From: Deltaproteobacteria bacterium
GTDB lineage: Bacteria; Myxococcota_A; Polyangia; HGW-17
DNA length: 64,000 bases
Direction: 5' to 3'
Assembly (NCBI GenBank): GCA_016937155.1
Contig: JAFGWM010000041.1
Location: 1-64,000 of the forward strand
Position numbers and translations under genes: made by a program
The notes under the pieces: model-generated
What the model was told of the DNA's origin: nothing
The model's database searches: none
Seen by the model: the letters and a program-made list of their open reading frames with translations, nothing else
In this document: in pieces, positions 1 through 64,000 of the stretch
Position numbering within the stretch: position 1 is the first letter of the stretch
Layout: each line of letters opens with the position of its first letter

Positions 1-298
1 AACATCTCGTTTTTACATAAATATTACGATTTTAGTGCTCAATTTTTAAATATTTGATTGATTTAAATGAAAACTTTTTTATTCAAGTATGACTTAACAC
101 AAAAACATCGAATTTCCGGATGGGAACATAATATAAATTGGTTCACATAAGTGGTTAATGTGTTGCAACACCAATACATTCAAAGTGCCTTTTCTCGCAG
201 GCTGATTTAAAAAAGAAAAAATGATTCTTTTAAAAATAATGTTGTAACTAAAATTAATTAATGCATTATTATTTCAAGATAAAACAGGAGTTGAGGAT
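1..298. other. A+T-rich upstream region without a gene
   Basis: I see no supported gene here. The stretch is strongly A+T-rich and looks like a promoter and 5' leader for the lipoprotein gene that follows. A good ribosome binding site, AGGAG at 286-290, sits 8 bases before its ATG. No clear terminator or repeat was found. Confidence 0.5.
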
Positions 299-1627
299 AT
301 GGTTAATAAGATTCTTTTTCTTTCAGTAATTGTATCAGCAGCCGTAGTTGCCTGTAATTCAGGTGGTAAAAAGAAATCTGGTGAAAATGTTAAAGGGGAT
401 CCTGTTGCTCTGACAAAGGCAATGAGTGCTGAAAGCAATACAGTATCTTTAAAAATATCTAAAACTTCGGATAAAACTTCAGGGATTACTGTAAAAAAGA
501 AAAATGACAATACTTCAGTTAAAATTGAATCAAAGACTGTTAAGTTGACCGAAGCGGATCTTTTGGCACCTGGAATTTCAAATGGGGGCTTTAAGAAACT
601 GATAGCATTTCCCGTAAAGTATCGCGTAAGCAGTGAAGATATCATCGGTGCAGTGTCTCCAGATAATAATTATGCAGCATTTATGAATTTTAAAGGCGGT
701 GCTAAAATCAATATTGTGTCGACTAAAACGCTCAAGATAGAACAGACCCTGAAGCACGATTGCAATAAACTTGTATTCAATTCAACTTCAGATAAACTGC
801 TGTGCATTAAGTCAAAGACCATGCAGGGGGTGTTGCTTAATCCCCAATACGATAAAAGCAAAAAGCCGGGCGTGTTAAATGCTGAGCTTAAAATTATTGA
901 TATTAAAACGGGAAAAGTAACTGTAGATGAAAAATTTACAAATATTTATAATGATAAATGTAGCTGGACTAAAGAAGGTGACCCATCCTGGATATGTGAC
1001 AGTGTTGAATTAATACAAACATTTTCAGGTAATTTCCTGTTTGTTGCCGGGCTTTTTGGTGGGACTAAAAATGTAAAACTGAAAATTAAAAATTTAACGG
1101 GAAGTATTTCATCACTTAAATCAATATCTGATATTTTAATTTTAAATACTGAGAAAAAAGGATTGCTTTACTCTTCATTTTCAGAAAAATCCGGAATTCT
1201 GAATTATATGACTACTTCAAGAACAGACAATTCAATTGTATCAGTAGATTTAAAAACCGGTAAAGAACTGAGAAAAAGTAAAATCAGGAACAGCTATAAT
1301 GAGTATATTTTAAAAGGTGATTTTCTTGTGGGAAAAGAAAGTAAGGCATATTTTTTTACGGCATTTGACAGGAAAACTCCATATTTCACAATAGCTTCAT
1401 CATTCAGAAAAATATTTACATTCTATCCTTATGATATTTCAATTTCACATAAAGCCTATGTATTTGGCGCCAATCATGATATTTATGCAATCAATTCAAA
1501 AGGTAAAATACTTTTCCGTGTTCCCGTCAAGGATCTTGTCTATATGGCAAATTCTGAAGATTTGAATGTGCTAGTACTTCGCAAACAAAGTCCTGAATTA
1601 TCTGTTGAAATCTGGTCAAGTAAATAA
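299..1627 (+). CDS. Putative lipoprotein with beta-propeller-like body
   Basis: This is an exported lipoprotein of 442 residues with no recognised enzyme motif. The N-terminus is a hydrophobic signal followed by a lipobox ending at Cys19 (VVAC). A Lys/Ser/Thr-rich linker runs to about residue 90. From about residue 105 on there are repeated short beta-rich segments of the kind 'SPDNNYAAF' and 'KTGKELRKS', which suggest a YVTN/WD40-like propeller. The ATG was chosen because AGGAG lies 8 bases upstream. It stands alone: the next gene is on the other strand, after a 335-base gap. The lipoprotein call is firm. The propeller is inference, and the function is unknown. Confidence 0.75.
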   Translation: MVNKILFLSVIVSAAVVACNSGGKKKSGENVKGDPVALTKAMSAESNTVSLKISKTSDKTSGITVKKKNDNTSVKIESKTVKLTEADLLAPGISNGGFKKLIAFPVKYRVSSEDIIGAVSPDNNYAAFMNFKGGAKINIVSTKTLKIEQTLKHDCNKLVFNSTSDKLLCIKSKTMQGVLLNPQYDKSKKPGVLNAELKIIDIKTGKVTVDEKFTNIYNDKCSWTKEGDPSWICDSVELIQTFSGNFLFVAGLFGGTKNVKLKIKNLTGSISSLKSISDILILNTEKKGLLYSSFSEKSGILNYMTTSRTDNSIVSVDLKTGKELRKSKIRNSYNEYILKGDFLVGKESKAYFFTAFDRKTPYFTIASSFRKIFTFYPYDISISHKAYVFGANHDIYAINSKGKILFRVPVKDLVYMANSEDLNVLVLRKQSPELSVEIWSSK

Positions 1628-1962
1628 ATTTCTATTCGAAAATAGTGCCCTCAAATTTTTGTGTCACCTGCCAAATAACCATCTGGGTCAGTTTTCCCCC
1701 TGGGATGTTTCCCAAAGTATGGTCCAGAGTTTAGTACCATCATTTGAAAATTTAGTATGGAAGATATTGGAATTACCACATGATGTGTTTTCATCAAAGG
1801 TTACCAGTTGTATATCCAGTCACAAAAGCATTTTTTGAAGCCTCAAGTGAAATAGTTTATCCAGAGACTGTAACATTGGTGCCCAACTGATCTGAGATTT
1901 CGGTGTCAAATCAGTTCAGAGTCCCTATTGTATCGGGATAGCTGTTGCTGGTTTACCGGGTA
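1628..1962. other. Gene-free gap between convergent genes
   Basis: No convincing gene is present. A 77-codon open frame that overlaps the lipoprotein end has no ribosome site or family resemblance. Two things can be seen. One is a 7-base inverted repeat, AACTGAT at 1885-1891 and ATCAGTT at 1910-1916. The other is a segment at about 1662-1705 containing GGGTCAGTTTT, a motif often seen near the ends of IS21-type elements. The second is only a weak resemblance, and no transposase remains. Confidence 0.4.
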
Positions 1963-4900
1963 TCACTCGCCGAGGACCACACGGAGTTTCTTTGCCAGAG
2001 TCTGTGGAGAGTATGGCTTGCCGATAAAATTAAGATCCTCATCAACGACACCATGATGTACAATTATATTTTCGGTATAACCGGATGCGAATAGAATCTT
2101 CACATTGGGATGGATTTTAACCAGACGATCAGCAAGTTGCCGTCCGTTCATTCCTGGCATGACAACATCAGTCATCAGTAAATCGATTCTATCAACATAT
2201 TCCTTTGCAATGATTAATGCACTTTCACCGTCCGGAGCAGGAAGAACGTTGTATCCAAGTCTCTTCAGCACCCGGATTGCGAAATTGCGTACAATCTCTT
2301 CATCCTCAACAAGCAGCACGGTTTCTTTTCCCATGGGCATTTCAAGTTGAACACCGGCATTTCCTGCAGGCAGCGCAAGACCATCAACCTGGGGTAGATA
2401 AATTTTGAATGTAGTTCCCTGACCCTCTTCAGAATATACTTCTATGAAACCATTTGATTGCTTAACAGCTCCATAGGTTGTAGCCAGGCCAAGACCTGTG
2501 CCAAATCCTTTCGGTTTTGTTGTGAAAAATGGTTCGAAAAGATGTTTTCTGGCTTCCGGGCTTATTCCATGACCGGTATCGCTTACAGCCAGCATTGTAA
2601 AGACACCAGGATAGTTTTGCGGGTGGCTGCTGCAGTATTCATCATCCAGTTCCACGTTGGCTGTCTCGATCACAAGTTTGCCGCCATTTGGCATGGCATC
2701 ACGTGCATTTACCGCGAGATTCACCAGGATTTGCTCAAATTGTCCCCTGTCAACCTTAACAGAGCCCAGCTCTTTACCGGGAATGGTTTCCAGCTCAATA
2801 TCCTCTCCAATAAGTCGAACTAACATTTTATGCAGATTTGATATGATTTCGTTAAGATTGACCACTTTGGGTTCAATTATCTGCTTGCGTGAAAAAGCCA
2901 GAAGTTGACGTGTCAATGTTGCTGCACTGTCTGCTGCCTTGTTTATTTCAGATAGAGTATCAACGAGGGGAACATGAGGTTCAAGATCAAGAAGAGCCAG
3001 ACTGATGTTTCCCATAATTCCTGTAAGCAGATTGTTGAAATCGTGCGCTACACCACCTGCAAGACGACCAACAGCTTCCATTTTCATGGCCTGCTGTAAC
3101 TGTTCTTCCAGTCGGGATGTCTCAATTTCCGCCAGTTTGCGATCGGTTATATCCTGATGGGCACCATAGACCCTGACTGTTTGGCCAGAAGTATTTTTTT
3201 CAATGAAATACTTTACTCCAATAAATCCCTGAGTGCCATCTGAATAAATTATCCGGTGCTCAACGTAACGGCTGAAATCAGGGTCAGTGGTTTCAATGGA
3301 TTTTTGCATTTCTTCCTTTATCATGTGGGCATCATCAGGGTGTACGAAACGACTGATATATTCCTCGAGGGACATCTGATAACCACCCATTTCCTGCAGT
3401 GTTGTCCGAAACAGTATGTAAAAACTATCTGTAAACGTAAATATTCTGCTAGAAATGTCGAGTTCCCAGTATCCAAGCTTTGCAATACTCACAGCACTCG
3501 CAAGTTTTGATTCACTCTCTCTCAGCGCATTCTCAGTTTGTTTCATTTCGCTAATATCGAGTACGCTTCCAAGGGTGTAGGATGGCTTACCCTGCTGATC
3601 CCGCAAAATTATAGCATCTATAATACCATGAAGTGTGCGTCCGTTTTTATGGATGAACTGCTTCTCCATACGGTAATGATCAATTTCCCCTTTTGTAAGC
3701 AGGTTCTGCTTATGTAAATTCTCCTCGACGATTTCCGGGTGTGTGATTTCACTTAAATGTTTACCAACCAGTTCTTCCTCGGTGTAGCCCAACATATTAC
3801 AGTATGCAGGGTTGGCTGTCTGGATATGAAAATCCAGTGACACCTGAGCAAGTCCAACGGCTGAGTGTTCATAAATCTGACGAAAACGCTGCTCACTTTC
3901 TCTTATCTTTTCTTCGGCCCTTTTTCGCTGGGTGATATCCTGAGCTGCACCCCTGAGACCAATTGTTGTACCGTTTGCGTCCAATATAACTTCACCATGG
4001 ACCCACATCCATCCGGTGCTTTTATCCTCAAGAACAGTTTCCAGTTCAAGAGTGTATGGAATTCCAGTGTTTCTGGTATTCTCCAGAGCTGTTGAAAGCT
4101 TTTCCCAGCTTTTAGGGGTGAAAAGTTTTTTGTGTTCAGTAAATGGTGGTGGAGGAAGAGTCGGATCGAAACCGTAGATTTTATAAAGCTCATCTGTCCA
4201 GACAACCTGGTTTGTTTTCACATCAAGACGCCAGCTGCCCACATGGGCAATTTTCTGTGAATTTTCTAAATCTTCCTGATATATTCGGAGAGCTTCTTCA
4301 GTTGCTTTTTGCTGGGTGATATCCTGCAGTGTTCCCTTGAGGGCGATTACCTTTCCATTTTTAGTATCGGGTTTACATACTGCTCTCACCCATTTCCGGT
4401 TGCCGCGGATGGTGATCATTTCTGCTTCAAGATCATAGGATTTCCCGTCTTCAAGTGCTTCTTTAAAAGCTTTTTCTATGATTTCTCTGGAACCGGGTAG
4501 GAATCGACTAAGTTCATTATCGGAATTCGGATTATAGTTTTCCTCCTCCTGATCATGTATAGCGTACGTACCTTCTGTCCAATTTTGTTTCATCGTTGCA
4601 GTATCGATTTCCCAGCCGCCAACTCTGGCAATCTGGCCCATATCCGTGAGAAGTCTTTTGCTTGAAAGCAGTTCATTAATCATTTGCCGCCGTTCAGTGA
4701 CATCTCGAACGATAGCAACAGCATGCCATCCATCCGGCTTCTGTATTGTTGTCAGTGAAAGTTCAATGTGGATTTCAGTACCGTCTTTTCTCTTACCTTT
4801 AAGTTCCAGAGATTTATCCGCGGGACCAGAATGCTCAGTAATTCCGAAAATTTTTTCAAAGGCAGACTGATTCATTTCAAGCAGATGCTCTGGAGATAAA

Positions 4901-5649
4901 AGTGAGAGAAGATTTTTCCCCAAAGCTTCAGCAGTATTGTATCCGAAAATATGCTCCGATGACTTGTTCCAGAACGAAATTGTACCATCAGGGCGCATCA
5001 TTATAATTCCATCCCGGGCATTTTCTGTGATAGCCCTGAGTTGTTCCTCACTCTCCTTAAGCGATACTTCAGCTGCCTTTCTATCAGTGATGTCATGTAT
5101 TGTAACCATAACCTGATAGGGTTTCTCATCACCTTCCATAAACTGTGGTGTGGCATTCAGTATTGCCCATTTATATTTTCTTTTTTGTGTATTATATACC
5201 CCTGTTACCGCATTCCATACGGGTTTGCCTGTTTTCAAAGCCACCATTGAAGGATGATTCTCACCAGGGATATCTTTTCCTTTTTCATCAATAACACGCC
5301 AATCCGGATGCATTGATGTTCTACCAAGGAACTGGTCACGGGTAAGTCCCCACATATCAAGAAGTGCAGAATTACAGTCCACAAGTGAGCCATCGGCCTT
5401 TTGATAAAAAACGCCCTGAGTCATATTTTCAAAAAGATAGCGGTATTTTTCACCATTGTCTTCAGACAGTATGGTCCCGGTTGTTTTATTTTCATTGAGT
5501 TTATCAGAACTGCCAGTACGTGGAACACCAGCTGATTCTTCGGTTTTTCCCTCCAGAGGCTTTAATAACGACTTCAGATTCTGAATCTGCCTTCTGGCGT
5601 CCTCAAGTTCTGAAATAAGTTGAGTTTTGGTTTTCGCCAAGTCGGACAC
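1963..5649 (-). CDS. Hybrid sensor histidine kinase with six PAS domains
   Basis: This is a large cytoplasmic sensor kinase of about 1228 residues with no membrane segment. A short N-terminal coiled coil is followed by six consecutive PAS/PAC units (roughly residues 70-860), most ending in a 'DITxRK'-type PAC motif. Next come a HisKA domain with phospho-acceptor His in GGVAHDFNNLL, a HATPase domain (N box NLAVNARDAM, G boxes DTGHGI and GTGLGLA), and a C-terminal receiver with its Asp in LLMTDVVMPGMNG and Lys in GKPYS. The start is set at GTG 5649 because AGGAGG lies 5 bases upstream; a TTG at 5670 is in frame but lies upstream of that site. It is divergent from the receiver-like gene at 5883, which may be a partner. 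The ligand is not predictable. Confidence 0.93.
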   Translation of the reverse strand: MSDLAKTKTQLISELEDARRQIQNLKSLLKPLEGKTEESAGVPRTGSSDKLNENKTTGTILSEDNGEKYRYLFENMTQGVFYQKADGSLVDCNSALLDMWGLTRDQFLGRTSMHPDWRVIDEKGKDIPGENHPSMVALKTGKPVWNAVTGVYNTQKRKYKWAILNATPQFMEGDEKPYQVMVTIHDITDRKAAEVSLKESEEQLRAITENARDGIIMMRPDGTISFWNKSSEHIFGYNTAEALGKNLLSLLSPEHLLEMNQSAFEKIFGITEHSGPADKSLELKGKRKDGTEIHIELSLTTIQKPDGWHAVAIVRDVTERRQMINELLSSKRLLTDMGQIARVGGWEIDTATMKQNWTEGTYAIHDQEEENYNPNSDNELSRFLPGSREIIEKAFKEALEDGKSYDLEAEMITIRGNRKWVRAVCKPDTKNGKVIALKGTLQDITQQKATEEALRIYQEDLENSQKIAHVGSWRLDVKTNQVVWTDELYKIYGFDPTLPPPPFTEHKKLFTPKSWEKLSTALENTRNTGIPYTLELETVLEDKSTGWMWVHGEVILDANGTTIGLRGAAQDITQRKRAEEKIRESEQRFRQIYEHSAVGLAQVSLDFHIQTANPAYCNMLGYTEEELVGKHLSEITHPEIVEENLHKQNLLTKGEIDHYRMEKQFIHKNGRTLHGIIDAIILRDQQGKPSYTLGSVLDISEMKQTENALRESESKLASAVSIAKLGYWELDISSRIFTFTDSFYILFRTTLQEMGGYQMSLEEYISRFVHPDDAHMIKEEMQKSIETTDPDFSRYVEHRIIYSDGTQGFIGVKYFIEKNTSGQTVRVYGAHQDITDRKLAEIETSRLEEQLQQAMKMEAVGRLAGGVAHDFNNLLTGIMGNISLALLDLEPHVPLVDTLSEINKAADSAATLTRQLLAFSRKQIIEPKVVNLNEIISNLHKMLVRLIGEDIELETIPGKELGSVKVDRGQFEQILVNLAVNARDAMPNGGKLVIETANVELDDEYCSSHPQNYPGVFTMLAVSDTGHGISPEARKHLFEPFFTTKPKGFGTGLGLATTYGAVKQSNGFIEVYSEEGQGTTFKIYLPQVDGLALPAGNAGVQLEMPMGKETVLLVEDEEIVRNFAIRVLKRLGYNVLPAPDGESALIIAKEYVDRIDLLMTDVVMPGMNGRQLADRLVKIHPNVKILFASGYTENIIVHHGVVDEDLNFIGKPYSPQTLAKKLRVVLGE

Positions 5650-5770
5650 AATAACCTCCTGTGAACGCAAAACAGTATTCCGAGTTGTATATTACATACA
5701 TTATTCACATTTGTGTTTTCCGTCCAGCATGTTTTTCTTTTTATTTGCCATTTTCAGGCATACTTAATAA

Positions 5771-5809
5771 ACTACCTAGGTTGGTGACTGAATCACAGTA
5801 ACAGGTAGT
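5771..5809. promoter_or_regulatory. Nested dyad in the divergent control region
   Basis: ACTACCT (5771-5777) pairs with AGGTAGT (5803-5809), and GTGA (5784-5787) pairs with TCAC (5793-5796). Both pairs are centred on base 5790, which gives a nested palindrome. It lies between the divergent sensor kinase and the receiver gene, so it could be an operator for a dimeric regulator or an RNA hairpin in the leader of the gene at 5883. Confidence 0.4.
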
Positions 5810-5882
5810 GGTTTTATAAATCCTCTGTGGTTGTATTCCAGTTGCTTCAGGTGGTATTAATTCTAACAGAAGAGACAAAACG

Positions 5883-6410
5883 ATGTCCGATGATCTTCAA
5901 CCCAGGTTAATAGAAACTATCAGAGAATTCCAATCAAGACTTCCATCCAAGATTCTTGATACAGAGACCAGAGCCAATGCGCTGATTGTTGATCCTGACA
6001 AGGAATCCAGAAAGCAGTTGAAAGCTATTCTTGAGGATATGGGTTATGGTGTTTTTTACGCTTCCTCCATTGAGGATGCTGTAGCCAATGTTGAATCAAT
6101 CAAGAATCTGAGTGTTGTTGTGAGTGTACCCCGTCCAGACGGTACCGGGGACAGCACAGGAATTTCATTTCTTAGTGAGATAAGTGTTCAGAATCCATCA
6201 TTAATACCTGTTCTCAGTGTTACATTTGCTGAATCTGAAGATGCTGTAGATGCCCTGAGAAAGAATATTACCGGCTTTTTTATTAAGCCCTACGATACTT
6301 CTGAGGTGAAAAGATCATTGAGTGATCTTTTATATCTTCACGATAAACATGATTTTCTCACAAGACTGATTCATGATTTCTTTAAAAAAGTTGATAGCAT
6401 CATTCCTTAA
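5883..6410 (+). CDS. Degenerate response-regulator receiver protein
   Basis: This is a 175-residue protein: a 30-residue N-terminal extension, one receiver-like domain (about residues 30-150) and a short helical tail with no output domain. The first acidic pair is present (IVDPDKES) and the conserved Lys is present (FFIKPYD). The strand that should end in the phospho-acceptor Asp reads VVVSVPRPDG, so the Asp is missing at the expected place. That suggests phosphorylation-independent signalling, as in other pseudo-receivers. It is divergent from the hybrid kinase and followed after 40 bases by the methyltransferase gene. The receiver call is firm; the loss of the Asp is read by eye from alignment to the family consensus. 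Confidence 0.8.
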   Translation: MSDDLQPRLIETIREFQSRLPSKILDTETRANALIVDPDKESRKQLKAILEDMGYGVFYASSIEDAVANVESIKNLSVVVSVPRPDGTGDSTGISFLSEISVQNPSLIPVLSVTFAESEDAVDALRKNITGFFIKPYDTSEVKRSLSDLLYLHDKHDFLTRLIHDFFKKVDSIIP

Positions 6411-6451
6411 AATAGTTCCTTATCTACACCCCTAACAATAAGTTGTCAGTA

Positions 6452-7645
6452 ATGAATTCAGATAAAAAAAAACATAAGAGTCAGTATCCAATTATAATTA
6501 TTAATGAAAAGGCAGCGGAAAAACTTAAAAACGGTTCACCATTCGTTTTCAGAGATGATATTGTACGTTTTCCTCCTGATATCCAGCCGGGAATTGCTGG
6601 AATGACCACTCCTGGGGGTCGCTGGATAGGGATTGCACTGGTACAGCCTTCAAGCAGTATTTTTTGCCGGTTTCTAACTCATAAAAGAAGGATAAATCTT
6701 GAGACTCTGATAATTCACCGTCTGAAAAGAGCTGTGGATTTCAGAACAGCCGGTCTGGGATTTGGTAATGGAAGCTGCCGGCTTGTGAACGGTGAAGCTG
6801 ATGGTATCCCGGGTGTTGTTGTTGACAGGATTGGAAATGGAATAACGGTGCAGTCTTTTTCAGAATCTGCGGATATTTTCATTCCGGTTATTACTAAATG
6901 GCTGGAGAATGAACTGAAGGTGGATGTTATTGTTCTCAAAAATACCTCAAAAAGTCGCAGTATGGAAACCCAGGATAACGAAACAAGAATTGTTTACGGT
7001 GAAAATCCACTGGTGGATCATTATGAGGGAAACATACGTTTTGAAATTGATCTGGTTTCTTCACAGAAAACAGGAACATTTCTGGATCAGGTGTCTAATC
7101 ATATGTACATGGGGGAAAAAGCCAGAGGAAGATGCCTGGATCTTTTTTCCTACAATGGTGGTTTTGCACTGGCGATGGCTGAAAACCAGTGTGACGTAAC
7201 AGCAGTGGATTCCAGTCAGAGTGCAGTGGAAAAAATAAAAAGAAATGCCGAATTAAACAATTTGAATGTTAAAACTCAGGTGGGGGATGTATTTTTCCTT
7301 CTCAGGAAATATTATAAAAACCATTTAAGATTTGACACAATTGTATGTGACCCCCCGGCTCTGGCGAAAAGCAGAAAAGATATCCCTGGTGCACTAAGGG
7401 GATATCAGGATCTTGCTCTGAACTGTTTTAAACTGCTGGATGATGAAGGCCTTCTGTTTTTTTGCAGTTGTTCATCCCATGTGAATACTGAAATGCTTCT
7501 GGATGTAATTAAAAAAGGAGCTACAGATGCCGGGAAGAAGGTTGTCCTGCTTGAAACAAGAAGAACTCCAGTTGATCATCCCTCTATTATTTCAATTCCT
7601 GAAACCGATTATTTGAAGTGTTTCCTTCTTCGTGTAATAATGTGA
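6452..7645 (+). CDS. rlmI: RlmI-type class I rRNA methyltransferase
   Basis: This is a SAM-dependent methyltransferase of the COG1092 family, whose E. coli member methylates cytosine 1962 of 23S rRNA. An N-terminal PUA-like region (residues about 10-85) precedes a middle domain and a Rossmann fold. The Rossmann fold shows motif I in LDLFSYNGGF, the CDPPALAK motif and the cysteine-bearing FFCSCSSHV segment. The length of about 397 residues fits the family. ATG 6452 was preferred over the in-frame TTG at 6443; neither has a strong ribosome site. The cytidine deaminase gene follows 16 bases later. The family is certain. The exact rRNA site is inferred from homology, because close paralogues exist. 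Confidence 0.88.
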   Translation: MNSDKKKHKSQYPIIIINEKAAEKLKNGSPFVFRDDIVRFPPDIQPGIAGMTTPGGRWIGIALVQPSSSIFCRFLTHKRRINLETLIIHRLKRAVDFRTAGLGFGNGSCRLVNGEADGIPGVVVDRIGNGITVQSFSESADIFIPVITKWLENELKVDVIVLKNTSKSRSMETQDNETRIVYGENPLVDHYEGNIRFEIDLVSSQKTGTFLDQVSNHMYMGEKARGRCLDLFSYNGGFALAMAENQCDVTAVDSSQSAVEKIKRNAELNNLNVKTQVGDVFFLLRKYYKNHLRFDTIVCDPPALAKSRKDIPGALRGYQDLALNCFKLLDDEGLLFFCSCSSHVNTEMLLDVIKKGATDAGKKVVLLETRRTPVDHPSIISIPETDYLKCFLLRVIM

Positions 7646-7661
7646 ATGTTGTGAGGTTGGG

Positions 7662-8075
7662 ATGGATGAAAAAACTTTAAAAAAAATGATTGATGAAGCA
7701 CTTGATCTGATGCAGCACGCCTATGCACCATATAGCAAATACAATGTGGGCAGCACAGTTTTGACAGCCAGAGGTAATATCTATAGAGGAGTCAATGTGG
7801 AAAATTCCAGTTATGGCGCCACAATTTGTGCTGAAAGGGCGGCAGTTTTATCTGCAGTGACTGCAGAAGGTCCTGAAATGAAGCTTGAATCTGTTGTTGT
7901 GGCCACACACTCATCACCTGCAGCTGGCCCATGTGGTATGTGTCTACAGGTGCTTTCCGAATTTGGAGACAGCAATCTTGAAATAGTGATGGTCAATGAC
8001 AAGGGCGAAGTCATAAAATCAACTCTGGAAAAGCTTCTGCCATTTTCCTTTAAACAGGTATTTCTGAAAAAATAA
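7662..8075 (+). CDS. cdd: Cytidine deaminase
   Basis: This is a small cytidine deaminase (137 residues) that hydrolyses cytidine or deoxycytidine to uridine in pyrimidine salvage. The zinc site is plain: TICAERAAV supplies one Cys and the catalytic Glu, and PCGMCLQVL supplies the other two Cys. The substrate loop NVENSSYG precedes it. The length is typical of the homotetrameric class. A GAGG ribosome site lies about 9 bases before the ATG. It sits just downstream of the rRNA methyltransferase and may be co-transcribed with it. Confidence 0.95.
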   Translation: MDEKTLKKMIDEALDLMQHAYAPYSKYNVGSTVLTARGNIYRGVNVENSSYGATICAERAAVLSAVTAEGPEMKLESVVVATHSSPAAGPCGMCLQVLSEFGDSNLEIVMVNDKGEVIKSTLEKLLPFSFKQVFLKK

Positions 8076-8194
8076 CTGTTATCTGTAATGCAGTAAGTCT
8101 GAAATTCAACTTATAAAACTTCTTGACCAAATGGGTAATAAACCGGTATTGTCCAGTTGTTGCCAAGAACTCAATTATGGAAGGTGAGAAAAAA

Positions 8195-8725
8195 ATGACT
8201 GATCTTGAACTTCTTAAGTCACTTGATAAATGGATTCAGACCCTTGTTGAAGATGCCAAGGAACTCAGAAATGCAATGGATCTTGATGATACAGATCGTA
8301 ATGCTAAAAAGTATATTATTGGTGGTCTTTCATATCTCATAATGAAAATCGACCTTATCCCTGATTATATCGGCGGAGTTGGAGTGCTTGATGATGCTGC
8401 TGTATTAAGAGTTGCTGCCAAACTTGCGATGGAAGCCGGTGTTCCCAGTGCAAGTGATCATTTTAAATCCCTTGCGGGTGATATGGATCTGGTTAAGGCT
8501 CTGCTTGAAGATCATTATGACAAGTTTGAAGCCTATGTTAAAGCCCTCCCGGCAAAAAGAATTAGAAACAGAACATCCGATGTGATTCTTGATGAAAAAG
8601 GCTCCATGGATCAGTTTGATCGTGAAATAGAAGATGAAATCCGTGGTTACAAACCGAAATCCCTTGGGGAAAACGAACGCACTCTTCGTGAATTTCGCTC
8701 TTTTATTAAGACAAAAGTACTCTAA
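8195..8725 (+). CDS. DUF1232 (YkvA-like) protein
   Basis: This is a 176-residue protein with a DUF1232/YkvA domain at about residues 45-85, recognised by the segment 'KIDLIPDYIGGVGVLDDAAV'. The family occurs widely in bacteria and has no settled function; the domain is usually a pair of amphipathic helices. The rest is helical and charged. The start is set at ATG 8195 because GGAAGGTGAG lies just upstream; a longer in-frame start at 8123 has no such site. The gene stands between cdd and the S41 protease, with over 100 bases on each side. Confidence 0.8.
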   Translation: MTDLELLKSLDKWIQTLVEDAKELRNAMDLDDTDRNAKKYIIGGLSYLIMKIDLIPDYIGGVGVLDDAAVLRVAAKLAMEAGVPSASDHFKSLAGDMDLVKALLEDHYDKFEAYVKALPAKRIRNRTSDVILDEKGSMDQFDREIEDEIRGYKPKSLGENERTLREFRSFIKTKVL

Positions 8726-8851
8726 TTATTCTTTTCCGGGCATAAATTTTCTTCAATCCGGTTATTTTCTTGATAACAAAGCATGTTGGGGTAATCTTCA
8801 AATTACCGCTGTGGTGTTTTTTTATAAAATTCAATCACCGTTAGAATACAG

Positions 8852-11800
8852 GTGATGTCATCAAAGATGAAAAAGTCGATTCGGAGACATTTTTTAATGA
8901 GAAAAAATCTATTACTAATGTTGATACTTTCTGTTTCTTTCTCATGCTCCAGCCACGCCTGGGCATCATCCACCAGCAGAAATGAACTGATGGATCTGAA
9001 ATTTACAATATTTTACGTATCTCAGCGCTATCTGGAGCCATCAAGAGTTGATGCAAGTGCGATGTTCATGAGTGGACTTGAAAATGCGGCACGAACAACA
9101 CCTGAAATTATGGTGAGAAAAAATAACAATACCATCGAAGTTGAAGTGATGGGCAAGGTTAAGAGATTCAATGGGAAAATTACAAGCGTTCTGTATCTTA
9201 TGGAGTCATTCTCTGATGTTTATGACTTTTTAAAGGCCCATCTTCCTCCCGATGTAAAAAGAAGCAATGTGGAATATTCCATGATAATAGGAATGCTTGA
9301 GACGCTTGATCCTCACACAAATTTTATGCCTCCGGATATCTTCAAGGAAATGAAAATTCATCACAGTGGTGCCTTCGGTGGACTGGGTATTGTTGTTGCA
9401 GTTTGCGGTGGAAAACTCAGTGTATTAAAGGTTTTACCTTCAGGTCCTGCTTTCAGAACAGGGCTGAAACCTGGAGACGCCATAATTTCAATTGACGGAC
9501 AGATTACTGAAAACCTGAGCCTTCAGGAAGCTGTAAAGAGACTCAGAGGTGAGGTTGGTGATCCTGTTAGTGTTGTTGTTAAACGAGATGGTAAAAAAGT
9601 TCATACCTATAATGTGACAAGAGAGATTATAGCATTTGATGGAGTAAGTTCCCGTTCCATTGACAGTTCTGCTGGTAAACTTGGATACATAAAGATTAAA
9701 AGTTTCCAGATGCCAACCTCCAAACAGGTGAAAAACGCAATTATTGATCTTAAAAAACAGAAAATAAGAGGGTTGATTCTGGATCTGCGGGACAATGGAG
9801 GTGGTCTGCTCAGAAGTGCAATAGAAATAGTCAACTATTTTCTGGACAGCGGAACCATCGTTGCTCAGGTTACAAAAAACACAAGTCGAAGGGGAAGACG
9901 GGAATACAGAGCTGATTTTACTTCAACTATTTTCAAGGGTCCTTTGGTTGTTCTGGTTGACGAGGGCAGTGCAAGTGCCAGTGAAATTGTTGCCGGTTCC
10001 CTGAAATACAGTGGAAGAGCGCTGGTAATCGGTTCAAGAACTTTCGGAAAGGGCAGTGTTCAGGATGTAATTGAATATCCTGCTGACAGTGCTTTGAAAA
10101 TTACCATAAGCCAGTATCTGACTTTTGGTGATATTTCCATTCAGGGTGTAGGTATAGTCCCTGATGTAGAACTTCATGAAGTTAATATTGACAAAAAGAA
10201 AAGGGGAAGACCGGTAATTTATTATACATACGGTAAGGAAAGCATGAAGGAAAGCTCACTTAAAAGTTCTCTTAAAGCTGCGAGAAAGGATATCGGTGCA
10301 AAGAGTACCTATAAAGTCTGGGCTTTAACACCTCCTCCCAAATCAATGCCGTTCAGGTGTCATTACTGTGGTCAGGATCCTGATGATGACTACAGCGCAG
10401 ATAGAGATGCTTTCATTTTTGATGGTGCAATTAAAACGGCCCGTACAGCTCTTGAAGTATATCGTGGCAAACAGATTCACCGAAATATTGCTCTGGTGAA
10501 AATAAAACCTGCTCTTGAAAAGTTTCAACTGGAACAGGACAGGAAAATTGGTGCAAAACTGAAAAAAGTTATGAAAATTGACTGGTCAGACGGTAAAAAC
10601 AAGGATGTAACCCCATCGCTCAGTGTCAGCCTGAAATCAATAAGAAAATCCGTAAATTCATCCTCATGGGCAAAACTTCAGTTGACCGTAAAAAATACCG
10701 GAAAAACACCTGTTCACAGACTGAGAGCTGTAATTAAAAGTTCCAATCCAAGGCTGAATTTCCAGGAGGTACTTTTTGGAATGCTTGCCCCGGGAAGGGA
10801 ATCAAAAAAATTCATAGAAGTAAAAATCCCCAGGGGTGTAAGCCAGAGAACTGACTACGCTGATGCCTTTTTCTACACTGGTCACAAAAAACTTTCTCAG
10901 AAAGCGACAGCATATCTTACGATCAATAAAGCAAAAAACCCTGTGATGAATTTGAGTTATCATTTCAAGGATTTAAAAAACAGTGATGGAAAGCTTGAAG
11001 AGAATGAAACCGGTGAATTCCATATCAGTATAAAAAATAATGGTGATGGTAAGTGTGGAGAATCATCTCTGGTTCTCAAAAACCTTACTGGTTCTCAGGT
11101 GAAAATGATGAATACCCGGGCTGATTTAAGCGATCTTGCCCCGGGAAAAACAAAAAATGTGGTATTCAGAATCAAAGCCCTGAAGACTTCAAAGGATAAG
11201 AATTTTCAGTTCAAACTTGTGTATAAGGATTGTGTTTATGGTCAGAATGTTGAACTGCCCTGGAACGTTGATATCATCTCAGGCGAGTCAAAAAGTATTG
11301 CAGTAAAGAAATATTCAGCATCCTTGCTTCCTGCAGGCACTCTGGTTGATGTGCCATCCGTTAAAAACGGAATTCCTTTATTCTCTGTTCCATCAGGTTC
11401 AACTCTGACTGTGGATGGTATAGTTCATAATGAAGGTGTTAAGTGGTCAAGAATAGTGACCGGTGATAAAAAATTCCCTCATGTCTTTGTAAAAACCATT
11501 TACCTGAAAAAACCATCCGCGAAGACAAAAGTGAAATTTACCAGAATATTCAATTTCTCACCTCCGGTGATAAGTCTTTCTGATTATTCTCTGAAGACGG
11601 ATAAAAATCAGGCAATCATTGAGGGAATTATGAAGGATTCTGATGGTCTCAGGGATTATTACGTAACAGTTTCAAATATCAAAAAGAGAATTTTTGGAAA
11701 GAAAGTGGATTATCATGTTCTGAATGGAGCTACCCAGAATCGTTTTAAGGCAAGAGTTCCACTTACTGAGGGTATTAATATTATTTCAATCACTGCCAGA

Positions 11801-11854
11801 GATAACTCCAAAGCCAGCAGTTCCGAAAATGCGGTTGTGCTGTATCATAAATGA
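8852..11854 (+). CDS. Exported S41 (C-terminal processing) protease with long beta-rich tail
   Basis: This is a periplasmic or surface serine protease of the CtpA/Prc family, about 1000 residues long, where CtpA proteins are usually 400-550. A signal peptide ends near SHAWA. A helical region follows, then a PDZ domain (about residues 165-260, GLGIVVAV) and the S41 core. The core has SASASEIVAG with probable catalytic Ser375 and GKGS with Lys400, spaced 25 apart. After a CHYC pair near residue 510 come two CARDB-like sandwiches (LTVKNTG and ISIKNNGDG), an SH3-like piece and an Ig-like domain that ends the protein. Starts at 8852, 8855 and 8867 are all possible, and none has a good ribosome site. 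The protease call is firm; the tail domains are inferred. Confidence 0.9.
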   Translation: MMSSKMKKSIRRHFLMRKNLLLMLILSVSFSCSSHAWASSTSRNELMDLKFTIFYVSQRYLEPSRVDASAMFMSGLENAARTTPEIMVRKNNNTIEVEVMGKVKRFNGKITSVLYLMESFSDVYDFLKAHLPPDVKRSNVEYSMIIGMLETLDPHTNFMPPDIFKEMKIHHSGAFGGLGIVVAVCGGKLSVLKVLPSGPAFRTGLKPGDAIISIDGQITENLSLQEAVKRLRGEVGDPVSVVVKRDGKKVHTYNVTREIIAFDGVSSRSIDSSAGKLGYIKIKSFQMPTSKQVKNAIIDLKKQKIRGLILDLRDNGGGLLRSAIEIVNYFLDSGTIVAQVTKNTSRRGRREYRADFTSTIFKGPLVVLVDEGSASASEIVAGSLKYSGRALVIGSRTFGKGSVQDVIEYPADSALKITISQYLTFGDISIQGVGIVPDVELHEVNIDKKKRGRPVIYYTYGKESMKESSLKSSLKAARKDIGAKSTYKVWALTPPPKSMPFRCHYCGQDPDDDYSADRDAFIFDGAIKTARTALEVYRGKQIHRNIALVKIKPALEKFQLEQDRKIGAKLKKVMKIDWSDGKNKDVTPSLSVSLKSIRKSVNSSSWAKLQLTVKNTGKTPVHRLRAVIKSSNPRLNFQEVLFGMLAPGRESKKFIEVKIPRGVSQRTDYADAFFYTGHKKLSQKATAYLTINKAKNPVMNLSYHFKDLKNSDGKLEENETGEFHISIKNNGDGKCGESSLVLKNLTGSQVKMMNTRADLSDLAPGKTKNVVFRIKALKTSKDKNFQFKLVYKDCVYGQNVELPWNVDIISGESKSIAVKKYSASLLPAGTLVDVPSVKNGIPLFSVPSGSTLTVDGIVHNEGVKWSRIVTGDKKFPHVFVKTIYLKKPSAKTKVKFTRIFNFSPPVISLSDYSLKTDKNQAIIEGIMKDSDGLRDYYVTVSNIKKRIFGKKVDYHVLNGATQNRFKARVPLTEGINIISITARDNSKASSSENAVVLYHK

Positions 11855-12040
11855 TCCCGGTTAAGGTAAATCTCAAAATTTACTTCATTTTTTCATATTC
11901 CTATGATTGCGGATTTTTTCAGAAACCCTCTCTAATCTATACGTAAAAATAATTTCAGGTGTTTTTTAACAGTATCAGCTGGTATGGTTGCATTTTTTTT
12001 GAAATATGAACTATAATCCCAGCCTGAAATGGTGATATGA

Positions 12041-13411
12041 ATGTCCACTTCGATTGTGTTATGTATTTTGTTGCTGTTTTCCGGTTTAACCGCGAATTCA
12101 GAAAAAGAGAAGCTGCCGGGGAAATCCGGTAACTATGCAGGTTATCTTGAAAGAAAACCCTACGTCCAGCATGTTACACCGACTCAGTTGAGTATTCTTT
12201 GGGAAACACCCATACCTGAAGAATGTGAAATCACACTTACAAGTAAGGTTACGGACTATGTAAAAACACTAAAATCCCCTAAAAACAAGCATCATGAAGT
12301 GCGATTCACCGGGTTAGCACCCAAGACTGAATATGATTATTCTGTGAAATCCATTCAGGGAACTTATTCTGGAACGGTTAAAACTCAGGTTACAGGAGAT
12401 GAACCCTTTACTTTTCTTGTTTATGGAGACAACAGGTACGGCCACAGGGTTCATCAGACCATAGTGAATATGATGGCCCTTGAAAAAGCCTCTTTTTATA
12501 TAAATACAGGGGATCTCGTTGATGACGGACTGGTACGAAAAAACTGGTGGAGATTTTTTAGAATAGAAAACATCCTGATGAAAAATATCCCGTTATATCC
12601 GGCTGTGGGTAATCATGAAAACTGTTTTGGTGTTGGGGAAAGACTCTGGAGGCGTTATTTCGCATTGCCCCTTAATGGTCCACAAAAGGAAAAAGCATAT
12701 TTTATGGACTGGGGAAATTCCAGATTCATTTTCCTGAATACTAATGAGTCGCTTCTTGGTTCAACACAAATCAAGTGGTTCCGGGATACACTGAAGGAAA
12801 CTGCACTGAATAAAACTGTTCGTCATATCTTTGTGATAGTTCACCAGTCTCCATATACAAGCGGTCCTCATGGTCCAAATACGGATCTGATAGACAGCGG
12901 TGCTGTAAGTGATATGCGAAAATTTGGAGTTACCATGATTTTCGCAGGACATGATCATATTTATGAAAGAGGCAGGGTTGATGGTCTGAATTACGTTATA
13001 AGCGGTGGAGGTGGAGCTCCCATATACTATATCAGGACTCATTCAAAGAACAGTCTCATAGCTGAGCCTGTGTATCACTATATAAGGGTTATGGTTCACG
13101 GAAGTACGATTGAATACAAGGCCATGAGAAGTGACGGAACTCTTCTTGATTTTTTTGTAACCAGGAAAATTTCCGATTCAAAGGGACGCGTTTCCTTTAA
13201 GATAATAAAAGAATTTAACAAGGATGCTAATGAATCTGAACCTGAATCGGATTCATCCGTAATGAAGCCATCACTTGAAGAAGAGAAGGAAGTTGAACAG
13301 ATTGAAAAATCAGAAAAAAAAGAAAGTCTGAATATTTTACTGGTTCTGATAATGATTTTACTTGGTCTTGGGGGAGCCTTTGCTGTGGTTCTAAAAATCC
13401 GAAGTCGATAA
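12041..13411 (+). CDS. Membrane-anchored purple-acid-phosphatase-like metallophosphatase
   Basis: This is a calcineurin-like metallophosphoesterase of 456 residues with a purple-acid-phosphatase layout. It has a signal peptide (residues 1-20), a fibronectin-like N-terminal domain (about 35-120, 'YVQHVTPTQLSILW') and the dinuclear metal core. The core motifs are YGDNR, INTGDLVDDG, AVGNHEN, VIVHQSPY and AGHDHIYERG. A charged Glu/Lys linker then leads to a C-terminal membrane helix with a basic end (KIRSR), so the enzyme is probably tethered with its catalytic domain outside the cytoplasm. The substrate cannot be read from sequence; phosphomonoesters are the family norm. It is convergent with dnaA, with only four bases between the stop codons. 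Confidence 0.88.
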   Translation: MSTSIVLCILLLFSGLTANSEKEKLPGKSGNYAGYLERKPYVQHVTPTQLSILWETPIPEECEITLTSKVTDYVKTLKSPKNKHHEVRFTGLAPKTEYDYSVKSIQGTYSGTVKTQVTGDEPFTFLVYGDNRYGHRVHQTIVNMMALEKASFYINTGDLVDDGLVRKNWWRFFRIENILMKNIPLYPAVGNHENCFGVGERLWRRYFALPLNGPQKEKAYFMDWGNSRFIFLNTNESLLGSTQIKWFRDTLKETALNKTVRHIFVIVHQSPYTSGPHGPNTDLIDSGAVSDMRKFGVTMIFAGHDHIYERGRVDGLNYVISGGGGAPIYYIRTHSKNSLIAEPVYHYIRVMVHGSTIEYKAMRSDGTLLDFFVTRKISDSKGRVSFKIIKEFNKDANESEPESDSSVMKPSLEEEKEVEQIEKSEKKESLNILLVLIMILLGLGGAFAVVLKIRSR

Positions 13412-13415
13412 GAAA

Positions 13416-14741
13416 CTACTCAATACCCTTGAGTATTAGCTGTTCAAGTTTTTTTATCTCCTGATTTGTTTTGATATCCTTACTTCTCAGTTTTTCTACT
13501 TTGCCTACGGCACTTACCACGGTTGAATGAGCCTTTTTTCTGAAACTTCTTGATATCTCAGGAAATGATGAATCTGTATGCTTTTTGGCAAGATACATTG
13601 CCACCTGACGGGGTCTTGCATACTTGAGTTCTCTTTTATTTCCTGTGAGTTCTTCAGGAGTTATTTCATAAAAGTCAGCTACAAGCTGCTGCAGTGATCT
13701 GATGTCAGGTTTAGGCTTGGGACTGTTAATATCAAGGAGTGAAAGTTCCACCTCAATATCCCGTGGTACAACTTCCCTGCTTTCAATGAGAGATCGGGTA
13801 AAAATTCTTTTCAAAAGACCTTCAATATGTCTCATATCACAAAATGGAGCAGCCCCGATGATATTCACCATTTCTTCTGACAGAGAAAGGCCAAGATCCT
13901 TTGCTTTCATTTCAGCAATTTTTCCTCTGAGCTCTTCTCCGGGTGTTGACATCTCAACTAAAAGTCCCCATGTGAATCTTGAAAGAAGTGCTGATTCAAA
14001 ACGGGATGATGATGAAGGGTGCTGTGCTCCGATAAGTACAATCTGTGCTCCGCTATCATACAGCTGGTTGAAAATATTATAGAATGTTTCCTGAGTCTTA
14101 TCTTTTCCCTGCAAAAACTGAACATCATCAAGGATGAGAAGATCAAGGTCGCTGAACAGACCATAAAAACTCTTGTATTCCTGACTCATAACAGTGGCAT
14201 AATACTTGTTGTAAAAGTCATGAGAACTGAGATATCTCGTGTTTTTGCCTCTAACTGCAAATTCTTCAAGGAGTGCTTTGGCAAGCCATGTTTTTCCGAT
14301 TCCACTGGGTCCGTAGAGAAAAAGTGGATTCCATTTGCCTGGATGTCTAAGGATCTGTTTACAGACAGCAACTGAAAAAGAGTTTTCTTCGCCAAGGGCA
14401 ACACGGTTCAATCCACCTGTGTGAATTTTCTTTTCCTTTGGCTGTTGCACTGCCAGTTGAGGTTTTACAAATGGTGGATCATTTATAACAGTTTCGGTAC
14501 CTGTGTCACAGATCAGATCTATTGAAATTTTTTTCCCAAGGAGATCTGATAGCAGCGTTTCAGTAAGATGCTGATAATTAACTTTGAAATGGCGAAGCAT
14601 CATTTCATTGGGAGCCTGAAGTGTAACGATTCCATCCTTGAAAAGAACCCTCTTCATAGGGGCTACCCAAAGCCCGTAGTTAATGGGAGTTATTTCTTTT
14701 TCCAGCAGTTTTTCAAGGTCTTTCCAGATTTTGTCAGTCAT
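13416..14741 (-). CDS. dnaA: Chromosomal replication initiator DnaA
   Basis: DnaA is the AAA+ ATPase that opens the replication origin. All domains are present in 441 residues: the N-terminal helicase-contact domain (IWKDLEKLLEKEI), Walker A GPSGIGKT, Walker B LLILDDVQF, the arginine-finger region LLSRFTWG, sensor 2 in DMRHIEGLL, and the C-terminal helix-turn-helix (ARPRQVAMYLAKK, KKAHSTVVSAV). The usual Asp of the 'DHTTV' signature is Ala here, while the His and the following Ser/Thr are kept. GGTGGAG lies just before the ATG. The neighbours are not dnaN, recF or gyrB, and no DnaA-box cluster was seen nearby, so this may lie away from oriC or be a second copy. Confidence 0.92.
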   Translation of the reverse strand: MTDKIWKDLEKLLEKEITPINYGLWVAPMKRVLFKDGIVTLQAPNEMMLRHFKVNYQHLTETLLSDLLGKKISIDLICDTGTETVINDPPFVKPQLAVQQPKEKKIHTGGLNRVALGEENSFSVAVCKQILRHPGKWNPLFLYGPSGIGKTWLAKALLEEFAVRGKNTRYLSSHDFYNKYYATVMSQEYKSFYGLFSDLDLLILDDVQFLQGKDKTQETFYNIFNQLYDSGAQIVLIGAQHPSSSSRFESALLSRFTWGLLVEMSTPGEELRGKIAEMKAKDLGLSLSEEMVNIIGAAPFCDMRHIEGLLKRIFTRSLIESREVVPRDIEVELSLLDINSPKPKPDIRSLQQLVADFYEITPEELTGNKRELKYARPRQVAMYLAKKHTDSSFPEISRSFRKKAHSTVVSAVGKVEKLRSKDIKTNQEIKKLEQLILKGIE

Positions 14742-14878
14742 AAAACTCCACCGAATCCATGATGATCATATTCCCCGAAATATATCATCAAGTATCAATG
14801 ATCTCAACCAATCCACTGTCAAAATTATAACTAGTTGAAATTATTGTATAAATAAAAAATAAGAAAAAGCCTGTTTTC

Positions 14879-14916
14879 AGTGTATATGAAGGTTTGATAA
14901 TTGCGAAATATACACT
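14879..14916. repeat. Inverted repeat upstream of dnaA and the Cys-rich gene
   Basis: A perfect 9-base inverted repeat, AGTGTATAT at 14879-14887 and ATATACACT at 14908-14916, is separated by 20 bases. It lies in the 266-base A+T-rich gap between divergent dnaA and the cysteine-rich protein gene, about 140 bases from the dnaA start and 92 bases before the other start. It could be an operator. It does not match the DnaA-box consensus. Confidence 0.35.
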
Positions 14917-15007
14917 TCATAACATATCTTTTTGGGAAGCAGGTTTGAAACTTTGCGATAATCATTAATTTATGGAAGAATCGCCGGTGAATATTCAGGA
15001 GTGTTTC

Positions 15008-16726
15008 ATGAAACCATTGAAAATATTAGTTTCTTTATTTGCGGTATCTTTATTTATTTTCCTGCCAGGGGTAGTTCAGGCAACGAAGAGGTGCCCTAAA
15101 GGCAAAATGCTGGAAAAGGGTAAATGTATATACAGGGTATGTCCGGAAGGAATGATGAGGGCCAAAAACCGTCATTGCTACTGTCGCGGTGGATATAAGT
15201 GGGAAAAAAGAAAACGATACTGTGTACCTTTAAAGTGTTCAAAAGGGATGTTCAGGGGAAGTGATGAAAGATGTTACTGCCCGGGAAACATGAATAAGAT
15301 CATATATAAAGGGAAAAAATGTTGTGTTCCCAAGAAATGTCCACCCAACCATGAAGTTGATGTTTCATCGGGGAAATGTATTTTAAAATGCCCTGCGGGT
15401 ACAATAAAGCCTCTGGGAAAAAACTATTGTGTCAGCCTCAAATGCCTGCCTGGCTTTAAAAGGGACCGAAAAACCCGTCGCTGTGTTGCGTTAAAATGTC
15501 CATCAGGTAAAATTATTGGAAAAACAGGCAAATGTGTAAGTAAAAAGTGCGTTTCTCCATATGTCAGAAATAAAAATACAATGGAATGTGAATTGCCACC
15601 GTGTCCCAGAGGAAAAATAAGACCTGTGGGAAAGAAAAACTGTGTGAGGATGGTTTGTCCGAAGGGAAGTAAAAGAGATTCTTCAGGAAGGTGTGAGTGT
15701 GACAGCTCCTCCAAATGGGAACCATCGGGGAAATACTGTGTTCCCAGAGACTGTACTTCCAAGGGTTACAGGGCAAGTGATTACAGATGTTATCCATGTG
15801 GCAAGGGAAAATTTCGACCAGCAGGCGCATCTGTATGTGTAAGAACAAAGTGTCCCAAATTTGCTGTAAGAGAAAAAACAACCGGAAAATGTGTGTGTCC
15901 TGAAGGTATGAGCGAGAATTCCAGTGGAAGCAGATGTGTAAAAAGTGTATGTCCCGAAGGTCATATCCGGGGGAAAAATGGTCAGTGCGTGTGTAAAAGT
16001 GGTTTTAGACTGTTTGGCCGTGGGGGATACTGTGTTCCGATAGATTGTACTGAAAAAGCCTATCGTGGGAAAGATGGAAGGTGTGTAAATTGTCCTCCGG
16101 GAAAATTCAGACCTGCAAATTCAGAAAAATGCTTCTGGAAACCGTGCCCAGGGGGAAAAACACGTGATATATCAGGAAAATGTCCACAAAAATTGAAATG
16201 CGGTGGAGAAATGCGATTTTCTTTGGACAGGAAACGCTGTGTGCCCAGAAAGTGTCCCAAAGGTGAGAGACGGGATCCGGTTACCGAAAACTGTATTGGA
16301 AAAGGTCCAAAAAAACGGTGTAAAACAGGTTATCATGCATCCAAAGCTAATATTTGCGTTCCTGATGAATGTCGATATGGTCAGGTGAGGAATTCCAGAG
16401 GTGAATGTGTTTCGCGAAAGTGTCCTTCAGGATGGATAAACAAAGGAAACAAATGCATTAAAAGTGTACCATCAGGAAATACACGCAAAATCTGTCCCTC
16501 AGGTACTTTTCTTAATCCCTCGGGAAAGTGTGTTCCTGCACCGTGCCGTAAGGGCTTTGTCAGACCGAGTGATAAGCTTGAGGTATGTCTGCCTCTTAAG
16601 GGTGCCTACTGGAAAAAGTGTCCCCGGAAAGGGACTGTACGTACCAGAATAGGAACATGTGTCAAACGTAAAAAACTATCATGTCCCGCTGGATTCAGAA
16701 GAATTGGTAATCGATGTTACTTCTGA
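15008..16726 (+). CDS. Secreted basic cysteine-rich repeat protein
   Basis: This is an exported protein of 572 residues with a signal peptide ending near VVQA. The mature part carries 63 cysteines by my count and is rich in Lys, Arg and Gly. It is built of roughly 30-residue units of the pattern C-P-x-G-x(3-6)-R-x(5-10)-C-V-x(2)-x-C, repeated to the end, sometimes with a CxC variant (RCYC, KCVC). This looks like chained small disulfide knots, comparable in style to TIL or EGF-like modules, but I cannot assign a family. The start is ATG 15008, with AGGAG 7 bases upstream; the in-frame ATG 14972 has no site. The strong positive charge suggests binding to an acidic polymer or cell surface. The function is unknown. 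Confidence 0.8.
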   Translation: MKPLKILVSLFAVSLFIFLPGVVQATKRCPKGKMLEKGKCIYRVCPEGMMRAKNRHCYCRGGYKWEKRKRYCVPLKCSKGMFRGSDERCYCPGNMNKIIYKGKKCCVPKKCPPNHEVDVSSGKCILKCPAGTIKPLGKNYCVSLKCLPGFKRDRKTRRCVALKCPSGKIIGKTGKCVSKKCVSPYVRNKNTMECELPPCPRGKIRPVGKKNCVRMVCPKGSKRDSSGRCECDSSSKWEPSGKYCVPRDCTSKGYRASDYRCYPCGKGKFRPAGASVCVRTKCPKFAVREKTTGKCVCPEGMSENSSGSRCVKSVCPEGHIRGKNGQCVCKSGFRLFGRGGYCVPIDCTEKAYRGKDGRCVNCPPGKFRPANSEKCFWKPCPGGKTRDISGKCPQKLKCGGEMRFSLDRKRCVPRKCPKGERRDPVTENCIGKGPKKRCKTGYHASKANICVPDECRYGQVRNSRGECVSRKCPSGWINKGNKCIKSVPSGNTRKICPSGTFLNPSGKCVPAPCRKGFVRPSDKLEVCLPLKGAYWKKCPRKGTVRTRIGTCVKRKKLSCPAGFRRIGNRCYF

Positions 16727-16846
16727 GAACTTTTGCATCTGTATAAAAATACCCTGTTAATTCATTTAAAGTAGACAAGTGGAAAATAGAAAGTTAGATT
16801 CATCCAACTACTGTTTTAGAGGTTTTTAATCTGAAAGGAGCACAGT

Positions 16847-17854
16847 ATGACGAAAGTTTTAGACACGGTCCTGTTACTTGCACTTCCTGCCTCTGGTAAA
16901 TCTGAAGTCAGAAAGTATCTTGAAGGACTGACTCATGAGCAGTGTGCAACTGATTTTCATATGGGTGAGACCCTTCAGTTGGATGATTATCCCTATGTTC
17001 ATTTTATGCATCGTATAGATGATGAACTTCACGCCCGTGGGCAATCCTATGTTTTCTACAAGGGACCGGATCGTCCGTTTCAAAATGATTTTGAATGGGG
17101 TACTCTGATTGAACTTCTGAATGAGGACTATGATGACCTCATGGCTGGTAGAATCACCAAGGTTCCCAGCGCATCCCAGCATCTTTTTGACAGACTGGAT
17201 TGTGCCAGAGAAAAATCAGGTTTGGAACCGGCACTGGGAATGATTCCCTATAAAATCAGGTGTGAGATTGCCGCTGTTATGGAAGAGGAAGTTGCTGAGG
17301 AACTCGCTCAGAAGAACAAAACCTGCTCCATGGAGCGCAAGGGAAGAACTGTTGTGATTGAAGCTGCAAGGGGAGGCCCGAACGGCAGTGCATTTCCTCT
17401 TACCCCACCCCATGGTTATCAGTATTCTCTTTCCAAATTTTCCAATGCTATTTTGGATGGTGCGGGCATTTTATATGTCAAAGTCACTCCTGATGAATCA
17501 AGAAAGAAGAATATAGAGCGAGGAAAACCTGACGGTCAGGGAAGTATCCTTCATCACAGTGTTCCGATGGAAGTTATGCTTGGACAGTACGGTTGTGATG
17601 ATATGGAATATCTTCTGAGTGTTACAGACATTCCAAACACTGTTAAAATAGAAAGACTTGAAGTAGAGAAAGATGGCGATGAAAGTCGTTATGTTATGAA
17701 AAAATGGAATCTTCCCCTTGGTGTTTTTGATAACACTGACGATCTCACCACTTTTATCAGAAAACCCAGAGATAAATGGGAAGATGGTGAAGTTAGCTCA
17801 ATTCACAATGGTCTGAAAAGTGCCTTTGATATTCTCGCAAGTCGCACTTTCTAG
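16847..17854 (+). CDS. Uncharacterised P-loop protein
   Basis: This is a 335-residue cytoplasmic protein with a Walker-A-like loop at its start, LLLALPASGKSEV, in the style of small-molecule or nucleotide kinases. No clear Walker B or lid motif of a named kinase was found. Later segments include 'VVIEAARGGPNGSAF', 'HGYQYSLSKF' and 'VKVTPDESRKKNIERGKP'; the last resembles the lid region of P-loop kinases. AAAGGAG lies just upstream of the ATG. The gene has more than 100 bases free on both sides and is probably a single transcription unit. I do not recognise the family. An ATP- or GTP-dependent phosphotransferase is a guess. Confidence 0.75.
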   Translation: MTKVLDTVLLLALPASGKSEVRKYLEGLTHEQCATDFHMGETLQLDDYPYVHFMHRIDDELHARGQSYVFYKGPDRPFQNDFEWGTLIELLNEDYDDLMAGRITKVPSASQHLFDRLDCAREKSGLEPALGMIPYKIRCEIAAVMEEEVAEELAQKNKTCSMERKGRTVVIEAARGGPNGSAFPLTPPHGYQYSLSKFSNAILDGAGILYVKVTPDESRKKNIERGKPDGQGSILHHSVPMEVMLGQYGCDDMEYLLSVTDIPNTVKIERLEVEKDGDESRYVMKKWNLPLGVFDNTDDLTTFIRKPRDKWEDGEVSSIHNGLKSAFDILASRTF

Positions 17855-17954
17855 TTGATCTCAGGATTTTTCTTCATACTGAAAATATACTCTTTTTATA
17901 TTCTTCAAAATTAATTCAAGTTAACTGTTGCCAAGGAAATCTGTTACTCATAGG

Positions 17955-17999
17955 ATACCGGTATGAACCCGGTATGATAGGTTCTGTGCCATCAGAGCC
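17955..17999 (+). ncRNA. Two adjacent hairpins in the leader of the threonine dehydrogenase gene
   Basis: Two possible stem-loops lie side by side 80-125 bases before the dehydrogenase start. The first is ATACCGG (17955-17961), a 7-base loop, then CCGGTAT (17969-17975), a perfect 7-base stem. The second is GGTTCTG (17980-17986), a 6-base loop, then CAGAGCC (17993-17999), 7 pairs with one wobble. There is no T-run, so they are not a standard terminator. A structured leader or small RNA is possible. Confidence 0.3.
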
Positions 18000-18079
18000 G
18001 GGAGATATCGCTGGAAAAAACTATATTGATTACAGACTGTTAATTAACTCTTTGCTGAATGTTAATAAGTGAGGTGCAT

Positions 18080-19033
18080 ATGGAAAAAATTCTGGTTACG
18101 GGTTCTTTGGGACAGATTGGAAGCGAACTTGTAGTTGAACTGAGGAAAAGATATGGTAATGACAATGTTGTCGCCACTGATATCAGGAGAAGTATAAGAG
18201 ATGGAAGTGATGTTGGCCCATACGAATATCTGGATTGTCTTGATCCTCACCAGATAGTTTCCATTGTTAAAAAGTACAACATAGACACTGTTTATCATCT
18301 TGCTGCTCTGTTGAGTGCTGTGGCTGAATCCAAGCCTCAGGATGCATGGAATGTTAATGTCACAGGACTGTATAATGTTCTTGAAACCGCCAGAATATTT
18401 GGTCTGAGTGTTTTTACTCCTTCAAGTATTGGAGCATTCGGACCTGCCACTCCCAGTGTAAATACTCCTCAGGATACACTTCAGCGGCCAACTTCAATGT
18501 ATGGTGTCACCAAGGTTGCCGGGGAATTGCTGTGTGATTATTACTTCAAGCGTTTTGGCGTTGATACAAGAGGCGTCCGTTATCCAGGTATAATTTCCAA
18601 TGTTACTCCTCCCGGAGGTGGGACAACAGATTATGCAGTGCATATTTATTATGAAGCTTTATCATCAGGAAAATATACTTCATTTCTCAGTGCCAGAACC
18701 AGACTGGATATGATGTATATGCCCGATGCAATTGAAGCTGCTATTGGTGTAATGGAGGCTGATTCATCAAAACTCCTGCATAGAAATGCTTTTAATGTGA
18801 CAGCAATGAGTGTTTCACCTGAAGATATTGCTGCAGAGATAAGAAAATCAATTCCCGAATTTACTCTTTCCTATGATATTGATCCCATCAGGCAGTCAAT
18901 AGCAGATTCCTGGCCTGACAGTATGGATGACAGAAGTGCAAGGGAAGAATGGGGATGGAATCCGGTGTATGATCTTTCTTCAATGACACTTGATATGCTG
19001 GAAAAACTATCGGAACGGATTACAAAAAAATGA
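18080..19033 (+). CDS. L-threonine 3-dehydrogenase, extended SDR type
   Basis: This is an NAD-dependent short-chain dehydrogenase/epimerase-fold enzyme of 317 residues. The nucleotide motif is GSLGQIGSEL and the catalytic Tyr-x3-Lys is in SMYGVTKVAGE. The segments 'RGVRYPGIIS', 'GGGTTDYAVHIY' and 'LDMMYMPDAI' are those of the epimerase-like L-threonine dehydrogenases, which oxidise threonine to 2-amino-3-oxobutyrate. The start is ATG 18080 with GAGGTG 3 bases upstream. The usual partner, glycine C-acetyltransferase (kbl), is not in the window. The next gene overlaps by four bases, so the two are probably co-translated. The substrate is inferred from close motif identity and not proven. Confidence 0.85.
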   Translation: MEKILVTGSLGQIGSELVVELRKRYGNDNVVATDIRRSIRDGSDVGPYEYLDCLDPHQIVSIVKKYNIDTVYHLAALLSAVAESKPQDAWNVNVTGLYNVLETARIFGLSVFTPSSIGAFGPATPSVNTPQDTLQRPTSMYGVTKVAGELLCDYYFKRFGVDTRGVRYPGIISNVTPPGGGTTDYAVHIYYEALSSGKYTSFLSARTRLDMMYMPDAIEAAIGVMEADSSKLLHRNAFNVTAMSVSPEDIAAEIRKSIPEFTLSYDIDPIRQSIADSWPDSMDDRSAREEWGWNPVYDLSSMTLDMLEKLSERITKK

Positions 19034-19743
19034 ATTCAACACTGATTGTTTTAATTTCAGGTCTGGTTTTGGTTTCATGCAGCACTTCTGCTTCCACTGA
19101 AAATACAGGTGAAACAGTTCCTTCCCTTCCTCCTAGCAGAGCTCAGATTGCTTCGAATACGGAAAATATCAAAAAACCCAAGGATCCTGATAATCTGACA
19201 TCAGAACAGAATGTTTCTGCATACGATGGTTTGTCCACAGGTTTTACTTCAAACGGCAGACCATGGATTGGTGCATCATCTCAGGGTGAAGATGTAATGG
19301 TTTTTTCTGATTTTCAATGCCCTTATTGCTCACGCACCAATATCAGTTTTAGGGCAGTGCTGAAGAAGTATCCAGGTATCAGACTTGTTCACGTGAATAT
19401 GCCACTTGGTTTTCATAAAAATGCGAAAAAATGGGCTAAAATGGCTCATTGTGCAGGTAAACAGGGTAAATTCTGGCAGGCCAATGACTATATTTACGGT
19501 CATCAGCGTGTTAAATTCACTGCATCATCTCTGGCTCAGCATCTTAATATTGATCACACAAGGTTCAGTATGTGCATTAGTGATTTATCCACCGAAGACC
19601 ATATAAATTCTGATATTAAATTTGCTACATCCTTGTCGGTAAGAGGAACTCCTACATTCAGGTTCAGAGATGTGAATTACAACAGTTCATCGATTATCAA
19701 TAAAATCAGAAAAGAAAATCGAAGAGCCACCTCAGGCAATTAA
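19030..19743 (+). CDS. DsbA-like thioredoxin-fold lipoprotein
   Basis: This is a 237-residue exported lipoprotein, with a lipobox at LVSC (Cys17). A low-complexity linker to about residue 75 leads to a DsbA/thioredoxin_4 domain with the active site SDFQCPYCSRTN and the cis-proline loop RGTPTF. It should act as a thiol-disulfide oxidoreductase or isomerase outside the cytoplasm, anchored to a membrane. The start codon overlaps the dehydrogenase stop by four bases (ATGA). The window encodes several cysteine-rich exported proteins that would need such an enzyme, including the 63-Cys protein 3 kb away. That link is inference. Confidence 0.88.
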   Translation: MNSTLIVLISGLVLVSCSTSASTENTGETVPSLPPSRAQIASNTENIKKPKDPDNLTSEQNVSAYDGLSTGFTSNGRPWIGASSQGEDVMVFSDFQCPYCSRTNISFRAVLKKYPGIRLVHVNMPLGFHKNAKKWAKMAHCAGKQGKFWQANDYIYGHQRVKFTASSLAQHLNIDHTRFSMCISDLSTEDHINSDIKFATSLSVRGTPTFRFRDVNYNSSSIINKIRKENRRATSGN

Positions 19744-19804
19744 AAAAAATATAGGTACTCAGATTTTAAGTTAAGGGCAGGGAAAAATGATGCACAGCTG
19801 CAAA

Positions 19805-20380
19805 TTACCGGGTCTGATTGTTTGTTGAACTGCTTCCCATATCTATACCGAGTATGTCCTCAACACACTCGTTTACAGGGTTTGGAGTGCACTCGGCAGA
19901 ATTTGCAATACAGTCCTCAACACTGTCTATAACTGACTGTTTGAAACAAATAAAAATATTCCCATCTCCGTGCATCTGACCTTCACAAGTTTCCAGTTCT
20001 GATGAAGTAGGCTCTGTGTTGCCATTGCATTCCAGTATTTTTAAACATGCTGTTTCAATATATGAATCAACATCTGTTGTACAGCTGTCGAGGTTTTCAT
20101 CATAGCAAACGTCCCTTACTTCGTCCCCCATAGCCAGTTCTTCACAGGTTTTCTCGGTTGTACAGACACTTACCCCGGTAACAAAATCGTCAAGCATGTT
20201 TACGGCAAAATCCTCACATTCAGCAATACATTCCTCAAGGGTGTCACCTCCAAGAAGATCACATTCATCCTCTCTGTTGCACATGTCTTCACATACAGTG
20301 TTGTAGTTGATGTTGCTGCTGCTGTCATCACATGAAGGAATTACAAGTACAGATAATAAGATAAAAAATAGAGTTTTCAT
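19805..20380 (-). CDS. Cysteine-rich putative lipoprotein
   Basis: This is a 191-residue acidic exported protein with a lipobox VIPSC near residue 17 followed by an Asp/Ser/Asn linker. The body holds many paired cysteines in patterns such as CEDMCNREDEC and CIAECED, giving a disulfide-rich fold. I cannot name the family; similar small Cys-rich lipoproteins are common in deltaproteobacterial genomes. The start was moved to ATG 20380 because GGAGG lies 6 bases upstream and the residues before it do not fit a signal peptide. It is convergent with the DsbA-like gene. Confidence 0.8.
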   Translation of the reverse strand: MKTLFFILLSVLVIPSCDDSSSNINYNTVCEDMCNREDECDLLGGDTLEECIAECEDFAVNMLDDFVTGVSVCTTEKTCEELAMGDEVRDVCYDENLDSCTTDVDSYIETACLKILECNGNTEPTSSELETCEGQMHGDGNIFICFKQSVIDSVEDCIANSAECTPNPVNECVEDILGIDMGSSSTNNQTR

Positions 20381-20510
20381 TTTAAACCTCCAGGTCCGAA
20401 TACGGACAGTTAATTTCAATTACGAAAACCAGTAACAGTAATATGGTATATCACATTTGTTTGTAGTAAGCAAAAAGATAGTAGCAGCATGAACCTAAGA
20501 TGAGTGAGAA

Positions 20511-21401
20511 CTATAAAAAGAAACTGGTAAGTTCCTTGTTAAGTCTTATGTGATCCTCCATTATCCCGAAGTGGCTGGCATCGGGATAAAATGAAATCTG
20601 CGAATTTTTAACAGTGTTATATGCGTCCTTAACACTTTGAGCAGGTGTTACCCAGTCTTTTCCACCGATTGCAGCATAAAATGGAACTGAAATCTTTTGA
20701 AGCACTTCCCTTCCATCATGCTCTCCCAAGCCTATAAGAGTTTCAGCATATACATGAGAATCAGTGTTTAAAACCCCCTCAACACATAAATTAAACAGAT
20801 AAGGGTCTGATCTATCCGAAGCGAAACCGATTTTCTTAAGGAATCTGACAAGGGCAGATTTTTTCATTTTAAGAGGTTTTTTCACCAGCCAGGTAATCCA
20901 CGGATGAGAGGAACCAAATCCTAAAAGTCCTGAAAACCCTTTTTCAAAAAGAAAATTCTTTCTGAATGGTTTACCAGGACTTCCAAAGAGAGCCGCCATT
21001 TTTCTTATGCTGAAAGGATTCTTACGGTACATTTCAAGCATAACACCGACTCCCATACTCCATCCTGCTGCGTAGTAGGACTCATGCCCGAACCAATCCA
21101 TAATATTAAGAGCATCCATGGCGTGGTTTTCGATGCTGAAGTCTTCATTTATGACCTCTGTACTGTCTCCGATTCCTCTGTAATCCCAGAGATAAACACA
21201 AAAATTTTTTGCCAGAAGTTTCACCAGATCATGAAGTCCATAATATCTGACGCCAATGCCATTACCTATAATCAGAGGAGGATTATGAATATCACCACAT
21301 CTCTGTACGGCAATTGATGTTCCATCATTTGATGGAACGCCAAACAGTTCGTACTTCAGTCCTTCAAAATCCATTTCACAGTAAGGGTTTCTTTTTTTCA
21401 T
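20511..21401 (-). CDS. Alpha/beta hydrolase
   Basis: This is a 296-residue alpha/beta-hydrolase-fold protein. The nucleophile elbow is AGWSMGVG, the acid is probably in GGKDWVTP, and the His is in DASHFGIMED, which together form a complete triad. An oxyanion segment IIGNGIGVRYYG precedes them. No signal peptide is seen, so it is probably cytoplasmic. Substrates of such enzymes (esters, lactones and others) cannot be predicted. Starts are ATG 21401 or GTG 21407; the GTG overlaps the upstream lipoprotein stop by four bases, so the two genes are probably translationally coupled. Confidence 0.88.
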   Translation of the reverse strand: MKKRNPYCEMDFEGLKYELFGVPSNDGTSIAVQRCGDIHNPPLIIGNGIGVRYYGLHDLVKLLAKNFCVYLWDYRGIGDSTEVINEDFSIENHAMDALNIMDWFGHESYYAAGWSMGVGVMLEMYRKNPFSIRKMAALFGSPGKPFRKNFLFEKGFSGLLGFGSSHPWITWLVKKPLKMKKSALVRFLKKIGFASDRSDPYLFNLCVEGVLNTDSHVYAETLIGLGEHDGREVLQKISVPFYAAIGGKDWVTPAQSVKDAYNTVKNSQISFYPDASHFGIMEDHIRLNKELTSFFL

Positions 21402-21403
21402 GA

Positions 21404-22735
21404 TCACTCAGCAGTAAATGATACAGGTCCGGTCTGGATGGTATTGAGTATAACAAAAACTACACTTCCATCAGAACCGTCTGCAGTGTATGTGGATGTA
21501 TTGTCAAGAATAGTCACTATGGGTGAAGAACCATCACCTCCATAATATACTGCCGCCAGAAGAAGATCATCCCCTGAAGTGGTGATAGTGAATTCCGGTG
21601 AACCATCAACTGCATATTCAGCATAAAACATGGTTCCAATACCCATATCTTTTTCAACAGCTTCGCCTCTGGTGCCTGATATTGTTGTAATGCTGGAAAG
21701 ACTTTCACCAATCACAGGATAATTGTACTTTCCACTTTCAACTGAAGAATCGTTAACCAACGAGGCAATGCTCCAATCCAGCATGAATTCCCAGAATGAA
21801 ATACCAAGTTCTGATGAAATTATACTGTCAAGGCTTGTTATCCCACGTTCCTCATCTGCTGCCAGATTAACAAATCCGGTATCACCCATACGGTTGATGA
21901 AATATGCAGCAAAAAGGAAGCCTGCACCATAATCGTAGTTTCTTACATCGCTCACAATTAGTGGTGATGTTGAGTGTCTGGTTGTCAGGAAACTGTTGGC
22001 GTACTGCAGATCACTGTGATACCCGGTCATGAACATTGCACCCTGTGACATGGTTTCATCCATCCAGTCATCTTCCATGGCATCAATACCATATGAGATC
22101 ATATGCTGAAATTCATGTGCAAGAACTCCGAGGAGATATTCCGAATCAGGTGAATGATGCTCGCAGTCCAGATAGACCATTTCCGTCATATTTGAGTATG
22201 AGCCTTCTGACTGGTTTTCAGATTTAAAATAACCATCAAATGTATATCCGTTATAGGAACCAAGTGGTGTAATAAAAATTATTATTCTGGGATCGTCATC
22301 TATATCCGGTGGAGTCCCGAAGGTTTCAGTGACCAGAGTGTAAATGCCTGCAGTTGAATCACCTGGTGTTGTTTCTTCCCATGCTGTGATTATGTTTTCC
22401 ACCATATCAGGTGTTACCATTTCATCATCCCATGCTTCATCAGCAACATATACCAGAACATTTTCATCCTCTCCCCTGCATGTTGCCGGAATTTCAACAT
22501 TTGCCGGAGGCATCACCGTGAGATCATAGTTCCAGAAATTCCTTGGGGGAGCGCTGCAATCGGGGTTAGTGTTGTTGGTGGTGTTATTCGTCGTATTATT
22601 TGTGGTATTGTTGGTAGTGTTATTTGTGGTGTTATTTGTGGTATTGTTGGTAGTGTTATTTGTGGTGTTATTCGAACTGTCATCATCACAACCAGCCAGA
22701 GCCAGAACAGCAAAAAATATTATAAGCTTCTTCAT
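21404..22735 (-). CDS. Lipoprotein metalloprotease, M30-like, with (NNTT)n linker
   Basis: This is an exported lipoprotein of 443 residues. The lipobox LALAGC is followed by DDDSS and a linker of about eight NNTT units (residues about 22-55), then a protease-like domain. The zinc motif is LAHEFQHMI near residue 205, with a downstream acidic helix DDWMDETMSQG. This matches the hyicolysin (M30) style of zinc peptidase. The C-terminal 110 residues look like a beta-sandwich. It heads a two-gene unit with the alpha/beta hydrolase. The linker probably spaces the enzyme from the membrane. The protease class is inferred from the motif and its context. Confidence 0.85.
   Translation of the reverse strand: MKKLIIFFAVLALAGCDDDSSNNTTNNTTNNTTNNTTNNTTNNTTNNTTNNTTNNTNPDCSAPPRNFWNYDLTVMPPANVEIPATCRGEDENVLVYVADEAWDDEMVTPDMVENIITAWEETTPGDSTAGIYTLVTETFGTPPDIDDDPRIIIFITPLGSYNGYTFDGYFKSENQSEGSYSNMTEMVYLDCEHHSPDSEYLLGVLAHEFQHMISYGIDAMEDDWMDETMSQGAMFMTGYHSDLQYANSFLTTRHSTSPLIVSDVRNYDYGAGFLFAAYFINRMGDTGFVNLAADEERGITSLDSIISSELGISFWEFMLDWSIASLVNDSSVESGKYNYPVIGESLSSITTISGTRGEAVEKDMGIGTMFYAEYAVDGSPEFTITTSGDDLLLAAVYYGGDGSSPIVTILDNTSTYTADGSDGSVVFVILNTIQTGPVSFTAE
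22571..22671. repeat. 12-bp tandem repeat encoding NNTT, with a 36-bp duplication
   Basis: About eight 12-base units lie inside the lipoprotein protease gene. Codons vary silently between units. A longer exact period of 36 bases is also present: bases 22596-22636 match 22632-22672. This points to recent slippage or duplication on top of an older repeat. Confidence 0.8.
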
Positions 22736-22858
22736 ATTAGAAATTATCTCCTTTATCCTGAATTCAATAGTTTTAATTAGAAATATGGGTTTTAAACTCC
22801 ATTATCCTGTTTTAACGATCATATGAAAAATATCAAGGGAAAGAAAACGGAAAAAATA

Positions 22859-23950
22859 TTATTTGGAGGTGACAATATCAAAGGAAAGATAAAGAAATTC
22901 TTCGCAGATGCCATCGGTAGAATTATCACTGTCGTAACAGTTATTGACAGTAAAGGTGGTGGAATTATCACCATTATCTACGGCTGTTGTTTCAAATGTC
23001 ACTTTTCGGTCGGTATTTCCGTCTTCAAATACAGCAAAATAAAAATTAACAGCAGAATCAGAAATTCTTGTTACATAGCCAATTCGCGCTGCTGAATCAG
23101 TACCTTCCAGTGTACTTCCATCAGAACTGTAATTCCATGCATGACTCCAGGAAAGGACACCGAGGTCACCAACACTGACAGTGCTTGCTGTTTGTCTGTA
23201 GACTGTGTCAAGCATTTCAACCCAGTCGGTGGTGGTCAGGGTAACAGTACTTTCATCGGACTGCTGAAGTACTTCATTTTCCAGACTGCCGGTTGGAATT
23301 GCTTTTACTGCTCCGCTTGAAACATAGGTGTAAAGAAGTCTGGTTGGCCCTTCATATGCACTGTCACCAGGATCCACCCATGTAAATTCTACAGTTGTGT
23401 CAGTTCTGTCGACTTCATATACAACATCTTCACCACTTTCATCATCGTTGAACGTCAGTGTAACCTGGGATGCATCGCCAGTGGCCATTGTGGCACTTAC
23501 CGATGTTGTTGCAAAGTCCTCTTCAAGTGTGAAAACTCCATCAAGCATATTAAAAAGCAGGTACATTGTTCCCTGGGTGCTTCCCGAATCGATGAACTGC
23601 ATTTTTCCATGCATCGCAAAATCAGCATCAGTAGCATCAGCTAAAACAACATTTACAGGGGTTTCTGAAAGGGTGACAGTTTCAGTACCGGCAATTGTTT
23701 CCATTGTCATATCAACTTCAGACAATCTCCAGAAACCCTTGACGAGGGAAGTGGGAATATCAGGGTTGATATTGTTTGTGGTATTGTTAGTAGTGTTATT
23801 AGTGGTGTTATTGGTGGTGTTGTTAGTTGTGTTGTTAGTTGTGTTATTAGTTGTGTTATTTGAGGTGTTGTTATCAGTTTTTTCACCAACTGTGCAACTA
23901 ATTGCGAAAAGCAGCGATAATATTATAGTTGAGATAAATCGACCTTGCAT
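22859..23950 (-). CDS. Hypothetical lipoprotein with (NNTT)n linker
   Basis: This is a 363-residue exported lipoprotein. The lipobox FAISC is followed by a linker of about eight NNTT-type units. The remaining 300 residues are acidic, Thr/Ser-rich and predicted beta, with alternating patterns such as 'GTMYLLFNMLDG' and 'VEFTWVDPGDSAYEG'. A lipocalin-like or other beta-barrel fold is plausible, but no family was recognised. The ATG has AGGAGG 7 bases upstream. It lies just upstream of the protease lipoprotein on the same strand, with a 123-base gap, and shares its linker design. Confidence 0.78.
   Translation of the reverse strand: MQGRFISTIILSLLFAISCTVGEKTDNNTSNNTTNNTTNNTTNNTTNNTTNNTTNNTTNNINPDIPTSLVKGFWRLSEVDMTMETIAGTETVTLSETPVNVVLADATDADFAMHGKMQFIDSGSTQGTMYLLFNMLDGVFTLEEDFATTSVSATMATGDASQVTLTFNDDESGEDVVYEVDRTDTTVEFTWVDPGDSAYEGPTRLLYTYVSSGAVKAIPTGSLENEVLQQSDESTVTLTTTDWVEMLDTVYRQTASTVSVGDLGVLSWSHAWNYSSDGSTLEGTDSAARIGYVTRISDSAVNFYFAVFEDGNTDRKVTFETTAVDNGDNSTTFTVNNCYDSDNSTDGICEEFLYLSFDIVTSK
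23770..23866. repeat. 12-bp tandem repeat encoding NNTT
   Basis: About eight 12-base units lie within the lipoprotein gene, like those at 22571 but with a different order of silent codon variants. The protein pattern is therefore conserved while the DNA is not, which argues for selection on the Asn/Thr linker. Confidence 0.75.
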
Positions 23951-24037
23951 GATTGTTCCTCCTAGTCTAAAAATACCCTTTAAGGCAATAATCTACAAGG
24001 TTTTATTGCTCTTTTTGAGTTTAAGGAGAAGTTTCCT

Positions 24038-24373
24038 ATGAAAATTTCAAAACCTCCCGTATCTCCAGTATCTTCCGTAAATGGAGTGGATGTATCTGGA
24101 AAAATTATGGGCAACAGAAGTGATGATATCAAAACAGCACCAAAACAGGACATCACCAGAGTTGATAAACTTGCAAATGATCTCTCCTCCAGGTTGAAAT
24201 CCGGAGAAATTAAACCGCAAGAAGCATTTGATGATCTTATAAAAGGTATTTGTGAGATTTACAAAGTTGAACCATCAGGTGAAAATATGAGGTTTATCAC
24301 CGATGCAGTGAAATCAGATCCTGCACTTTCCCTGTATGCCCAAAGAATTGGTTTGGATATTGAAAATATGTGA
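24038..24373 (+). CDS. Small hypothetical protein
   Basis: This is a 111-residue soluble protein with a Pro/Ser/Val-rich start (about 30 residues) and a helical remainder of the pattern 'RVDKLANDLSSRLKSGEI' and 'EAFDDLIKGICEIY'. No signal peptide, membrane helix or metal site is visible. AAGGAG lies 9 bases before the ATG, and the reading frame is clean, so the gene is likely real. The lipoprotein gene that follows begins 58 bases later on the same strand. I do not recognise the family. Confidence 0.7.
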   Translation: MKISKPPVSPVSSVNGVDVSGKIMGNRSDDIKTAPKQDITRVDKLANDLSSRLKSGEIKPQEAFDDLIKGICEIYKVEPSGENMRFITDAVKSDPALSLYAQRIGLDIENM

Positions 24374-24431
24374 TATAATCACCCACTGAATTTATCATTG
24401 CAGTTCGTTATTTACATATTTGGAGTTTTAC

Positions 24432-25739
24432 ATGAAAAAACTGCTTCCACTGATATTGTTTGTTTTTTTTGCAGGATGTGATGATTCCCCCAGAATTTAT
24501 GGACCTTCAACATTTGCCATAGGACAGAAGGTCACAGTTACACTGACACAGGGCAGTGAACTCGTGGAATCAGAATTTCGTTTTACTGACAGTTCAGGAA
24601 AAGTATTTACACCGGATGATGATGCTCTTGAGTATGAATATCTTGGGAAAAATAAATTTTCCTTTCGGGTTCCAGCAGGGGTTGTCTCAGGGGATGCCAC
24701 ACTTGAAATGAAGGGTAAAACTGAAACATATAAAATCAACTTCAGAATTATCAGAGGAATTATATGGTCTGATGGCTCAGGTGTCCTGAGTTTGTCGGAT
24801 ATTGATGAACCGTCATCAGTTTTTAAAACTATGAATATCGGAACCGGTGATAATATAATCAGAGTTGTTGATGAGAAAAGCAGGATCGTCATTCTCAGTC
24901 CGGAGACAGGTCAGATTGATTATCTGATGGTTGACAGCAAGGATTATGATACTTTCGGAGTTTATGCTACATCAATTACCCTGCAATCCACAACTCAGGG
25001 CGTTAATGCTTCTCCTACAGATGTTCTGGCTATAGATAACGGTCTGGTGGTAAGTGCAGACAGAGGTATTTGTGGAGTAAAAATATTAACAATTCCCGAT
25101 AATGCAATCAGTTTTGACAGCTGGATATACAGTGAAGGAGAGGTCAGAGCACTGGATATAAGTGACAGCATTGACGAGAATGGAACAAAAGTAATTGCAG
25201 CTGCGGGTCTGGATGCCAATGATTTCAGTATTCTTATGACATTTAATTCACTTCCTTTTCCAAGAACTGCGTCAGACAAAAATATTGTAATTCTCTCAGA
25301 GGATGATTCAACTGTAAGTGATGTCAGTATAAGTCCGGATGCAGTATACGCAGCAGCTGTTATTCCTTCGTCTGATTCTCTTTATCTGGTGAATACATCG
25401 ACATCAAATGTAGTGAAAACCACTCTGAGTGATTGTCTTTCTCCTACCCATGTTGATTTTGTAAATGCAGGTGAAAGAATTGCTGTACTGTGTTCCGGAT
25501 CTGATACAGTTCAACTATTTGATGTTAATGGAACAACACCAACTCACTTTAAGACAATAACAGCCGGTTCTTCAACAAACCATGTTTCCGGCATGTTCTA
25601 CAGTTCTGATGAATATGTTTGGGTTTCTCTTGCTAAAGGTGGTCTTGTGTATCTTGATTCCACCAGTTCAAATCCGGTATTAAACTCACTGGAAGGATCT
25701 GACAGTATCAAATCCCCTTCATTTGTTATCCAACCCTGA
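24432..25739 (+). CDS. Putative propeller lipoprotein
   Basis: This is a 435-residue lipoprotein: the lipobox FFAGC is at about residues 13-17, followed by a beta-sandwich (about 20-105) and a beta-propeller-like region with YVTN-type blades such as 'VSDVSISPDAVYAAAV' and 'GERIAVLCSGSDTVQLFDV'. No catalytic motif is seen. The start was moved to ATG 24432, which has GGAG 7 bases upstream. Its 3' end overlaps the 3' end of the convergent methionine synthase gene by 21 bases. A binding or scaffold role outside the cytoplasm is a guess. Confidence 0.78.
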   Translation: MKKLLPLILFVFFAGCDDSPRIYGPSTFAIGQKVTVTLTQGSELVESEFRFTDSSGKVFTPDDDALEYEYLGKNKFSFRVPAGVVSGDATLEMKGKTETYKINFRIIRGIIWSDGSGVLSLSDIDEPSSVFKTMNIGTGDNIIRVVDEKSRIVILSPETGQIDYLMVDSKDYDTFGVYATSITLQSTTQGVNASPTDVLAIDNGLVVSADRGICGVKILTIPDNAISFDSWIYSEGEVRALDISDSIDENGTKVIAAAGLDANDFSILMTFNSLPFPRTASDKNIVILSEDDSTVSDVSISPDAVYAAAVIPSSDSLYLVNTSTSNVVKTTLSDCLSPTHVDFVNAGERIAVLCSGSDTVQLFDVNGTTPTHFKTITAGSSTNHVSGMFYSSDEYVWVSLAKGGLVYLDSTSSNPVLNSLEGSDSIKSPSFVIQP

Positions 25740-28076
25740 TTTTTCCTGACCGGTTTGTTTTTTCAGAAGTTCAAGGCATAATTCAACAACCGTGGATGCA
25801 TTTGGTGCATATCCGTCAGCTCCGAATTTTCCGGCAAGTTCTTTTGTCATGGAAGCACCACCACAAATAATCATGGGTGAAAGACCAGCTGAGTGAATAG
25901 CTGTAGTAACTTCCTGTACTCTGGAAACAGTCGTGGTCATCATTGCACTTAGTCCGATTATATCCGGCTTTATTTCCCGTGCTTCTTCTAAAATTGTCCT
26001 GGAAGAAACATCCTTTCCAAGATCAAATACTTCAAATCCGCCTGTTTTAAGCACTGTACCAATTATTCTTTTTCCGATATCATGGACATCACCTTCAACT
26101 GTGGCCAGTAATATTTTCCCTTTACTGATGACACTACCTGTCATCTGTGAATTCAGATATTCAAAAACCGGTGCACTTGTTTCAGATGCCAGAAGTAGAT
26201 GTGGAAGGTAAATTTTTCCTTCACCATAAAGAATTCCAATTTCTTCCATGGCACCACCAAGGATATTCTGGCTTATATATACCGGATCATTGTCTGTTTC
26301 ATAGGTTTTAACTGCTTCAAGAAGTTTTTCTGAATTGCCTTCCAGAAGAAACCGCACAAGTTCATTTTCACTTACTTCCATGTCGGGATGAGTCATCTGG
26401 TGACCATCAAGTGACAGTGCACCATGAAGAGAATTCATAACAAAATCATCCCCCGGATTCATAATTGCGCTTTTTAGCCCCCGATCAACAGCCTTCACGA
26501 GAAATGAACCATTCAAATAACTTCTGTCAGGCATCCCGAAACTCAGATTTGAAAGACCACAGGTGGTTTTAATACCTTCTTCAGTCAGAAGTCTTATGGT
26601 TTCAAGTGTCACTGCGGGATCTTTGCCTGCACCAAAACTCATAACCAGAGGATCAGCAAGTATTCTGTCTCTGGAAATTCCTTCGGATTCACACAAGGCG
26701 ATGCCTTCCATTATTTTATTGAATCTTCCTTCAGGAGTTTCGGGTATTTCTTTTCCCATGGCCAGCAGAACAAGCATGCCTCCATATTTTTTCAGCATTC
26801 CTATTCTTCTGGGCAGATTTTTTTCAGTAACCCGGGCACTGTTCAGAATCATTCTGCCACTGCCGTTTCTTGCAGCCAGTTCCATAAGGGAAGGTGTCTG
26901 GATATCAAGTGAAAGGGGCAAGGATGCATTACGGTCGAGTTCATTTATGATATTGACAAACTGCTCCGGTGGTACAAGTTTTTCGATACCAAGATTAATG
27001 TCAAGTACCTGAGCATGCTGTCTCTGCTGGCTTTTAGCCTCTTCAAGGGCAGTTTTAAAATCTCCTTCATATATACTTTTTTGAAATCGCTGTCTTCCAG
27101 CCGGATTGATCCGTTCTCCGATGATCAGGAAAGGATCAATTTCGGCCCAGGAAGTTCTGCTGGTCACAATCTGTGGTACTTTTTCCGGTCTTATTGAAGG
27201 TTTTACCCGATGAGCAAAATGACTGAGCAGTTTTATGTGATCAGGAGTTGTACCACAGCAGCCTCCAATAATGCTGCATCCTGAATTTATAAAATCCTCA
27301 GCAAAAAGAGCAAAGTCCTCAGGAGTTTCTTTGTATGTTAAAGTTATGCCATCAAAAACAGGTTTTCCTGCATTTGGCTCAACACTCAGGTGTTTAGTTG
27401 TATATGGTGAAATTTTTCTGATGATTTCCAGAGTCTGCTCAGGCCCCAGGCTGCAGTTTATACCGATGACATCGCAGTCGAGATCATTAAAAAGAGCAGC
27501 GAAGGCCTCTGGTGGCGTACCGGTTACACTCCTTGCGGTTTCGTCAAATGTCATGTGAACAATAAGTGGCAGTTCCTGTGTGATTTCACGAATTCCTAAA
27601 AGTGCAGCCTTTAATTCCTTTATGTCACTCATTGTTTCAACAATGAAACCATCTACACCTGCCCCCGCCAGAACTCTTGCCTGATCACGGTATATTGCGA
27701 CACATTCATCAAAATCACTGAGCCCTGCGGGAACAGGAAATTCTCCCGTGCTGGATATGTCACCGAAAACAAGTGTATTACTGTTTGAAGCTTTTCTTGC
27801 AATTTCAACTGCCTTGATATTTATTTTCTCCATTTCAGTTTCATAACCCAGTGCTTTCAATTTTCGGGAGTTGGCACTGAAGGTATTTGTAAGGAGAATA
27901 TCACTTCCTGACTCCACATAGGATTTTTGAAGGGAATAAACAGCATCCGGATGTTTGAGATTCAGAATTTCTCCAGGCAGATCTCCCAGACCCATTTTGA
28001 AAAATTCAGTTCCGTATGCTCCGTCCAGGACCAGTACTCTCCTGGACAATAAATTTTTAAAATCATTTCTGTTCAT
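25719..28076 (-). CDS. metH: Cobalamin-dependent methionine synthase lacking the activation domain
   Basis: MetH transfers a methyl group from methyl-tetrahydrofolate to homocysteine through B12. In 785 residues I see the homocysteine domain (zinc cysteines in GINCS and GGCCGTTPDH), the pterin-binding domain (IGERINPAGRQRF), the B12 cap and the B12 domain with the axial-His motif EGDVHDIGKRI. The protein ends there, so the SAM-dependent reactivation domain of long MetH enzymes (about 1200 residues) is missing. That domain is encoded by the gene just upstream. The start is ATG 28076, which overlaps the upstream stop by four bases (ATGA). Thermotoga maritima has a comparable split enzyme. Confidence 0.92.
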   Translation of the reverse strand: MNRNDFKNLLSRRVLVLDGAYGTEFFKMGLGDLPGEILNLKHPDAVYSLQKSYVESGSDILLTNTFSANSRKLKALGYETEMEKINIKAVEIARKASNSNTLVFGDISSTGEFPVPAGLSDFDECVAIYRDQARVLAGAGVDGFIVETMSDIKELKAALLGIREITQELPLIVHMTFDETARSVTGTPPEAFAALFNDLDCDVIGINCSLGPEQTLEIIRKISPYTTKHLSVEPNAGKPVFDGITLTYKETPEDFALFAEDFINSGCSIIGGCCGTTPDHIKLLSHFAHRVKPSIRPEKVPQIVTSRTSWAEIDPFLIIGERINPAGRQRFQKSIYEGDFKTALEEAKSQQRQHAQVLDINLGIEKLVPPEQFVNIINELDRNASLPLSLDIQTPSLMELAARNGSGRMILNSARVTEKNLPRRIGMLKKYGGMLVLLAMGKEIPETPEGRFNKIMEGIALCESEGISRDRILADPLVMSFGAGKDPAVTLETIRLLTEEGIKTTCGLSNLSFGMPDRSYLNGSFLVKAVDRGLKSAIMNPGDDFVMNSLHGALSLDGHQMTHPDMEVSENELVRFLLEGNSEKLLEAVKTYETDNDPVYISQNILGGAMEEIGILYGEGKIYLPHLLLASETSAPVFEYLNSQMTGSVISKGKILLATVEGDVHDIGKRIIGTVLKTGGFEVFDLGKDVSSRTILEEAREIKPDIIGLSAMMTTTVSRVQEVTTAIHSAGLSPMIICGGASMTKELAGKFGADGYAPNASTVVELCLELLKKQTGQEKSGLDNK

Positions 28077-28633
28077 GTATGCCATCCAATCATGCATGTG
28101 GTGGATTTTATGGGATTCAGTATTCCGGTTTCTTTATTTGATGTAACACCGGATATTTTAAGTAACTGAAGAAAAAGCTCATTTCGAGAAACAGGAATAT
28201 CCCCGTAGCCAGGCGAAAACCTGATGGTCCCCTGGCCGTATTTTTCACGCAGAATTTCATCAAAACTGTCATTGAGCATTTCGAGACTTTCACTTCCCCA
28301 GCTGTCAAGAAGTGTTCCCTGAAGAATTTTTTCGGTATTCAGGTAATACTCTACACGTTCTGTTATTTCAGAGCCTATTGTAGAGGCAAACATGGTTATG
28401 CTCCTGCAACCGGAAAATTTAGCAGGGATAAGTTCCTGGGGGATATCATTTATTTTAAAAGTATGATGATATAGTATTCCTTTTGCGAGTTTAAGCCCCT
28501 CTTTGTAAATTTCATCGGCTATTTTCTTCACAGGATCATTCGGTGAAAGGTCTCTGCCAATCCTTGCCCGGTTGTAATAGAGTTTTTTAAGAGGCATAAT
28601 GTCTTTAATCTGTGGTATGAATTCGGCAGTCAT
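28073..28633 (-). CDS. Stand-alone methionine synthase activation-domain protein
   Basis: This is a 186-residue protein that corresponds to the C-terminal activation domain of MetH. The recognition segment is RFSPGYGDIPVSRNELF, followed by the 'NPIKSTTCMIG' ending, which is typical of that domain. It should bind S-adenosylmethionine and reactivate oxidised cob(II)alamin on the partner protein, which starts within its stop codon. The start is ATG 28633, only 25 bases from the divergent metF start, and no ribosome site is visible. The role is inferred from domain identity and gene context. Confidence 0.88.
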   Translation of the reverse strand: MTAEFIPQIKDIMPLKKLYYNRARIGRDLSPNDPVKKIADEIYKEGLKLAKGILYHHTFKINDIPQELIPAKFSGCRSITMFASTIGSEITERVEYYLNTEKILQGTLLDSWGSESLEMLNDSFDEILREKYGQGTIRFSPGYGDIPVSRNELFLQLLKISGVTSNKETGILNPIKSTTCMIGWHT

Positions 28634-28658
28634 GTTTGATTTAATACAGGTGAATTAG

Positions 28659-29561
28659 ATGTTAATCAAGGATCAGTTGTCAAAAAATACAACCTTCAGT
28701 TTTGAGTTTTTCCCCCCCAGAACTGTGGAAAGCAGCTCAGAACTGTATAAAACCATAAAAGCATTGAAAATACTTGAACCATCTTTTGTTTCAATAACAT
28801 ACGGTGCAGGAGGTGCCACTCGTGATCTGACTCATGATCTCGTTGTAAAACTCGCAGGTGAAAATGAATTTACTGTTGCAAGTCATCTCACATGTGTTGG
28901 TTCAACAAAAACCGAACTGGAAAATATCCTCCGGCGATACCGGGATAATGGAATCTGTAATATTATGGTGTTAAGAGGAGATCCTGTTAATTTCAGTGAG
29001 GGTTTTGTTCCCCTTGAGGATGGTTTTTCCAATGCATCAGAACTTGTAGCATTCACAAAGCAACTGTATCCTGATATGGGAATAGGGGTTGCTGCCTACC
29101 CTGAAGGACATCCGGAGACCCCTGACAGACTGAAGGAAATGGAATATCTGAAGAGAAAAGTTGATGAGGGTGCGGACTATATATGTACGCAGATGTTCTT
29201 TGACAATCATGATTTTTATGATTTCAGGGAGCGCTGTGAAATTGCCGGAATAAACATACCAATTATCGCAGGAATAATGCCTGTGACTTCAATCACCATG
29301 ATGCGAAGAATGAGCTCTCTGGCTTTAGGGACACATATCCCCGGTAAACTTCTGAGAGCACTGTTAAGGGCTCAGGATAAGGATTACTTTGAAAAAGTGG
29401 GAATCCACTGGGCCACTGAACAGGTACGGGATCTTATTGATAACAGGGTTAATGGAGTACATTTTTATACACTCAACAAGAGCAGAGCAACATTGAAAAT
29501 CTATGATAATCTGGGTGTTACTTCATCCTCGGGTTTGAGTGACGATAAAAACTTTGTTTAA
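28659..29561 (+). CDS. metF: 5,10-methylenetetrahydrofolate reductase
   Basis: This is a flavin-dependent reductase of 300 residues that makes 5-methyl-tetrahydrofolate, the methyl donor for the divergent methionine synthase. Family landmarks are FSFEFFPPRT, SITYGAGGATR, HLTCVGST, the folate/FAD segment 'ICNIMVLRGDP', 'AAYPEGHPE' and the late 'YICTQMFFDN' and 'IPIIAGIMPV' motifs. The length is that of bacterial MetF. AGGTG lies 7 bases before the ATG. It forms a methionine cycle locus with the two MetH genes. Confidence 0.95.
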   Translation: MLIKDQLSKNTTFSFEFFPPRTVESSSELYKTIKALKILEPSFVSITYGAGGATRDLTHDLVVKLAGENEFTVASHLTCVGSTKTELENILRRYRDNGICNIMVLRGDPVNFSEGFVPLEDGFSNASELVAFTKQLYPDMGIGVAAYPEGHPETPDRLKEMEYLKRKVDEGADYICTQMFFDNHDFYDFRERCEIAGINIPIIAGIMPVTSITMMRRMSSLALGTHIPGKLLRALLRAQDKDYFEKVGIHWATEQVRDLIDNRVNGVHFYTLNKSRATLKIYDNLGVTSSSGLSDDKNFV

Positions 29562-29592
29562 CAGATTAGTCTCTTATGACTGGAACTGCCTT

Positions 29593-31383
29593 ATGAAAAA
29601 ATTTTTTATTATTGTTTCAATAACTATGCTCTGCAGTTGTAGCGATGCTGCCAAAAATTCAAATAACAACTTCAATAACAGTTCCAACAACACATCCAAT
29701 AATGTTGAAAATAATTCTACTGGGAACAATTCTGTTAATAATACCAATAGTATAATTGATTCAGATGGTGACGGTGTTCCTGATAATCTGGATCCATGTC
29801 CTGTGGATAATCCCGATGACAGTGATTTTGATGGAATTTGTGACAGTGAAGATATTTGTCCCGTGGGTAACGATAATATAGATACTGATGATGATGGAGT
29901 TCCAGATTTTTGTGATGTCTGCCCGTATGATAATCCCGATGACAGTGATTCAGATGGAATATGTGATTTTCTTGAAAAATGTCCCGGATATAATGATAAT
30001 CTGGATTCTGACTCCGACACTATCCCTGATGGGTGTGATATCTGCGATGGAGGTGACGATTTACTGGATACTGATAGTGACGGAGTTCCCGACTCATGTG
30101 ATCTGTGTCCATATGACTACTTTGATGATTCTGACTCTGACGGGGTTTGTGATTCGGATGATGTGTGTGAAGGGGGAGATGACAAAGTAGATACCGATGG
30201 TGATGGAATTCCAGATTTTTGTGACGTACTCCTTCCGGGAACCTACAGTTATTCAAGAATTCCGGTGGGTGGGTTAAAGCAGCTAAATGGTGTTGTTATT
30301 GACAGAACCAATTCATTTCTGGTGGCAATTGAGAGATATAACCGTATTCTGATACTTAATCTGCATACATCTGCATATACATTCACTGATATTCATACCG
30401 GCTCTGAAAATCTGTATTTTGAAGATATAGAACTTTCCCCTGATGGAGAATTTGCTTTGATAACCGGATATAGCATTGGAGGTTCTGATGACGGTGGTAT
30501 CCTTGTAAAAGTTGGAATGTCGGAAATTCTGAATGAGCCATCCAACCCATCAGAAGCGATTTTCTTTATTGATACCTCAGTTAACAGTTTTATTCCTGAT
30601 GTTTTTTCATCAAGTGTATTTGCATCGGATGGAAATATATACCTGAGTTCCAGAAATTCTGGATATCCATATATATTTTATCTTTTTAAACTGGATGCTG
30701 ATACAGGTGTTCTCACTCAAATGGGAGCTGAAACATCAACTGCCGGGTGTCAGGAAATAACAGAGGTTAAAAATGAATATGGTGAATGGGGCCTTTTAAC
30801 TGTGTGTGGAATTGGTGGTTATGATGCGTTTTATTACACTGTAGTTGGCGGTACCGGTGAGTTGAGAGAGAATCTTGGGAATAATCTGCTGGGAAACAGC
30901 AGCTCAGCTAAATCACACCCTTCTCATGACTATGCTCTGGTTGTCAGTTGGTCAGGGGATAATATTCACAGGTTTGAGGGAGGACAAATGAATTCATCCG
31001 CTGATGCAGTGGATTTCTCAACACGTCGTCTTAGAAAAGTAGTTTTTGAACCATCCGGTGAGCGGGCTCTTATCCTCGGAAGAAAGATGGAGATCAGTGG
31101 AGCTCCCTTTGGAGATTCCTTCGGAGTAGTCATGGAATACCGGCATGATTTTTATTCATGTGTGCAGCCGCTTACAGCCAATTGTGACATCACAGAAGTT
31201 TCTATTCCTGATTTTGGCGACCCACCATTTATTGCCCCTGATTCCACCGAACTGACTGATGCGTCCTGGAGAACTGACTGTAGTGGGGGAGTAATAATTG
31301 GAGGCTATACCAGTTATTCAACAGATTATGGATTCATAGCAACATTTCAGTTGGAATCCGGGATAAACTGTAACTGGAACTGA
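29593..31383 (+). CDS. Calcium-binding thrombospondin type 3 repeat lipoprotein
   Basis: This is a 596-residue exported lipoprotein. A signal with lipobox LCSC is followed by an Asn/Ser/Thr linker (about residues 20-55) and then roughly 160 residues of thrombospondin type 3 repeats. These read DSDGDGVPDNLDPCP and its variants, each with Asp-rich calcium loops and a cysteine pair. The C-terminal 380 residues are beta-rich, with 'SPDGEFALITG'-style blades that suggest a propeller. The start was moved to ATG 29593 on the basis of the signal peptide; the ribosome site is weak. The gene follows metF by 31 bases. It is probably surface exposed, with an unknown partner. Confidence 0.85.
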   Translation: MKKFFIIVSITMLCSCSDAAKNSNNNFNNSSNNTSNNVENNSTGNNSVNNTNSIIDSDGDGVPDNLDPCPVDNPDDSDFDGICDSEDICPVGNDNIDTDDDGVPDFCDVCPYDNPDDSDSDGICDFLEKCPGYNDNLDSDSDTIPDGCDICDGGDDLLDTDSDGVPDSCDLCPYDYFDDSDSDGVCDSDDVCEGGDDKVDTDGDGIPDFCDVLLPGTYSYSRIPVGGLKQLNGVVIDRTNSFLVAIERYNRILILNLHTSAYTFTDIHTGSENLYFEDIELSPDGEFALITGYSIGGSDDGGILVKVGMSEILNEPSNPSEAIFFIDTSVNSFIPDVFSSSVFASDGNIYLSSRNSGYPYIFYLFKLDADTGVLTQMGAETSTAGCQEITEVKNEYGEWGLLTVCGIGGYDAFYYTVVGGTGELRENLGNNLLGNSSSAKSHPSHDYALVVSWSGDNIHRFEGGQMNSSADAVDFSTRRLRKVVFEPSGERALILGRKMEISGAPFGDSFGVVMEYRHDFYSCVQPLTANCDITEVSIPDFGDPPFIAPDSTELTDASWRTDCSGGVIIGGYTSYSTDYGFIATFQLESGINCNWN

Positions 31384-31517
31384 TATTCAATTTCAGCATT
31401 CATAGAAATCATTCCAAATATTTGTTGAGTTTCAAATTTACAGTGGTAAATCTTTCGGGAAGAGATAATGGTTGTTATGCTGATAACCGTATGTTTCATC
31501 CATTTCTGGAGTGGAAA

Positions 31518-32318
31518 GTGATTGATTCTTTTGGCAGAGAAATAAACTATCTGAGGATTAGTGTCACAGACAGGTGTAATCTGAGATGTGTTTACTGTAT
31601 GCCATCCGAGGGCGTTTTTTCGCTGAAGCATGAAGATATTCTCACATATGAAGAAATTCTGGATTTTGTGAATATTGCGGTTTCCAGGGGAATATCAAAG
31701 GTAAGGATAACCGGTGGAGAACCTCTTGTCAGAAAAGGTATTGTTCAATTTGTGGAAAGTCTCCGTAGTATTGAAGGTATCACTGATCTCAGCATGACCA
31801 CAAATGGAATACTTCTTTCCCAATATGCTTTTGAATTAAAAAAAGCAGGTCTGATGAGATTAAATGTAAGCTGCGATTCAGTTGATCCTGTCAGATATAA
31901 GGCAATCACCAGAACTGGTGATATTTCACTGTTTTTTGAAGGAATAAAGGCAGCTGTCAGTGCTGGCTTTTCAAAAATTAAAATTAATACTGTTATTGAA
32001 AAATCACCTGACGAGGTTGATGCTGATGGCGTCAGAAAATGGGCTGAAAAAAATGGATTTGATATTAGGTATATAACCAGAATGGATCTTTCCAGTGGTT
32101 CGTTTTCCCCTGTAATAGGAGGTGAAGGCGGTATATGTGCGAGGTGCAACAGGCTCAGACTTACTTCAAACGGAGATATAAAACCATGTCTCTTTTCCGA
32201 CAGGGTTTTTAATATCAGACAATATGGCTGTGAAAAAGCTTTGGAGCTTGCTCTTGAACAGAAACCTGCCAGTGGAACATCAAGTGAATGCGGAACATTC
32301 TACGGAATTGGAGGATGA
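31518..32318 (+). CDS. moaA: Short molybdopterin biosynthesis radical-SAM protein MoaA
   Basis: MoaA converts GTP to the 3',8-cyclic intermediate in molybdopterin synthesis. The radical-SAM cluster motif is CNLRCVYC and the second cluster is CARCNRLRLTSNGDIKPC (C-x2-C-x13-C). The protein ends in the conserved Gly-Gly. Between 'DIRYIT' and the second cluster only about 25 residues remain, where normal MoaA has about 70. Total length is about 266 residues against the usual 320-340. The start is GTG 31518 with GGAG 6 bases upstream; an earlier ATG (31422) adds a non-conserved extension. It heads a moa operon whose next start directly follows its stop. Confidence 0.88.
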   Translation: MIDSFGREINYLRISVTDRCNLRCVYCMPSEGVFSLKHEDILTYEEILDFVNIAVSRGISKVRITGGEPLVRKGIVQFVESLRSIEGITDLSMTTNGILLSQYAFELKKAGLMRLNVSCDSVDPVRYKAITRTGDISLFFEGIKAAVSAGFSKIKINTVIEKSPDEVDADGVRKWAEKNGFDIRYITRMDLSSGSFSPVIGGEGGICARCNRLRLTSNGDIKPCLFSDRVFNIRQYGCEKALELALEQKPASGTSSECGTFYGIGG

Positions 32319-32777
32319 ATGGGAATTGATAATGGAGGAATGATAGATGTTGGGGAAAAGAATATCACCACTAGGACTGCAACTGCCAGTTGTAAAGTTA
32401 TTACCGGAGTTGATATTCTTGATAAAATCATAGATGGAACTCTACCAAAAGGCGATTTATCGGGTTATGCAAGAGCAGCTGGGATTTTAGGTGCAAAAAA
32501 GACTCCTGAACTGATACCCTTGTGTCATACGCTATCTGTAGAGCAGATTCGTGTGGATCTTGAATATGACAGGCAAAACGGCTGTGTTAATGTTTTTTGT
32601 GAGGTAAAAAGCAGTGGAAAAACAGGGGTGGAAATGGAGGCTCTGACCGGCTGTCTTATTTCAGGTCTCACAATCTATGATATGTGCAAATCCTTTTCAA
32701 AAGAAATTGAAATTACTGATGCGGTGCTGCTTCGGAAAACAGGTGGCAAAAGCGGTGACTGGGAGAAATTCCAATGA
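32319..32777 (+). CDS. moaC: Cyclic pyranopterin monophosphate synthase MoaC
   Basis: MoaC acts after MoaA to form cyclic pyranopterin monophosphate. The 152-residue protein shows the family motifs GMIDVGEKNITTRTATA, 'IPLCHTLSVEQI' and 'GVEMEALTGCLI', with the expected length. It begins directly after the moaA stop, with GGAGG just upstream; a second in-frame ATG eight codons in also has a ribosome site. Its stop overlaps the next start. No molybdenum-cofactor riboswitch was recognised upstream of the operon. Confidence 0.94.
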   Translation: MGIDNGGMIDVGEKNITTRTATASCKVITGVDILDKIIDGTLPKGDLSGYARAAGILGAKKTPELIPLCHTLSVEQIRVDLEYDRQNGCVNVFCEVKSSGKTGVEMEALTGCLISGLTIYDMCKSFSKEIEITDAVLLRKTGGKSGDWEKFQ

Positions 32778-33697
32778 TGGAAGGAACCATTTTTTCAATA
32801 AATATCTCAGAGCAAAAAGGGACTTCAAAATATAGTGTATCCTCCGCAGAAGTGGACGATTACGGAATCAAAGGTGACGCCCACGCAGGGAAATGGCACA
32901 GGCAAATCAGTATGTTATCTCATGAGAGTGCTCGAAAATTTTCAGATGATTCCGGAGTTCAGATTAATTCCGGTGATTTCGCTGAAAATCTTCTGGTTGA
33001 AGGAATGGATCTTTCTGGAGTCAGTGTTATGGATGAGTTCATCTGTGGCAATGTCAGACTTCAGGTAACTCAGATCGGGAAAAAATGTCATGGGGACAAC
33101 TGCACTGTTTATTCAAGAGTTGGAAAATGCATTATGCCAAAGGAAGGCATTTTTGCCCGGGTGCTTAGTGGCGGTTTAATAAGTGCCGGTGACAGGATCA
33201 CACTGAACAAACGACTCTTCCGAATAAAAATCATAACAGTTTCTGACAGTGCCAGTGAAAATATATATGAGGATATTTCCGGAAAAGTTATTTTTTCAAA
33301 ACTTGAAGAGCATTTTAGCCACATGACTTACAAAACTGAAATGGAACGTATTGTAATTCCTGATGATATAAAAATTATTGAGAATGTTCTTGCAGAAAGT
33401 TCCTCTTTCGATTTGATAGTCACAAATGGTGGTACCGGTGTTGGTCCCAGAGATGTGACTCCGGAAGCTGCTATGTCGTTTATTGATAAAGAATTACCAG
33501 GTGTTATGGATTTTGTCCGTAATAAACACGGTGACAGACTTCCCAGTGCTCTATTGTCCAGGAGCATAGCGGGAATTAAGGGAAAAACACAGTTATACTG
33601 TCTCCCGGGAAGTCCGAAAGCCTGTGTGGAATATATGGATGAGATTCTCAGGGTTATTGAACATGCATTTTTTATGCTTCACAGCATTGGTCACTAA
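32774..33697 (+). CDS. MOSC-MogA/MoaB fusion protein
   Basis: This is a two-domain protein of 307 residues for molybdenum cofactor work. The first half (about 1-145) is a MOSC domain, with 'GIKGDAHAGKWHRQ', 'SGDFAENLLVEG' and a likely active Cys in IGKKCHGDNC. The second half (about 150-305) is a MogA/MoaB domain with TNGGTGVGPRDVTPEA and CLPGSPKA, which adenylates molybdopterin. The start codon overlaps the moaC stop by four bases. MOSC domains are thought to handle sulfur or carrier roles in cofactor chemistry. Joining the two suggests coupling of cofactor adenylation or insertion with sulfur chemistry, which is inference. Confidence 0.9.
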   Translation: MMEGTIFSINISEQKGTSKYSVSSAEVDDYGIKGDAHAGKWHRQISMLSHESARKFSDDSGVQINSGDFAENLLVEGMDLSGVSVMDEFICGNVRLQVTQIGKKCHGDNCTVYSRVGKCIMPKEGIFARVLSGGLISAGDRITLNKRLFRIKIITVSDSASENIYEDISGKVIFSKLEEHFSHMTYKTEMERIVIPDDIKIIENVLAESSSFDLIVTNGGTGVGPRDVTPEAAMSFIDKELPGVMDFVRNKHGDRLPSALLSRSIAGIKGKTQLYCLPGSPKACVEYMDEILRVIEHAFFMLHSIGH

Positions 33698-33718
33698 CAA
33701 CTTCTTTAAGGAGGACAA

Positions 33719-35344
33719 ATGTATTCAGGTATTCCAAACATCGAAAAACCGCAGAATGAACCTATACACGATTATATAAAGGGTAGTGCTGAAAGAGAAG
33801 ATCTCAGTTCTCACCTTAAAAATATTGTGGATAGTGAAGTTGAGATCCCCCTGGTTATTGGTGGGAAGGAAATTTACACGGGTAAAACTTCAGAGTGTGT
33901 ACTTCCGCATAACCATGGGAAAGTAATTGGAAAATATCATCAGGCCACTGAAAAGGAAATTGCACTGGCAGTTTCCGAGAGCAAAAAAGCATGGAAAACA
34001 TGGTCTGAAATTTCCTGGGATGAAAGAGCCGCTATTTTTCTCAGGGCAGCTGATATACTGACCGGGCCTAAAAGAAACTTTTTCAATGCAGTGGCAATGG
34101 CGGATCTCAGTAAAAATGTATTTCAGGCCGAGATTGACATTGTATGCGAGCTTGCAGACTTTTTCAGGTTTAATGCTCATTTTATGCAGGAAATAATATC
34201 TGTTCAGCCAGCCAGTGCCCCCTATACGTTCAATAAACTGGATTACAGACCACTGGAAGGTTTTGTTTTTGCTGTTACTCCTTTCAACTTTGCGAGTATA
34301 GCAGGTAACCTTCCTTCAAGTCCGGCTATGATGGGTAATACAGTGATATGGAAGCCAGCTTCCAGTGCAGTTTATACCTCATGGCAACTTATGAAATTAT
34401 TCCGCGAAGCAGGTATTCCTGATGGAGTTATTAATTTTGTTCCAGGTCCTGGACGGGCAATGGGCGAAATAATACTTAAAAATCCAGCACTTGCAGGAAT
34501 ACATTTTACAGGGTCAACTCCTACTTTCCAGTCAATGTGGAAAACAGTGGGAGATAACATTGCATCATACCGTTCGTATCCACGGATTGTTGGTGAGACT
34601 GGTGGAAAAGACTTTGTTTTCGTACATGAGAGTGCAAATCCACAGGTTGTTGCCACTGCTCTTTTAAGAGGTGCATTCGAGTTCCAGGGACAGAAATGCA
34701 GCGCAGCCTCTCGTGCGTATATTCCTGAAAGTATGTGGGCCTCAGTTAAAAGTGCTCTTTTGAGTGATCTCTCAAAAGTAAAAATGGGAGAACCTGATGA
34801 TTTCAGTAATTTCATGAATGCAGTAATTGATGAAAGTTCATTCAATAAAATCATGGGTTATATCGGACGGGCCAAGGAAGACTCAGAATGTACAATTCAC
34901 CATGGAGGAAAGGGTGATTCTTCAAAAGGTTATTTCATTGAACCGACGGTTATTGAAGTTTCAAATCCCAATCACCTCCTTATGAACGAAGAGATATTCG
35001 GTCCTGTTCTTACTGTTTTTGTATACAAAAATGAACACTATGCGCAGACACTTGATCTTTGTGATCAGACAAGTCCATATGCTTTAACCGGCAGTATTTT
35101 TGCTGATGAGAAGGAAGCAAGGTTGACTGCAATTTCCAAATTAAGACACTGTGCGGGCAATTTCTACATCAATGATAAACCCACAGGTGCTGTTGTTAAC
35201 CAGCAGCCATTTGGTGGAGCCAGAGCAAGTGGAACAAATGACAAGGCCGGCAGTGTTTACAACCTTATGAGATGGCTCAGCCTTCGTAATATCAAAGAAA
35301 ATTTTACTCCTCCCACTGACTTCGGCTATCCCTTCATGAAGTAA
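33719..35344 (+). CDS. pruA: L-glutamate gamma-semialdehyde (P5C) dehydrogenase
   Basis: This is an NAD-dependent aldehyde dehydrogenase of 541 residues that oxidises glutamate semialdehyde to glutamate in proline breakdown. The stand-alone, mitochondrial-type form is indicated by length and by 'FFRFNAHFMQEI', 'TPFNFASIAGNLP', 'GETGGKDFVFVHE' (catalytic Glu) and 'GQKCSAASRAYIP' (catalytic Cys). AAGGAGG lies just before the ATG. Proline dehydrogenase, the usual first enzyme, is not in the window and is not fused. The 227-base gap that follows holds the promoter for the GltJ-like gene. Confidence 0.94.
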   Translation: MYSGIPNIEKPQNEPIHDYIKGSAEREDLSSHLKNIVDSEVEIPLVIGGKEIYTGKTSECVLPHNHGKVIGKYHQATEKEIALAVSESKKAWKTWSEISWDERAAIFLRAADILTGPKRNFFNAVAMADLSKNVFQAEIDIVCELADFFRFNAHFMQEIISVQPASAPYTFNKLDYRPLEGFVFAVTPFNFASIAGNLPSSPAMMGNTVIWKPASSAVYTSWQLMKLFREAGIPDGVINFVPGPGRAMGEIILKNPALAGIHFTGSTPTFQSMWKTVGDNIASYRSYPRIVGETGGKDFVFVHESANPQVVATALLRGAFEFQGQKCSAASRAYIPESMWASVKSALLSDLSKVKMGEPDDFSNFMNAVIDESSFNKIMGYIGRAKEDSECTIHHGGKGDSSKGYFIEPTVIEVSNPNHLLMNEEIFGPVLTVFVYKNEHYAQTLDLCDQTSPYALTGSIFADEKEARLTAISKLRHCAGNFYINDKPTGAVVNQQPFGGARASGTNDKAGSVYNLMRWLSLRNIKENFTPPTDFGYPFMK

Positions 35345-35484
35345 TTGAAAAAATCCGGATAATAAAAATTCATTCTTGCGTATTATACCACAGTGCCGTT
35401 ATAATCACGGTCACTTCGACTGCACTGTCGGGGGCAATGGTCCGAATGTCATGTTATTATTTTGAGGCAATTGGACACAATGAA

Positions 35485-35513
35485 TTGACATTACAGTAAT
35501 AAAAAGGTTAAAA
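35485..35513 (+). promoter_or_regulatory. Possible sigma-70 promoter of the GltJ-like gene
   Basis: A perfect -35 element TTGACA (35485-35490) is followed after 17 bases by TTAAAA (35508-35513), a weak -10. Downstream, GGTTA (35506-35510) and TAACC (35538-35542) enclose a small hairpin, TGCC (35520-35523) with GGCA (35528-35531), so the leader may be structured. The gene's ribosome site AAGGAG lies further down. Confidence 0.35.
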
Positions 35514-35571
35514 ACAGTGTGCCTGCGGGCATGGAAGTAACCGTGAACTCTCTGTAAGGAGTTGAGTTTAA

Positions 35572-37278
35572 ATGAAAATTATCTGCGACAGTTGTCATAC
35601 CAAGTATTCAATTTCCGATGATAAATTAAGCCCTGGAAAGGTTTTCAAAATAAAATGCAAGAAATGTGGTCATGTTATTGTTGTAAAACCTAAAGAGGAA
35701 GAGCCTCCTCCAGAGGAAGACGCCACAAGAGTTGTGGACTACAGCGCAATGAATGACAAAGCTGCATCCACCGCGGGTAAGGACTGGTTTGTTGTTGTTG
35801 ATAAAGAACAGGAAGGTCCTTATACAAGGGAACAGATTCAGGAGAAAATTCAGATTGGTCTGGTCAACAAGGACACCTTCACATGGAAAGAGGGTCAGGC
35901 TGACTGGGTTGAGTTAAGTAAAATCTCTGAACTTGCAGATCTTCTCCCGGCTCAGGAAGCCGCTGCACAACCAAAATCTGAAGCACCTGTTCAGGATGAT
36001 CCTTTCGCCGGGTTTGATGAGCCGGCAGCAGCAGCTCCTTCGGACAGTATTTTCGGTCAGGAGGAAAAAAAGGATGCTTTATTCCCTGCAGATGAGGAAG
36101 AGGATGAAAATGTTCCTAAAATGAAGGGACAAAGGCATGAAAACTCAGTGCTGTTTTCTCTGGATAATCTTCAGTCTCTTGCGGCTGGTGGTGGTTCCAA
36201 AAAACCAACCGGAGCCAGCAGACCTGGATATATTACACCTGAAAGTCAGGGAAGCGGTCTTGTTGATATTCAGCAGATGGCTTCATCCATGCAGTCATCC
36301 AAACCAAGTGCGCAGTCTCAGCCAATAGACTTGCCCGCTGCACCTGTTTTAGCCACTCCACTTACAAGTGCTCCAATACTGACTCCTATTGCTGCTGAAG
36401 AGGAAAAACCAAAATGGATTATTCCTGCTGTAATAGGTGGTGTCATTGTTGTGGTTGCAATAATTGCTTTTGCCGCTGTTCAGATTATGGGTGGTGGAAG
36501 CAAATCATCTGATAAGTCAGATGATAACAAGGTTGCAATGGCTGACAACAAAAAGGACGACAAAAAACCTGACGATTCCATGAAGCCAGATGGTAAAACC
36601 GACAACAAGGATGACAAGAAAGACGACAAAAAGGACGACAAAAAACCTGACGATTCCATGAAGCCAGATGAAAAAACCGACAACAAGGATGACAAGAAAG
36701 ACGACAAAAAGGACGATAAAGATACAAAGGTTGCCGATAACGGAAAATCTGACAATAAAACCGATAACAAGGATGACAAAAAAGATAACAAGGTAAATAA
36801 GAATAATAACACTAAAAAGGTGTATTCCGGTGGTAACAGAAAACCGGACAAGAAACCTGATAAAAAGCCGGACAAGAAACCTGATACAACAGATACCAAG
36901 GGTTGTACCAAGGTGTGGTGTATGCTTAATGGAAATAAACCGGCTTGTTGTTCCAAATATACCGGTGGTTCATCAAACAGTGCCGGAGATGATCCATGTG
37001 CTGCAAACTCCAAACCTTCACTGGGCAGAGCAGACATAACTGCAGGTATAGGTAGAGTAAGAGGTCGTGTCCGAGGCTGTTTCAACAAATATGGTATACA
37101 TGGCACTGTTAAGGTTCGTGTTACAGTTAAATGTAACGGTCGTGTTGTGGGTGCGAGCGCAAGAGCTCCACACAGTGGAACTCCCCTGGGAAAATGTGTG
37201 CAGGGAGCTGTTTATGGAGCTAAATTCCCGGCATTCAAGAAAAAACAGATGTCATTCACATATCCCTTCATAGGATAG
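35572..37278 (+). CDS. GltJ/AgmX-like zinc-ribbon, GYF, TonB-type membrane protein
   Basis: This is a 568-residue envelope protein with the domain order of Myxococcus GltJ/AgmX. It has an N-terminal zinc ribbon (Cys5, Cys8, Cys29, Cys32), a GYF_2 domain (about 70-125, 'DWFVVVDKEQEGPYT'), a disordered region, and one membrane helix (about 282-305). A Lys/Asp repeat region and a C-terminal TonB-like domain (about 490-568, GRVRGCFNKYG) follow. In Myxococcus the zinc ribbon and GYF domain act in the cytoplasm and the tail spans the periplasm of the gliding complex. The Lys/Asp region contains a 26-residue tandem duplication. It lies upstream of the PilR-like gene. The motility role is inferred from architecture. 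Confidence 0.85.
   Translation: MKIICDSCHTKYSISDDKLSPGKVFKIKCKKCGHVIVVKPKEEEPPPEEDATRVVDYSAMNDKAASTAGKDWFVVVDKEQEGPYTREQIQEKIQIGLVNKDTFTWKEGQADWVELSKISELADLLPAQEAAAQPKSEAPVQDDPFAGFDEPAAAAPSDSIFGQEEKKDALFPADEEEDENVPKMKGQRHENSVLFSLDNLQSLAAGGGSKKPTGASRPGYITPESQGSGLVDIQQMASSMQSSKPSAQSQPIDLPAAPVLATPLTSAPILTPIAAEEEKPKWIIPAVIGGVIVVVAIIAFAAVQIMGGGSKSSDKSDDNKVAMADNKKDDKKPDDSMKPDGKTDNKDDKKDDKKDDKKPDDSMKPDEKTDNKDDKKDDKKDDKDTKVADNGKSDNKTDNKDDKKDNKVNKNNNTKKVYSGGNRKPDKKPDKKPDKKPDTTDTKGCTKVWCMLNGNKPACCSKYTGGSSNSAGDDPCAANSKPSLGRADITAGIGRVRGRVRGCFNKYGIHGTVKVRVTVKCNGRVVGASARAPHSGTPLGKCVQGAVYGAKFPAFKKKQMSFTYPFIG
36556..36715. repeat. 78-bp tandem duplication in the GltJ-like gene
   Basis: Two nearly identical 78-base copies encode the 26-residue KDDKKPDDSMKPD-type segment. 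The shared CCTGACGATTCCATG core starts at 36568 and again at 36646. It lies in the periplasmic spacer just after the membrane helix, so copy-number changes would alter spacer length without breaking the frame. Confidence 0.75.
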
Positions 37279-37442
37279 TCTGATATTTATCCCACCCATC
37301 TATATTCTTCTATATTTCATAAAAAAGATCCCATTGACTGAATAGCACAAGTATACCTGTATGGAATGAATTCATAAATAAGTACTGTTTTTTTGCGCTG
37401 TGGTTATCTGGAGGTTAGTATTCCTCCGTGATTATCAAATAA

Positions 37443-37504
37443 AGCAGGATTGATGATCCTTAAAATGCTGATATGTAAGATTTTCAGTTCACAAAGATCC
37501 TGCT
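37443..37504. repeat. Inverted repeat in the PilR-like gene leader
   Basis: AGCAGGAT (37443-37450) and ATCCTGCT (37497-37504) form a perfect 8-base inverted repeat with a 46-base spacer, ending 25 bases before the PilR-like start. It could close a leader structure or be a pair of operator half sites. It does not match a known c-di-GMP riboswitch. Confidence 0.3.
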
Positions 37505-37529
37505 GAATTTATTTGCTTAAGGACTATTT

Positions 37530-38879
37530 ATGGAAGCAGACAGGAAAATTCTGATTATTGATGATGAAAAGGGTATTGCCCATCTTCTGGAGATAATCGT
37601 AACTGGAATGGGGTACATTCCTGTTGTTTGCTATGATGGTACATCGGGGCTTAAAAATGCACTGTCAGATTCGCAGATTCAGATGGTTATAAGTGATGTA
37701 AGGCTTCCCGGGGTTAATGGACTTGAAATTGTTGAGACACTTAGTGTTCAAAAACCTCAACTTCCCATCATTATGATGTCAGCCTACGGAACTATTGATA
37801 TGGCAGTGGATGCAATGAAAAAGGGTGCGTATCATTTTCTTTCAAAACCATTCAAGAAGGAAATGATTGTACATACCATAAATAATGTTGCCTCACATCT
37901 GGAACTCAGAGAGGAAAATCAGCGATTAAGGGAGCAGTTAAACACGGACTTTATTACAGGCAATACTCCTGAAATGCTTGAAATTATACAAACTGTAAAA
38001 AAGATTGCCCCATTTCGTACTAATGTTCTGATAACCGGTGAGAGTGGTACCGGTAAAGAAATGATTGCCAGAATGATTCACGGTGAAAGTAATTTCTCCG
38101 GTCCATTCATTCCGGTGAACTGTTCCAGTATTCCACCTGATTTAATGGAGTCTGAATTATTCGGGCATCTTAAAGGATCATTTACAGGCGCCCATGTGGA
38201 TCGTACTGGTTTATTTGCTGAAGCTGACGGAGGTACGTTGTTTCTGGATGAAATTGGTGAACTGGATCTTTCCCTTCAGGTAAAACTGCTGAGAATGATA
38301 CAGGAAGGAACAATCAGAGTTGTGGGTGCTAACCGTGAAACCCCCGTCAGTGTAAGAATTATTGCAGCAACATCAAGAGATCTGAGTCATGAAATGAAAA
38401 AGGGAAATTTCAGGGAGGATCTTTTTTTCCGTCTGAATGTTGTTCCTGTAATTATGCCTCCACTCAGAGAGAGAACTCCAGATATTCATATGCTCGCAGA
38501 ATTCTTTCTTATTCGCTATGCAAAGCGGTTTGGTATCAAAAAGAAAATACTCAGTGAAGAGGCTCTTCTTCTTATGGAGGATTATGACTGGCCCGGTAAC
38601 ATCAGAGAGCTGGAAAACCTGATGGAGAGAATGTCTCTGATTTGTGAGGGAGATCTGATTGGTACTGATGAAATATCGCTCACCAGTAACTCCGGACAGT
38701 CAATTGAGGATGAAGCAGATATTTTTTCTATAAAAAAATCGGTGCGAATTCTCGAAAAAAAATTGATCTCCAGGGCCCTTGAGGAAACACATGGACGTAA
38801 GGGCGAAGCTGCGAAACTTCTGGAAATATCTTCCAGAGCTTTGCTTTATAAACTTAAGGAATACAATATGATGGATTGA
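37530..38879 (+). CDS. Sigma-54-dependent response regulator, PilR-like
   Basis: This is an NtrC-family activator of 449 residues. It has a receiver (residues 1-120) with phospho-acceptor Asp in MVISDVRLPG, a AAA+ domain with Walker A GESGTGKE and the sigma-54 contact loop GSFTGA, and a C-terminal Fis-type helix-turn-helix (GRKGEAAKLLEISSRALLYKL). It sits 118 bases before pilM, which is where PilR regulators are often found, hence the PilR label. No PilS-type sensor is adjacent, and no -24/-12 promoter was seen before pilM, so its targets may be elsewhere. The activator call is firm; the PilR role is by context. Confidence 0.9.
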   Translation: MEADRKILIIDDEKGIAHLLEIIVTGMGYIPVVCYDGTSGLKNALSDSQIQMVISDVRLPGVNGLEIVETLSVQKPQLPIIMMSAYGTIDMAVDAMKKGAYHFLSKPFKKEMIVHTINNVASHLELREENQRLREQLNTDFITGNTPEMLEIIQTVKKIAPFRTNVLITGESGTGKEMIARMIHGESNFSGPFIPVNCSSIPPDLMESELFGHLKGSFTGAHVDRTGLFAEADGGTLFLDEIGELDLSLQVKLLRMIQEGTIRVVGANRETPVSVRIIAATSRDLSHEMKKGNFREDLFFRLNVVPVIMPPLRERTPDIHMLAEFFLIRYAKRFGIKKKILSEEALLLMEDYDWPGNIRELENLMERMSLICEGDLIGTDEISLTSNSGQSIEDEADIFSIKKSVRILEKKLISRALEETHGRKGEAAKLLEISSRALLYKLKEYNMMD

Positions 38880-38916
38880 ATAAATCCCTTGTGTGATTTT
38901 TATATTATCCAAAATC

Positions 38917-38970
38917 TTGACTATGTATTCATATGTAGTATATTGTAGTAAGTGTACGCTATTTGTAGTA
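38917..38970 (+). promoter_or_regulatory. pilM promoter with three phased TGTAGTA repeats
   Basis: TTGACT (38917-38922), 16 bases, then TATATT (38939-38944) makes a good sigma-70 promoter for the pil operon. TGTAGTA occurs at 38934-38940, 38944-38950 and 38964-38970, that is at offsets of 10 and 20 bases, all on the same DNA face. The first two copies flank and overlap the -10 element, as expected for a repressor or a promoter-remodelling protein. Confidence 0.6.
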
Positions 38971-38997
38971 TAAGGTACGTCACTGAAAGGTGAAATT

Positions 38998-40047
38998 ATG
39001 GCAGCCAACTGTATAGGATTAGATATTGGTGCTAGTGCGGTAAAAGTAGTCCAGTTAAGGGAGACCAGAAAAGGCCTTTATCTGGAAAACTTTGGTATAC
39101 GAAACCTTCCGCCTCAATCCATTGTTGATGGAACAATAATGAATCAGGTGGCAGTGTTAGAGGCGATAGAATCCCTTTTTGCAAGTATGGGTATCAAACG
39201 AAAAGAAGTAGCTCTTGCGGTCAGTGGAAGAAATGTGATTGTTAAAAAAATTGCTCTTCCACAGATGTCCATGACAGATTTATCCGAGGAACTCAGCCTT
39301 GAGATGAAGCATCATATCCCATTTGCGAGAGAAGAGGTGGAAGTTGATTATGAGGTTGTGGTGCCTAAAAATGCTGAAGGGCAGATGGAAGTGCTTCTGG
39401 TGGCTGCCAAGAAAGAAATAATTGTGGATTATCTGGAGCTTGTTCGTGAGGCTGGTCTTCAGACAACAGTTCTGGATGTAAGTGCTTTTGCAGTACAGAA
39501 TATATACGAACGATGCAGAGGAATAAGCCCTGTTGATACACTGATAATTCTCAATGTAGGAGCAGTATCTACGAGTATAAATATTGTACTTGGTGGAGTT
39601 ACAACCTTTGTAAGAGACGTGAGCATCGGTGGCGAAAGTGTTACCGGAGAGATTGCCAGATCCATGCAACTTAGTATGGAGGAAGCAGAATTCAGAAAAA
39701 GTGAAGCTGCGTCGGGTATAGGTGTGGATCCTGATTTGATGAAAATAATTACAAAAGTGTGTGATGTTATGGCTGGGGAATTTCAAAGATCGATTGATTA
39801 TTTTCTGTCAAGTACCAGAGCCACTGAAAAAATCAGACTGGTGGTGACTGGTGGTGGAAGCATTCTTAAACCCCTGGTTCATTCTATTGAGAGGAAATCT
39901 CATTTACCTGTAGAGGTTTTTGATGGATTCACTCAGGGAGTTATTGTGGATCCCGCTAAATTTGACATGAATCTTTTACAGGCACGGGCTGCTACAGCAA
40001 GTGTGGCCCTGGGACTGGCACTGCGTCGCCCAGGGGATAAGCGTTAG
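38998..40047 (+). CDS. pilM: Type IV pilus assembly protein PilM
   Basis: PilM is the cytoplasmic actin-like ATPase of the pilus alignment complex, which binds the PilN N-terminus at the inner membrane. In 349 residues the actin fold shows 'IGLDIGASAVKVVQL', 'LNVGAVSTSINIV' and 'LVVTGGGSILKPL', as in the family. AAGGTG lies just before the ATG. It is the first gene of the pilMNOPQ operon, whose spacings are 17, 12, 3 and 10 bases. The promoter with TGTAGTA repeats is directly upstream. Confidence 0.95.
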   Translation: MAANCIGLDIGASAVKVVQLRETRKGLYLENFGIRNLPPQSIVDGTIMNQVAVLEAIESLFASMGIKRKEVALAVSGRNVIVKKIALPQMSMTDLSEELSLEMKHHIPFAREEVEVDYEVVVPKNAEGQMEVLLVAAKKEIIVDYLELVREAGLQTTVLDVSAFAVQNIYERCRGISPVDTLIILNVGAVSTSINIVLGGVTTFVRDVSIGGESVTGEIARSMQLSMEEAEFRKSEAASGIGVDPDLMKIITKVCDVMAGEFQRSIDYFLSSTRATEKIRLVVTGGGSILKPLVHSIERKSHLPVEVFDGFTQGVIVDPAKFDMNLLQARAATASVALGLALRRPGDKR

Positions 40048-40064
40048 GAATCTGGAGCTGAAAG

Positions 40065-40706
40065 ATGATAAGAATAAATCTAATTCCTCAAAAAACATCT
40101 CCCAGCCAGATAAAGGGACAGCAGTTTCTGATGCTTGCCTTTCTGGCAGTAGCTGCATGTGGTGGCGGATTATATTATCACCACAATTTTATCCTGGATC
40201 TGTCACCCATTGAAAAAAATGAAAAAGAGACTGGTATCTTGGATAAACAACTTGCCGGTCTGAGAGCAAGACTTGGAAGAATAAAGGTCCTTCCTGTTCA
40301 GGAGAAGAAAAAGCTCGAGGATAAGTACAAGAAGAAACTTCAGACTGTAACAAGAATTGAAAAGGTCAGATCCAATCCTGTGTTTGCTCTTCTGGAAATG
40401 TCCCGTTTAATGAGCGTCGGCCAGTTGCCAACTGTTGCTCCCGGGAATGTAAAAGCAAGAATGGAACTGGATCCAAACTGGGATCCATCACCGATATTTC
40501 TTACAAAACTGACTGAAAAGGCTCGTGAGGTGGAAATCAAGGGTTTTGCGCGTACTCACTATGACATCTCCGAATTCTCCAGAAGGTTGAGAATAAGTGA
40601 GTATTTCAGAAGACCGGAAATAGTTGAGTCCAAGGTTGGCAACGATAAATTGAATGAATCAAACGGAATGGTTGAGTTTACCATCAGAGCTCAGATGGTT
40701 TATTAG
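40065..40706 (+). CDS. pilN: Type IV pilus assembly protein PilN
   Basis: PilN is a single-span inner-membrane protein that links PilM to PilO. The N-terminal 'MIRINLIPQK' is the conserved PilM-binding peptide. A membrane helix follows at about residues 22-40 (FLAVAACGGGLYY), then a coiled coil and a periplasmic ferredoxin-like domain. The length of 213 residues is typical. GGAGCTGAAAG before the ATG gives a reasonable ribosome site. Confidence 0.93.
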   Translation: MIRINLIPQKTSPSQIKGQQFLMLAFLAVAACGGGLYYHHNFILDLSPIEKNEKETGILDKQLAGLRARLGRIKVLPVQEKKKLEDKYKKKLQTVTRIEKVRSNPVFALLEMSRLMSVGQLPTVAPGNVKARMELDPNWDPSPIFLTKLTEKAREVEIKGFARTHYDISEFSRRLRISEYFRRPEIVESKVGNDKLNESNGMVEFTIRAQMVY

Positions 40707-40718
40707 GAAGGTTTTGCC

Positions 40719-41405
40719 ATGCAGAAAGTATACCACTGGTTAGCTACTGCTCCACTTTCACAGAAATTACTCATTGTAGTGGTTTTACTCGCCGCCATGT
40801 GCGGATGGTATTACATGAAACCATATAAAGCTGCAAAGGATAGAGTTGAGGAATCCCGAAAACAATTAAATTATTCAAGGGTGTCCCTCATGGAAGCCAA
40901 ACGTCGTCTAAAGGAAGCAACAAAAGCACGTGAAGAAATGAAAATGATGCAAACCCGCGGGGAGGATCTGGATAAAAGAATTCCCGGCAGGGTTGATATG
41001 TCAGAACTCGTTGGTGAGCTTGATCAGATGTCTGATGACGTGAAGATTATTGAAATCAAACCTATGGAAGATGATGATGCAAGTTATGACAGTGTTGTTA
41101 TCAAACCTATTAATTTCAGGGTTGAGGGTAGATTTCACAGTATACTGAAATTTCTTTATAAAATGTTCAAAATGAACAGGCTTATGGATATTGGAGATAT
41201 TGATCTTAAACGAAAATCAATTGCAGATAATAAAAAGGATGGAGCAAAACAGATGAATTTTGATTTGGTGGGTGAATTCACTGCAAGAATTTATTTCAGC
41301 CCCGTTGTTATGCCGGCGGCTAAACCAGGGAAGAAACCTGCAAATCTTCTTAATAAAGGTGCTCAAAGGCTGACAATGGGTCCTATGATAATGATGCCGA
41401 GGTAA
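40719..41405 (+). CDS. pilO: Type IV pilus assembly protein PilO
   Basis: PilO pairs with PilN in the inner-membrane alignment complex. The 228-residue protein has a cytoplasmic start, a membrane helix at about residues 14-32 (LLIVVVLLAAMCGWYY), a coiled coil and a periplasmic domain containing 'FRVEGRFHSILKFLYKM', which is characteristic of PilO. A GGAAGG site precedes the ATG. Position between pilN and pilP supports the call. Confidence 0.92.
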   Translation: MQKVYHWLATAPLSQKLLIVVVLLAAMCGWYYMKPYKAAKDRVEESRKQLNYSRVSLMEAKRRLKEATKAREEMKMMQTRGEDLDKRIPGRVDMSELVGELDQMSDDVKIIEIKPMEDDDASYDSVVIKPINFRVEGRFHSILKFLYKMFKMNRLMDIGDIDLKRKSIADNKKDGAKQMNFDLVGEFTARIYFSPVVMPAAKPGKKPANLLNKGAQRLTMGPMIMMPR

Positions 41406-41408
41406 ATT

Positions 41409-42101
41409 ATGAAAAATATACCTGTAATTGTATTTCTTCTAGTTATGGCTCTTTCAGGGTGTGGAGGTGATGGTGGTTCTGGAGGCGGTTCACATTCTCA
41501 GGCCCCTATGGCAAGTGTTGCACCCATGAATCTGCGTCCTGTAAAGGCAAACAAAAAAAAGGCTGTTAAGCCTGCAAATATTAACTTTTTTGCGGATCAG
41601 AATCTGACAATTCCTCCATTTAATGCTGAAGCAAGAAATATTGCTGTGGAACTGTTTGTGGAGAACGGAAAAGAACAGCGGGATCCTTTTAGAAATCTTT
41701 ATGAGGATATGCTTACGGATACTAAGACTGATATTTCCAGTCAGAATATTTCAGGTAATGAAGAAGGTACTATGGTTTTGTTAGAGCATTTTACTCTTTC
41801 TCAGTTGAAATTAACTGGAATTATCTGGTCCGCTGGTAGAGAAAAAGCATTATTCCAGAGTCCGGATGGACAGCCAACAAGTGTAAATAAGGATGACAGA
41901 ATTTCAAAAGTGAAGGCTCTTGTAAAGGAAATTACTCACGACAGAGTTCTTCTGGAAATTCCCGGAAAAAAGGGTGAAACAGGAAAAATGATGGAGTTCA
42001 CTCTTGTCAGGGCAAGTGGCCCTTACCAGATACAGTATGATAAATTGAGACCGGATCAGCGTGGAATTAGAGTCAGGCTGAGGAACTGGAAAAGGAAATA
42101 G
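41409..42101 (+). CDS. pilP: Type IV pilus lipoprotein PilP
   Basis: PilP is the inner-membrane lipoprotein that joins PilN/PilO to the secretin PilQ. The lipobox ALSGC is near residue 18, followed by a Gly/Ser stretch and then a Lys/Pro/Asn-rich linker. The C-terminal beta domain carries 'LTGIIWSAGREKALFQSPDG', typical of PilP/HofP. The segment EQRDPFRNL matches the conserved DPF region that precedes that domain. At 230 residues it is slightly longer than average. It starts three bases after the pilO stop. Confidence 0.92.
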   Translation: MKNIPVIVFLLVMALSGCGGDGGSGGGSHSQAPMASVAPMNLRPVKANKKKAVKPANINFFADQNLTIPPFNAEARNIAVELFVENGKEQRDPFRNLYEDMLTDTKTDISSQNISGNEEGTMVLLEHFTLSQLKLTGIIWSAGREKALFQSPDGQPTSVNKDDRISKVKALVKEITHDRVLLEIPGKKGETGKMMEFTLVRASGPYQIQYDKLRPDQRGIRVRLRNWKRK

Positions 42102-42111
42102 GAGAATAGCC

Positions 42112-45100
42112 ATGAGAAACTATAACAATCTTCTCAAATCAGCATTTTTGCTTGGAATATTGCTGCTAATGCCAGGCAAAGTGTATGGCTCGGTTAGTGG
42201 CAATGCACTGACTGGAATATCCCACAGGGAAAATGGGGCTTCAACTGAGGTCATCTTGCAGTTCAGAAAATCTGCATCTTTCTCTATTTTCCGTAATGAA
42301 AACCCGCCTGGAATAACAGTTGAGCTTTCACATACCAGAAATACATCCGTGAAAAATCTAAAGATTGAAAGCTGGGCAGTAAGCCATGTCGGTGTTACTA
42401 CAGCTGTCTCAGGAAAAGTACCATATACAAGAGTTTCCATTGTAAAAGCAAGAAGTGGTACATACACAGTCAACTCTGCTGGAAACAGGGTAATAATTGT
42501 GTTTACCGCAACTCAACTGCCACCTCCATCTACCAGAGCAGCTATGGAGAAGCTGGCATTCTTGCAGAAAAAATCACTGGAAATGGAGAAACAGCTTTCC
42601 ATAGCCAGAGAGAATCTAAACAGAGCAAAAAGGGAACTGAAAAGAGAAAAGAACTCACTATCCAGTGTGAGATCAGATAATTCTGTTTTGCTTTCCCATA
42701 TTGAAAAAGCAAGAAAAGATTACCGTTTGCTGAGTAAGAAGAATTCAGATGTCAGAACAGATCTTCTGAACGCTGAAAAACAGATGAAAATTGCAAGAAT
42801 AAAAGAGAAAGCAGCACTCAGAAGACTTGCAGATATAGAAAGAAAAACCAGACAGTTAAACAATGCAAGAGTTGAAAAAGCAGCAGAACTAAAAAAACTC
42901 TCCAGAACTATTTGGAAAAGAAAAATCGGTGCCAGAAAACTTGAGAAAAAACTCAGTGAATATCAAAAAGAGATTTCCAGACTCAATCTGAGAATTTCCA
43001 GTGGTGAAAAAAATGGACAGAGCGTTACGGACCTTAAAACCAGAGTAGTACTGCTTAAAACCCGAACTTTTAAAGCTGAAAAAGATCTGAAATCAGTCAG
43101 AAAAACTGTTGAAAAAGAAGAATCCAGAAGAGAAAATTTAAAAAAACTGTCAGGTATTGAAGAAAAGAAGCTTGCAGCTCTGAAACTCAAACTTGGTAAT
43201 GAACGCACTATTCTCAACTCTGAAATTTCAAAACTTGAACAAGGGGTAGACAACCTCAGAAATAAGAGAAGTTCCCTCCTCGGTGAACTCAAGGCACTGG
43301 AGAATAACAGAAAATTTGTTCAAAAATCACTAAGAAAAGAGAAAATACTTGCCCGAAAATACAGAGAAGCCAGAGAAAACTCTCAGAAACTTCATCAAAA
43401 AGCCCGGAAACTTGCTGATATTGAAATTTCCAAAGCTAAAAAAGCTGAACTGGAGCGAAAAAATCACGAAATTCTTATTGCAGACCAGAAAAACTATCTC
43501 AGTAAATTGAATGTTCTCAAAAAGAATGAAGAGAACAATCTTAGAGCATTAAAGAAAAGTCGTGAAGCACATGAGAGATTACTGAAATCTGAGAAAGCGA
43601 GACTCAGAAACCTTGCTCTTTCAGGTAATCGTAAAAAACTTGAGGCATTACGTCAGAAACAGTCCAGAAGACTTGCAGAAATTAAAAAGCTTGAAAAATC
43701 AGCATATAGAGTCAAAAGAAATATTGATAATGCTACTTCTTCACTGAGAACAATGGAGAAAAAAATATCCCGTTCAATGAAGAAACTTAATCGTACCCGC
43801 AATGAGTACAGGGATATTCAGGTTCAACTTGCCAGTATGTCAAAACTTCGTGATGAAGCCAGAGCCGGTCTTTTTCAGATGAAAGCAAGTCTGGAATCAA
43901 CAACTTTAAAAAGAAAAAGTGTTCAGAGAAAGTTGAATGTTCTTGAGAGAAATCTTGCAGGAAAACGCAGAGAAGTAAAGAAAGTCAGTATCAGACTGAG
44001 TTCAATGGAGAAAAAAATATCATCCTTATCAAGGGAAAAATATCTCCGGGAAGCTGAAATGAAGAGTCTCGCATCTACGGCTTCTCTTCTCGAAAAAAGA
44101 ATTCAGGAAAATAATGCAAAAATATCAGGACTTAACCTCCGTAAAACCAGACTGAAAAGTGAGATTGACAGCCTTGAATCCAGATACAGGAAAATTAAAT
44201 CCAGTATGGAAAAAGGTCGTAAAGCAAACGTTAGTGAAGAAAATCGTCTGGCTAAGCTTATGAAACTCAGAAAACAGAAAATTGCTGAACTGGAAGCAAA
44301 AAAAGCTGCTCTTTTAAAGGATATTGCAGCAGTTTCATCGGCAAAATCTGAAAAACATACCAGGAAAATTTCTGCTGATAAAAGCGTGGTGGCAACAATT
44401 ACAGCTGTCGATTTTGTAAACTCACCATGGTCTCATCAGGTTGTTTTGTCATTCAAGGGAAAAGAGATTCCTGACAGAACCTATCGCAAGGGGAACACAA
44501 TTCTTGTGAGACTTCCAGGGGCAGTATTTAATAAGGAACTTGCAAGAAATATGGATACCTCCGCATACAAGGGTCCGGTATCCAGATTTCTGACCTGGAA
44601 CAATTCAAAATCAGGGAAAGAAGCACTTGTTAAGATTTACACAAACGGTATCAGAAGAAGTGAAATAAGAAGAAGAGCTCATAAACTTGTTATTCTTATT
44701 CCAAAGTCTGTTGCAGAAGTCAGATCTCACAAAAACAGAATGAAGAATGTTGCTCCTACAGTTGTCGCTGGTTATTACTCAAACCTTGGAAAAGTTGTTA
44801 ACAACAATTTACCTACTGCAACAAAAAGGAAATACAGAAGAAGTATAAAACGCGCGGGAAAATCCAGAAGAGGTTACAGAGGCAGATTTGTTGATCTCGA
44901 TTTTAAGGATGCGGATCTTCACAATGTAATAAGACTTGTAACAGAAGTATGGGGAAGATCTGTTGTTATCCCCGATGATGTTAAAGGTACGGTAACAATA
45001 AAGCTTACTAATGTTCGTGTGGATAGAGCATTTGATGTGATTTTAAAATCCAAAGGTTTAGACTGGAGTTATGAAGGTGGAAATATCATTCGAATTATGA

Positions 45101-46179
45101 CTTACGATCAGATGAAAAAAGAACGTGAGGAAATGATTGCAAGAACTCAGACAAAGGTGAAACTCATCCAGACCGAAACCAGGCTCATTCCTATAAATTA
45201 TGCCAGTGCTCAGGATATTGCTAAAACGATCGAGTCAAACGTTAAAAGTTCCAGAGGGAAGGTCACTTTTGACAAGAGAACCAATGTAATTATTTTTGTG
45301 GATGTTCCATCTAAACTGAAGGTGGCTGAGAAGCTTGTCAGATCTCTGGATCTTCCAACTCCTCAGGTTCAGATCGAAGCAAGAATAGTTGAAGCTGAAT
45401 CCACATTCCTCAGAGAAATTGGTGTTCAGTGGGGTGGTTCACTTCTGGCATCCAGTGCTACTGGTAATCCAACCGGATTGATTTTCCCGAGTAATATTGG
45501 TATCGCCGGCGGTAATATGGATACAAAAACAGTTAGTGAAGGTATTTCAAGTGCTGGAGCAACCAATCCTGATTTTGCAGTTAATCTTCCTGCTTCAACA
45601 GGTAGTGGTTCCGGTGGTGCACTGGGAATGACACTGGGAAGTCTCGCAGGAGCGATGAATATAAACCTCAGACTGAGTGCTATGGAAGAGATAGGACATG
45701 TCAGGTCAATAGCAGCTCCTAAAATTACAACACTTGATAACACTGAAGCCAAAATAACTCAGGGTGTTGAAATCCCGTATCCCCAGTCCAGCGCTCAGGG
45801 TAATACTGTAATCATGAAACAGGCTGTTCTCAGTTTGAGTGTTACACCTCATGTAACCAATGATAATATGGTTCAGTTGAAAATTGAGGTAACAAAAGAC
45901 GAACCTGATGAAACCAACAAAGGTGCAGACGGTTCTCTGGGTATTGCCAAAAAAGCAGCAAAAACCAATATGTTGATTAAAAGTGGTGACACCGCAGTAA
46001 TTGGTGGTATTTATAAGAGACAGTCTACGCTATTATACAGAAAGATTCCATGGTTTGCAGATCTTCCGATTTTCGGTTGGCTCTTTAAGAGTCAGTACAA
46101 AAAGGATACCCGAAGCGAACTGCTTATATTCATAACACCAAGAGTACTTAACCGCTCCGGTGTAATTGGAAGTAAGTAA
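42112..46179 (+). CDS. pilQ: Type IV pilus secretin PilQ with a 600-residue coiled-coil insertion
   Basis: PilQ forms the outer-membrane pore for the pilus. This one has 1355 residues where 700-900 is usual. The order is signal peptide, AMIN domain (about 30-140), continuous Lys/Arg/Glu/Leu coiled coil (about 145-745), second AMIN domain (about 760-865, 'VVATITAVDFVNSPWSHQVV'), N0/STN domain (about 920-1000), N1/NolW domain (about 1020-1090), and secretin core to the end ('VRSIAAPKITTLDNTEA', 'SGDTAVIGGIYKRQ', 'ELLIFITPRVL'). The coil has no break in reading frame and the same codon style as the flanks. It is last of the five contiguous pil genes and is followed by a small lipoprotein. Confidence 0.93.
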   Translation: MRNYNNLLKSAFLLGILLLMPGKVYGSVSGNALTGISHRENGASTEVILQFRKSASFSIFRNENPPGITVELSHTRNTSVKNLKIESWAVSHVGVTTAVSGKVPYTRVSIVKARSGTYTVNSAGNRVIIVFTATQLPPPSTRAAMEKLAFLQKKSLEMEKQLSIARENLNRAKRELKREKNSLSSVRSDNSVLLSHIEKARKDYRLLSKKNSDVRTDLLNAEKQMKIARIKEKAALRRLADIERKTRQLNNARVEKAAELKKLSRTIWKRKIGARKLEKKLSEYQKEISRLNLRISSGEKNGQSVTDLKTRVVLLKTRTFKAEKDLKSVRKTVEKEESRRENLKKLSGIEEKKLAALKLKLGNERTILNSEISKLEQGVDNLRNKRSSLLGELKALENNRKFVQKSLRKEKILARKYREARENSQKLHQKARKLADIEISKAKKAELERKNHEILIADQKNYLSKLNVLKKNEENNLRALKKSREAHERLLKSEKARLRNLALSGNRKKLEALRQKQSRRLAEIKKLEKSAYRVKRNIDNATSSLRTMEKKISRSMKKLNRTRNEYRDIQVQLASMSKLRDEARAGLFQMKASLESTTLKRKSVQRKLNVLERNLAGKRREVKKVSIRLSSMEKKISSLSREKYLREAEMKSLASTASLLEKRIQENNAKISGLNLRKTRLKSEIDSLESRYRKIKSSMEKGRKANVSEENRLAKLMKLRKQKIAELEAKKAALLKDIAAVSSAKSEKHTRKISADKSVVATITAVDFVNSPWSHQVVLSFKGKEIPDRTYRKGNTILVRLPGAVFNKELARNMDTSAYKGPVSRFLTWNNSKSGKEALVKIYTNGIRRSEIRRRAHKLVILIPKSVAEVRSHKNRMKNVAPTVVAGYYSNLGKVVNNNLPTATKRKYRRSIKRAGKSRRGYRGRFVDLDFKDADLHNVIRLVTEVWGRSVVIPDDVKGTVTIKLTNVRVDRAFDVILKSKGLDWSYEGGNIIRIMTYDQMKKEREEMIARTQTKVKLIQTETRLIPINYASAQDIAKTIESNVKSSRGKVTFDKRTNVIIFVDVPSKLKVAEKLVRSLDLPTPQVQIEARIVEAESTFLREIGVQWGGSLLASSATGNPTGLIFPSNIGIAGGNMDTKTVSEGISSAGATNPDFAVNLPASTGSGSGGALGMTLGSLAGAMNINLRLSAMEEIGHVRSIAAPKITTLDNTEAKITQGVEIPYPQSSAQGNTVIMKQAVLSLSVTPHVTNDNMVQLKIEVTKDEPDETNKGADGSLGIAKKAAKTNMLIKSGDTAVIGGIYKRQSTLLYRKIPWFADLPIFGWLFKSQYKKDTRSELLIFITPRVLNRSGVIGSK

Positions 46180-46201
46180 TTTACTAGTAAAGGAACGGAA
46201 C

Positions 46202-46930
46202 ATGAAAAACAAATTTTTAATTCTGGCTATATTCATGATGATCAGTTCAGGATGTGCTGAAAACAGTTCTTCGCTGGTAATTGTTCAAAATCAGAGTCCC
46301 GAAACCAGCTGTACAGCATCAAACACTGTAGCTGATAACTTTATTTCACATGGAATTCTGGATCTTGGGGCAGCCAGATATAATATAACCCCACAGTACT
46401 ATGGCTGGTTCGTAATTGAGAATAATCTTACTTCAACTATTGAAAGTCATGGTATTGAGCTAAATAACGTCGAAATAAAGGAAGCTCATATAGATCTTAG
46501 TCTTGCCCAGGCTGGTGGAACGCTGGGATCTGATATAACTCAATTTGCAGACTATACTTTTGTAACTATTCCCCCAGGGGAGACCAGAAGTGTTCAGGTG
46601 AACCTGATACCCCCAAATGTAGCACAGAGACTCACCATTTCTTCTGGACAGTTCATTGAAGTTTTTGCGAAAGTACAACTTATCGGTGAGCGGGGGGGAA
46701 CCGAGATAGTTACCAATTCAATTAACTTTCCGGTAACTCTCTGTTACGGATGTCTTGTGGAAAACATAGGTCCATGCGATACAGCAACATTTCCCGAAAT
46801 TATTGAACAGGGTCATAGTTGTAATATGAGTCAGGATCTTAAACTTCACTGCTGCTATGATTCAAATTCTGCTGATGCTGACAATCCATACAGGTGCCCC
46901 GCTGTTGAAGGCACCACAACTGTGGAATAA
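46202..46930 (+). CDS. Lipoprotein downstream of pilQ
   Basis: This is a 242-residue lipoprotein with lipobox SSGC near residue 18. The middle is a predicted beta sandwich, and the last 60 residues hold six or more cysteines (LCYGC, CNMSQDLKLHCCYDS). No pilotin motif was recognised, but its place 22 bases after pilQ suggests a role with the secretin, such as a pilotin or stabiliser. The start was set at ATG 46202, after AAGGAACGGAAC. The function is not known. Confidence 0.75.
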   Translation: MKNKFLILAIFMMISSGCAENSSSLVIVQNQSPETSCTASNTVADNFISHGILDLGAARYNITPQYYGWFVIENNLTSTIESHGIELNNVEIKEAHIDLSLAQAGGTLGSDITQFADYTFVTIPPGETRSVQVNLIPPNVAQRLTISSGQFIEVFAKVQLIGERGGTEIVTNSINFPVTLCYGCLVENIGPCDTATFPEIIEQGHSCNMSQDLKLHCCYDSNSADADNPYRCPAVEGTTTVE

Positions 46931-46944
46931 AATCGGGTTTTACA

Positions 46945-47985
46945 ATGAAGAAAAATATTACATATGGTGATGCAGGTGTTTCCATAGAACGGGGAAATGA
47001 GCTGGTTGAGCGTATAAAACGGATAACCTCCAAAAGGAAAAAGAATCCGGATGTTCTGTCAGGAATAGGCGGATTTGCCGGTCTTTATAGTATACCATCA
47101 GGGTATCGTGAAGGTGTTCTGGTTAGTTCAACTGACGGTGTAGGTACCAAACTCAGAGTTGCCTTTGATATGGGCAGACATGATACCATTGGCTATGATC
47201 TTGTGGCAATGAGTGTCAATGATATTCTGGTGGCCGGTGCAAAACCTCTGTTTTTTCTGGATTATTTTGCTACTTCAAGACTGGATGTTGAAGTTGCGGC
47301 AAGTGTTGTTGAGGGAATAAGTAAAGCCTGTGAAAGCTGTGATGTAACACTCTTAGGCGGTGAGACAGCAGAACTCCCTGATTTTTACGCACCTGGAGAA
47401 TATGACCTTGCCGGTTTTGCCACAGGTATAGTGGAAAGATCTGAAATTCCATCACCTCTTGCTGTCACTGAAGGGGATATAGTATTTGCTCTTCCTTCAA
47501 GTGGACTTCATTCCAACGGATTTTCTCTGGCCCGAAAAATATTCTTTGAAGAATTGTCATGGGATATTCATCATCCATTTGGAGAGTCCGGTTCCACAAT
47601 CGGTGACATGCTGCTAGAGCCCACCAGAATATATACATCACCTGTTCTTGAACTACTGAGGCTCAGACTGATAAAAACCATGGTTCATGTAACCGGCGGT
47701 GGTTTGGTTGAAAATCCCCCAAGAAGTATGCCACATGGGCTGGGCATGGATATAAAAACTGGAAGCTGGGATATACCAGCAATATTTACAAAAATGAGTG
47801 ATGCCGGAGTTTCTACAGAGGAAATGTACCGGACTTTCAATATGGGGCTGGGTTTTTTAATGACAGTCAGTGAAAAGAATGCCGTTGATGTGAGAACAGT
47901 TCTGAAATCACTAGGGGAGCCATATTACGAGGTGGGTGTTATATCAGGTCGTGACAGTGATGGAAAGGAAACTAGGTTTATATAA
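46945..47985 (+). CDS. purM: Phosphoribosylformylglycinamidine cyclo-ligase PurM
   Basis: PurM (AIR synthetase) makes aminoimidazole ribonucleotide in purine synthesis. The 346-residue protein carries the family segments 'TYGDAGVSIERGNELV', 'STDGVGTKLRVAFD', 'NDILVAGAKPLFFLDY', 'LLGGETAELPDFY' and 'HVTGGGLVENPPR'. Its length is normal. It follows the pilQ lipoprotein by 14 bases, so pilus and purine genes may share a transcript. The purN fusion starts immediately after its stop. Confidence 0.95.
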   Translation: MKKNITYGDAGVSIERGNELVERIKRITSKRKKNPDVLSGIGGFAGLYSIPSGYREGVLVSSTDGVGTKLRVAFDMGRHDTIGYDLVAMSVNDILVAGAKPLFFLDYFATSRLDVEVAASVVEGISKACESCDVTLLGGETAELPDFYAPGEYDLAGFATGIVERSEIPSPLAVTEGDIVFALPSSGLHSNGFSLARKIFFEELSWDIHHPFGESGSTIGDMLLEPTRIYTSPVLELLRLRLIKTMVHVTGGGLVENPPRSMPHGLGMDIKTGSWDIPAIFTKMSDAGVSTEEMYRTFNMGLGFLMTVSEKNAVDVRTVLKSLGEPYYEVGVISGRDSDGKETRFI

Positions 47986-49164
47986 ATGAGCAAAACTCCT
48001 GTCGCGGTTTTTGTAAGTGGTCGTGGTTCCAATATGAAATCCCTGATTGATTGGTCCAGGAAATATAATAACTGCGGCTGGGAGGTTGTGTGTGTTATTT
48101 CAGACAATAAGGATGCGCCTGCTCTGAAAATCGCTTCAGACATGGAAGTCACCATATATTTTGTTGATCCTTCAAATAAATCGAAGGCTGAATATGAATC
48201 TGAAATTGATGAAATCCTGAATTCACATGACGTGGGTATTATAGCACTGGCAGGTTTCATGAGGATTATAGGTGAATACCTTCTGAAAAGATGGAGTGGT
48301 AGAATACTAAACATTCACCCATCACTTTTACCTGCTTTTCCAGGTCTTAATGTACAAAAACGTGCTCTGAATGCAGGAGTTGGGTTTTCAGGATGCAGTG
48401 TTCATCTTGTGGATGAAGGAATTGATTCGGGCAAAATCCTTGGCCAGGCCACAGTGGAGGTCCAACGGGGTGAGACGGTTGAATCTCTGACCAATAGAAT
48501 TCTTGAAAAGGAACACAAACTTTATCCCGAAGTGATCACCGAATACATAAATGTGATAAACCATAGGAGTTCAGTTGAGGAATTCATTATCAGGATGCAT
48601 GAACGTTTTGACATTATTCATGGCACTAAAACCGGGGAGAATTTACTTAATGACATTTCCGGTAACAAACCGGCTTTGGGTGTCAGTGCGTGTCTTTGCG
48701 GAATAAACTGCCGGTATGATGGAAAAAATCAATTTATGAAGGATTTATTGAGGATTGATGAAGAATACGAAATAGTTCCGTTATGTCCAGAGTTTGCTGG
48801 TAATCTGGGTGTTCCTCGACCTCCCATGGAATTTACTCTGCTGGATGTTTCCAGAGGAGAAAATCAGGTGGATCTCCAGATTGAAACCGGTGAATCAAAG
48901 CTCAGTGAACTGATTTGTGGTTCAGAGAAGATGAAGACGGTTTTCAACGAATTATCATGTCATTGTTTTATAGGAAAGGAACGTAGTCCTTCATGTGGTT
49001 CCAACTTTGTTCACATGGATGGAAAACTGGTGTTAAATAAAGGAATTTTTACTTCTATACTGGCGCAGGATCATATTCCGGTGATATCCGATGAAGTTTT
49101 TCGTATTAATTCAAAAGGGGTTCTTAAGAGAGTTTTATTGAATTTGAAGAATAAAAAGTGTTAG
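47986..49164 (+). CDS. purN: PurN-TudS fusion: GAR transformylase with DUF523 domain
   Basis: The first 200 residues are phosphoribosylglycinamide formyltransferase, with 'VFVSGRGSNMKSLID', 'LAGFMRIIG', the NIHPSLLPAFPG active-site loop and 'VDEGIDSGKILGQ'. Residues about 230-380 form a DUF523 domain, the family that includes the iron-sulfur 2-thiouracil desulfurase TudS. Its three probable cluster cysteines are present: Cys236 (SACLCG), Cys267 (LCPEF) and Cys337 (RSPSCGS). The two are joined by a 30-residue helical linker with no start or stop between them. It directly follows purM. Both domain calls are firm; activity of the second on thiolated bases is inference. Confidence 0.92.
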   Translation: MSKTPVAVFVSGRGSNMKSLIDWSRKYNNCGWEVVCVISDNKDAPALKIASDMEVTIYFVDPSNKSKAEYESEIDEILNSHDVGIIALAGFMRIIGEYLLKRWSGRILNIHPSLLPAFPGLNVQKRALNAGVGFSGCSVHLVDEGIDSGKILGQATVEVQRGETVESLTNRILEKEHKLYPEVITEYINVINHRSSVEEFIIRMHERFDIIHGTKTGENLLNDISGNKPALGVSACLCGINCRYDGKNQFMKDLLRIDEEYEIVPLCPEFAGNLGVPRPPMEFTLLDVSRGENQVDLQIETGESKLSELICGSEKMKTVFNELSCHCFIGKERSPSCGSNFVHMDGKLVLNKGIFTSILAQDHIPVISDEVFRINSKGVLKRVLLNLKNKKC

Positions 49165-49228
49165 TTGATTGACATTTTTACTTGTTCTTTATAGGGTTGT
49201 GTCCGACTGAAATCTGAGTGAGGAATTT

Positions 49229-51871
49229 ATGAAGAAACCACGTCCATTTGGAAAATACTATCTTCTTGAAAGAGTGAATGTCGGTGGAATGGCAGAAGTT
49301 TTCAAAGCCAAGCAGTTTGGCTCGGATGGCTTTGAGAAGATAGTTGCCATTAAAAGAATTCTTCCAAATATTGCTGAGGATGAGGAATTCATCATGATGT
49401 TTCGTGATGAAGCCATGATAAGTGTTCAACTGACTCATCCAAACATAGCGCAGATTACTGATCTTAATAAAGTTGATGATGTTTATTACATCGCTATGGA
49501 GTATGTTCACGGAAAAGATGTCAGGACAATTTTTGAAAGATGCAGAGCAGACCGAAATCCAATGACTCTGGCTCAGAGTTGTTTTATTGTAATGAAAGTG
49601 TGTGAAGCACTTGATTACGCCCACAACAAGAAAGACGCCAAGGGTATTGAAATCGGTATTGTGCACCGGGATATAAGTCCTCAGAATGTACTTATAAGTT
49701 ATGAAGGTGATGTAAAGGTAATTGATTTTGGAATTGCGAAAGCAGCTGGAAAAGCTTCTAAAACACAGGCAGGAATTCTGAAGGGAAAATTCGGCTATAT
49801 GTCTCCTGAACAGGTTCGGGGGAATATGCTGGATAGAAGAAGTGACATTTTTTCCCTTGGAATAGTGCTTTATGAGCTATTGACCAATGAGAGACTGTTT
49901 ATTGGTGAAAGTGACTTTTCAACCCTTGAGAAGGTACGTAATGTTGAGATACTTCCACCATCAACATACAACAGGAAGATTCCGGAACAACTTGAAAGTA
50001 TAGTTTTAAAAGCTCTGGCAAAAGAAGTGGAAGATCGATATCAGACTGCTGGCGATTTTCATGATGAACTTCAGGCATTCATGTACACCAGTGGGGAATT
50101 CTATTCCCGAAAAGATCTCAGTGCATGGATGAAAAAATCCTTTGCCAAGGAACTGGATGAAGAAAAGGGTAAACTGGAGGAGTATTCAAAATTCAAACCT
50201 GATGAACACATTATTGCTGCAAGTGAGCAGCAGTTCAGCATGCTTGACGATCCAACCTATACCCCTAATGTTAATCCTCAGATTATGAATAATCCTGTTT
50301 CAACAGGTGGTGATGACTGGTGGGAGGATGATGAGGTAGAGACAGCTCTTTACGATAAACCGGAAAATCAGCCCAATCACAGGGGAAAAGAAAAATCCAC
50401 AAAGAGAGTAGGAAAACAGCCGAAGCCCACAATGATGGGTATGGGCGGTATTCCGGAATTTCCGGACGTAACTGAAAAACCGGAAATAGGTCAACCCGGA
50501 CATGCATTTGGGGCACAGCAACCTGTTGCTCAGCAGTCTTTTGCACCACGTCAGGGTGCAGTTGGCTCTAAGGAATTAAATGCTGCACGTAATCAAAGTT
50601 ACATGAGTGGTCCCATGGCTGCAGTGAACCCAACGGATCCTTCTTTGCAGCAGCCGCTACAGCCGCATCCTCAGTATCCAAGTGAAGCTGCCTCCGGTGG
50701 TGGCGGAAGAACTGCCCTTATTGTAGTTACCGCAGTGGCCAGCATTATTATGGCTGCAGTTCTTTTTTGGTATTTCCAGCTCAGAAAGCCCCCGGTCTCT
50801 GATGGTGAAATTGAGATAAATGTTAATCCTTCCACTGAAGTTTCTGTAAAACTGAACGGCTCGGAAATTAAGGATGCTTCAGGAAATAAAATCAAAAAAT
50901 TTCCTTTCAGATTGAAAAAGAAAAGCGGTACTTACGATCTGGAAATTTCAGCTAAGGGCTACGTCACCTGGCGTGAAAAGGTTTCAGTTGAAACCAAAGT
51001 AATCAATAAGCTTAATATTGTGTTAAAGACTGACACTTTTAAGATGTTTGTGGATGGCAAACCTTCCGGTGCGGTTGTAAGTGTTGATGGTACAGCATTC
51101 AGTGAAAAAACCCCTTGGAAGGGGATGGATATTACCTCTGGTAAACACACCGTGTTAATTTCTTCCGGTGACAGTTACCACCCACACAAGGTTGTAACTG
51201 AGAAAAAAGCAGGAGAGATTCTTAATATTGCATATGATCTTGTTCCCAGAAAAGTAACAATCACGGTTAATACTCTCACAAAGGGAGCAAAGATCTGCAT
51301 TGTGAATGATCAAAACAAGGTTCCTACTGTCATTGACTGTCCAATTGCGGATAATGTTCCCTATGAGTTTACGACAGCCCCGGATACTAAGTATTTTCTT
51401 AAGATAGTAAAAAATAATTATAAGACTTTTTCAACTGCAATTAAATTTGATGGCAAGACCACATGGTCACTACCACTGGCTGTGGCTCTGGAGAAAAATT
51501 CCAGTGGGACCACTCTGGTAAATAACGGTACAAATAATACTGTTAATACGAATAATGGTGGCACTTATGTTATGCCTCCTCCTATGATTCATATCGCAAT
51601 AATGCATCCGATGGTAATGGACCCAAAACCCCCTGTTATGGTAAAACCACCAATGACAGGTGGTGGAAGTGGTGTGTTGAGAATCAACGCCAGACCGAGA
51701 TCTCAGATTTATGTTGATGGTGCACAAAAGGGATGGACTCCGAAGAAGTTGAATCTGAGTGCAGGAAGCCATAAAGTCACTCTCATCAACAATGCTCAGG
51801 GGCTAAAAAAGACCATTTATGTAAAAATCAATCCGGGGAAATCAATCACAAGAGTTGTCAGATTTCCATAG
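49229..51871 (+). CDS. Membrane Ser/Thr protein kinase with PEGA domains
   Basis: This is an 880-residue Hanks-type kinase. The N-terminal catalytic domain (about 1-290) has the Gly-rich loop VNVGGMAEVF, Lys in VAIKRIL, HRDISPQNV, the DFG motif and a GYMSPEQVRG activation segment, so it looks active. A Pro/Gln-rich region leads to one membrane helix (about 494-515). The outer part has several PEGA-type repeats, including the C-terminal 'GVLRINARPRSQIYVDGA' unit. The HRDISPQN loop and PEGA tail are common in myxobacteria. GAGG lies before the ATG. It lies upstream of an FHA protein, a likely phospho-threonine partner. Confidence 0.92.
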   Translation: MKKPRPFGKYYLLERVNVGGMAEVFKAKQFGSDGFEKIVAIKRILPNIAEDEEFIMMFRDEAMISVQLTHPNIAQITDLNKVDDVYYIAMEYVHGKDVRTIFERCRADRNPMTLAQSCFIVMKVCEALDYAHNKKDAKGIEIGIVHRDISPQNVLISYEGDVKVIDFGIAKAAGKASKTQAGILKGKFGYMSPEQVRGNMLDRRSDIFSLGIVLYELLTNERLFIGESDFSTLEKVRNVEILPPSTYNRKIPEQLESIVLKALAKEVEDRYQTAGDFHDELQAFMYTSGEFYSRKDLSAWMKKSFAKELDEEKGKLEEYSKFKPDEHIIAASEQQFSMLDDPTYTPNVNPQIMNNPVSTGGDDWWEDDEVETALYDKPENQPNHRGKEKSTKRVGKQPKPTMMGMGGIPEFPDVTEKPEIGQPGHAFGAQQPVAQQSFAPRQGAVGSKELNAARNQSYMSGPMAAVNPTDPSLQQPLQPHPQYPSEAASGGGGRTALIVVTAVASIIMAAVLFWYFQLRKPPVSDGEIEINVNPSTEVSVKLNGSEIKDASGNKIKKFPFRLKKKSGTYDLEISAKGYVTWREKVSVETKVINKLNIVLKTDTFKMFVDGKPSGAVVSVDGTAFSEKTPWKGMDITSGKHTVLISSGDSYHPHKVVTEKKAGEILNIAYDLVPRKVTITVNTLTKGAKICIVNDQNKVPTVIDCPIADNVPYEFTTAPDTKYFLKIVKNNYKTFSTAIKFDGKTTWSLPLAVALEKNSSGTTLVNNGTNNTVNTNNGGTYVMPPPMIHIAIMHPMVMDPKPPVMVKPPMTGGGSGVLRINARPRSQIYVDGAQKGWTPKKLNLSAGSHKVTLINNAQGLKKTIYVKINPGKSITRVVRFP

Positions 51872-52096
51872 TGATGAGATCTCGTTATTTACCAACTACT
51901 GTGGGGTGAGATCCGTCTTCCCGAATTTCTGTTAAAAGTGAGAATATTTTTAAGCGAATTTGTTGTTGCCTTGTTATGTAACTTTTTTTATTTATTAGAA
52001 TATTAAAAAAAAAGATCAATTTTTTGTTGATAAGGATAGAAATAAATAGTAAAAGCGTATTATCCTCCCGTTAGGTGTTTTAGAGGAGTAAAAGAT

Positions 52097-52345
52097 ATGA
52101 AATTTGTAAAAGTTTTTATGGCAGTTTCAGTCGTTTCTTCACTGCTTGCTTTTCCGGCAATGGCTCAGGACAAAAAAGATAAAGTTGTTCAGAAACTTGA
52201 TCTTGGTAGTGAGAGTCTTGATGGTGAGCTTTTAGGCCCTGATAATGGTCTTATGAGCGGTAGAAAGATTTCAATTATGAACTCTCTGATTCAGTTCAGA
52301 GACAATTTCATTCTTGAAATGATTAAGTCTGCTGAAGATCTGTAG
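52097..52345 (+). CDS. Small exported protein upstream of the GltG-like gene
   Basis: This is an 82-residue protein with a signal peptide cleaved near AMAQ and a mature part of about 59 residues: a charged stretch, 'LDGELLGPDNG', then a helix ending 'FRDNFILEMIKSAEDL'. AGAGGAG lies upstream of the ATG. I recall similar small exported proteins next to FHA/AgmX-type genes in deltaproteobacteria, but this is memory and unchecked. It lies between the kinase and the FHA protein, 73 bases before the latter, which suggests a periplasmic accessory of that complex. Confidence 0.72.
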   Translation: MKFVKVFMAVSVVSSLLAFPAMAQDKKDKVVQKLDLGSESLDGELLGPDNGLMSGRKISIMNSLIQFRDNFILEMIKSAEDL

Positions 52346-52418
52346 TCCAGTTTGCTGAGAAACTGAAAAAGATGAAATAACTTGATTGCAGCATATTATG
52401 CTGTTGGAGGAGTTTAGT

Positions 52419-54557
52419 ATGGCCGAACAGGTATCTATCCCCATTAGTTTTAAGATCTATAAAAAGGATGCCACTGGTAAGCCTGTCTTCCTGAAAGAAG
52501 AAAGTTTTGAGCAGGAAGTCATTAAGGTTGGGAAGGGAGCTGCTGCTGATCTTCGTCTCGAGGATGAGACTGTGGGTCTTATGCATGCTTATATTCAACT
52601 CAACCAGAACAAGGAAGTTTACATTTCTGATGTAGTTTCTCAGAGAGGGACGATTGTAAACGGACAGAAGGTAAACAAGGCTCAGTTAAAGACCGGTGAT
52701 GAAATTCTTCTTGGAGACACCATCCTCTTTATAAATTTTGAAGAGGCAAATGAAGCACCTTCCTTTGCGCCATCCTCTGCTGATGCGTCTCAGAGCGCAG
52801 CACCTGGAGTAGATTTCGGAGCTGGAATGGCACAGTCATTTGATGCTGCAGTTGTTCCTGTTGATATTTCAAAGGTTGAGGATCCAAACAAGAAGCAGGC
52901 TTTGATAGTTACTTCATATTATGATTCAAGTCCGGTTCAGACGAATCTTCTTCAGGATCATAAGGATGGTGAAAAACCGGGCTCAATGGCTTTGATCGCC
53001 ATAATCGTGGGGCTTGTACTGACTCTTGGCGGATTTTATCTTGGATGGAAATCAATCGATATCGTTCAGGAAGAAGAGCGAGTCAACAATATCATCAAGG
53101 ATATTGCAAAAACAAGAGGTCTTTCGGATAAATTTGTTCCGAAAGTAAAGGGTAATTTTGCTGTTGAAATGGGAGGAATCCTTCTCTCCCTTTTAGGCGC
53201 AACCATTTTCTTTGGTGGTCTGAGTGTCGTTTTCAGAAGGAAAAAAACCCTCGCCAATTTCACTATCGGTGAAGATCCAACATCAGTTTTTCATTGTCCT
53301 TCTAAAGACCTGCCAGACCATAAATTTCCTCTGGTCATGACCGATCGCAGGGAAGGTTATCACCTGATGTTCTCTGATAGAATGGAAGGAAGTGTGACAG
53401 ATCCCGGCGGTTCGAAATACATGCTCACAGAACTTGTACAACAGAATCGTGCTTCCTCAAGTGCCGAGTTCTCAGGAGCATATGATTTCGCAATTCCTGA
53501 TGACCATATGGTACAGATTAAATACGGTCCATACAGTTTCATTATTAAATCACAGAATCAGCCAAAACTGGCTCTTCCGTTTTCTATTCCAAGAAACATG
53601 TTCCTGGGCCTTTTGGCAGCCTGTGTTCTTATTGCAGCGAGCGCTGCTTGGTATGCTTCATACATTCAGGATGATCCACTGTTTTCTGAAGATGTTGATC
53701 AGCAGGAAGTTACTGTACAGCAGATAATCAAGCCCCCTGATCAGGCAGCTAAAAAGAAACAGAAACAAAAGAAGATTGAACAAAAAGACAAGAAAAAAGA
53801 AAAAGACATCTACAAAAAAATAAAATCAGATAAAAAGGCTGAAGCTAATGCTCCAAGAGATGCCCGTAATAAATCAAGTGCAGGACAGGGTGGCGCAGGC
53901 GCTGGCTTCTCACGTGTAAGTGGAGCTCAAGGTATGGGCGTTGCAAATGTTCTCGCATCTCAGATTAATGCGATGACAGCATCACTTACTGCTTCAAACT
54001 CTGTTTTCGGACAGGAAACTGAGGACTTTGATGACCTTCTTGGTGATGCAGATCCGGATGGTGAAGCTGTAGATGGTGGCTTTGGTGGTCGTGGTGGTTC
54101 TGGTGGCGGTGGAGCAGGTGGCGGTCTTGGTATTGGCGGTGGCGGTGGAATGGGCTTCGGCGGCATCGGCATGGGCGGTGGCGGCGGTCTCGGCGGCAGA
54201 TTCGGTGGTATGGGTGGTATCGGAAAACGTAAAATCCGTATTCGTCAGGGTAGTGCCACCGTTTTCGGTAAACTCGATCCTAATGAAGTACGTGCTGTAA
54301 TTCGTGCTCACAGAAGAGAGGTTCACCACTGCTATCAGAAAGGTTTGATGCAGAATGACAAATTAGCCGGTACAGTAAGAGTTGAATTTCTTATTAACCC
54401 TGCCGGTCGTGTTCAGGGATGTAGCGTCCTTGAAAATCTTGCAATTGGAAGCGTCGGCAGTTGTATCTGTGGCCGGCTTTCCACATGGAAATTCCCACAG
54501 CCACAGGGTGGTCTGGCTCGCGTCGCTTACGCATGGACACTCGCACCAGGTGGTTGA
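52419..54557 (+). CDS. GltG-like FHA and TonB-type membrane protein
   Basis: This is a 712-residue envelope protein. It has an FHA domain for phospho-threonine binding (about 20-105), three membrane helices (about 190-210, 251-270 and 392-412), a Lys-rich coil (about 440-485), a Gly-rich region (about 545-600) and an AgmX/PglI C-terminal domain (about 610-712, HCYQKGLMQ and 'GTVRVEFLINPAGRV'). Myxococcus GltG combines FHA, membrane and periplasmic parts in the same way. The start is ATG 52419, with GGAGGAG upstream. With the kinase two genes before it, assembly or activity may be set by phosphorylation, which is inference. Confidence 0.87.
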   Translation: MAEQVSIPISFKIYKKDATGKPVFLKEESFEQEVIKVGKGAAADLRLEDETVGLMHAYIQLNQNKEVYISDVVSQRGTIVNGQKVNKAQLKTGDEILLGDTILFINFEEANEAPSFAPSSADASQSAAPGVDFGAGMAQSFDAAVVPVDISKVEDPNKKQALIVTSYYDSSPVQTNLLQDHKDGEKPGSMALIAIIVGLVLTLGGFYLGWKSIDIVQEEERVNNIIKDIAKTRGLSDKFVPKVKGNFAVEMGGILLSLLGATIFFGGLSVVFRRKKTLANFTIGEDPTSVFHCPSKDLPDHKFPLVMTDRREGYHLMFSDRMEGSVTDPGGSKYMLTELVQQNRASSSAEFSGAYDFAIPDDHMVQIKYGPYSFIIKSQNQPKLALPFSIPRNMFLGLLAACVLIAASAAWYASYIQDDPLFSEDVDQQEVTVQQIIKPPDQAAKKKQKQKKIEQKDKKKEKDIYKKIKSDKKAEANAPRDARNKSSAGQGGAGAGFSRVSGAQGMGVANVLASQINAMTASLTASNSVFGQETEDFDDLLGDADPDGEAVDGGFGGRGGSGGGGAGGGLGIGGGGGMGFGGIGMGGGGGLGGRFGGMGGIGKRKIRIRQGSATVFGKLDPNEVRAVIRAHRREVHHCYQKGLMQNDKLAGTVRVEFLINPAGRVQGCSVLENLAIGSVGSCICGRLSTWKFPQPQGGLARVAYAWTLAPGG

Positions 54558-54751
54558 TAGAATATTTGCCTGATCCCTCCTTCTCATTCTGCCTGTTTTC
54601 TGAAAAATTCAATTACATTAAAACCCTTAAAAAATTTTATAATAAGCAGTTTTTATTAAAAAAAGTGTGTTTGTGGATGATTTTGTTTTTGCACAGAGAC
54701 TGCAGATAAAAGACTTAAAAATAAACTTAATGAGAAAGTGGGGCTTAAATT

Positions 54752-56395
54752 CTAAAACATAAATTCATCGAAGGAATTACGTTTTTTTTCATTTATTGCG
54801 TATTCAATGGTTTTTCTTAGGTTTTCAGAAAATTGTTTATCATTATCGGCGCTAACAAGACCACTTATACGAATAAGTCCATTGGTGGAGATTATTCCAC
54901 AGTTGTTTTTAAGCCCGGCTTTATGTAAATCGATAGAAGTGATACCTTCCTTTGTTAACCGTTCAGAAAGTTTATAAGTGACGAAAAATCCACCGTATGC
55001 GTTGGTGTCATCTCTACCGGTAATTCTTTGTAAATCATCAATTTGATCCAGTACTCCAATGGTAGAGTTTACGCTCTGTTCTACGTAATCAACAAGTTTT
55101 TTCTCTTCCTCGAAGAATGATTTCGACATTCGGATTTCATCATTTTTTCTTATTGCAATAAGGGGATCGTCTGTAATACTTCTTGCGAGAAGATACTGAG
55201 AAAGGGCGCAACTGAAACTGAATGCACCCCTCATATATCCAGCGAGCACACGCTTTTCAAACAGTTTAAGGGCATCATCAGATACATTTTCAGGAGTAAG
55301 TATGAAAAGATCACTATGTCTCATACCATACATTCCATCACGTTTTGTGCCATTAATACTTGAAAAAGTCAGGATGTTACGATTGTTTCCGGGTTTCATG
55401 TAATAACTGAAGGGAACCCTTATAACATCCTTACCACGAACAAAGGGATAATAAGGCTCATCACAAAGAACAATTATCTGGAAATTTTCATCGGCACTGT
55501 TTTGTATAATATCCTCAAGTTCCACAGCCTGTTCTCTTGTAGGAACAATGCCTGTTGGATTGTGTGGGAAATTAAAATAAACAGCAACTTTTGGAAATCC
55601 TTCTTTTTTGGCTCTTGAAATCTGCTTCCAGAGAATATCAGGATGGATATTGCCTTCGGTGTCTATATAGTCGCCAACATCCTTGATGGCTCTTCTATGA
55701 GCGAGTTTAAGATTTATATTACCCCAATAGGTTCTGGGTAGAATAAGTCTGCACTCTTCTCCAACACCTATATCAAGAGCAACACTTAAACCGGTGGTTC
55801 CGCCATAAGTCGGCACGGGTTTTATTCTTAATGCCTTTCTGATGGATTCAAGTGTAGTTGGATCAGATTCTCCATCACGAAGATATCTTCTCAAGGCCAC
55901 TTCACGATACCACGGAGCGCCGAGCCCATTATTATATTTAAAAACACTGTTTCTTAATCGGGTCCAGGTTTTTTCATCGATTTCTTCAGTCCTGAGCATA
56001 TCAAAAATATCTCTGAATCGCGGATTAAGAAGAATATCCCCGGTCTCAGTTTTCGCCATACCAATCCCTGCATTAAATTGAGGATCAACATGAGCGTCAA
56101 TGGAAAACGCCTGGCTTGGTATCCCATTAGTTGGAAAAGCAGTGTAATAGGCTGTTGTCCCCTCCAGAATACGCATTAATTCGGGATAATGATCACTGAG
56201 TTCATCATGCAAAGTGCGAACTCCAGGGGATAGAAATGCATCTGGAATGAGTTTATGTATAATTGCAAGACGCACCTGTGGAGGCTTGCCTGAAATCAAC
56301 TCTGCCCAGCTTTCAGCATCGGGATGATCATAACTTTTCAATAATGTGAGTATATTTGATTTTATTGAGTTACCGGAAGTGTCATCCAGCGTCAT
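54752..56395 (-). CDS. PLP-dependent class I/II aminotransferase
   Basis: This is a fold-type I PLP enzyme of 547 residues, longer than most (about 400). Family marks are the 'FNFPHNPTG' and 'LCDEPYYPFV' segments, with the PLP Lys probably in INGTKRDGMYG. About 100 residues at the N-terminus precede the catalytic fold. The substrate cannot be told from sequence. AGGGGG precedes the ATG. The PilZ gene lies 19 bases upstream on the same strand, so the two may be co-transcribed. Confidence 0.87.
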   Translation of the reverse strand: MTLDDTSGNSIKSNILTLLKSYDHPDAESWAELISGKPPQVRLAIIHKLIPDAFLSPGVRTLHDELSDHYPELMRILEGTTAYYTAFPTNGIPSQAFSIDAHVDPQFNAGIGMAKTETGDILLNPRFRDIFDMLRTEEIDEKTWTRLRNSVFKYNNGLGAPWYREVALRRYLRDGESDPTTLESIRKALRIKPVPTYGGTTGLSVALDIGVGEECRLILPRTYWGNINLKLAHRRAIKDVGDYIDTEGNIHPDILWKQISRAKKEGFPKVAVYFNFPHNPTGIVPTREQAVELEDIIQNSADENFQIIVLCDEPYYPFVRGKDVIRVPFSYYMKPGNNRNILTFSSINGTKRDGMYGMRHSDLFILTPENVSDDALKLFEKRVLAGYMRGAFSFSCALSQYLLARSITDDPLIAIRKNDEIRMSKSFFEEEKKLVDYVEQSVNSTIGVLDQIDDLQRITGRDDTNAYGGFFVTYKLSERLTKEGITSIDLHKAGLKNNCGIISTNGLIRISGLVSADNDKQFSENLRKTIEYAINEKKRNSFDEFMF

Positions 56396-56414
56396 TAGGT
56401 CCCCCTGTGATTTT

Positions 56415-57128
56415 TTATGAAATTCTGCCTTTATGTGTCACGAATTCTTCCAGGAATTCTTTGTTATCATCATTCAGGTCATAAAAATATACTCCGCATC
56501 CAGGGGGAGAACGCATAAAACTGCTCTCCTCAGGAAGAACACTCCAGGTTACTTTTGCTTTAAGGCTAAAACCATCAGATCTCCCCGGAAGGATGAAGGA
56601 TACATTGATTATGGTGCCCCTCGCTGGGGGTGATAACAGTTCAATAAAAGCGCCTGTGGCACTGAGATTGAAAATTACACCGGAAGTCTCAACTTCATCA
56701 TAGGATATTTCCGCGCCATATCCTCCAGCAACTCTTGGCTGCCTTTTTACAGTTTTGCCGCTGGAATGGGATGTGATAAAATCATTTACAAGCATAATTA
56801 TTTCAGGGACAGTAACACTTATACCTCTAAGAATATGTTCAGTAATATCAAAAAATCCCGCCATATCAGGTGCTTTATCCGGTGGGGGATCAAGCATCAG
56901 AACCCTCAGTTCAGGAGAACCGATATTGAGAGCAAATTCCTGCGCACCCTCAAGAGAGGAAGAGAGTATCATCATATCAGGGCTGTTTTTCAGTTCTAAC
57001 TTAGCCTCCGAAACAGTCTCAGGGGTGGAAACAACATATCCGAGTCTGGTAAGTATACTTACCAGTACCGTTCTTTCAGGAACCCTCGGATCTGCAACTA
57101 GAATCTTTTTTTGTTTACTTTCCATCAT
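56415..57128 (-). CDS. PilZ-domain protein with degenerate receiver
   Basis: This is a 237-residue cytoplasmic protein. The N-terminal half (about 5-115) is a receiver-like fold, but the phospho-acceptor position reads MMILSSSLEG with no Asp. The C-terminal half (about 125-235) is a PilZ domain with KRQPR and NLSATGAFIEL, the c-di-GMP-binding signature; the first Arg of RxxxR is Lys here, so binding may be weakened. The start was set at ATG 57128 because the in-frame TTG at 57161 has no site and its extension is not conserved. It may act on the pilus system 15-20 kb away. Confidence 0.83.
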   Translation of the reverse strand: MMESKQKKILVADPRVPERTVLVSILTRLGYVVSTPETVSEAKLELKNSPDMMILSSSLEGAQEFALNIGSPELRVLMLDPPPDKAPDMAGFFDITEHILRGISVTVPEIIMLVNDFITSHSSGKTVKRQPRVAGGYGAEISYDEVETSGVIFNLSATGAFIELLSPPARGTIINVSFILPGRSDGFSLKAKVTWSVLPEESSFMRSPPGCGVYFYDLNDDNKEFLEEFVTHKGRIS

Positions 57129-57259
57129 GATTTTCCCAAAATAGTACTCTGGCAGGGTCAAAATAACCAGTGCTGCCTGTAAAGTTGTGATACAATATCA
57201 CTTTCTTCAGGGAAAATCACGAAGGTTTTGTCTGTTTTTTATTCCGGCTTCAATACAGA

Positions 57260-59797
57260 ATGAATTTTATTATCATATATCTATATTTTCTGGCTTCACC
57301 ACAATGGGTGATTAATGCAAGAATAAACACATCAAAAAAGATCGTTGAAGGTAAACTTGAGGGAATAATGGAAAAGAAACTGAGGGTGAAACACTTTCTT
57401 TTGCATCCCAATAAATTTCTTGTAAAACCTGAACTGGAAAATGATGCCGTTAAATTTCGTTATTTTCCAAGATATTTTGATTCGGGCTATCTTAAGGTTA
57501 TAAAGGTTCAGTGTTCCGGCATCAATTTGAAGTGGAAATATCTTAGGGTTTTGAAAATAAAAAACGGAGGTTTGGAAGTCTATACTGGCGTGTGTCCTGA
57601 GAAGTCACAGATAAGTATAACTTTTAAAGTTAAGATTCCTAAGAGATATGGTCCTTTGAGCTGTATGGACGGGAGATGTGTTATGGGAGCTCCGTGGTAT
57701 CCCGTTCCATTGTTTTCTGCAAAAGAATTAACAGTTCCGGTTAAACCTTGGAGACATCGACTCAGGATTGAAAGTGATTCACCAAATAATGTGCTTGGAG
57801 GAAAAATATTCAGTAAGTATATAATGTTGGATTTTAAGGGTGAGTTTGTTCCTTATGCGGGAGGAAAAGGCTACCATTTATCAAAAGTTGATTCATTTGA
57901 TGTGTTTCATTACAGCAATTCCGGCTTTTTTCAAAAGTATCTTTTAGGAATAAGAATTGATCGGCTGAAAGAATTTCTTAAGAAGAAGAATTCGTCCAAA
58001 AAATATCATCGCACTCTTATGATTGAGACTACCATAAGGGAAAATCTGGCAATGGCACTTCCTGGAAATACTGTTTTATTTGCACATCAGGTGTTCAGCG
58101 TGGCTCCTATGGAATTTTTCAAATCATTTCATGGTCAGACTCTTTATAAGGTTATTTCAGAATCTGTGATTCATTCAAAATTAAGTAAATTTGAAAAAAG
58201 TGAGGATTTGTCTTATCTGCCGGCAGTTATTGCTCTTCATAATATGAAAAAAGAGCAGCATGTTAATTCTGTACTTAAACATTTTGAATGGATTCCACAG
58301 ATAGACACCATAATGAAAAGTCCCAGAATGGATTTCAGAGGCAGTTATTTCACTGGACCTGGAGCTATTGACAGCAGAAGAGATGATTTCAGACGATGGA
58401 ATAACCGTTATCCACTAGGAGAGTATGTTTACACCAAATTACAGGACATATTTGGACAACAGGAACTGGGTAGGATTCTTGAAAAATATGTGGTTTCCAC
58501 GACGCCATTCAGAATCTTTCTTGAAAAATACCTTGGAAAGGATTTTTCATGGTTTTTTGAGATCTGGGTTGATAATCCAGTACCATATGTGAATTATTTT
58601 ATTAAATCTGTAAAAATTAGAAAAACTTTAAAAAAAGAAAAAATAGCGGTGATAACAGTCGCTAAAAGTACTTCCAGAATAAGGGAGCCGGTGACAGTTG
58701 AGGTAAAATTAAAGAGCGGAAAAATAATTTCTCTCGTGTGGGATGGAAAAGGTATGAATCATAAATTCAGTGTTCCCTTTAAAGGGGAAATCTCGGCCAT
58801 TGTGATGGATCCTGAGGAGAGACTGACAGAAAAGAGTACATCCGACCGATATCTTCCCAGATATGACAATATCTGGCCATCACCTGACTGGAGATTTATT
58901 TTCAGTGGTTTTCAGGCTCTCTTCAATGTTACTGAGCTACTCTCAAGAGTTTATATGGACGCGGATATCCTGCCAAGATATGATCTTGGAAAACGTGTTA
59001 ATTTTCTGCTTTTCCGAAATGAAATAATTGAAGGTGGTTTGGGAGTCAGTTTTCTAAAGTATTTTGGAAGAAATGTCATGAATACACGTCTGGCATGGAG
59101 ATATGATATTGGATTTACATCTGGAATTACTCGCAAACTTGAAACATCCAATTGGGAAAGAGGTTATTATTCAAGTGTTTTTACAAGTCTTGCATGGAAT
59201 ACCAGAGAAGATTTTGTTTTCCCATCAAAAAAAGGTATGGGCCTTCTTATGGCCAGCTACAATATGTACAACTGGGAGAATGATTTACAGATTTCCTCAT
59301 CCAGAGTTGATCTTACACTGACAATGTCTCATTATTTCGATATCGGGTTTGGAATGGTGCTTGCGGCTTTTATGCATGGAGGAATTCAATTGGGCGAAAT
59401 TTCAAATGAGGTTGAAATGCTGCGATTAACAGGACCAAATCTGCTTCAGGGCTACGTGACAGATGAATTCCCAGGTAGAGCAGTTGGAATAGTAGCAGCA
59501 GAGTTACGCCATGTACTTTTATCCCGTCCCGATCTGACACTTGGAGGAATAATCAATTTATCAAGAATGACCGGCGCATTTTATGCTGGAATAGGTGGTG
59601 TATCAGGAACAATGGAAGGAAGTTTTTCTGAAAACCCAAGATGGGCATCAAGTGTGGGTTATGGTGTCCGGCTTCAGGGAGTATGGCTTGGAATTTATGA
59701 AGGAGTTCTTAACTTTCAGGTAGCGGTTCCTCTAAAAAAATATGAAAGCACAAAAGAACCGTTTGTGTTTTTTATAAGCTTCGAACCTGTTTTTTAA
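57260..59797 (+). CDS. M1-peptidase-like domain fused to an outer-membrane barrel
   Basis: This is an 845-residue exported protein. A signal peptide (about 1-20) is followed by about 440 residues with the fold signs of M1 aminopeptidases, notably 'DFSWFFEIWVDNPVPYVNY', but no HExxH zinc motif is present; the expected helix reads ISESVIHSKL. A short beta domain follows (about 450-530). The last 300 residues alternate hydrophobic and polar strands ('GIGGVSGTMEGSF', 'GVRLQGVWLGIYEGVLNF') and end in Phe, like an outer-membrane barrel. It looks like an inactive peptidase-like receptor on a barrel. The ribosome site is weak and the function unknown. Confidence 0.7.
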   Translation: MNFIIIYLYFLASPQWVINARINTSKKIVEGKLEGIMEKKLRVKHFLLHPNKFLVKPELENDAVKFRYFPRYFDSGYLKVIKVQCSGINLKWKYLRVLKIKNGGLEVYTGVCPEKSQISITFKVKIPKRYGPLSCMDGRCVMGAPWYPVPLFSAKELTVPVKPWRHRLRIESDSPNNVLGGKIFSKYIMLDFKGEFVPYAGGKGYHLSKVDSFDVFHYSNSGFFQKYLLGIRIDRLKEFLKKKNSSKKYHRTLMIETTIRENLAMALPGNTVLFAHQVFSVAPMEFFKSFHGQTLYKVISESVIHSKLSKFEKSEDLSYLPAVIALHNMKKEQHVNSVLKHFEWIPQIDTIMKSPRMDFRGSYFTGPGAIDSRRDDFRRWNNRYPLGEYVYTKLQDIFGQQELGRILEKYVVSTTPFRIFLEKYLGKDFSWFFEIWVDNPVPYVNYFIKSVKIRKTLKKEKIAVITVAKSTSRIREPVTVEVKLKSGKIISLVWDGKGMNHKFSVPFKGEISAIVMDPEERLTEKSTSDRYLPRYDNIWPSPDWRFIFSGFQALFNVTELLSRVYMDADILPRYDLGKRVNFLLFRNEIIEGGLGVSFLKYFGRNVMNTRLAWRYDIGFTSGITRKLETSNWERGYYSSVFTSLAWNTREDFVFPSKKGMGLLMASYNMYNWENDLQISSSRVDLTLTMSHYFDIGFGMVLAAFMHGGIQLGEISNEVEMLRLTGPNLLQGYVTDEFPGRAVGIVAAELRHVLLSRPDLTLGGIINLSRMTGAFYAGIGGVSGTMEGSFSENPRWASSVGYGVRLQGVWLGIYEGVLNFQVAVPLKKYESTKEPFVFFISFEPVF

Positions 59798-60027
59798 ACA
59801 AAGCCCTCTTTTTTATAACATACAGAAATTACAATACAAATTAGGGTGTATTTGATGAGTGAAGTTATATGTAGTAGTATGCCTGTACACACATCAGTTT
59901 CCCGGTAATTTATTTTTTGCAGATTTATTAACCAGGAACAGAGACTATTTATGGATTTCTCTTTGGAATTTGTCTCCTTAAAGCGTTTGGGATTAATGAG
60001 GAGAGTGTTGACAGGTATGGTGGTTTA

Positions 60028-61419
60028 ATGCATTTTCTGGATTACACAATAATTTTTGGATATTTGTTTTTTCTTGTTCTGGTGGGAGTATATTTTGGTC
60101 GAAACCAGAAAAGTGTTGATGAGTATTTTGTCGGCGAACGAAAAATTGGCCACTGGCATATAGGTTTCAGTGTTGTTGCAACAGATGTTGGAGGAGGTTT
60201 TTCCATTGGCCTTGGGGGATTGGGTTTTGCAATGGGGTTAAGTGGATCATGGCTGCTTTTTACTGGGCTTGTTGGGGCTTTCCTGTCTGCAGTCTTTTTG
60301 ATTCCTGTTGTAAAATCCATCGGCGACAGAAAAGGTTTCCTGACTTTTCCGGATTTTCTTGAAAGCAGATATGATAAAAGAGTTAGATTAATTGCTGCAT
60401 TTGTCAGTGGGATTGGTTATGCCGGTTTTGTGGGTGGTCAGATTCTTGCCGGGGCAAAACTTTCGACGGCTGCTTTTGGGATAAATCTTTATGCTGCAGT
60501 TGGAATTATGGCTTTGGTTGTTATTGGATATACCGCTTTAGGCGGTCTTAAGGCTGTTATATTTACTGATACTATACAGTGGGGAGTATTACTCGCTGGA
60601 TTGCTTTTTTTTGCACTTCCTGTTGCACTTATTAAAGTTGGTGGATTTACTGGACTAAAATCATCCCTTCCTCCCTCGTATTTTTCATTTACCCAAATCA
60701 GTTTTAAACTTTTTATGACCTGGATGCTTACTATTATTCCCATATGGTTTGTGGGAATGACTCTTTACCAAAGGATATATGCCAGTACTGATCTGAAAAG
60801 TGCTAAAAAAGCATGGTTTATTGCCGGGTTGCTGGAATGGCCTATTATGGCGTTTTCTGGGGTGGTACTGGGAATGTGTGCAAAAGTCATGTTTCCCGCT
60901 GTTGAGCCTGAAATGGGACTTCCTCTTCTGATAAGTGATGTATTACCGATGGGAATAATGGGAGTGGTTTTAGCGGCATATTTTAGTGCCATAATGTCCA
61001 CTGCTGACAGCTGTCTTTTAGCCAGCAGTGGTAATTTTGTGAATGATATTTATCAGAAATATATATGTAAAAATGCTCCTCCTGAGAAGGTTCTCAGGAT
61101 AAGCAAAATAACAACCGTTGTTATAGGTGGAGCCAGTGTCACAATTGCCCTTGTAATTCCAAGTGTATTAAAAGTTATTCTTCTGGCATACGCTTTTATG
61201 GTGAGTGGTTTGTTTGTACCTGTTGTGGGTGGACTTTTCAGTAAAAAAGTAAGTCCTGCAGGGGCTCTTGCCAGTATGATTGCTGGTGGCCTGACCATTG
61301 TGATATTTAATCTGTTTCCTTCTTATACCCCGCTTGATGAACCTGTTTTTTCTGCGTTGATGGTGAGTTTAATGGCGATTATTATCTTCAGTCTTATTTT
61401 TCCCCGACATAAAACCTGA
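60028..61419 (+). CDS. Sodium:solute symporter family protein
   Basis: This is a 463-residue inner-membrane transporter of the SSS family with about 13 membrane helices. The start 'LDYTIIFGYLFFLVLVG', the helix-1 loop 'SVDEYFVGERKIG', 'GGGFSIGLGGLGFAMG' and 'AAYFSAIMSTADSCLLA' (the sodium-site region) are diagnostic. Substrates in this family include proline, pantothenate, sugars and acetate, and cannot be told here. GGTGG lies just before the ATG. It stands alone after a 230-base gap that holds one TGTAGTA copy (59870-59876). Confidence 0.92.
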   Translation: MHFLDYTIIFGYLFFLVLVGVYFGRNQKSVDEYFVGERKIGHWHIGFSVVATDVGGGFSIGLGGLGFAMGLSGSWLLFTGLVGAFLSAVFLIPVVKSIGDRKGFLTFPDFLESRYDKRVRLIAAFVSGIGYAGFVGGQILAGAKLSTAAFGINLYAAVGIMALVVIGYTALGGLKAVIFTDTIQWGVLLAGLLFFALPVALIKVGGFTGLKSSLPPSYFSFTQISFKLFMTWMLTIIPIWFVGMTLYQRIYASTDLKSAKKAWFIAGLLEWPIMAFSGVVLGMCAKVMFPAVEPEMGLPLLISDVLPMGIMGVVLAAYFSAIMSTADSCLLASSGNFVNDIYQKYICKNAPPEKVLRISKITTVVIGGASVTIALVIPSVLKVILLAYAFMVSGLFVPVVGGLFSKKVSPAGALASMIAGGLTIVIFNLFPSYTPLDEPVFSALMVSLMAIIIFSLIFPRHKT

Positions 61420-61466
61420 AATCGTGCATCATTTCTTAAACGGAAGTTTATTATTAAATTCGGAGA

Positions 61467-62543
61467 TTATCTGTGTCTTGAATAACGTGAGATAATAATT
61501 GTTGCGGCTGCTATTGCCACAAGAGTGAGAATAAGTAGAGTGATTTTGACCCAGCTCCATGGTCGCTCTCCCTGAACTTTTCCCGTCTGCCCATTAACAA
61601 GGAACTTATATACTTTATCATTGAACTGATAGGCACTAATCCAGATGGGTAAAAGTATGTGCTTGAAAGTGACATTTTCGTAAGAGGTATCCTTTGAGTG
61701 AATACGCTGATGATCTCCACCAATATCCTTGCGAATTGTTCGGTCAATATAGTTGTCCATGATAGTTCTAGCTTCTTCATAGCCCTTTTGTAAATCTATC
61801 TGGTAAGCTTCTGCCTTAAATCCGCTGAGATACTGATCATCATATGGTACAAGTTCTTCAAGCTCCCAGGGATCAAGTCTGTTGGCATATTTATGAGGAA
61901 CGCCATGGGATGCCACAATCAGTATATCGTCGAAGTCGACAGTTACATCTCCACTGACATGTGTCCACTTGATTTTAGGAACTTTTTTCCCGTTGATTTT
62001 TTCATAACGAGTATCCCCGCGTTCACCATCATAGTAGGTTTCAGTGCTGGCATCATATGTCCAGTAGGGGATATAAACACCCTGAAGTTTATCTGCATAC
62101 TTTACTGTCTGCTTGAGTTTGTTTGGAGCAAACCATAGACCATTAATCCATGTTTTCCATTTTTCATGTCCACTTTTTGCATCAATCGTAAATGGAAGGA
62201 TAGCTCTGGGCTTCAAAAGCCGTCTGCTTTTACTCTGGGTAACTATATTGTTTCCACAAAAAGGGCATTCAGATGACATTTGACCTGCTTCGACAGTACT
62301 TTCAGCGTAACATCCCTCACATTTAACCGTAAGTGTTTCCTCAGTTTCCGATTCGTCATTTCCCTCATTGTGTTTGGCTAGATATTCGAAATAATCAAGT
62401 TCTGTGACAGCTTCAATTTTTTGTTCAAAGGTAGTTTCAACCTCTGAAACAAAACCGCAATATGGACACACCGGGGCGCCTTTTGAAGCATCATACTCCA
62501 ACTGAGCAGCACACTGTGGACAATCAAACTGTTTGGTGGTCAT
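61467..62543 (-). CDS. Two-zinc-ribbon membrane protein
   Basis: This is a 358-residue protein. A first zinc ribbon (CPQC...CPYC, residues 8-29) and a second one (CEGC...CPFC, about residues 73-96) are followed by a 220-residue domain rich in aromatic residues ('YIPYWTYDASTETYYDG', 'HILLPIWISAYQF') and one C-terminal membrane helix. Such proteins are often labelled 'primosomal protein N'-like' in databases, which is a misannotation of the ribbons. GGAG precedes the ATG, and ubiX ends three bases upstream on the same strand. The function is unknown; membrane quality control is one idea. Confidence 0.82.
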   Translation of the reverse strand: MTTKQFDCPQCAAQLEYDASKGAPVCPYCGFVSEVETTFEQKIEAVTELDYFEYLAKHNEGNDESETEETLTVKCEGCYAESTVEAGQMSSECPFCGNNIVTQSKSRRLLKPRAILPFTIDAKSGHEKWKTWINGLWFAPNKLKQTVKYADKLQGVYIPYWTYDASTETYYDGERGDTRYEKINGKKVPKIKWTHVSGDVTVDFDDILIVASHGVPHKYANRLDPWELEELVPYDDQYLSGFKAEAYQIDLQKGYEEARTIMDNYIDRTIRKDIGGDHQRIHSKDTSYENVTFKHILLPIWISAYQFNDKVYKFLVNGQTGKVQGERPWSWVKITLLILTLVAIAAATIIISRYSRHR

Positions 62544-62546
62544 AAT

Positions 62547-63122
62547 TTAATTCTCCTGAGGTTTATTCCATCTTTTCATGTCTGGTATATTAATATCAAA
62601 ATAACTTAATGAACGGTAGATCATCTGTAAAGCTAAATCATTTATTGTTTTGGGCTGTGTATAAAATTCTGGTGATGCGGTCATTACAATTCCACCACTC
62701 CTTGAAATTTTAGCAAGGTTTTCCAAATGAATTGCATCAAGAGGTGATTCTCTAACCATCAATAGCAGTGATCTTCTTTCCTTTAGACAAACCTGAGCTA
62801 CACGCAGTGGAAGATTAGTTCCCAGCCCGCATGAAACTGACATTGCACTGGACAATGAGCATGGAATAAACATAGCACCATCAAGGGGAAAACTTCCCGA
62901 TGCAACACTGGCACTGACATCAGTATATTCATAAAGATGATCAAATCTGGCCAGAGTATCCTTAAGAATATCATTTCCCAATTCATGATTGAAAATTTTT
63001 ATGGCACTGGGAGAAATTGTACCGTGTAGTTTTATATCCTTAATTTCCGATAGTATTTTAACTGCAGTTTTAGCATAAACTGCACCGCTGGCACCACTAA
63101 TCGCCAGAAAAAAATTTTTCAT
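62547..63122 (-). CDS. ubiX: Flavin prenyltransferase UbiX
   Basis: UbiX attaches a dimethylallyl group to FMN, making the cofactor for UbiD-type decarboxylases. The 191-residue protein shows 'AISGASGAVYAKTAV', 'ASGSFPLDGAMFIPCS', 'LKERRSLLLMVRESPLDAIHLENL' and 'ASPEFYTQPKTI', all family marks. AGGAAA lies before the ATG. No ubiD is in the window. It sits between a low-complexity gene and the zinc-ribbon gene on the same strand, probably one operon. Confidence 0.93.
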   Translation of the reverse strand: MKNFFLAISGASGAVYAKTAVKILSEIKDIKLHGTISPSAIKIFNHELGNDILKDTLARFDHLYEYTDVSASVASGSFPLDGAMFIPCSLSSAMSVSCGLGTNLPLRVAQVCLKERRSLLLMVRESPLDAIHLENLAKISRSGGIVMTASPEFYTQPKTINDLALQMIYRSLSYFDINIPDMKRWNKPQEN

Positions 63123-63131
63123 AATGATTTC

Positions 63132-64000
63132 CTATTTCTTCCGGTTTGGTTTTCTTCTATTGTTTCTGGTGGTCTTTCGGGGGCCGGAAGTTCTTTTCAC
63201 AGGTTCATTTTTTGGCTGACCACTGATAAAAAGTTTTTTTATCGAATCCAGTATTCCTGAACGCTTGGGTGAATCGGATTCAATCTGGTTGATGATATCT
63301 TCCAGACCACTATAATCATTTTCATCCTCAAGTTCAGCTTCAAAGAAATCTTCCTCAAACTGGGAAAAACCCTTACTAGGGATGTCTTTTTCCTGGATAG
63401 CATCGTCAGCAGAGTCTTTTTGCTGAGTATGAAAGTTTGATGAAATCAATCTGTTTTCAAGTGGAGTGGCAGTCTTCTCAGGGGTTTTTCCCTGAGTTTT
63501 TTCGGTAGCAGTAATTACCTTGTGTTCAATCCTGTTCTTTACAGGAGATTCAACGGGAGCCTTTTCAGTAACTGGTGGTTCAGACCAGTTTTTATCAACA
63601 TCAGGCGACTTTTCCGGGAGTGATTTCGTATCCAGTTTGAAGGGAGACGGATGATTCATGATTATCTGCTTCAGACTCTCACGAAGATGTTTTCTTTTTT
63701 CCTGATCAAGAGCTACAATTTTTTCAATGTCAGGATTTTTTCCATGGACTGATTTCTCTGTGGATATTGGTACAGTATTTACCACTTTCGGTTTCTCAGG
63801 AGAAGCATCATTATCACTTTTAATACTCAGTTCTCCTGAAACCACATTGTTTTCAATAACTTTAGTCTTTTTACCTGACTTGATGACTTCAGTTTCAGAG
63901 ATAACTGCCTTCTCCGGTTCTGAAACTGAAGTTAGATGCGTCTCAACTGGCTCTTTTTTCAGATTTTTCTCATCAGCAATATTTTCAGTGCCAGGGTCTT
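63132..64000 (-). CDS. Low-complexity protein, cut off by the window end
   Basis: The open frame continues past the window edge with no stop between 63845 and 64000, so the true start lies outside. The visible 289 residues are rich in Glu, Lys, Pro, Ser and Thr. They contain two acidic-aromatic patches (SQFEEDFFEAELEDENDYSG) and end in a strongly basic tail (RRKPNRKK). A GTG at 63845 is in frame but has no reason to be the start. Basic tails of this kind occur on RNA-binding enzymes such as helicases and RNase E/G, but no catalytic part is visible here. It precedes ubiX by nine bases. Confidence 0.65.
   Translation of the reverse strand, partial: DPGTENIADEKNLKKEPVETHLTSVSEPEKAVISETEVIKSGKKTKVIENNVVSGELSIKSDNDASPEKPKVVNTVPISTEKSVHGKNPDIEKIVALDQEKRKHLRESLKQIIMNHPSPFKLDTKSLPEKSPDVDKNWSEPPVTEKAPVESPVKNRIEHKVITATEKTQGKTPEKTATPLENRLISSNFHTQQKDSADDAIQEKDIPSKGFSQFEEDFFEAELEDENDYSGLEDIINQIESDSPKRSGILDSIKKLFISGQPKNEPVKRTSGPRKTTRNNRRKPNRKK

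Follow-up and report, generated by a model that had tools for sequence, protein, structure and literature searches.

We analysed a stretch of 64,000 nucleotides (positions 1–64,000 of contig JAFGWM010000041.1; hereafter the window) in which pilM, pilN, pilO and pilP (38998–42101) directly precede pilQ, a single uninterrupted open frame of 1355 codons on the plus strand (42112–46179; Table 1). The encoded protein consists, in order, of a signal peptide, an AMIN domain (AMIN1), an ∼610-residue coiled coil, a second AMIN domain (AMIN2), and N0, Secretin_N and secretin domains. Elsewhere in this genome, profile searches detect pilB and pilT with scores that exceed the cut-offs, each on a contig other than that of the window. 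A coil in another secretin of the genome was considered and rejected, as the remaining secretin frames (867 and 493 aa) are of ordinary length.

Table 1. Genes of the pilus cluster in the window, with domains and predicted turns of PilQ
Feature	Position	Strand	Evidence
pilM	38998..40047	+	TIGR01175, PF11104
pilN	40065..40706	+	PF05137
pilO	40719..41405	+	PF04350
pilP	41409..42101	+	PF04351
pilQ, 1355 aa, type IVa pilus secretin with coiled-coil insert	42112..46179	+	Pfam, NCBIfam
Likely Sec signal peptide, aa 1–26, MRNYNNLLKSAFLLGILLLMPGKVYG	42112..42189	+	Sequence reading by eye
AMIN1, aa 34–129	42211..42498	+	Pfam AMIN scanned alone; home-made profile; Foldseek to PilQ AMIN structures
Coiled-coil insert, aa 139–748	42526..44355	+	COILS-type score, AF2
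Predicted turn 1, aa 301–305, closes 162-residue helix	43012..43026	+	AF2; five-species helix-cost peak aa 304
Predicted turn 2, aa 505–506 (Gly-Asn), between 199- and 194-residue helices	43624..43629	+	AF2; helix-cost peak aa 506
Predicted turn 3, aa 701–706, then 38-residue helix	44212..44229	+	AF2; helix-cost peak aa 699
AMIN2, aa 763–861	44398..44694	+	Pfam AMIN best stretch aa 766–826; home-made profile
N0 / STN domain, aa 929–996	44896..45099	+	Pfam
Secretin_N domain, aa 1023–1085	45178..45366	+	Pfam
Secretin barrel, aa 1190–1346	45679..46149	+	Pfam

Identity of the protein and of its insert

Besides its place behind pilM, pilN, pilO and pilP, four observations identify the product of the 1355-codon frame as a genuine PilQ: (i) it matches TIGR02515 (IV_pilus_PilQ, NCBIfam) with 400.6 bits against a cut-off of 284.35; (ii) N0, Secretin_N and Secretin stand in PilQ-typical order (Pfam); (iii) it has two AMIN domains, a usual but not universal N-terminal feature of PilQ; and (iv) the closest solved structure is Myxococcus xanthus PilQ (3jc8; E 3e-127 over residues 917–1351). 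The stretch at aa 766–826 is the top-scoring AMIN match in a Pfam scan of the entire protein, while that at aa 38–96 reaches 22.6 bits (cut-off 20.5) with the N-terminus scanned by itself. Short linkers between AMIN domains and a length of ∼570–900 aa, which are usual rather than defining properties of PilQ (solved PilQ-type chains have 571–901 aa), are not found here.

Other assignments were rejected. The match to the type II secretion secretin GspD (TIGR02517) is 213.8 bits, below the cut-off of 351; that to SMC proteins (TIGR02168) is 39 bits against 567, the likeness being that of the coil only; and the Pfam scan detects no SLH domain that would place the window protein in the SlpA/OmpM tether class.

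Between AMIN1 and AMIN2, K, R and E make up 38% of the ∼610 residues, proline is absent from aa 140 to 771, and the hydrophobicity period peaks at 3.50. By a re-coded COILS-type score, reliable in its contrasts only, 588 of the 610 residues of aa 141–750 are coiled coil; 20 shuffles of that segment averaged 148 and never exceeded 248, and in PilQs without the insert not one residue ahead of the core is scored as coil. The first-pass annotation had read the frame as an unbroken AMIN–coil–AMIN–N0–N1–secretin protein and had proposed coiled-coil and structure prediction on residues 140–750; the ORF, Pfam, TIGR02515 and the COILS-type contrast all bear out its reading. Internal repeats in this coil do not rise above the heptad-shuffled control.

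Two patches in the coil, SKLRDEARAGLFxMKASLES (aa 577–596, 43840–43899) and LSREKYLxEAEMKSLAS (aa 635–651, 44014–44064), are nearly identical in a related genome (G001), while the coil around them evolves fast and AF2 confidence is low there. They are possible sites of contact with a partner or with the coil itself.

Immediately after pilQ, a lipoprotein-like gene (46202–46927) matches nothing in Pfam or NCBIfam. A relative of it sits downstream of pilQ in many members of the class, both coil-bearing and coil-less; its product is thus a PilQ-linked protein, and possibly a pilotin. Further on (47986–49164), after a purM-like gene, a PurN-like formyltransferase domain is fused to a 2-thiouracil desulfurase domain (PF04463).

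Predicted fold of the coil

An AF2 model of aa 22–926, built from an alignment of two sequences (mean pLDDT 64.6, full pTM 0.30), divides the coil at three turns into helices of 162, 199, 194 and 38 residues (aa 139–300, 306–504, 507–700 and 707–744), with confidence peaking on either side of the breaks. Averaged over five species (the window, L032, L033, L035 and L038), helix propensity, a method independent of AlphaFold, gives three inner peaks of helix cost that exceed 2 s.d., at aa 304, 506 and 699, and no others. The predicted turns thus coincide with conserved helix-breaking sites, which favours a fold-back for the window protein and disfavours a single straight helix. Modelled alone, aa 400–611 reach a pLDDT of 93.1 and a pTM of 0.64, and the helix is interrupted for two residues, Gly505-Asn506. 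Foldseek matches this segment to antiparallel hairpins of the Smc arm (5xg2, TM 0.63) and of a chemoreceptor (3g6b, TM 0.73); E-values are no better than 1e-3, so that the likeness is that of generic coiled coils and we claim no relationship. For the full model, the best matches are PilQ AMIN domains, and superposition of the coil on tektin-like rods (rmsd near 60 Å) is uninformative.

According to the model, the coil most likely zigzags into a rod of ∼30 nm and not into a 90-nm shaft; its helices would presumably pack against each other. The earlier argument that a straight 90-nm helix could not stand upright in the periplasm is sound. Of the three ways out that it offered (folding back, running along the wall or forming a sheath), AF2 and the conserved helix breakers single out the first for this protein, and, counting 0.1485 nm for each residue, legs of ∼24, 29.5, 29 and 6 nm would remove the 90-nm problem.

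This geometry is not a rule for the phylum. Among 23 groups, the one to which the window protein belongs is alone in having clear helix-cost peaks; in family f26 glycine motifs are spaced ∼200 residues apart, and elsewhere breaks are irregular or absent. Families f28, f38 and f46 have 300–450 residues without clear break or glycine, so that fold-back into 30-nm legs need not be general. Such unbroken coils, like the longest contours described below, are hard to fit into folded legs and would be better accommodated if the coil were long, largely straight or intermolecular, ran tens to hundreds of nanometres along the wall as a tether or meshwork, and linked neighbouring pores or a polar patch. 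For the window protein, however, hairpins agree better with AF2 and with the conserved turns, and we consider such a meshwork rather improbable.

Distribution, growth and selection of the coil

The coil is real and common to much of the phylum Myxococcota, the scope of our survey. The first-pass annotation had allowed that two genes might have been misjoined or that close orthologues might lack the coil. However, the nearest relative (L031/L032, on JAHJMN010000078.1, a separate MAG) has the coil, L031 (G001, Myxococcota MAG Old_saline.mb.39) shares the layout of the window protein, with 43% identity in the N-terminal part, and every 5'-complete member of the protein's family carries it. The same layout in independent genomes rules out an assembly error or a gene fusion. 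Among 34 PilQ loci of relatives up to class level (L032–L065), picked regardless of length, 26 are coil-bearing, five are coil-less and three are truncated too much to tell. The proposed search for further AMIN–coil–AMIN secretins found at least 60 coil residues in 82 of 113 inspected Myxococcota PilQ frames (65 of the 82 complete at the 5' end), a proportion that is not a population frequency because the loci from the wider phylum were picked partly for long frames. What had been taken for a single odd protein is therefore a lineage-wide trait with an extreme range of length.

In the 5'-complete coil-bearing PilQs, the coil spans 153 to 1984 residues (median 617) and in every case sits between the first and the last AMIN domain, from which it is separated by medians of 12 and 19 residues. 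The longest (L067) lies in a PilQ of 2787 aa (coil span aa 181–2164) and has a helix contour of ∼295 nm; L068 and L069 contain 1728 and 1749 proline-free residues. On a tree of 74 secretin cores, rooted at midpoint, coil presence changes four times, compared to 21 with shuffled labels, in both a quick and a careful search. If coil-less outer groups root the tree, these sequences would point to a single old gain and few losses, the latter putatively in families f8, f14/f17/f20/f21 and f50, plus G031 in f7. On the Polyangia side, families f14, f17 and f21 retain two AMIN domains but have no coil, which indicates that the coil is dispensable for a T4aP machine. A separate coil gene was looked for beside coil-less PilQs and not found.

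Several loci depart from the common pattern. The PilQ frames of L058 and L101 (G031 and G101) have no detectable AMIN domain, in otherwise AMIN-bearing groups. In L073 (G154) an in-frame TAA, which may be a real break or an assembly fault, separates an AMIN–coil–AMIN frame of 1814 codons from a secretin core of 400 codons. About 1.2 kb past pilQ in L039 and L041 (G010 and G012) lies an ORF with a receiver domain, an acidic linker and coiled-coil repeats, presumably akin to FrzS-type regulators of pili.

The long coils have lengthened by internal duplication, with periods that differ by lineage: 199 in L069, 211/232 in L068, 221/540 in L067, 94 in L070, 50/25 in L072 and 103/117/220 in L078, all exceeding heptad-shuffled controls. 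Indels of 204–218 residues occur inside one genus (L068 compared to L107–L109). Growth of this kind in several lineages, and a coil that diverges faster than the core (40% compared to 91% identity to L032), could be read as an expanding low-complexity filler that drifts with no specific role and is tolerated outside the core. However, coil dN/dS is mostly 0.09–0.17 in close pairs, about the level of AMIN2 and higher than in the core (0.01–0.08), and up to 0.35 in more diverged pairs. A set of 29 near-independent pairs yields 36 coil indels of at least seven residues, of which 21 are multiples of seven (binomial P 1.1e-9 against 1/7), while those outside the coil are mostly of 1–5 residues. Purifying selection and heptad-sized indels argue that the coiled coil is maintained; given also the lack of proline across 600–1700 residues and the conserved turns and patches, we regard mere filler as very unlikely.

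A possible wall-anchored side arm

The relevant systems for comparison are known PilQ proteins and coiled-coil tethers. Myxococcus xanthus PilQ (PDB 3jc8; PMC10653833) shares the secretin family, the phylum and the pilMNOPQ cluster, and its first and last AMIN domains align with those of a coil-bearing relative. By contrast, it has 901 aa and three AMIN domains on flexible linkers with no coiled coil reported (PMC10653833), whereas the ∼610-residue coil occupies the place between first and last AMIN in the window protein. Pseudomonas and Neisseria PilQ (6ve2, 4av2) have the same AMIN–AMIN–N0–secretin order and an AMIN fold matched by Foldseek, but are 731–745 aa long with short inter-AMIN linkers. 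SlpA/OmpM proteins (PMC9388160, PMC10628300) are alike in outline, with an N-terminal wall-binding domain, a long periplasmic coiled coil and a C-terminal outer-membrane barrel; they differ in having SLH rather than AMIN domains, a trimeric parallel coil and a general barrel rather than a pilus secretin, and no test made reveals homology to the window PilQ.

The first-pass annotation also proposed a structural filament or spacer for the pilus pore, and in a related form ∼30-nm folded rods could stand upright round the pilus, from the outer membrane to the wall or inner membrane, and set a distance or guide the pilus as SlpA/OmpM coils might by analogy. The predicted legs of ∼24–30 nm in the window coil would fit such a cage, and in Deinococcus SlpA a coiled coil of ∼28 nm runs from a cell-wall-binding domain to an outer-membrane barrel (PMC9388160). 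However, the coil is N-terminal to N0 and thus hangs beside the axial stack. Median lengths of PilN, PilO and PilP at coil-bearing and coil-less loci are 219/208, 208/200 and 230/190 aa, and rank correlations with coil size are weak (0.31–0.38, with noise added by first-ATG starts). These partners hence stay nearly constant while PilQ doubles or triples, which speaks against an axial spacer, and a ruler should not tolerate a more than tenfold difference in coil length among relatives, with large differences even within one genus. We consider an upright spacer or cage unlikely.

Our preferred reading, which we regard as evenly poised, is a working type IVa pilus secretin with a peptidoglycan-anchored coiled-coil side arm. 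The arm would have pushed apart the two peptidoglycan-binding AMIN domains of PilQ, with one arm per subunit of the outer-membrane ring, and would fold at its three turns into the antiparallel rod. AMIN2 would anchor the ring to the wall near the pore and AMIN1 would grip the wall further out; for a complete zigzag, this second grip would lie ∼18 nm along the rod. Together the arms could then spread the wall grip of the pore over a wider patch, and thereby stabilize the machine against pilus pulling, mark the position of the machine at the pole, or both. The AMIN domains of M. xanthus PilQ bind septal/polar peptidoglycan, and recruitment of PilQ depends on them (PMC10653833), which favours a side arm with a second wall anchor; one AMIN domain also suffices there for assembly and polar localization (PMC10653833), which casts doubt on the need for a second, distant one. 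Domain order, the coil with its conservation and selection, and the operon context are observed, and the fold-back is predicted. We infer the single arm per subunit, its lateral orientation, the wall anchoring by both AMIN domains and a mechanical or localizing role, as we do the partner, oligomer state and function of the coil.

At the scale of the phylum, we suggest only tentatively that arm-bearing PilQ rings are a so far undescribed structural element of T4P: their wall-anchored coiled-coil arms would follow the peptidoglycan for tens to hundreds of nanometres, and duplication of coil units would change arm length rapidly in evolution. A description of a PilQ coil was not found in the openly accessible full-text literature searched. 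A paper that combines PilQ, coiled coils and AMIN domains concerns MglA/SgmX, and the words 'coil' and 'coiled', respectively, are absent from two surveys of myxobacterial T4P. As far as could be found, the series of coil lengths in PilQ is also undescribed; a survey of PilQ architecture gives zero to three AMIN domains.

Few envelope machines have been mapped as well as that of the type IVa pilus. Published architectures place the AMIN domains of PilQ on short flexible linkers, while the coil doubles or triples the protein. Because selection maintains this coil in many myxococcotal families, and because it is unreported for the well-studied M. xanthus, the standard picture misses a large part of the machine in part of the phylum. 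The natural series of lengths, from 150 to 2000 residues, together with coil-less relatives, offers a test of how a pilus pore holds on to the wall under load.
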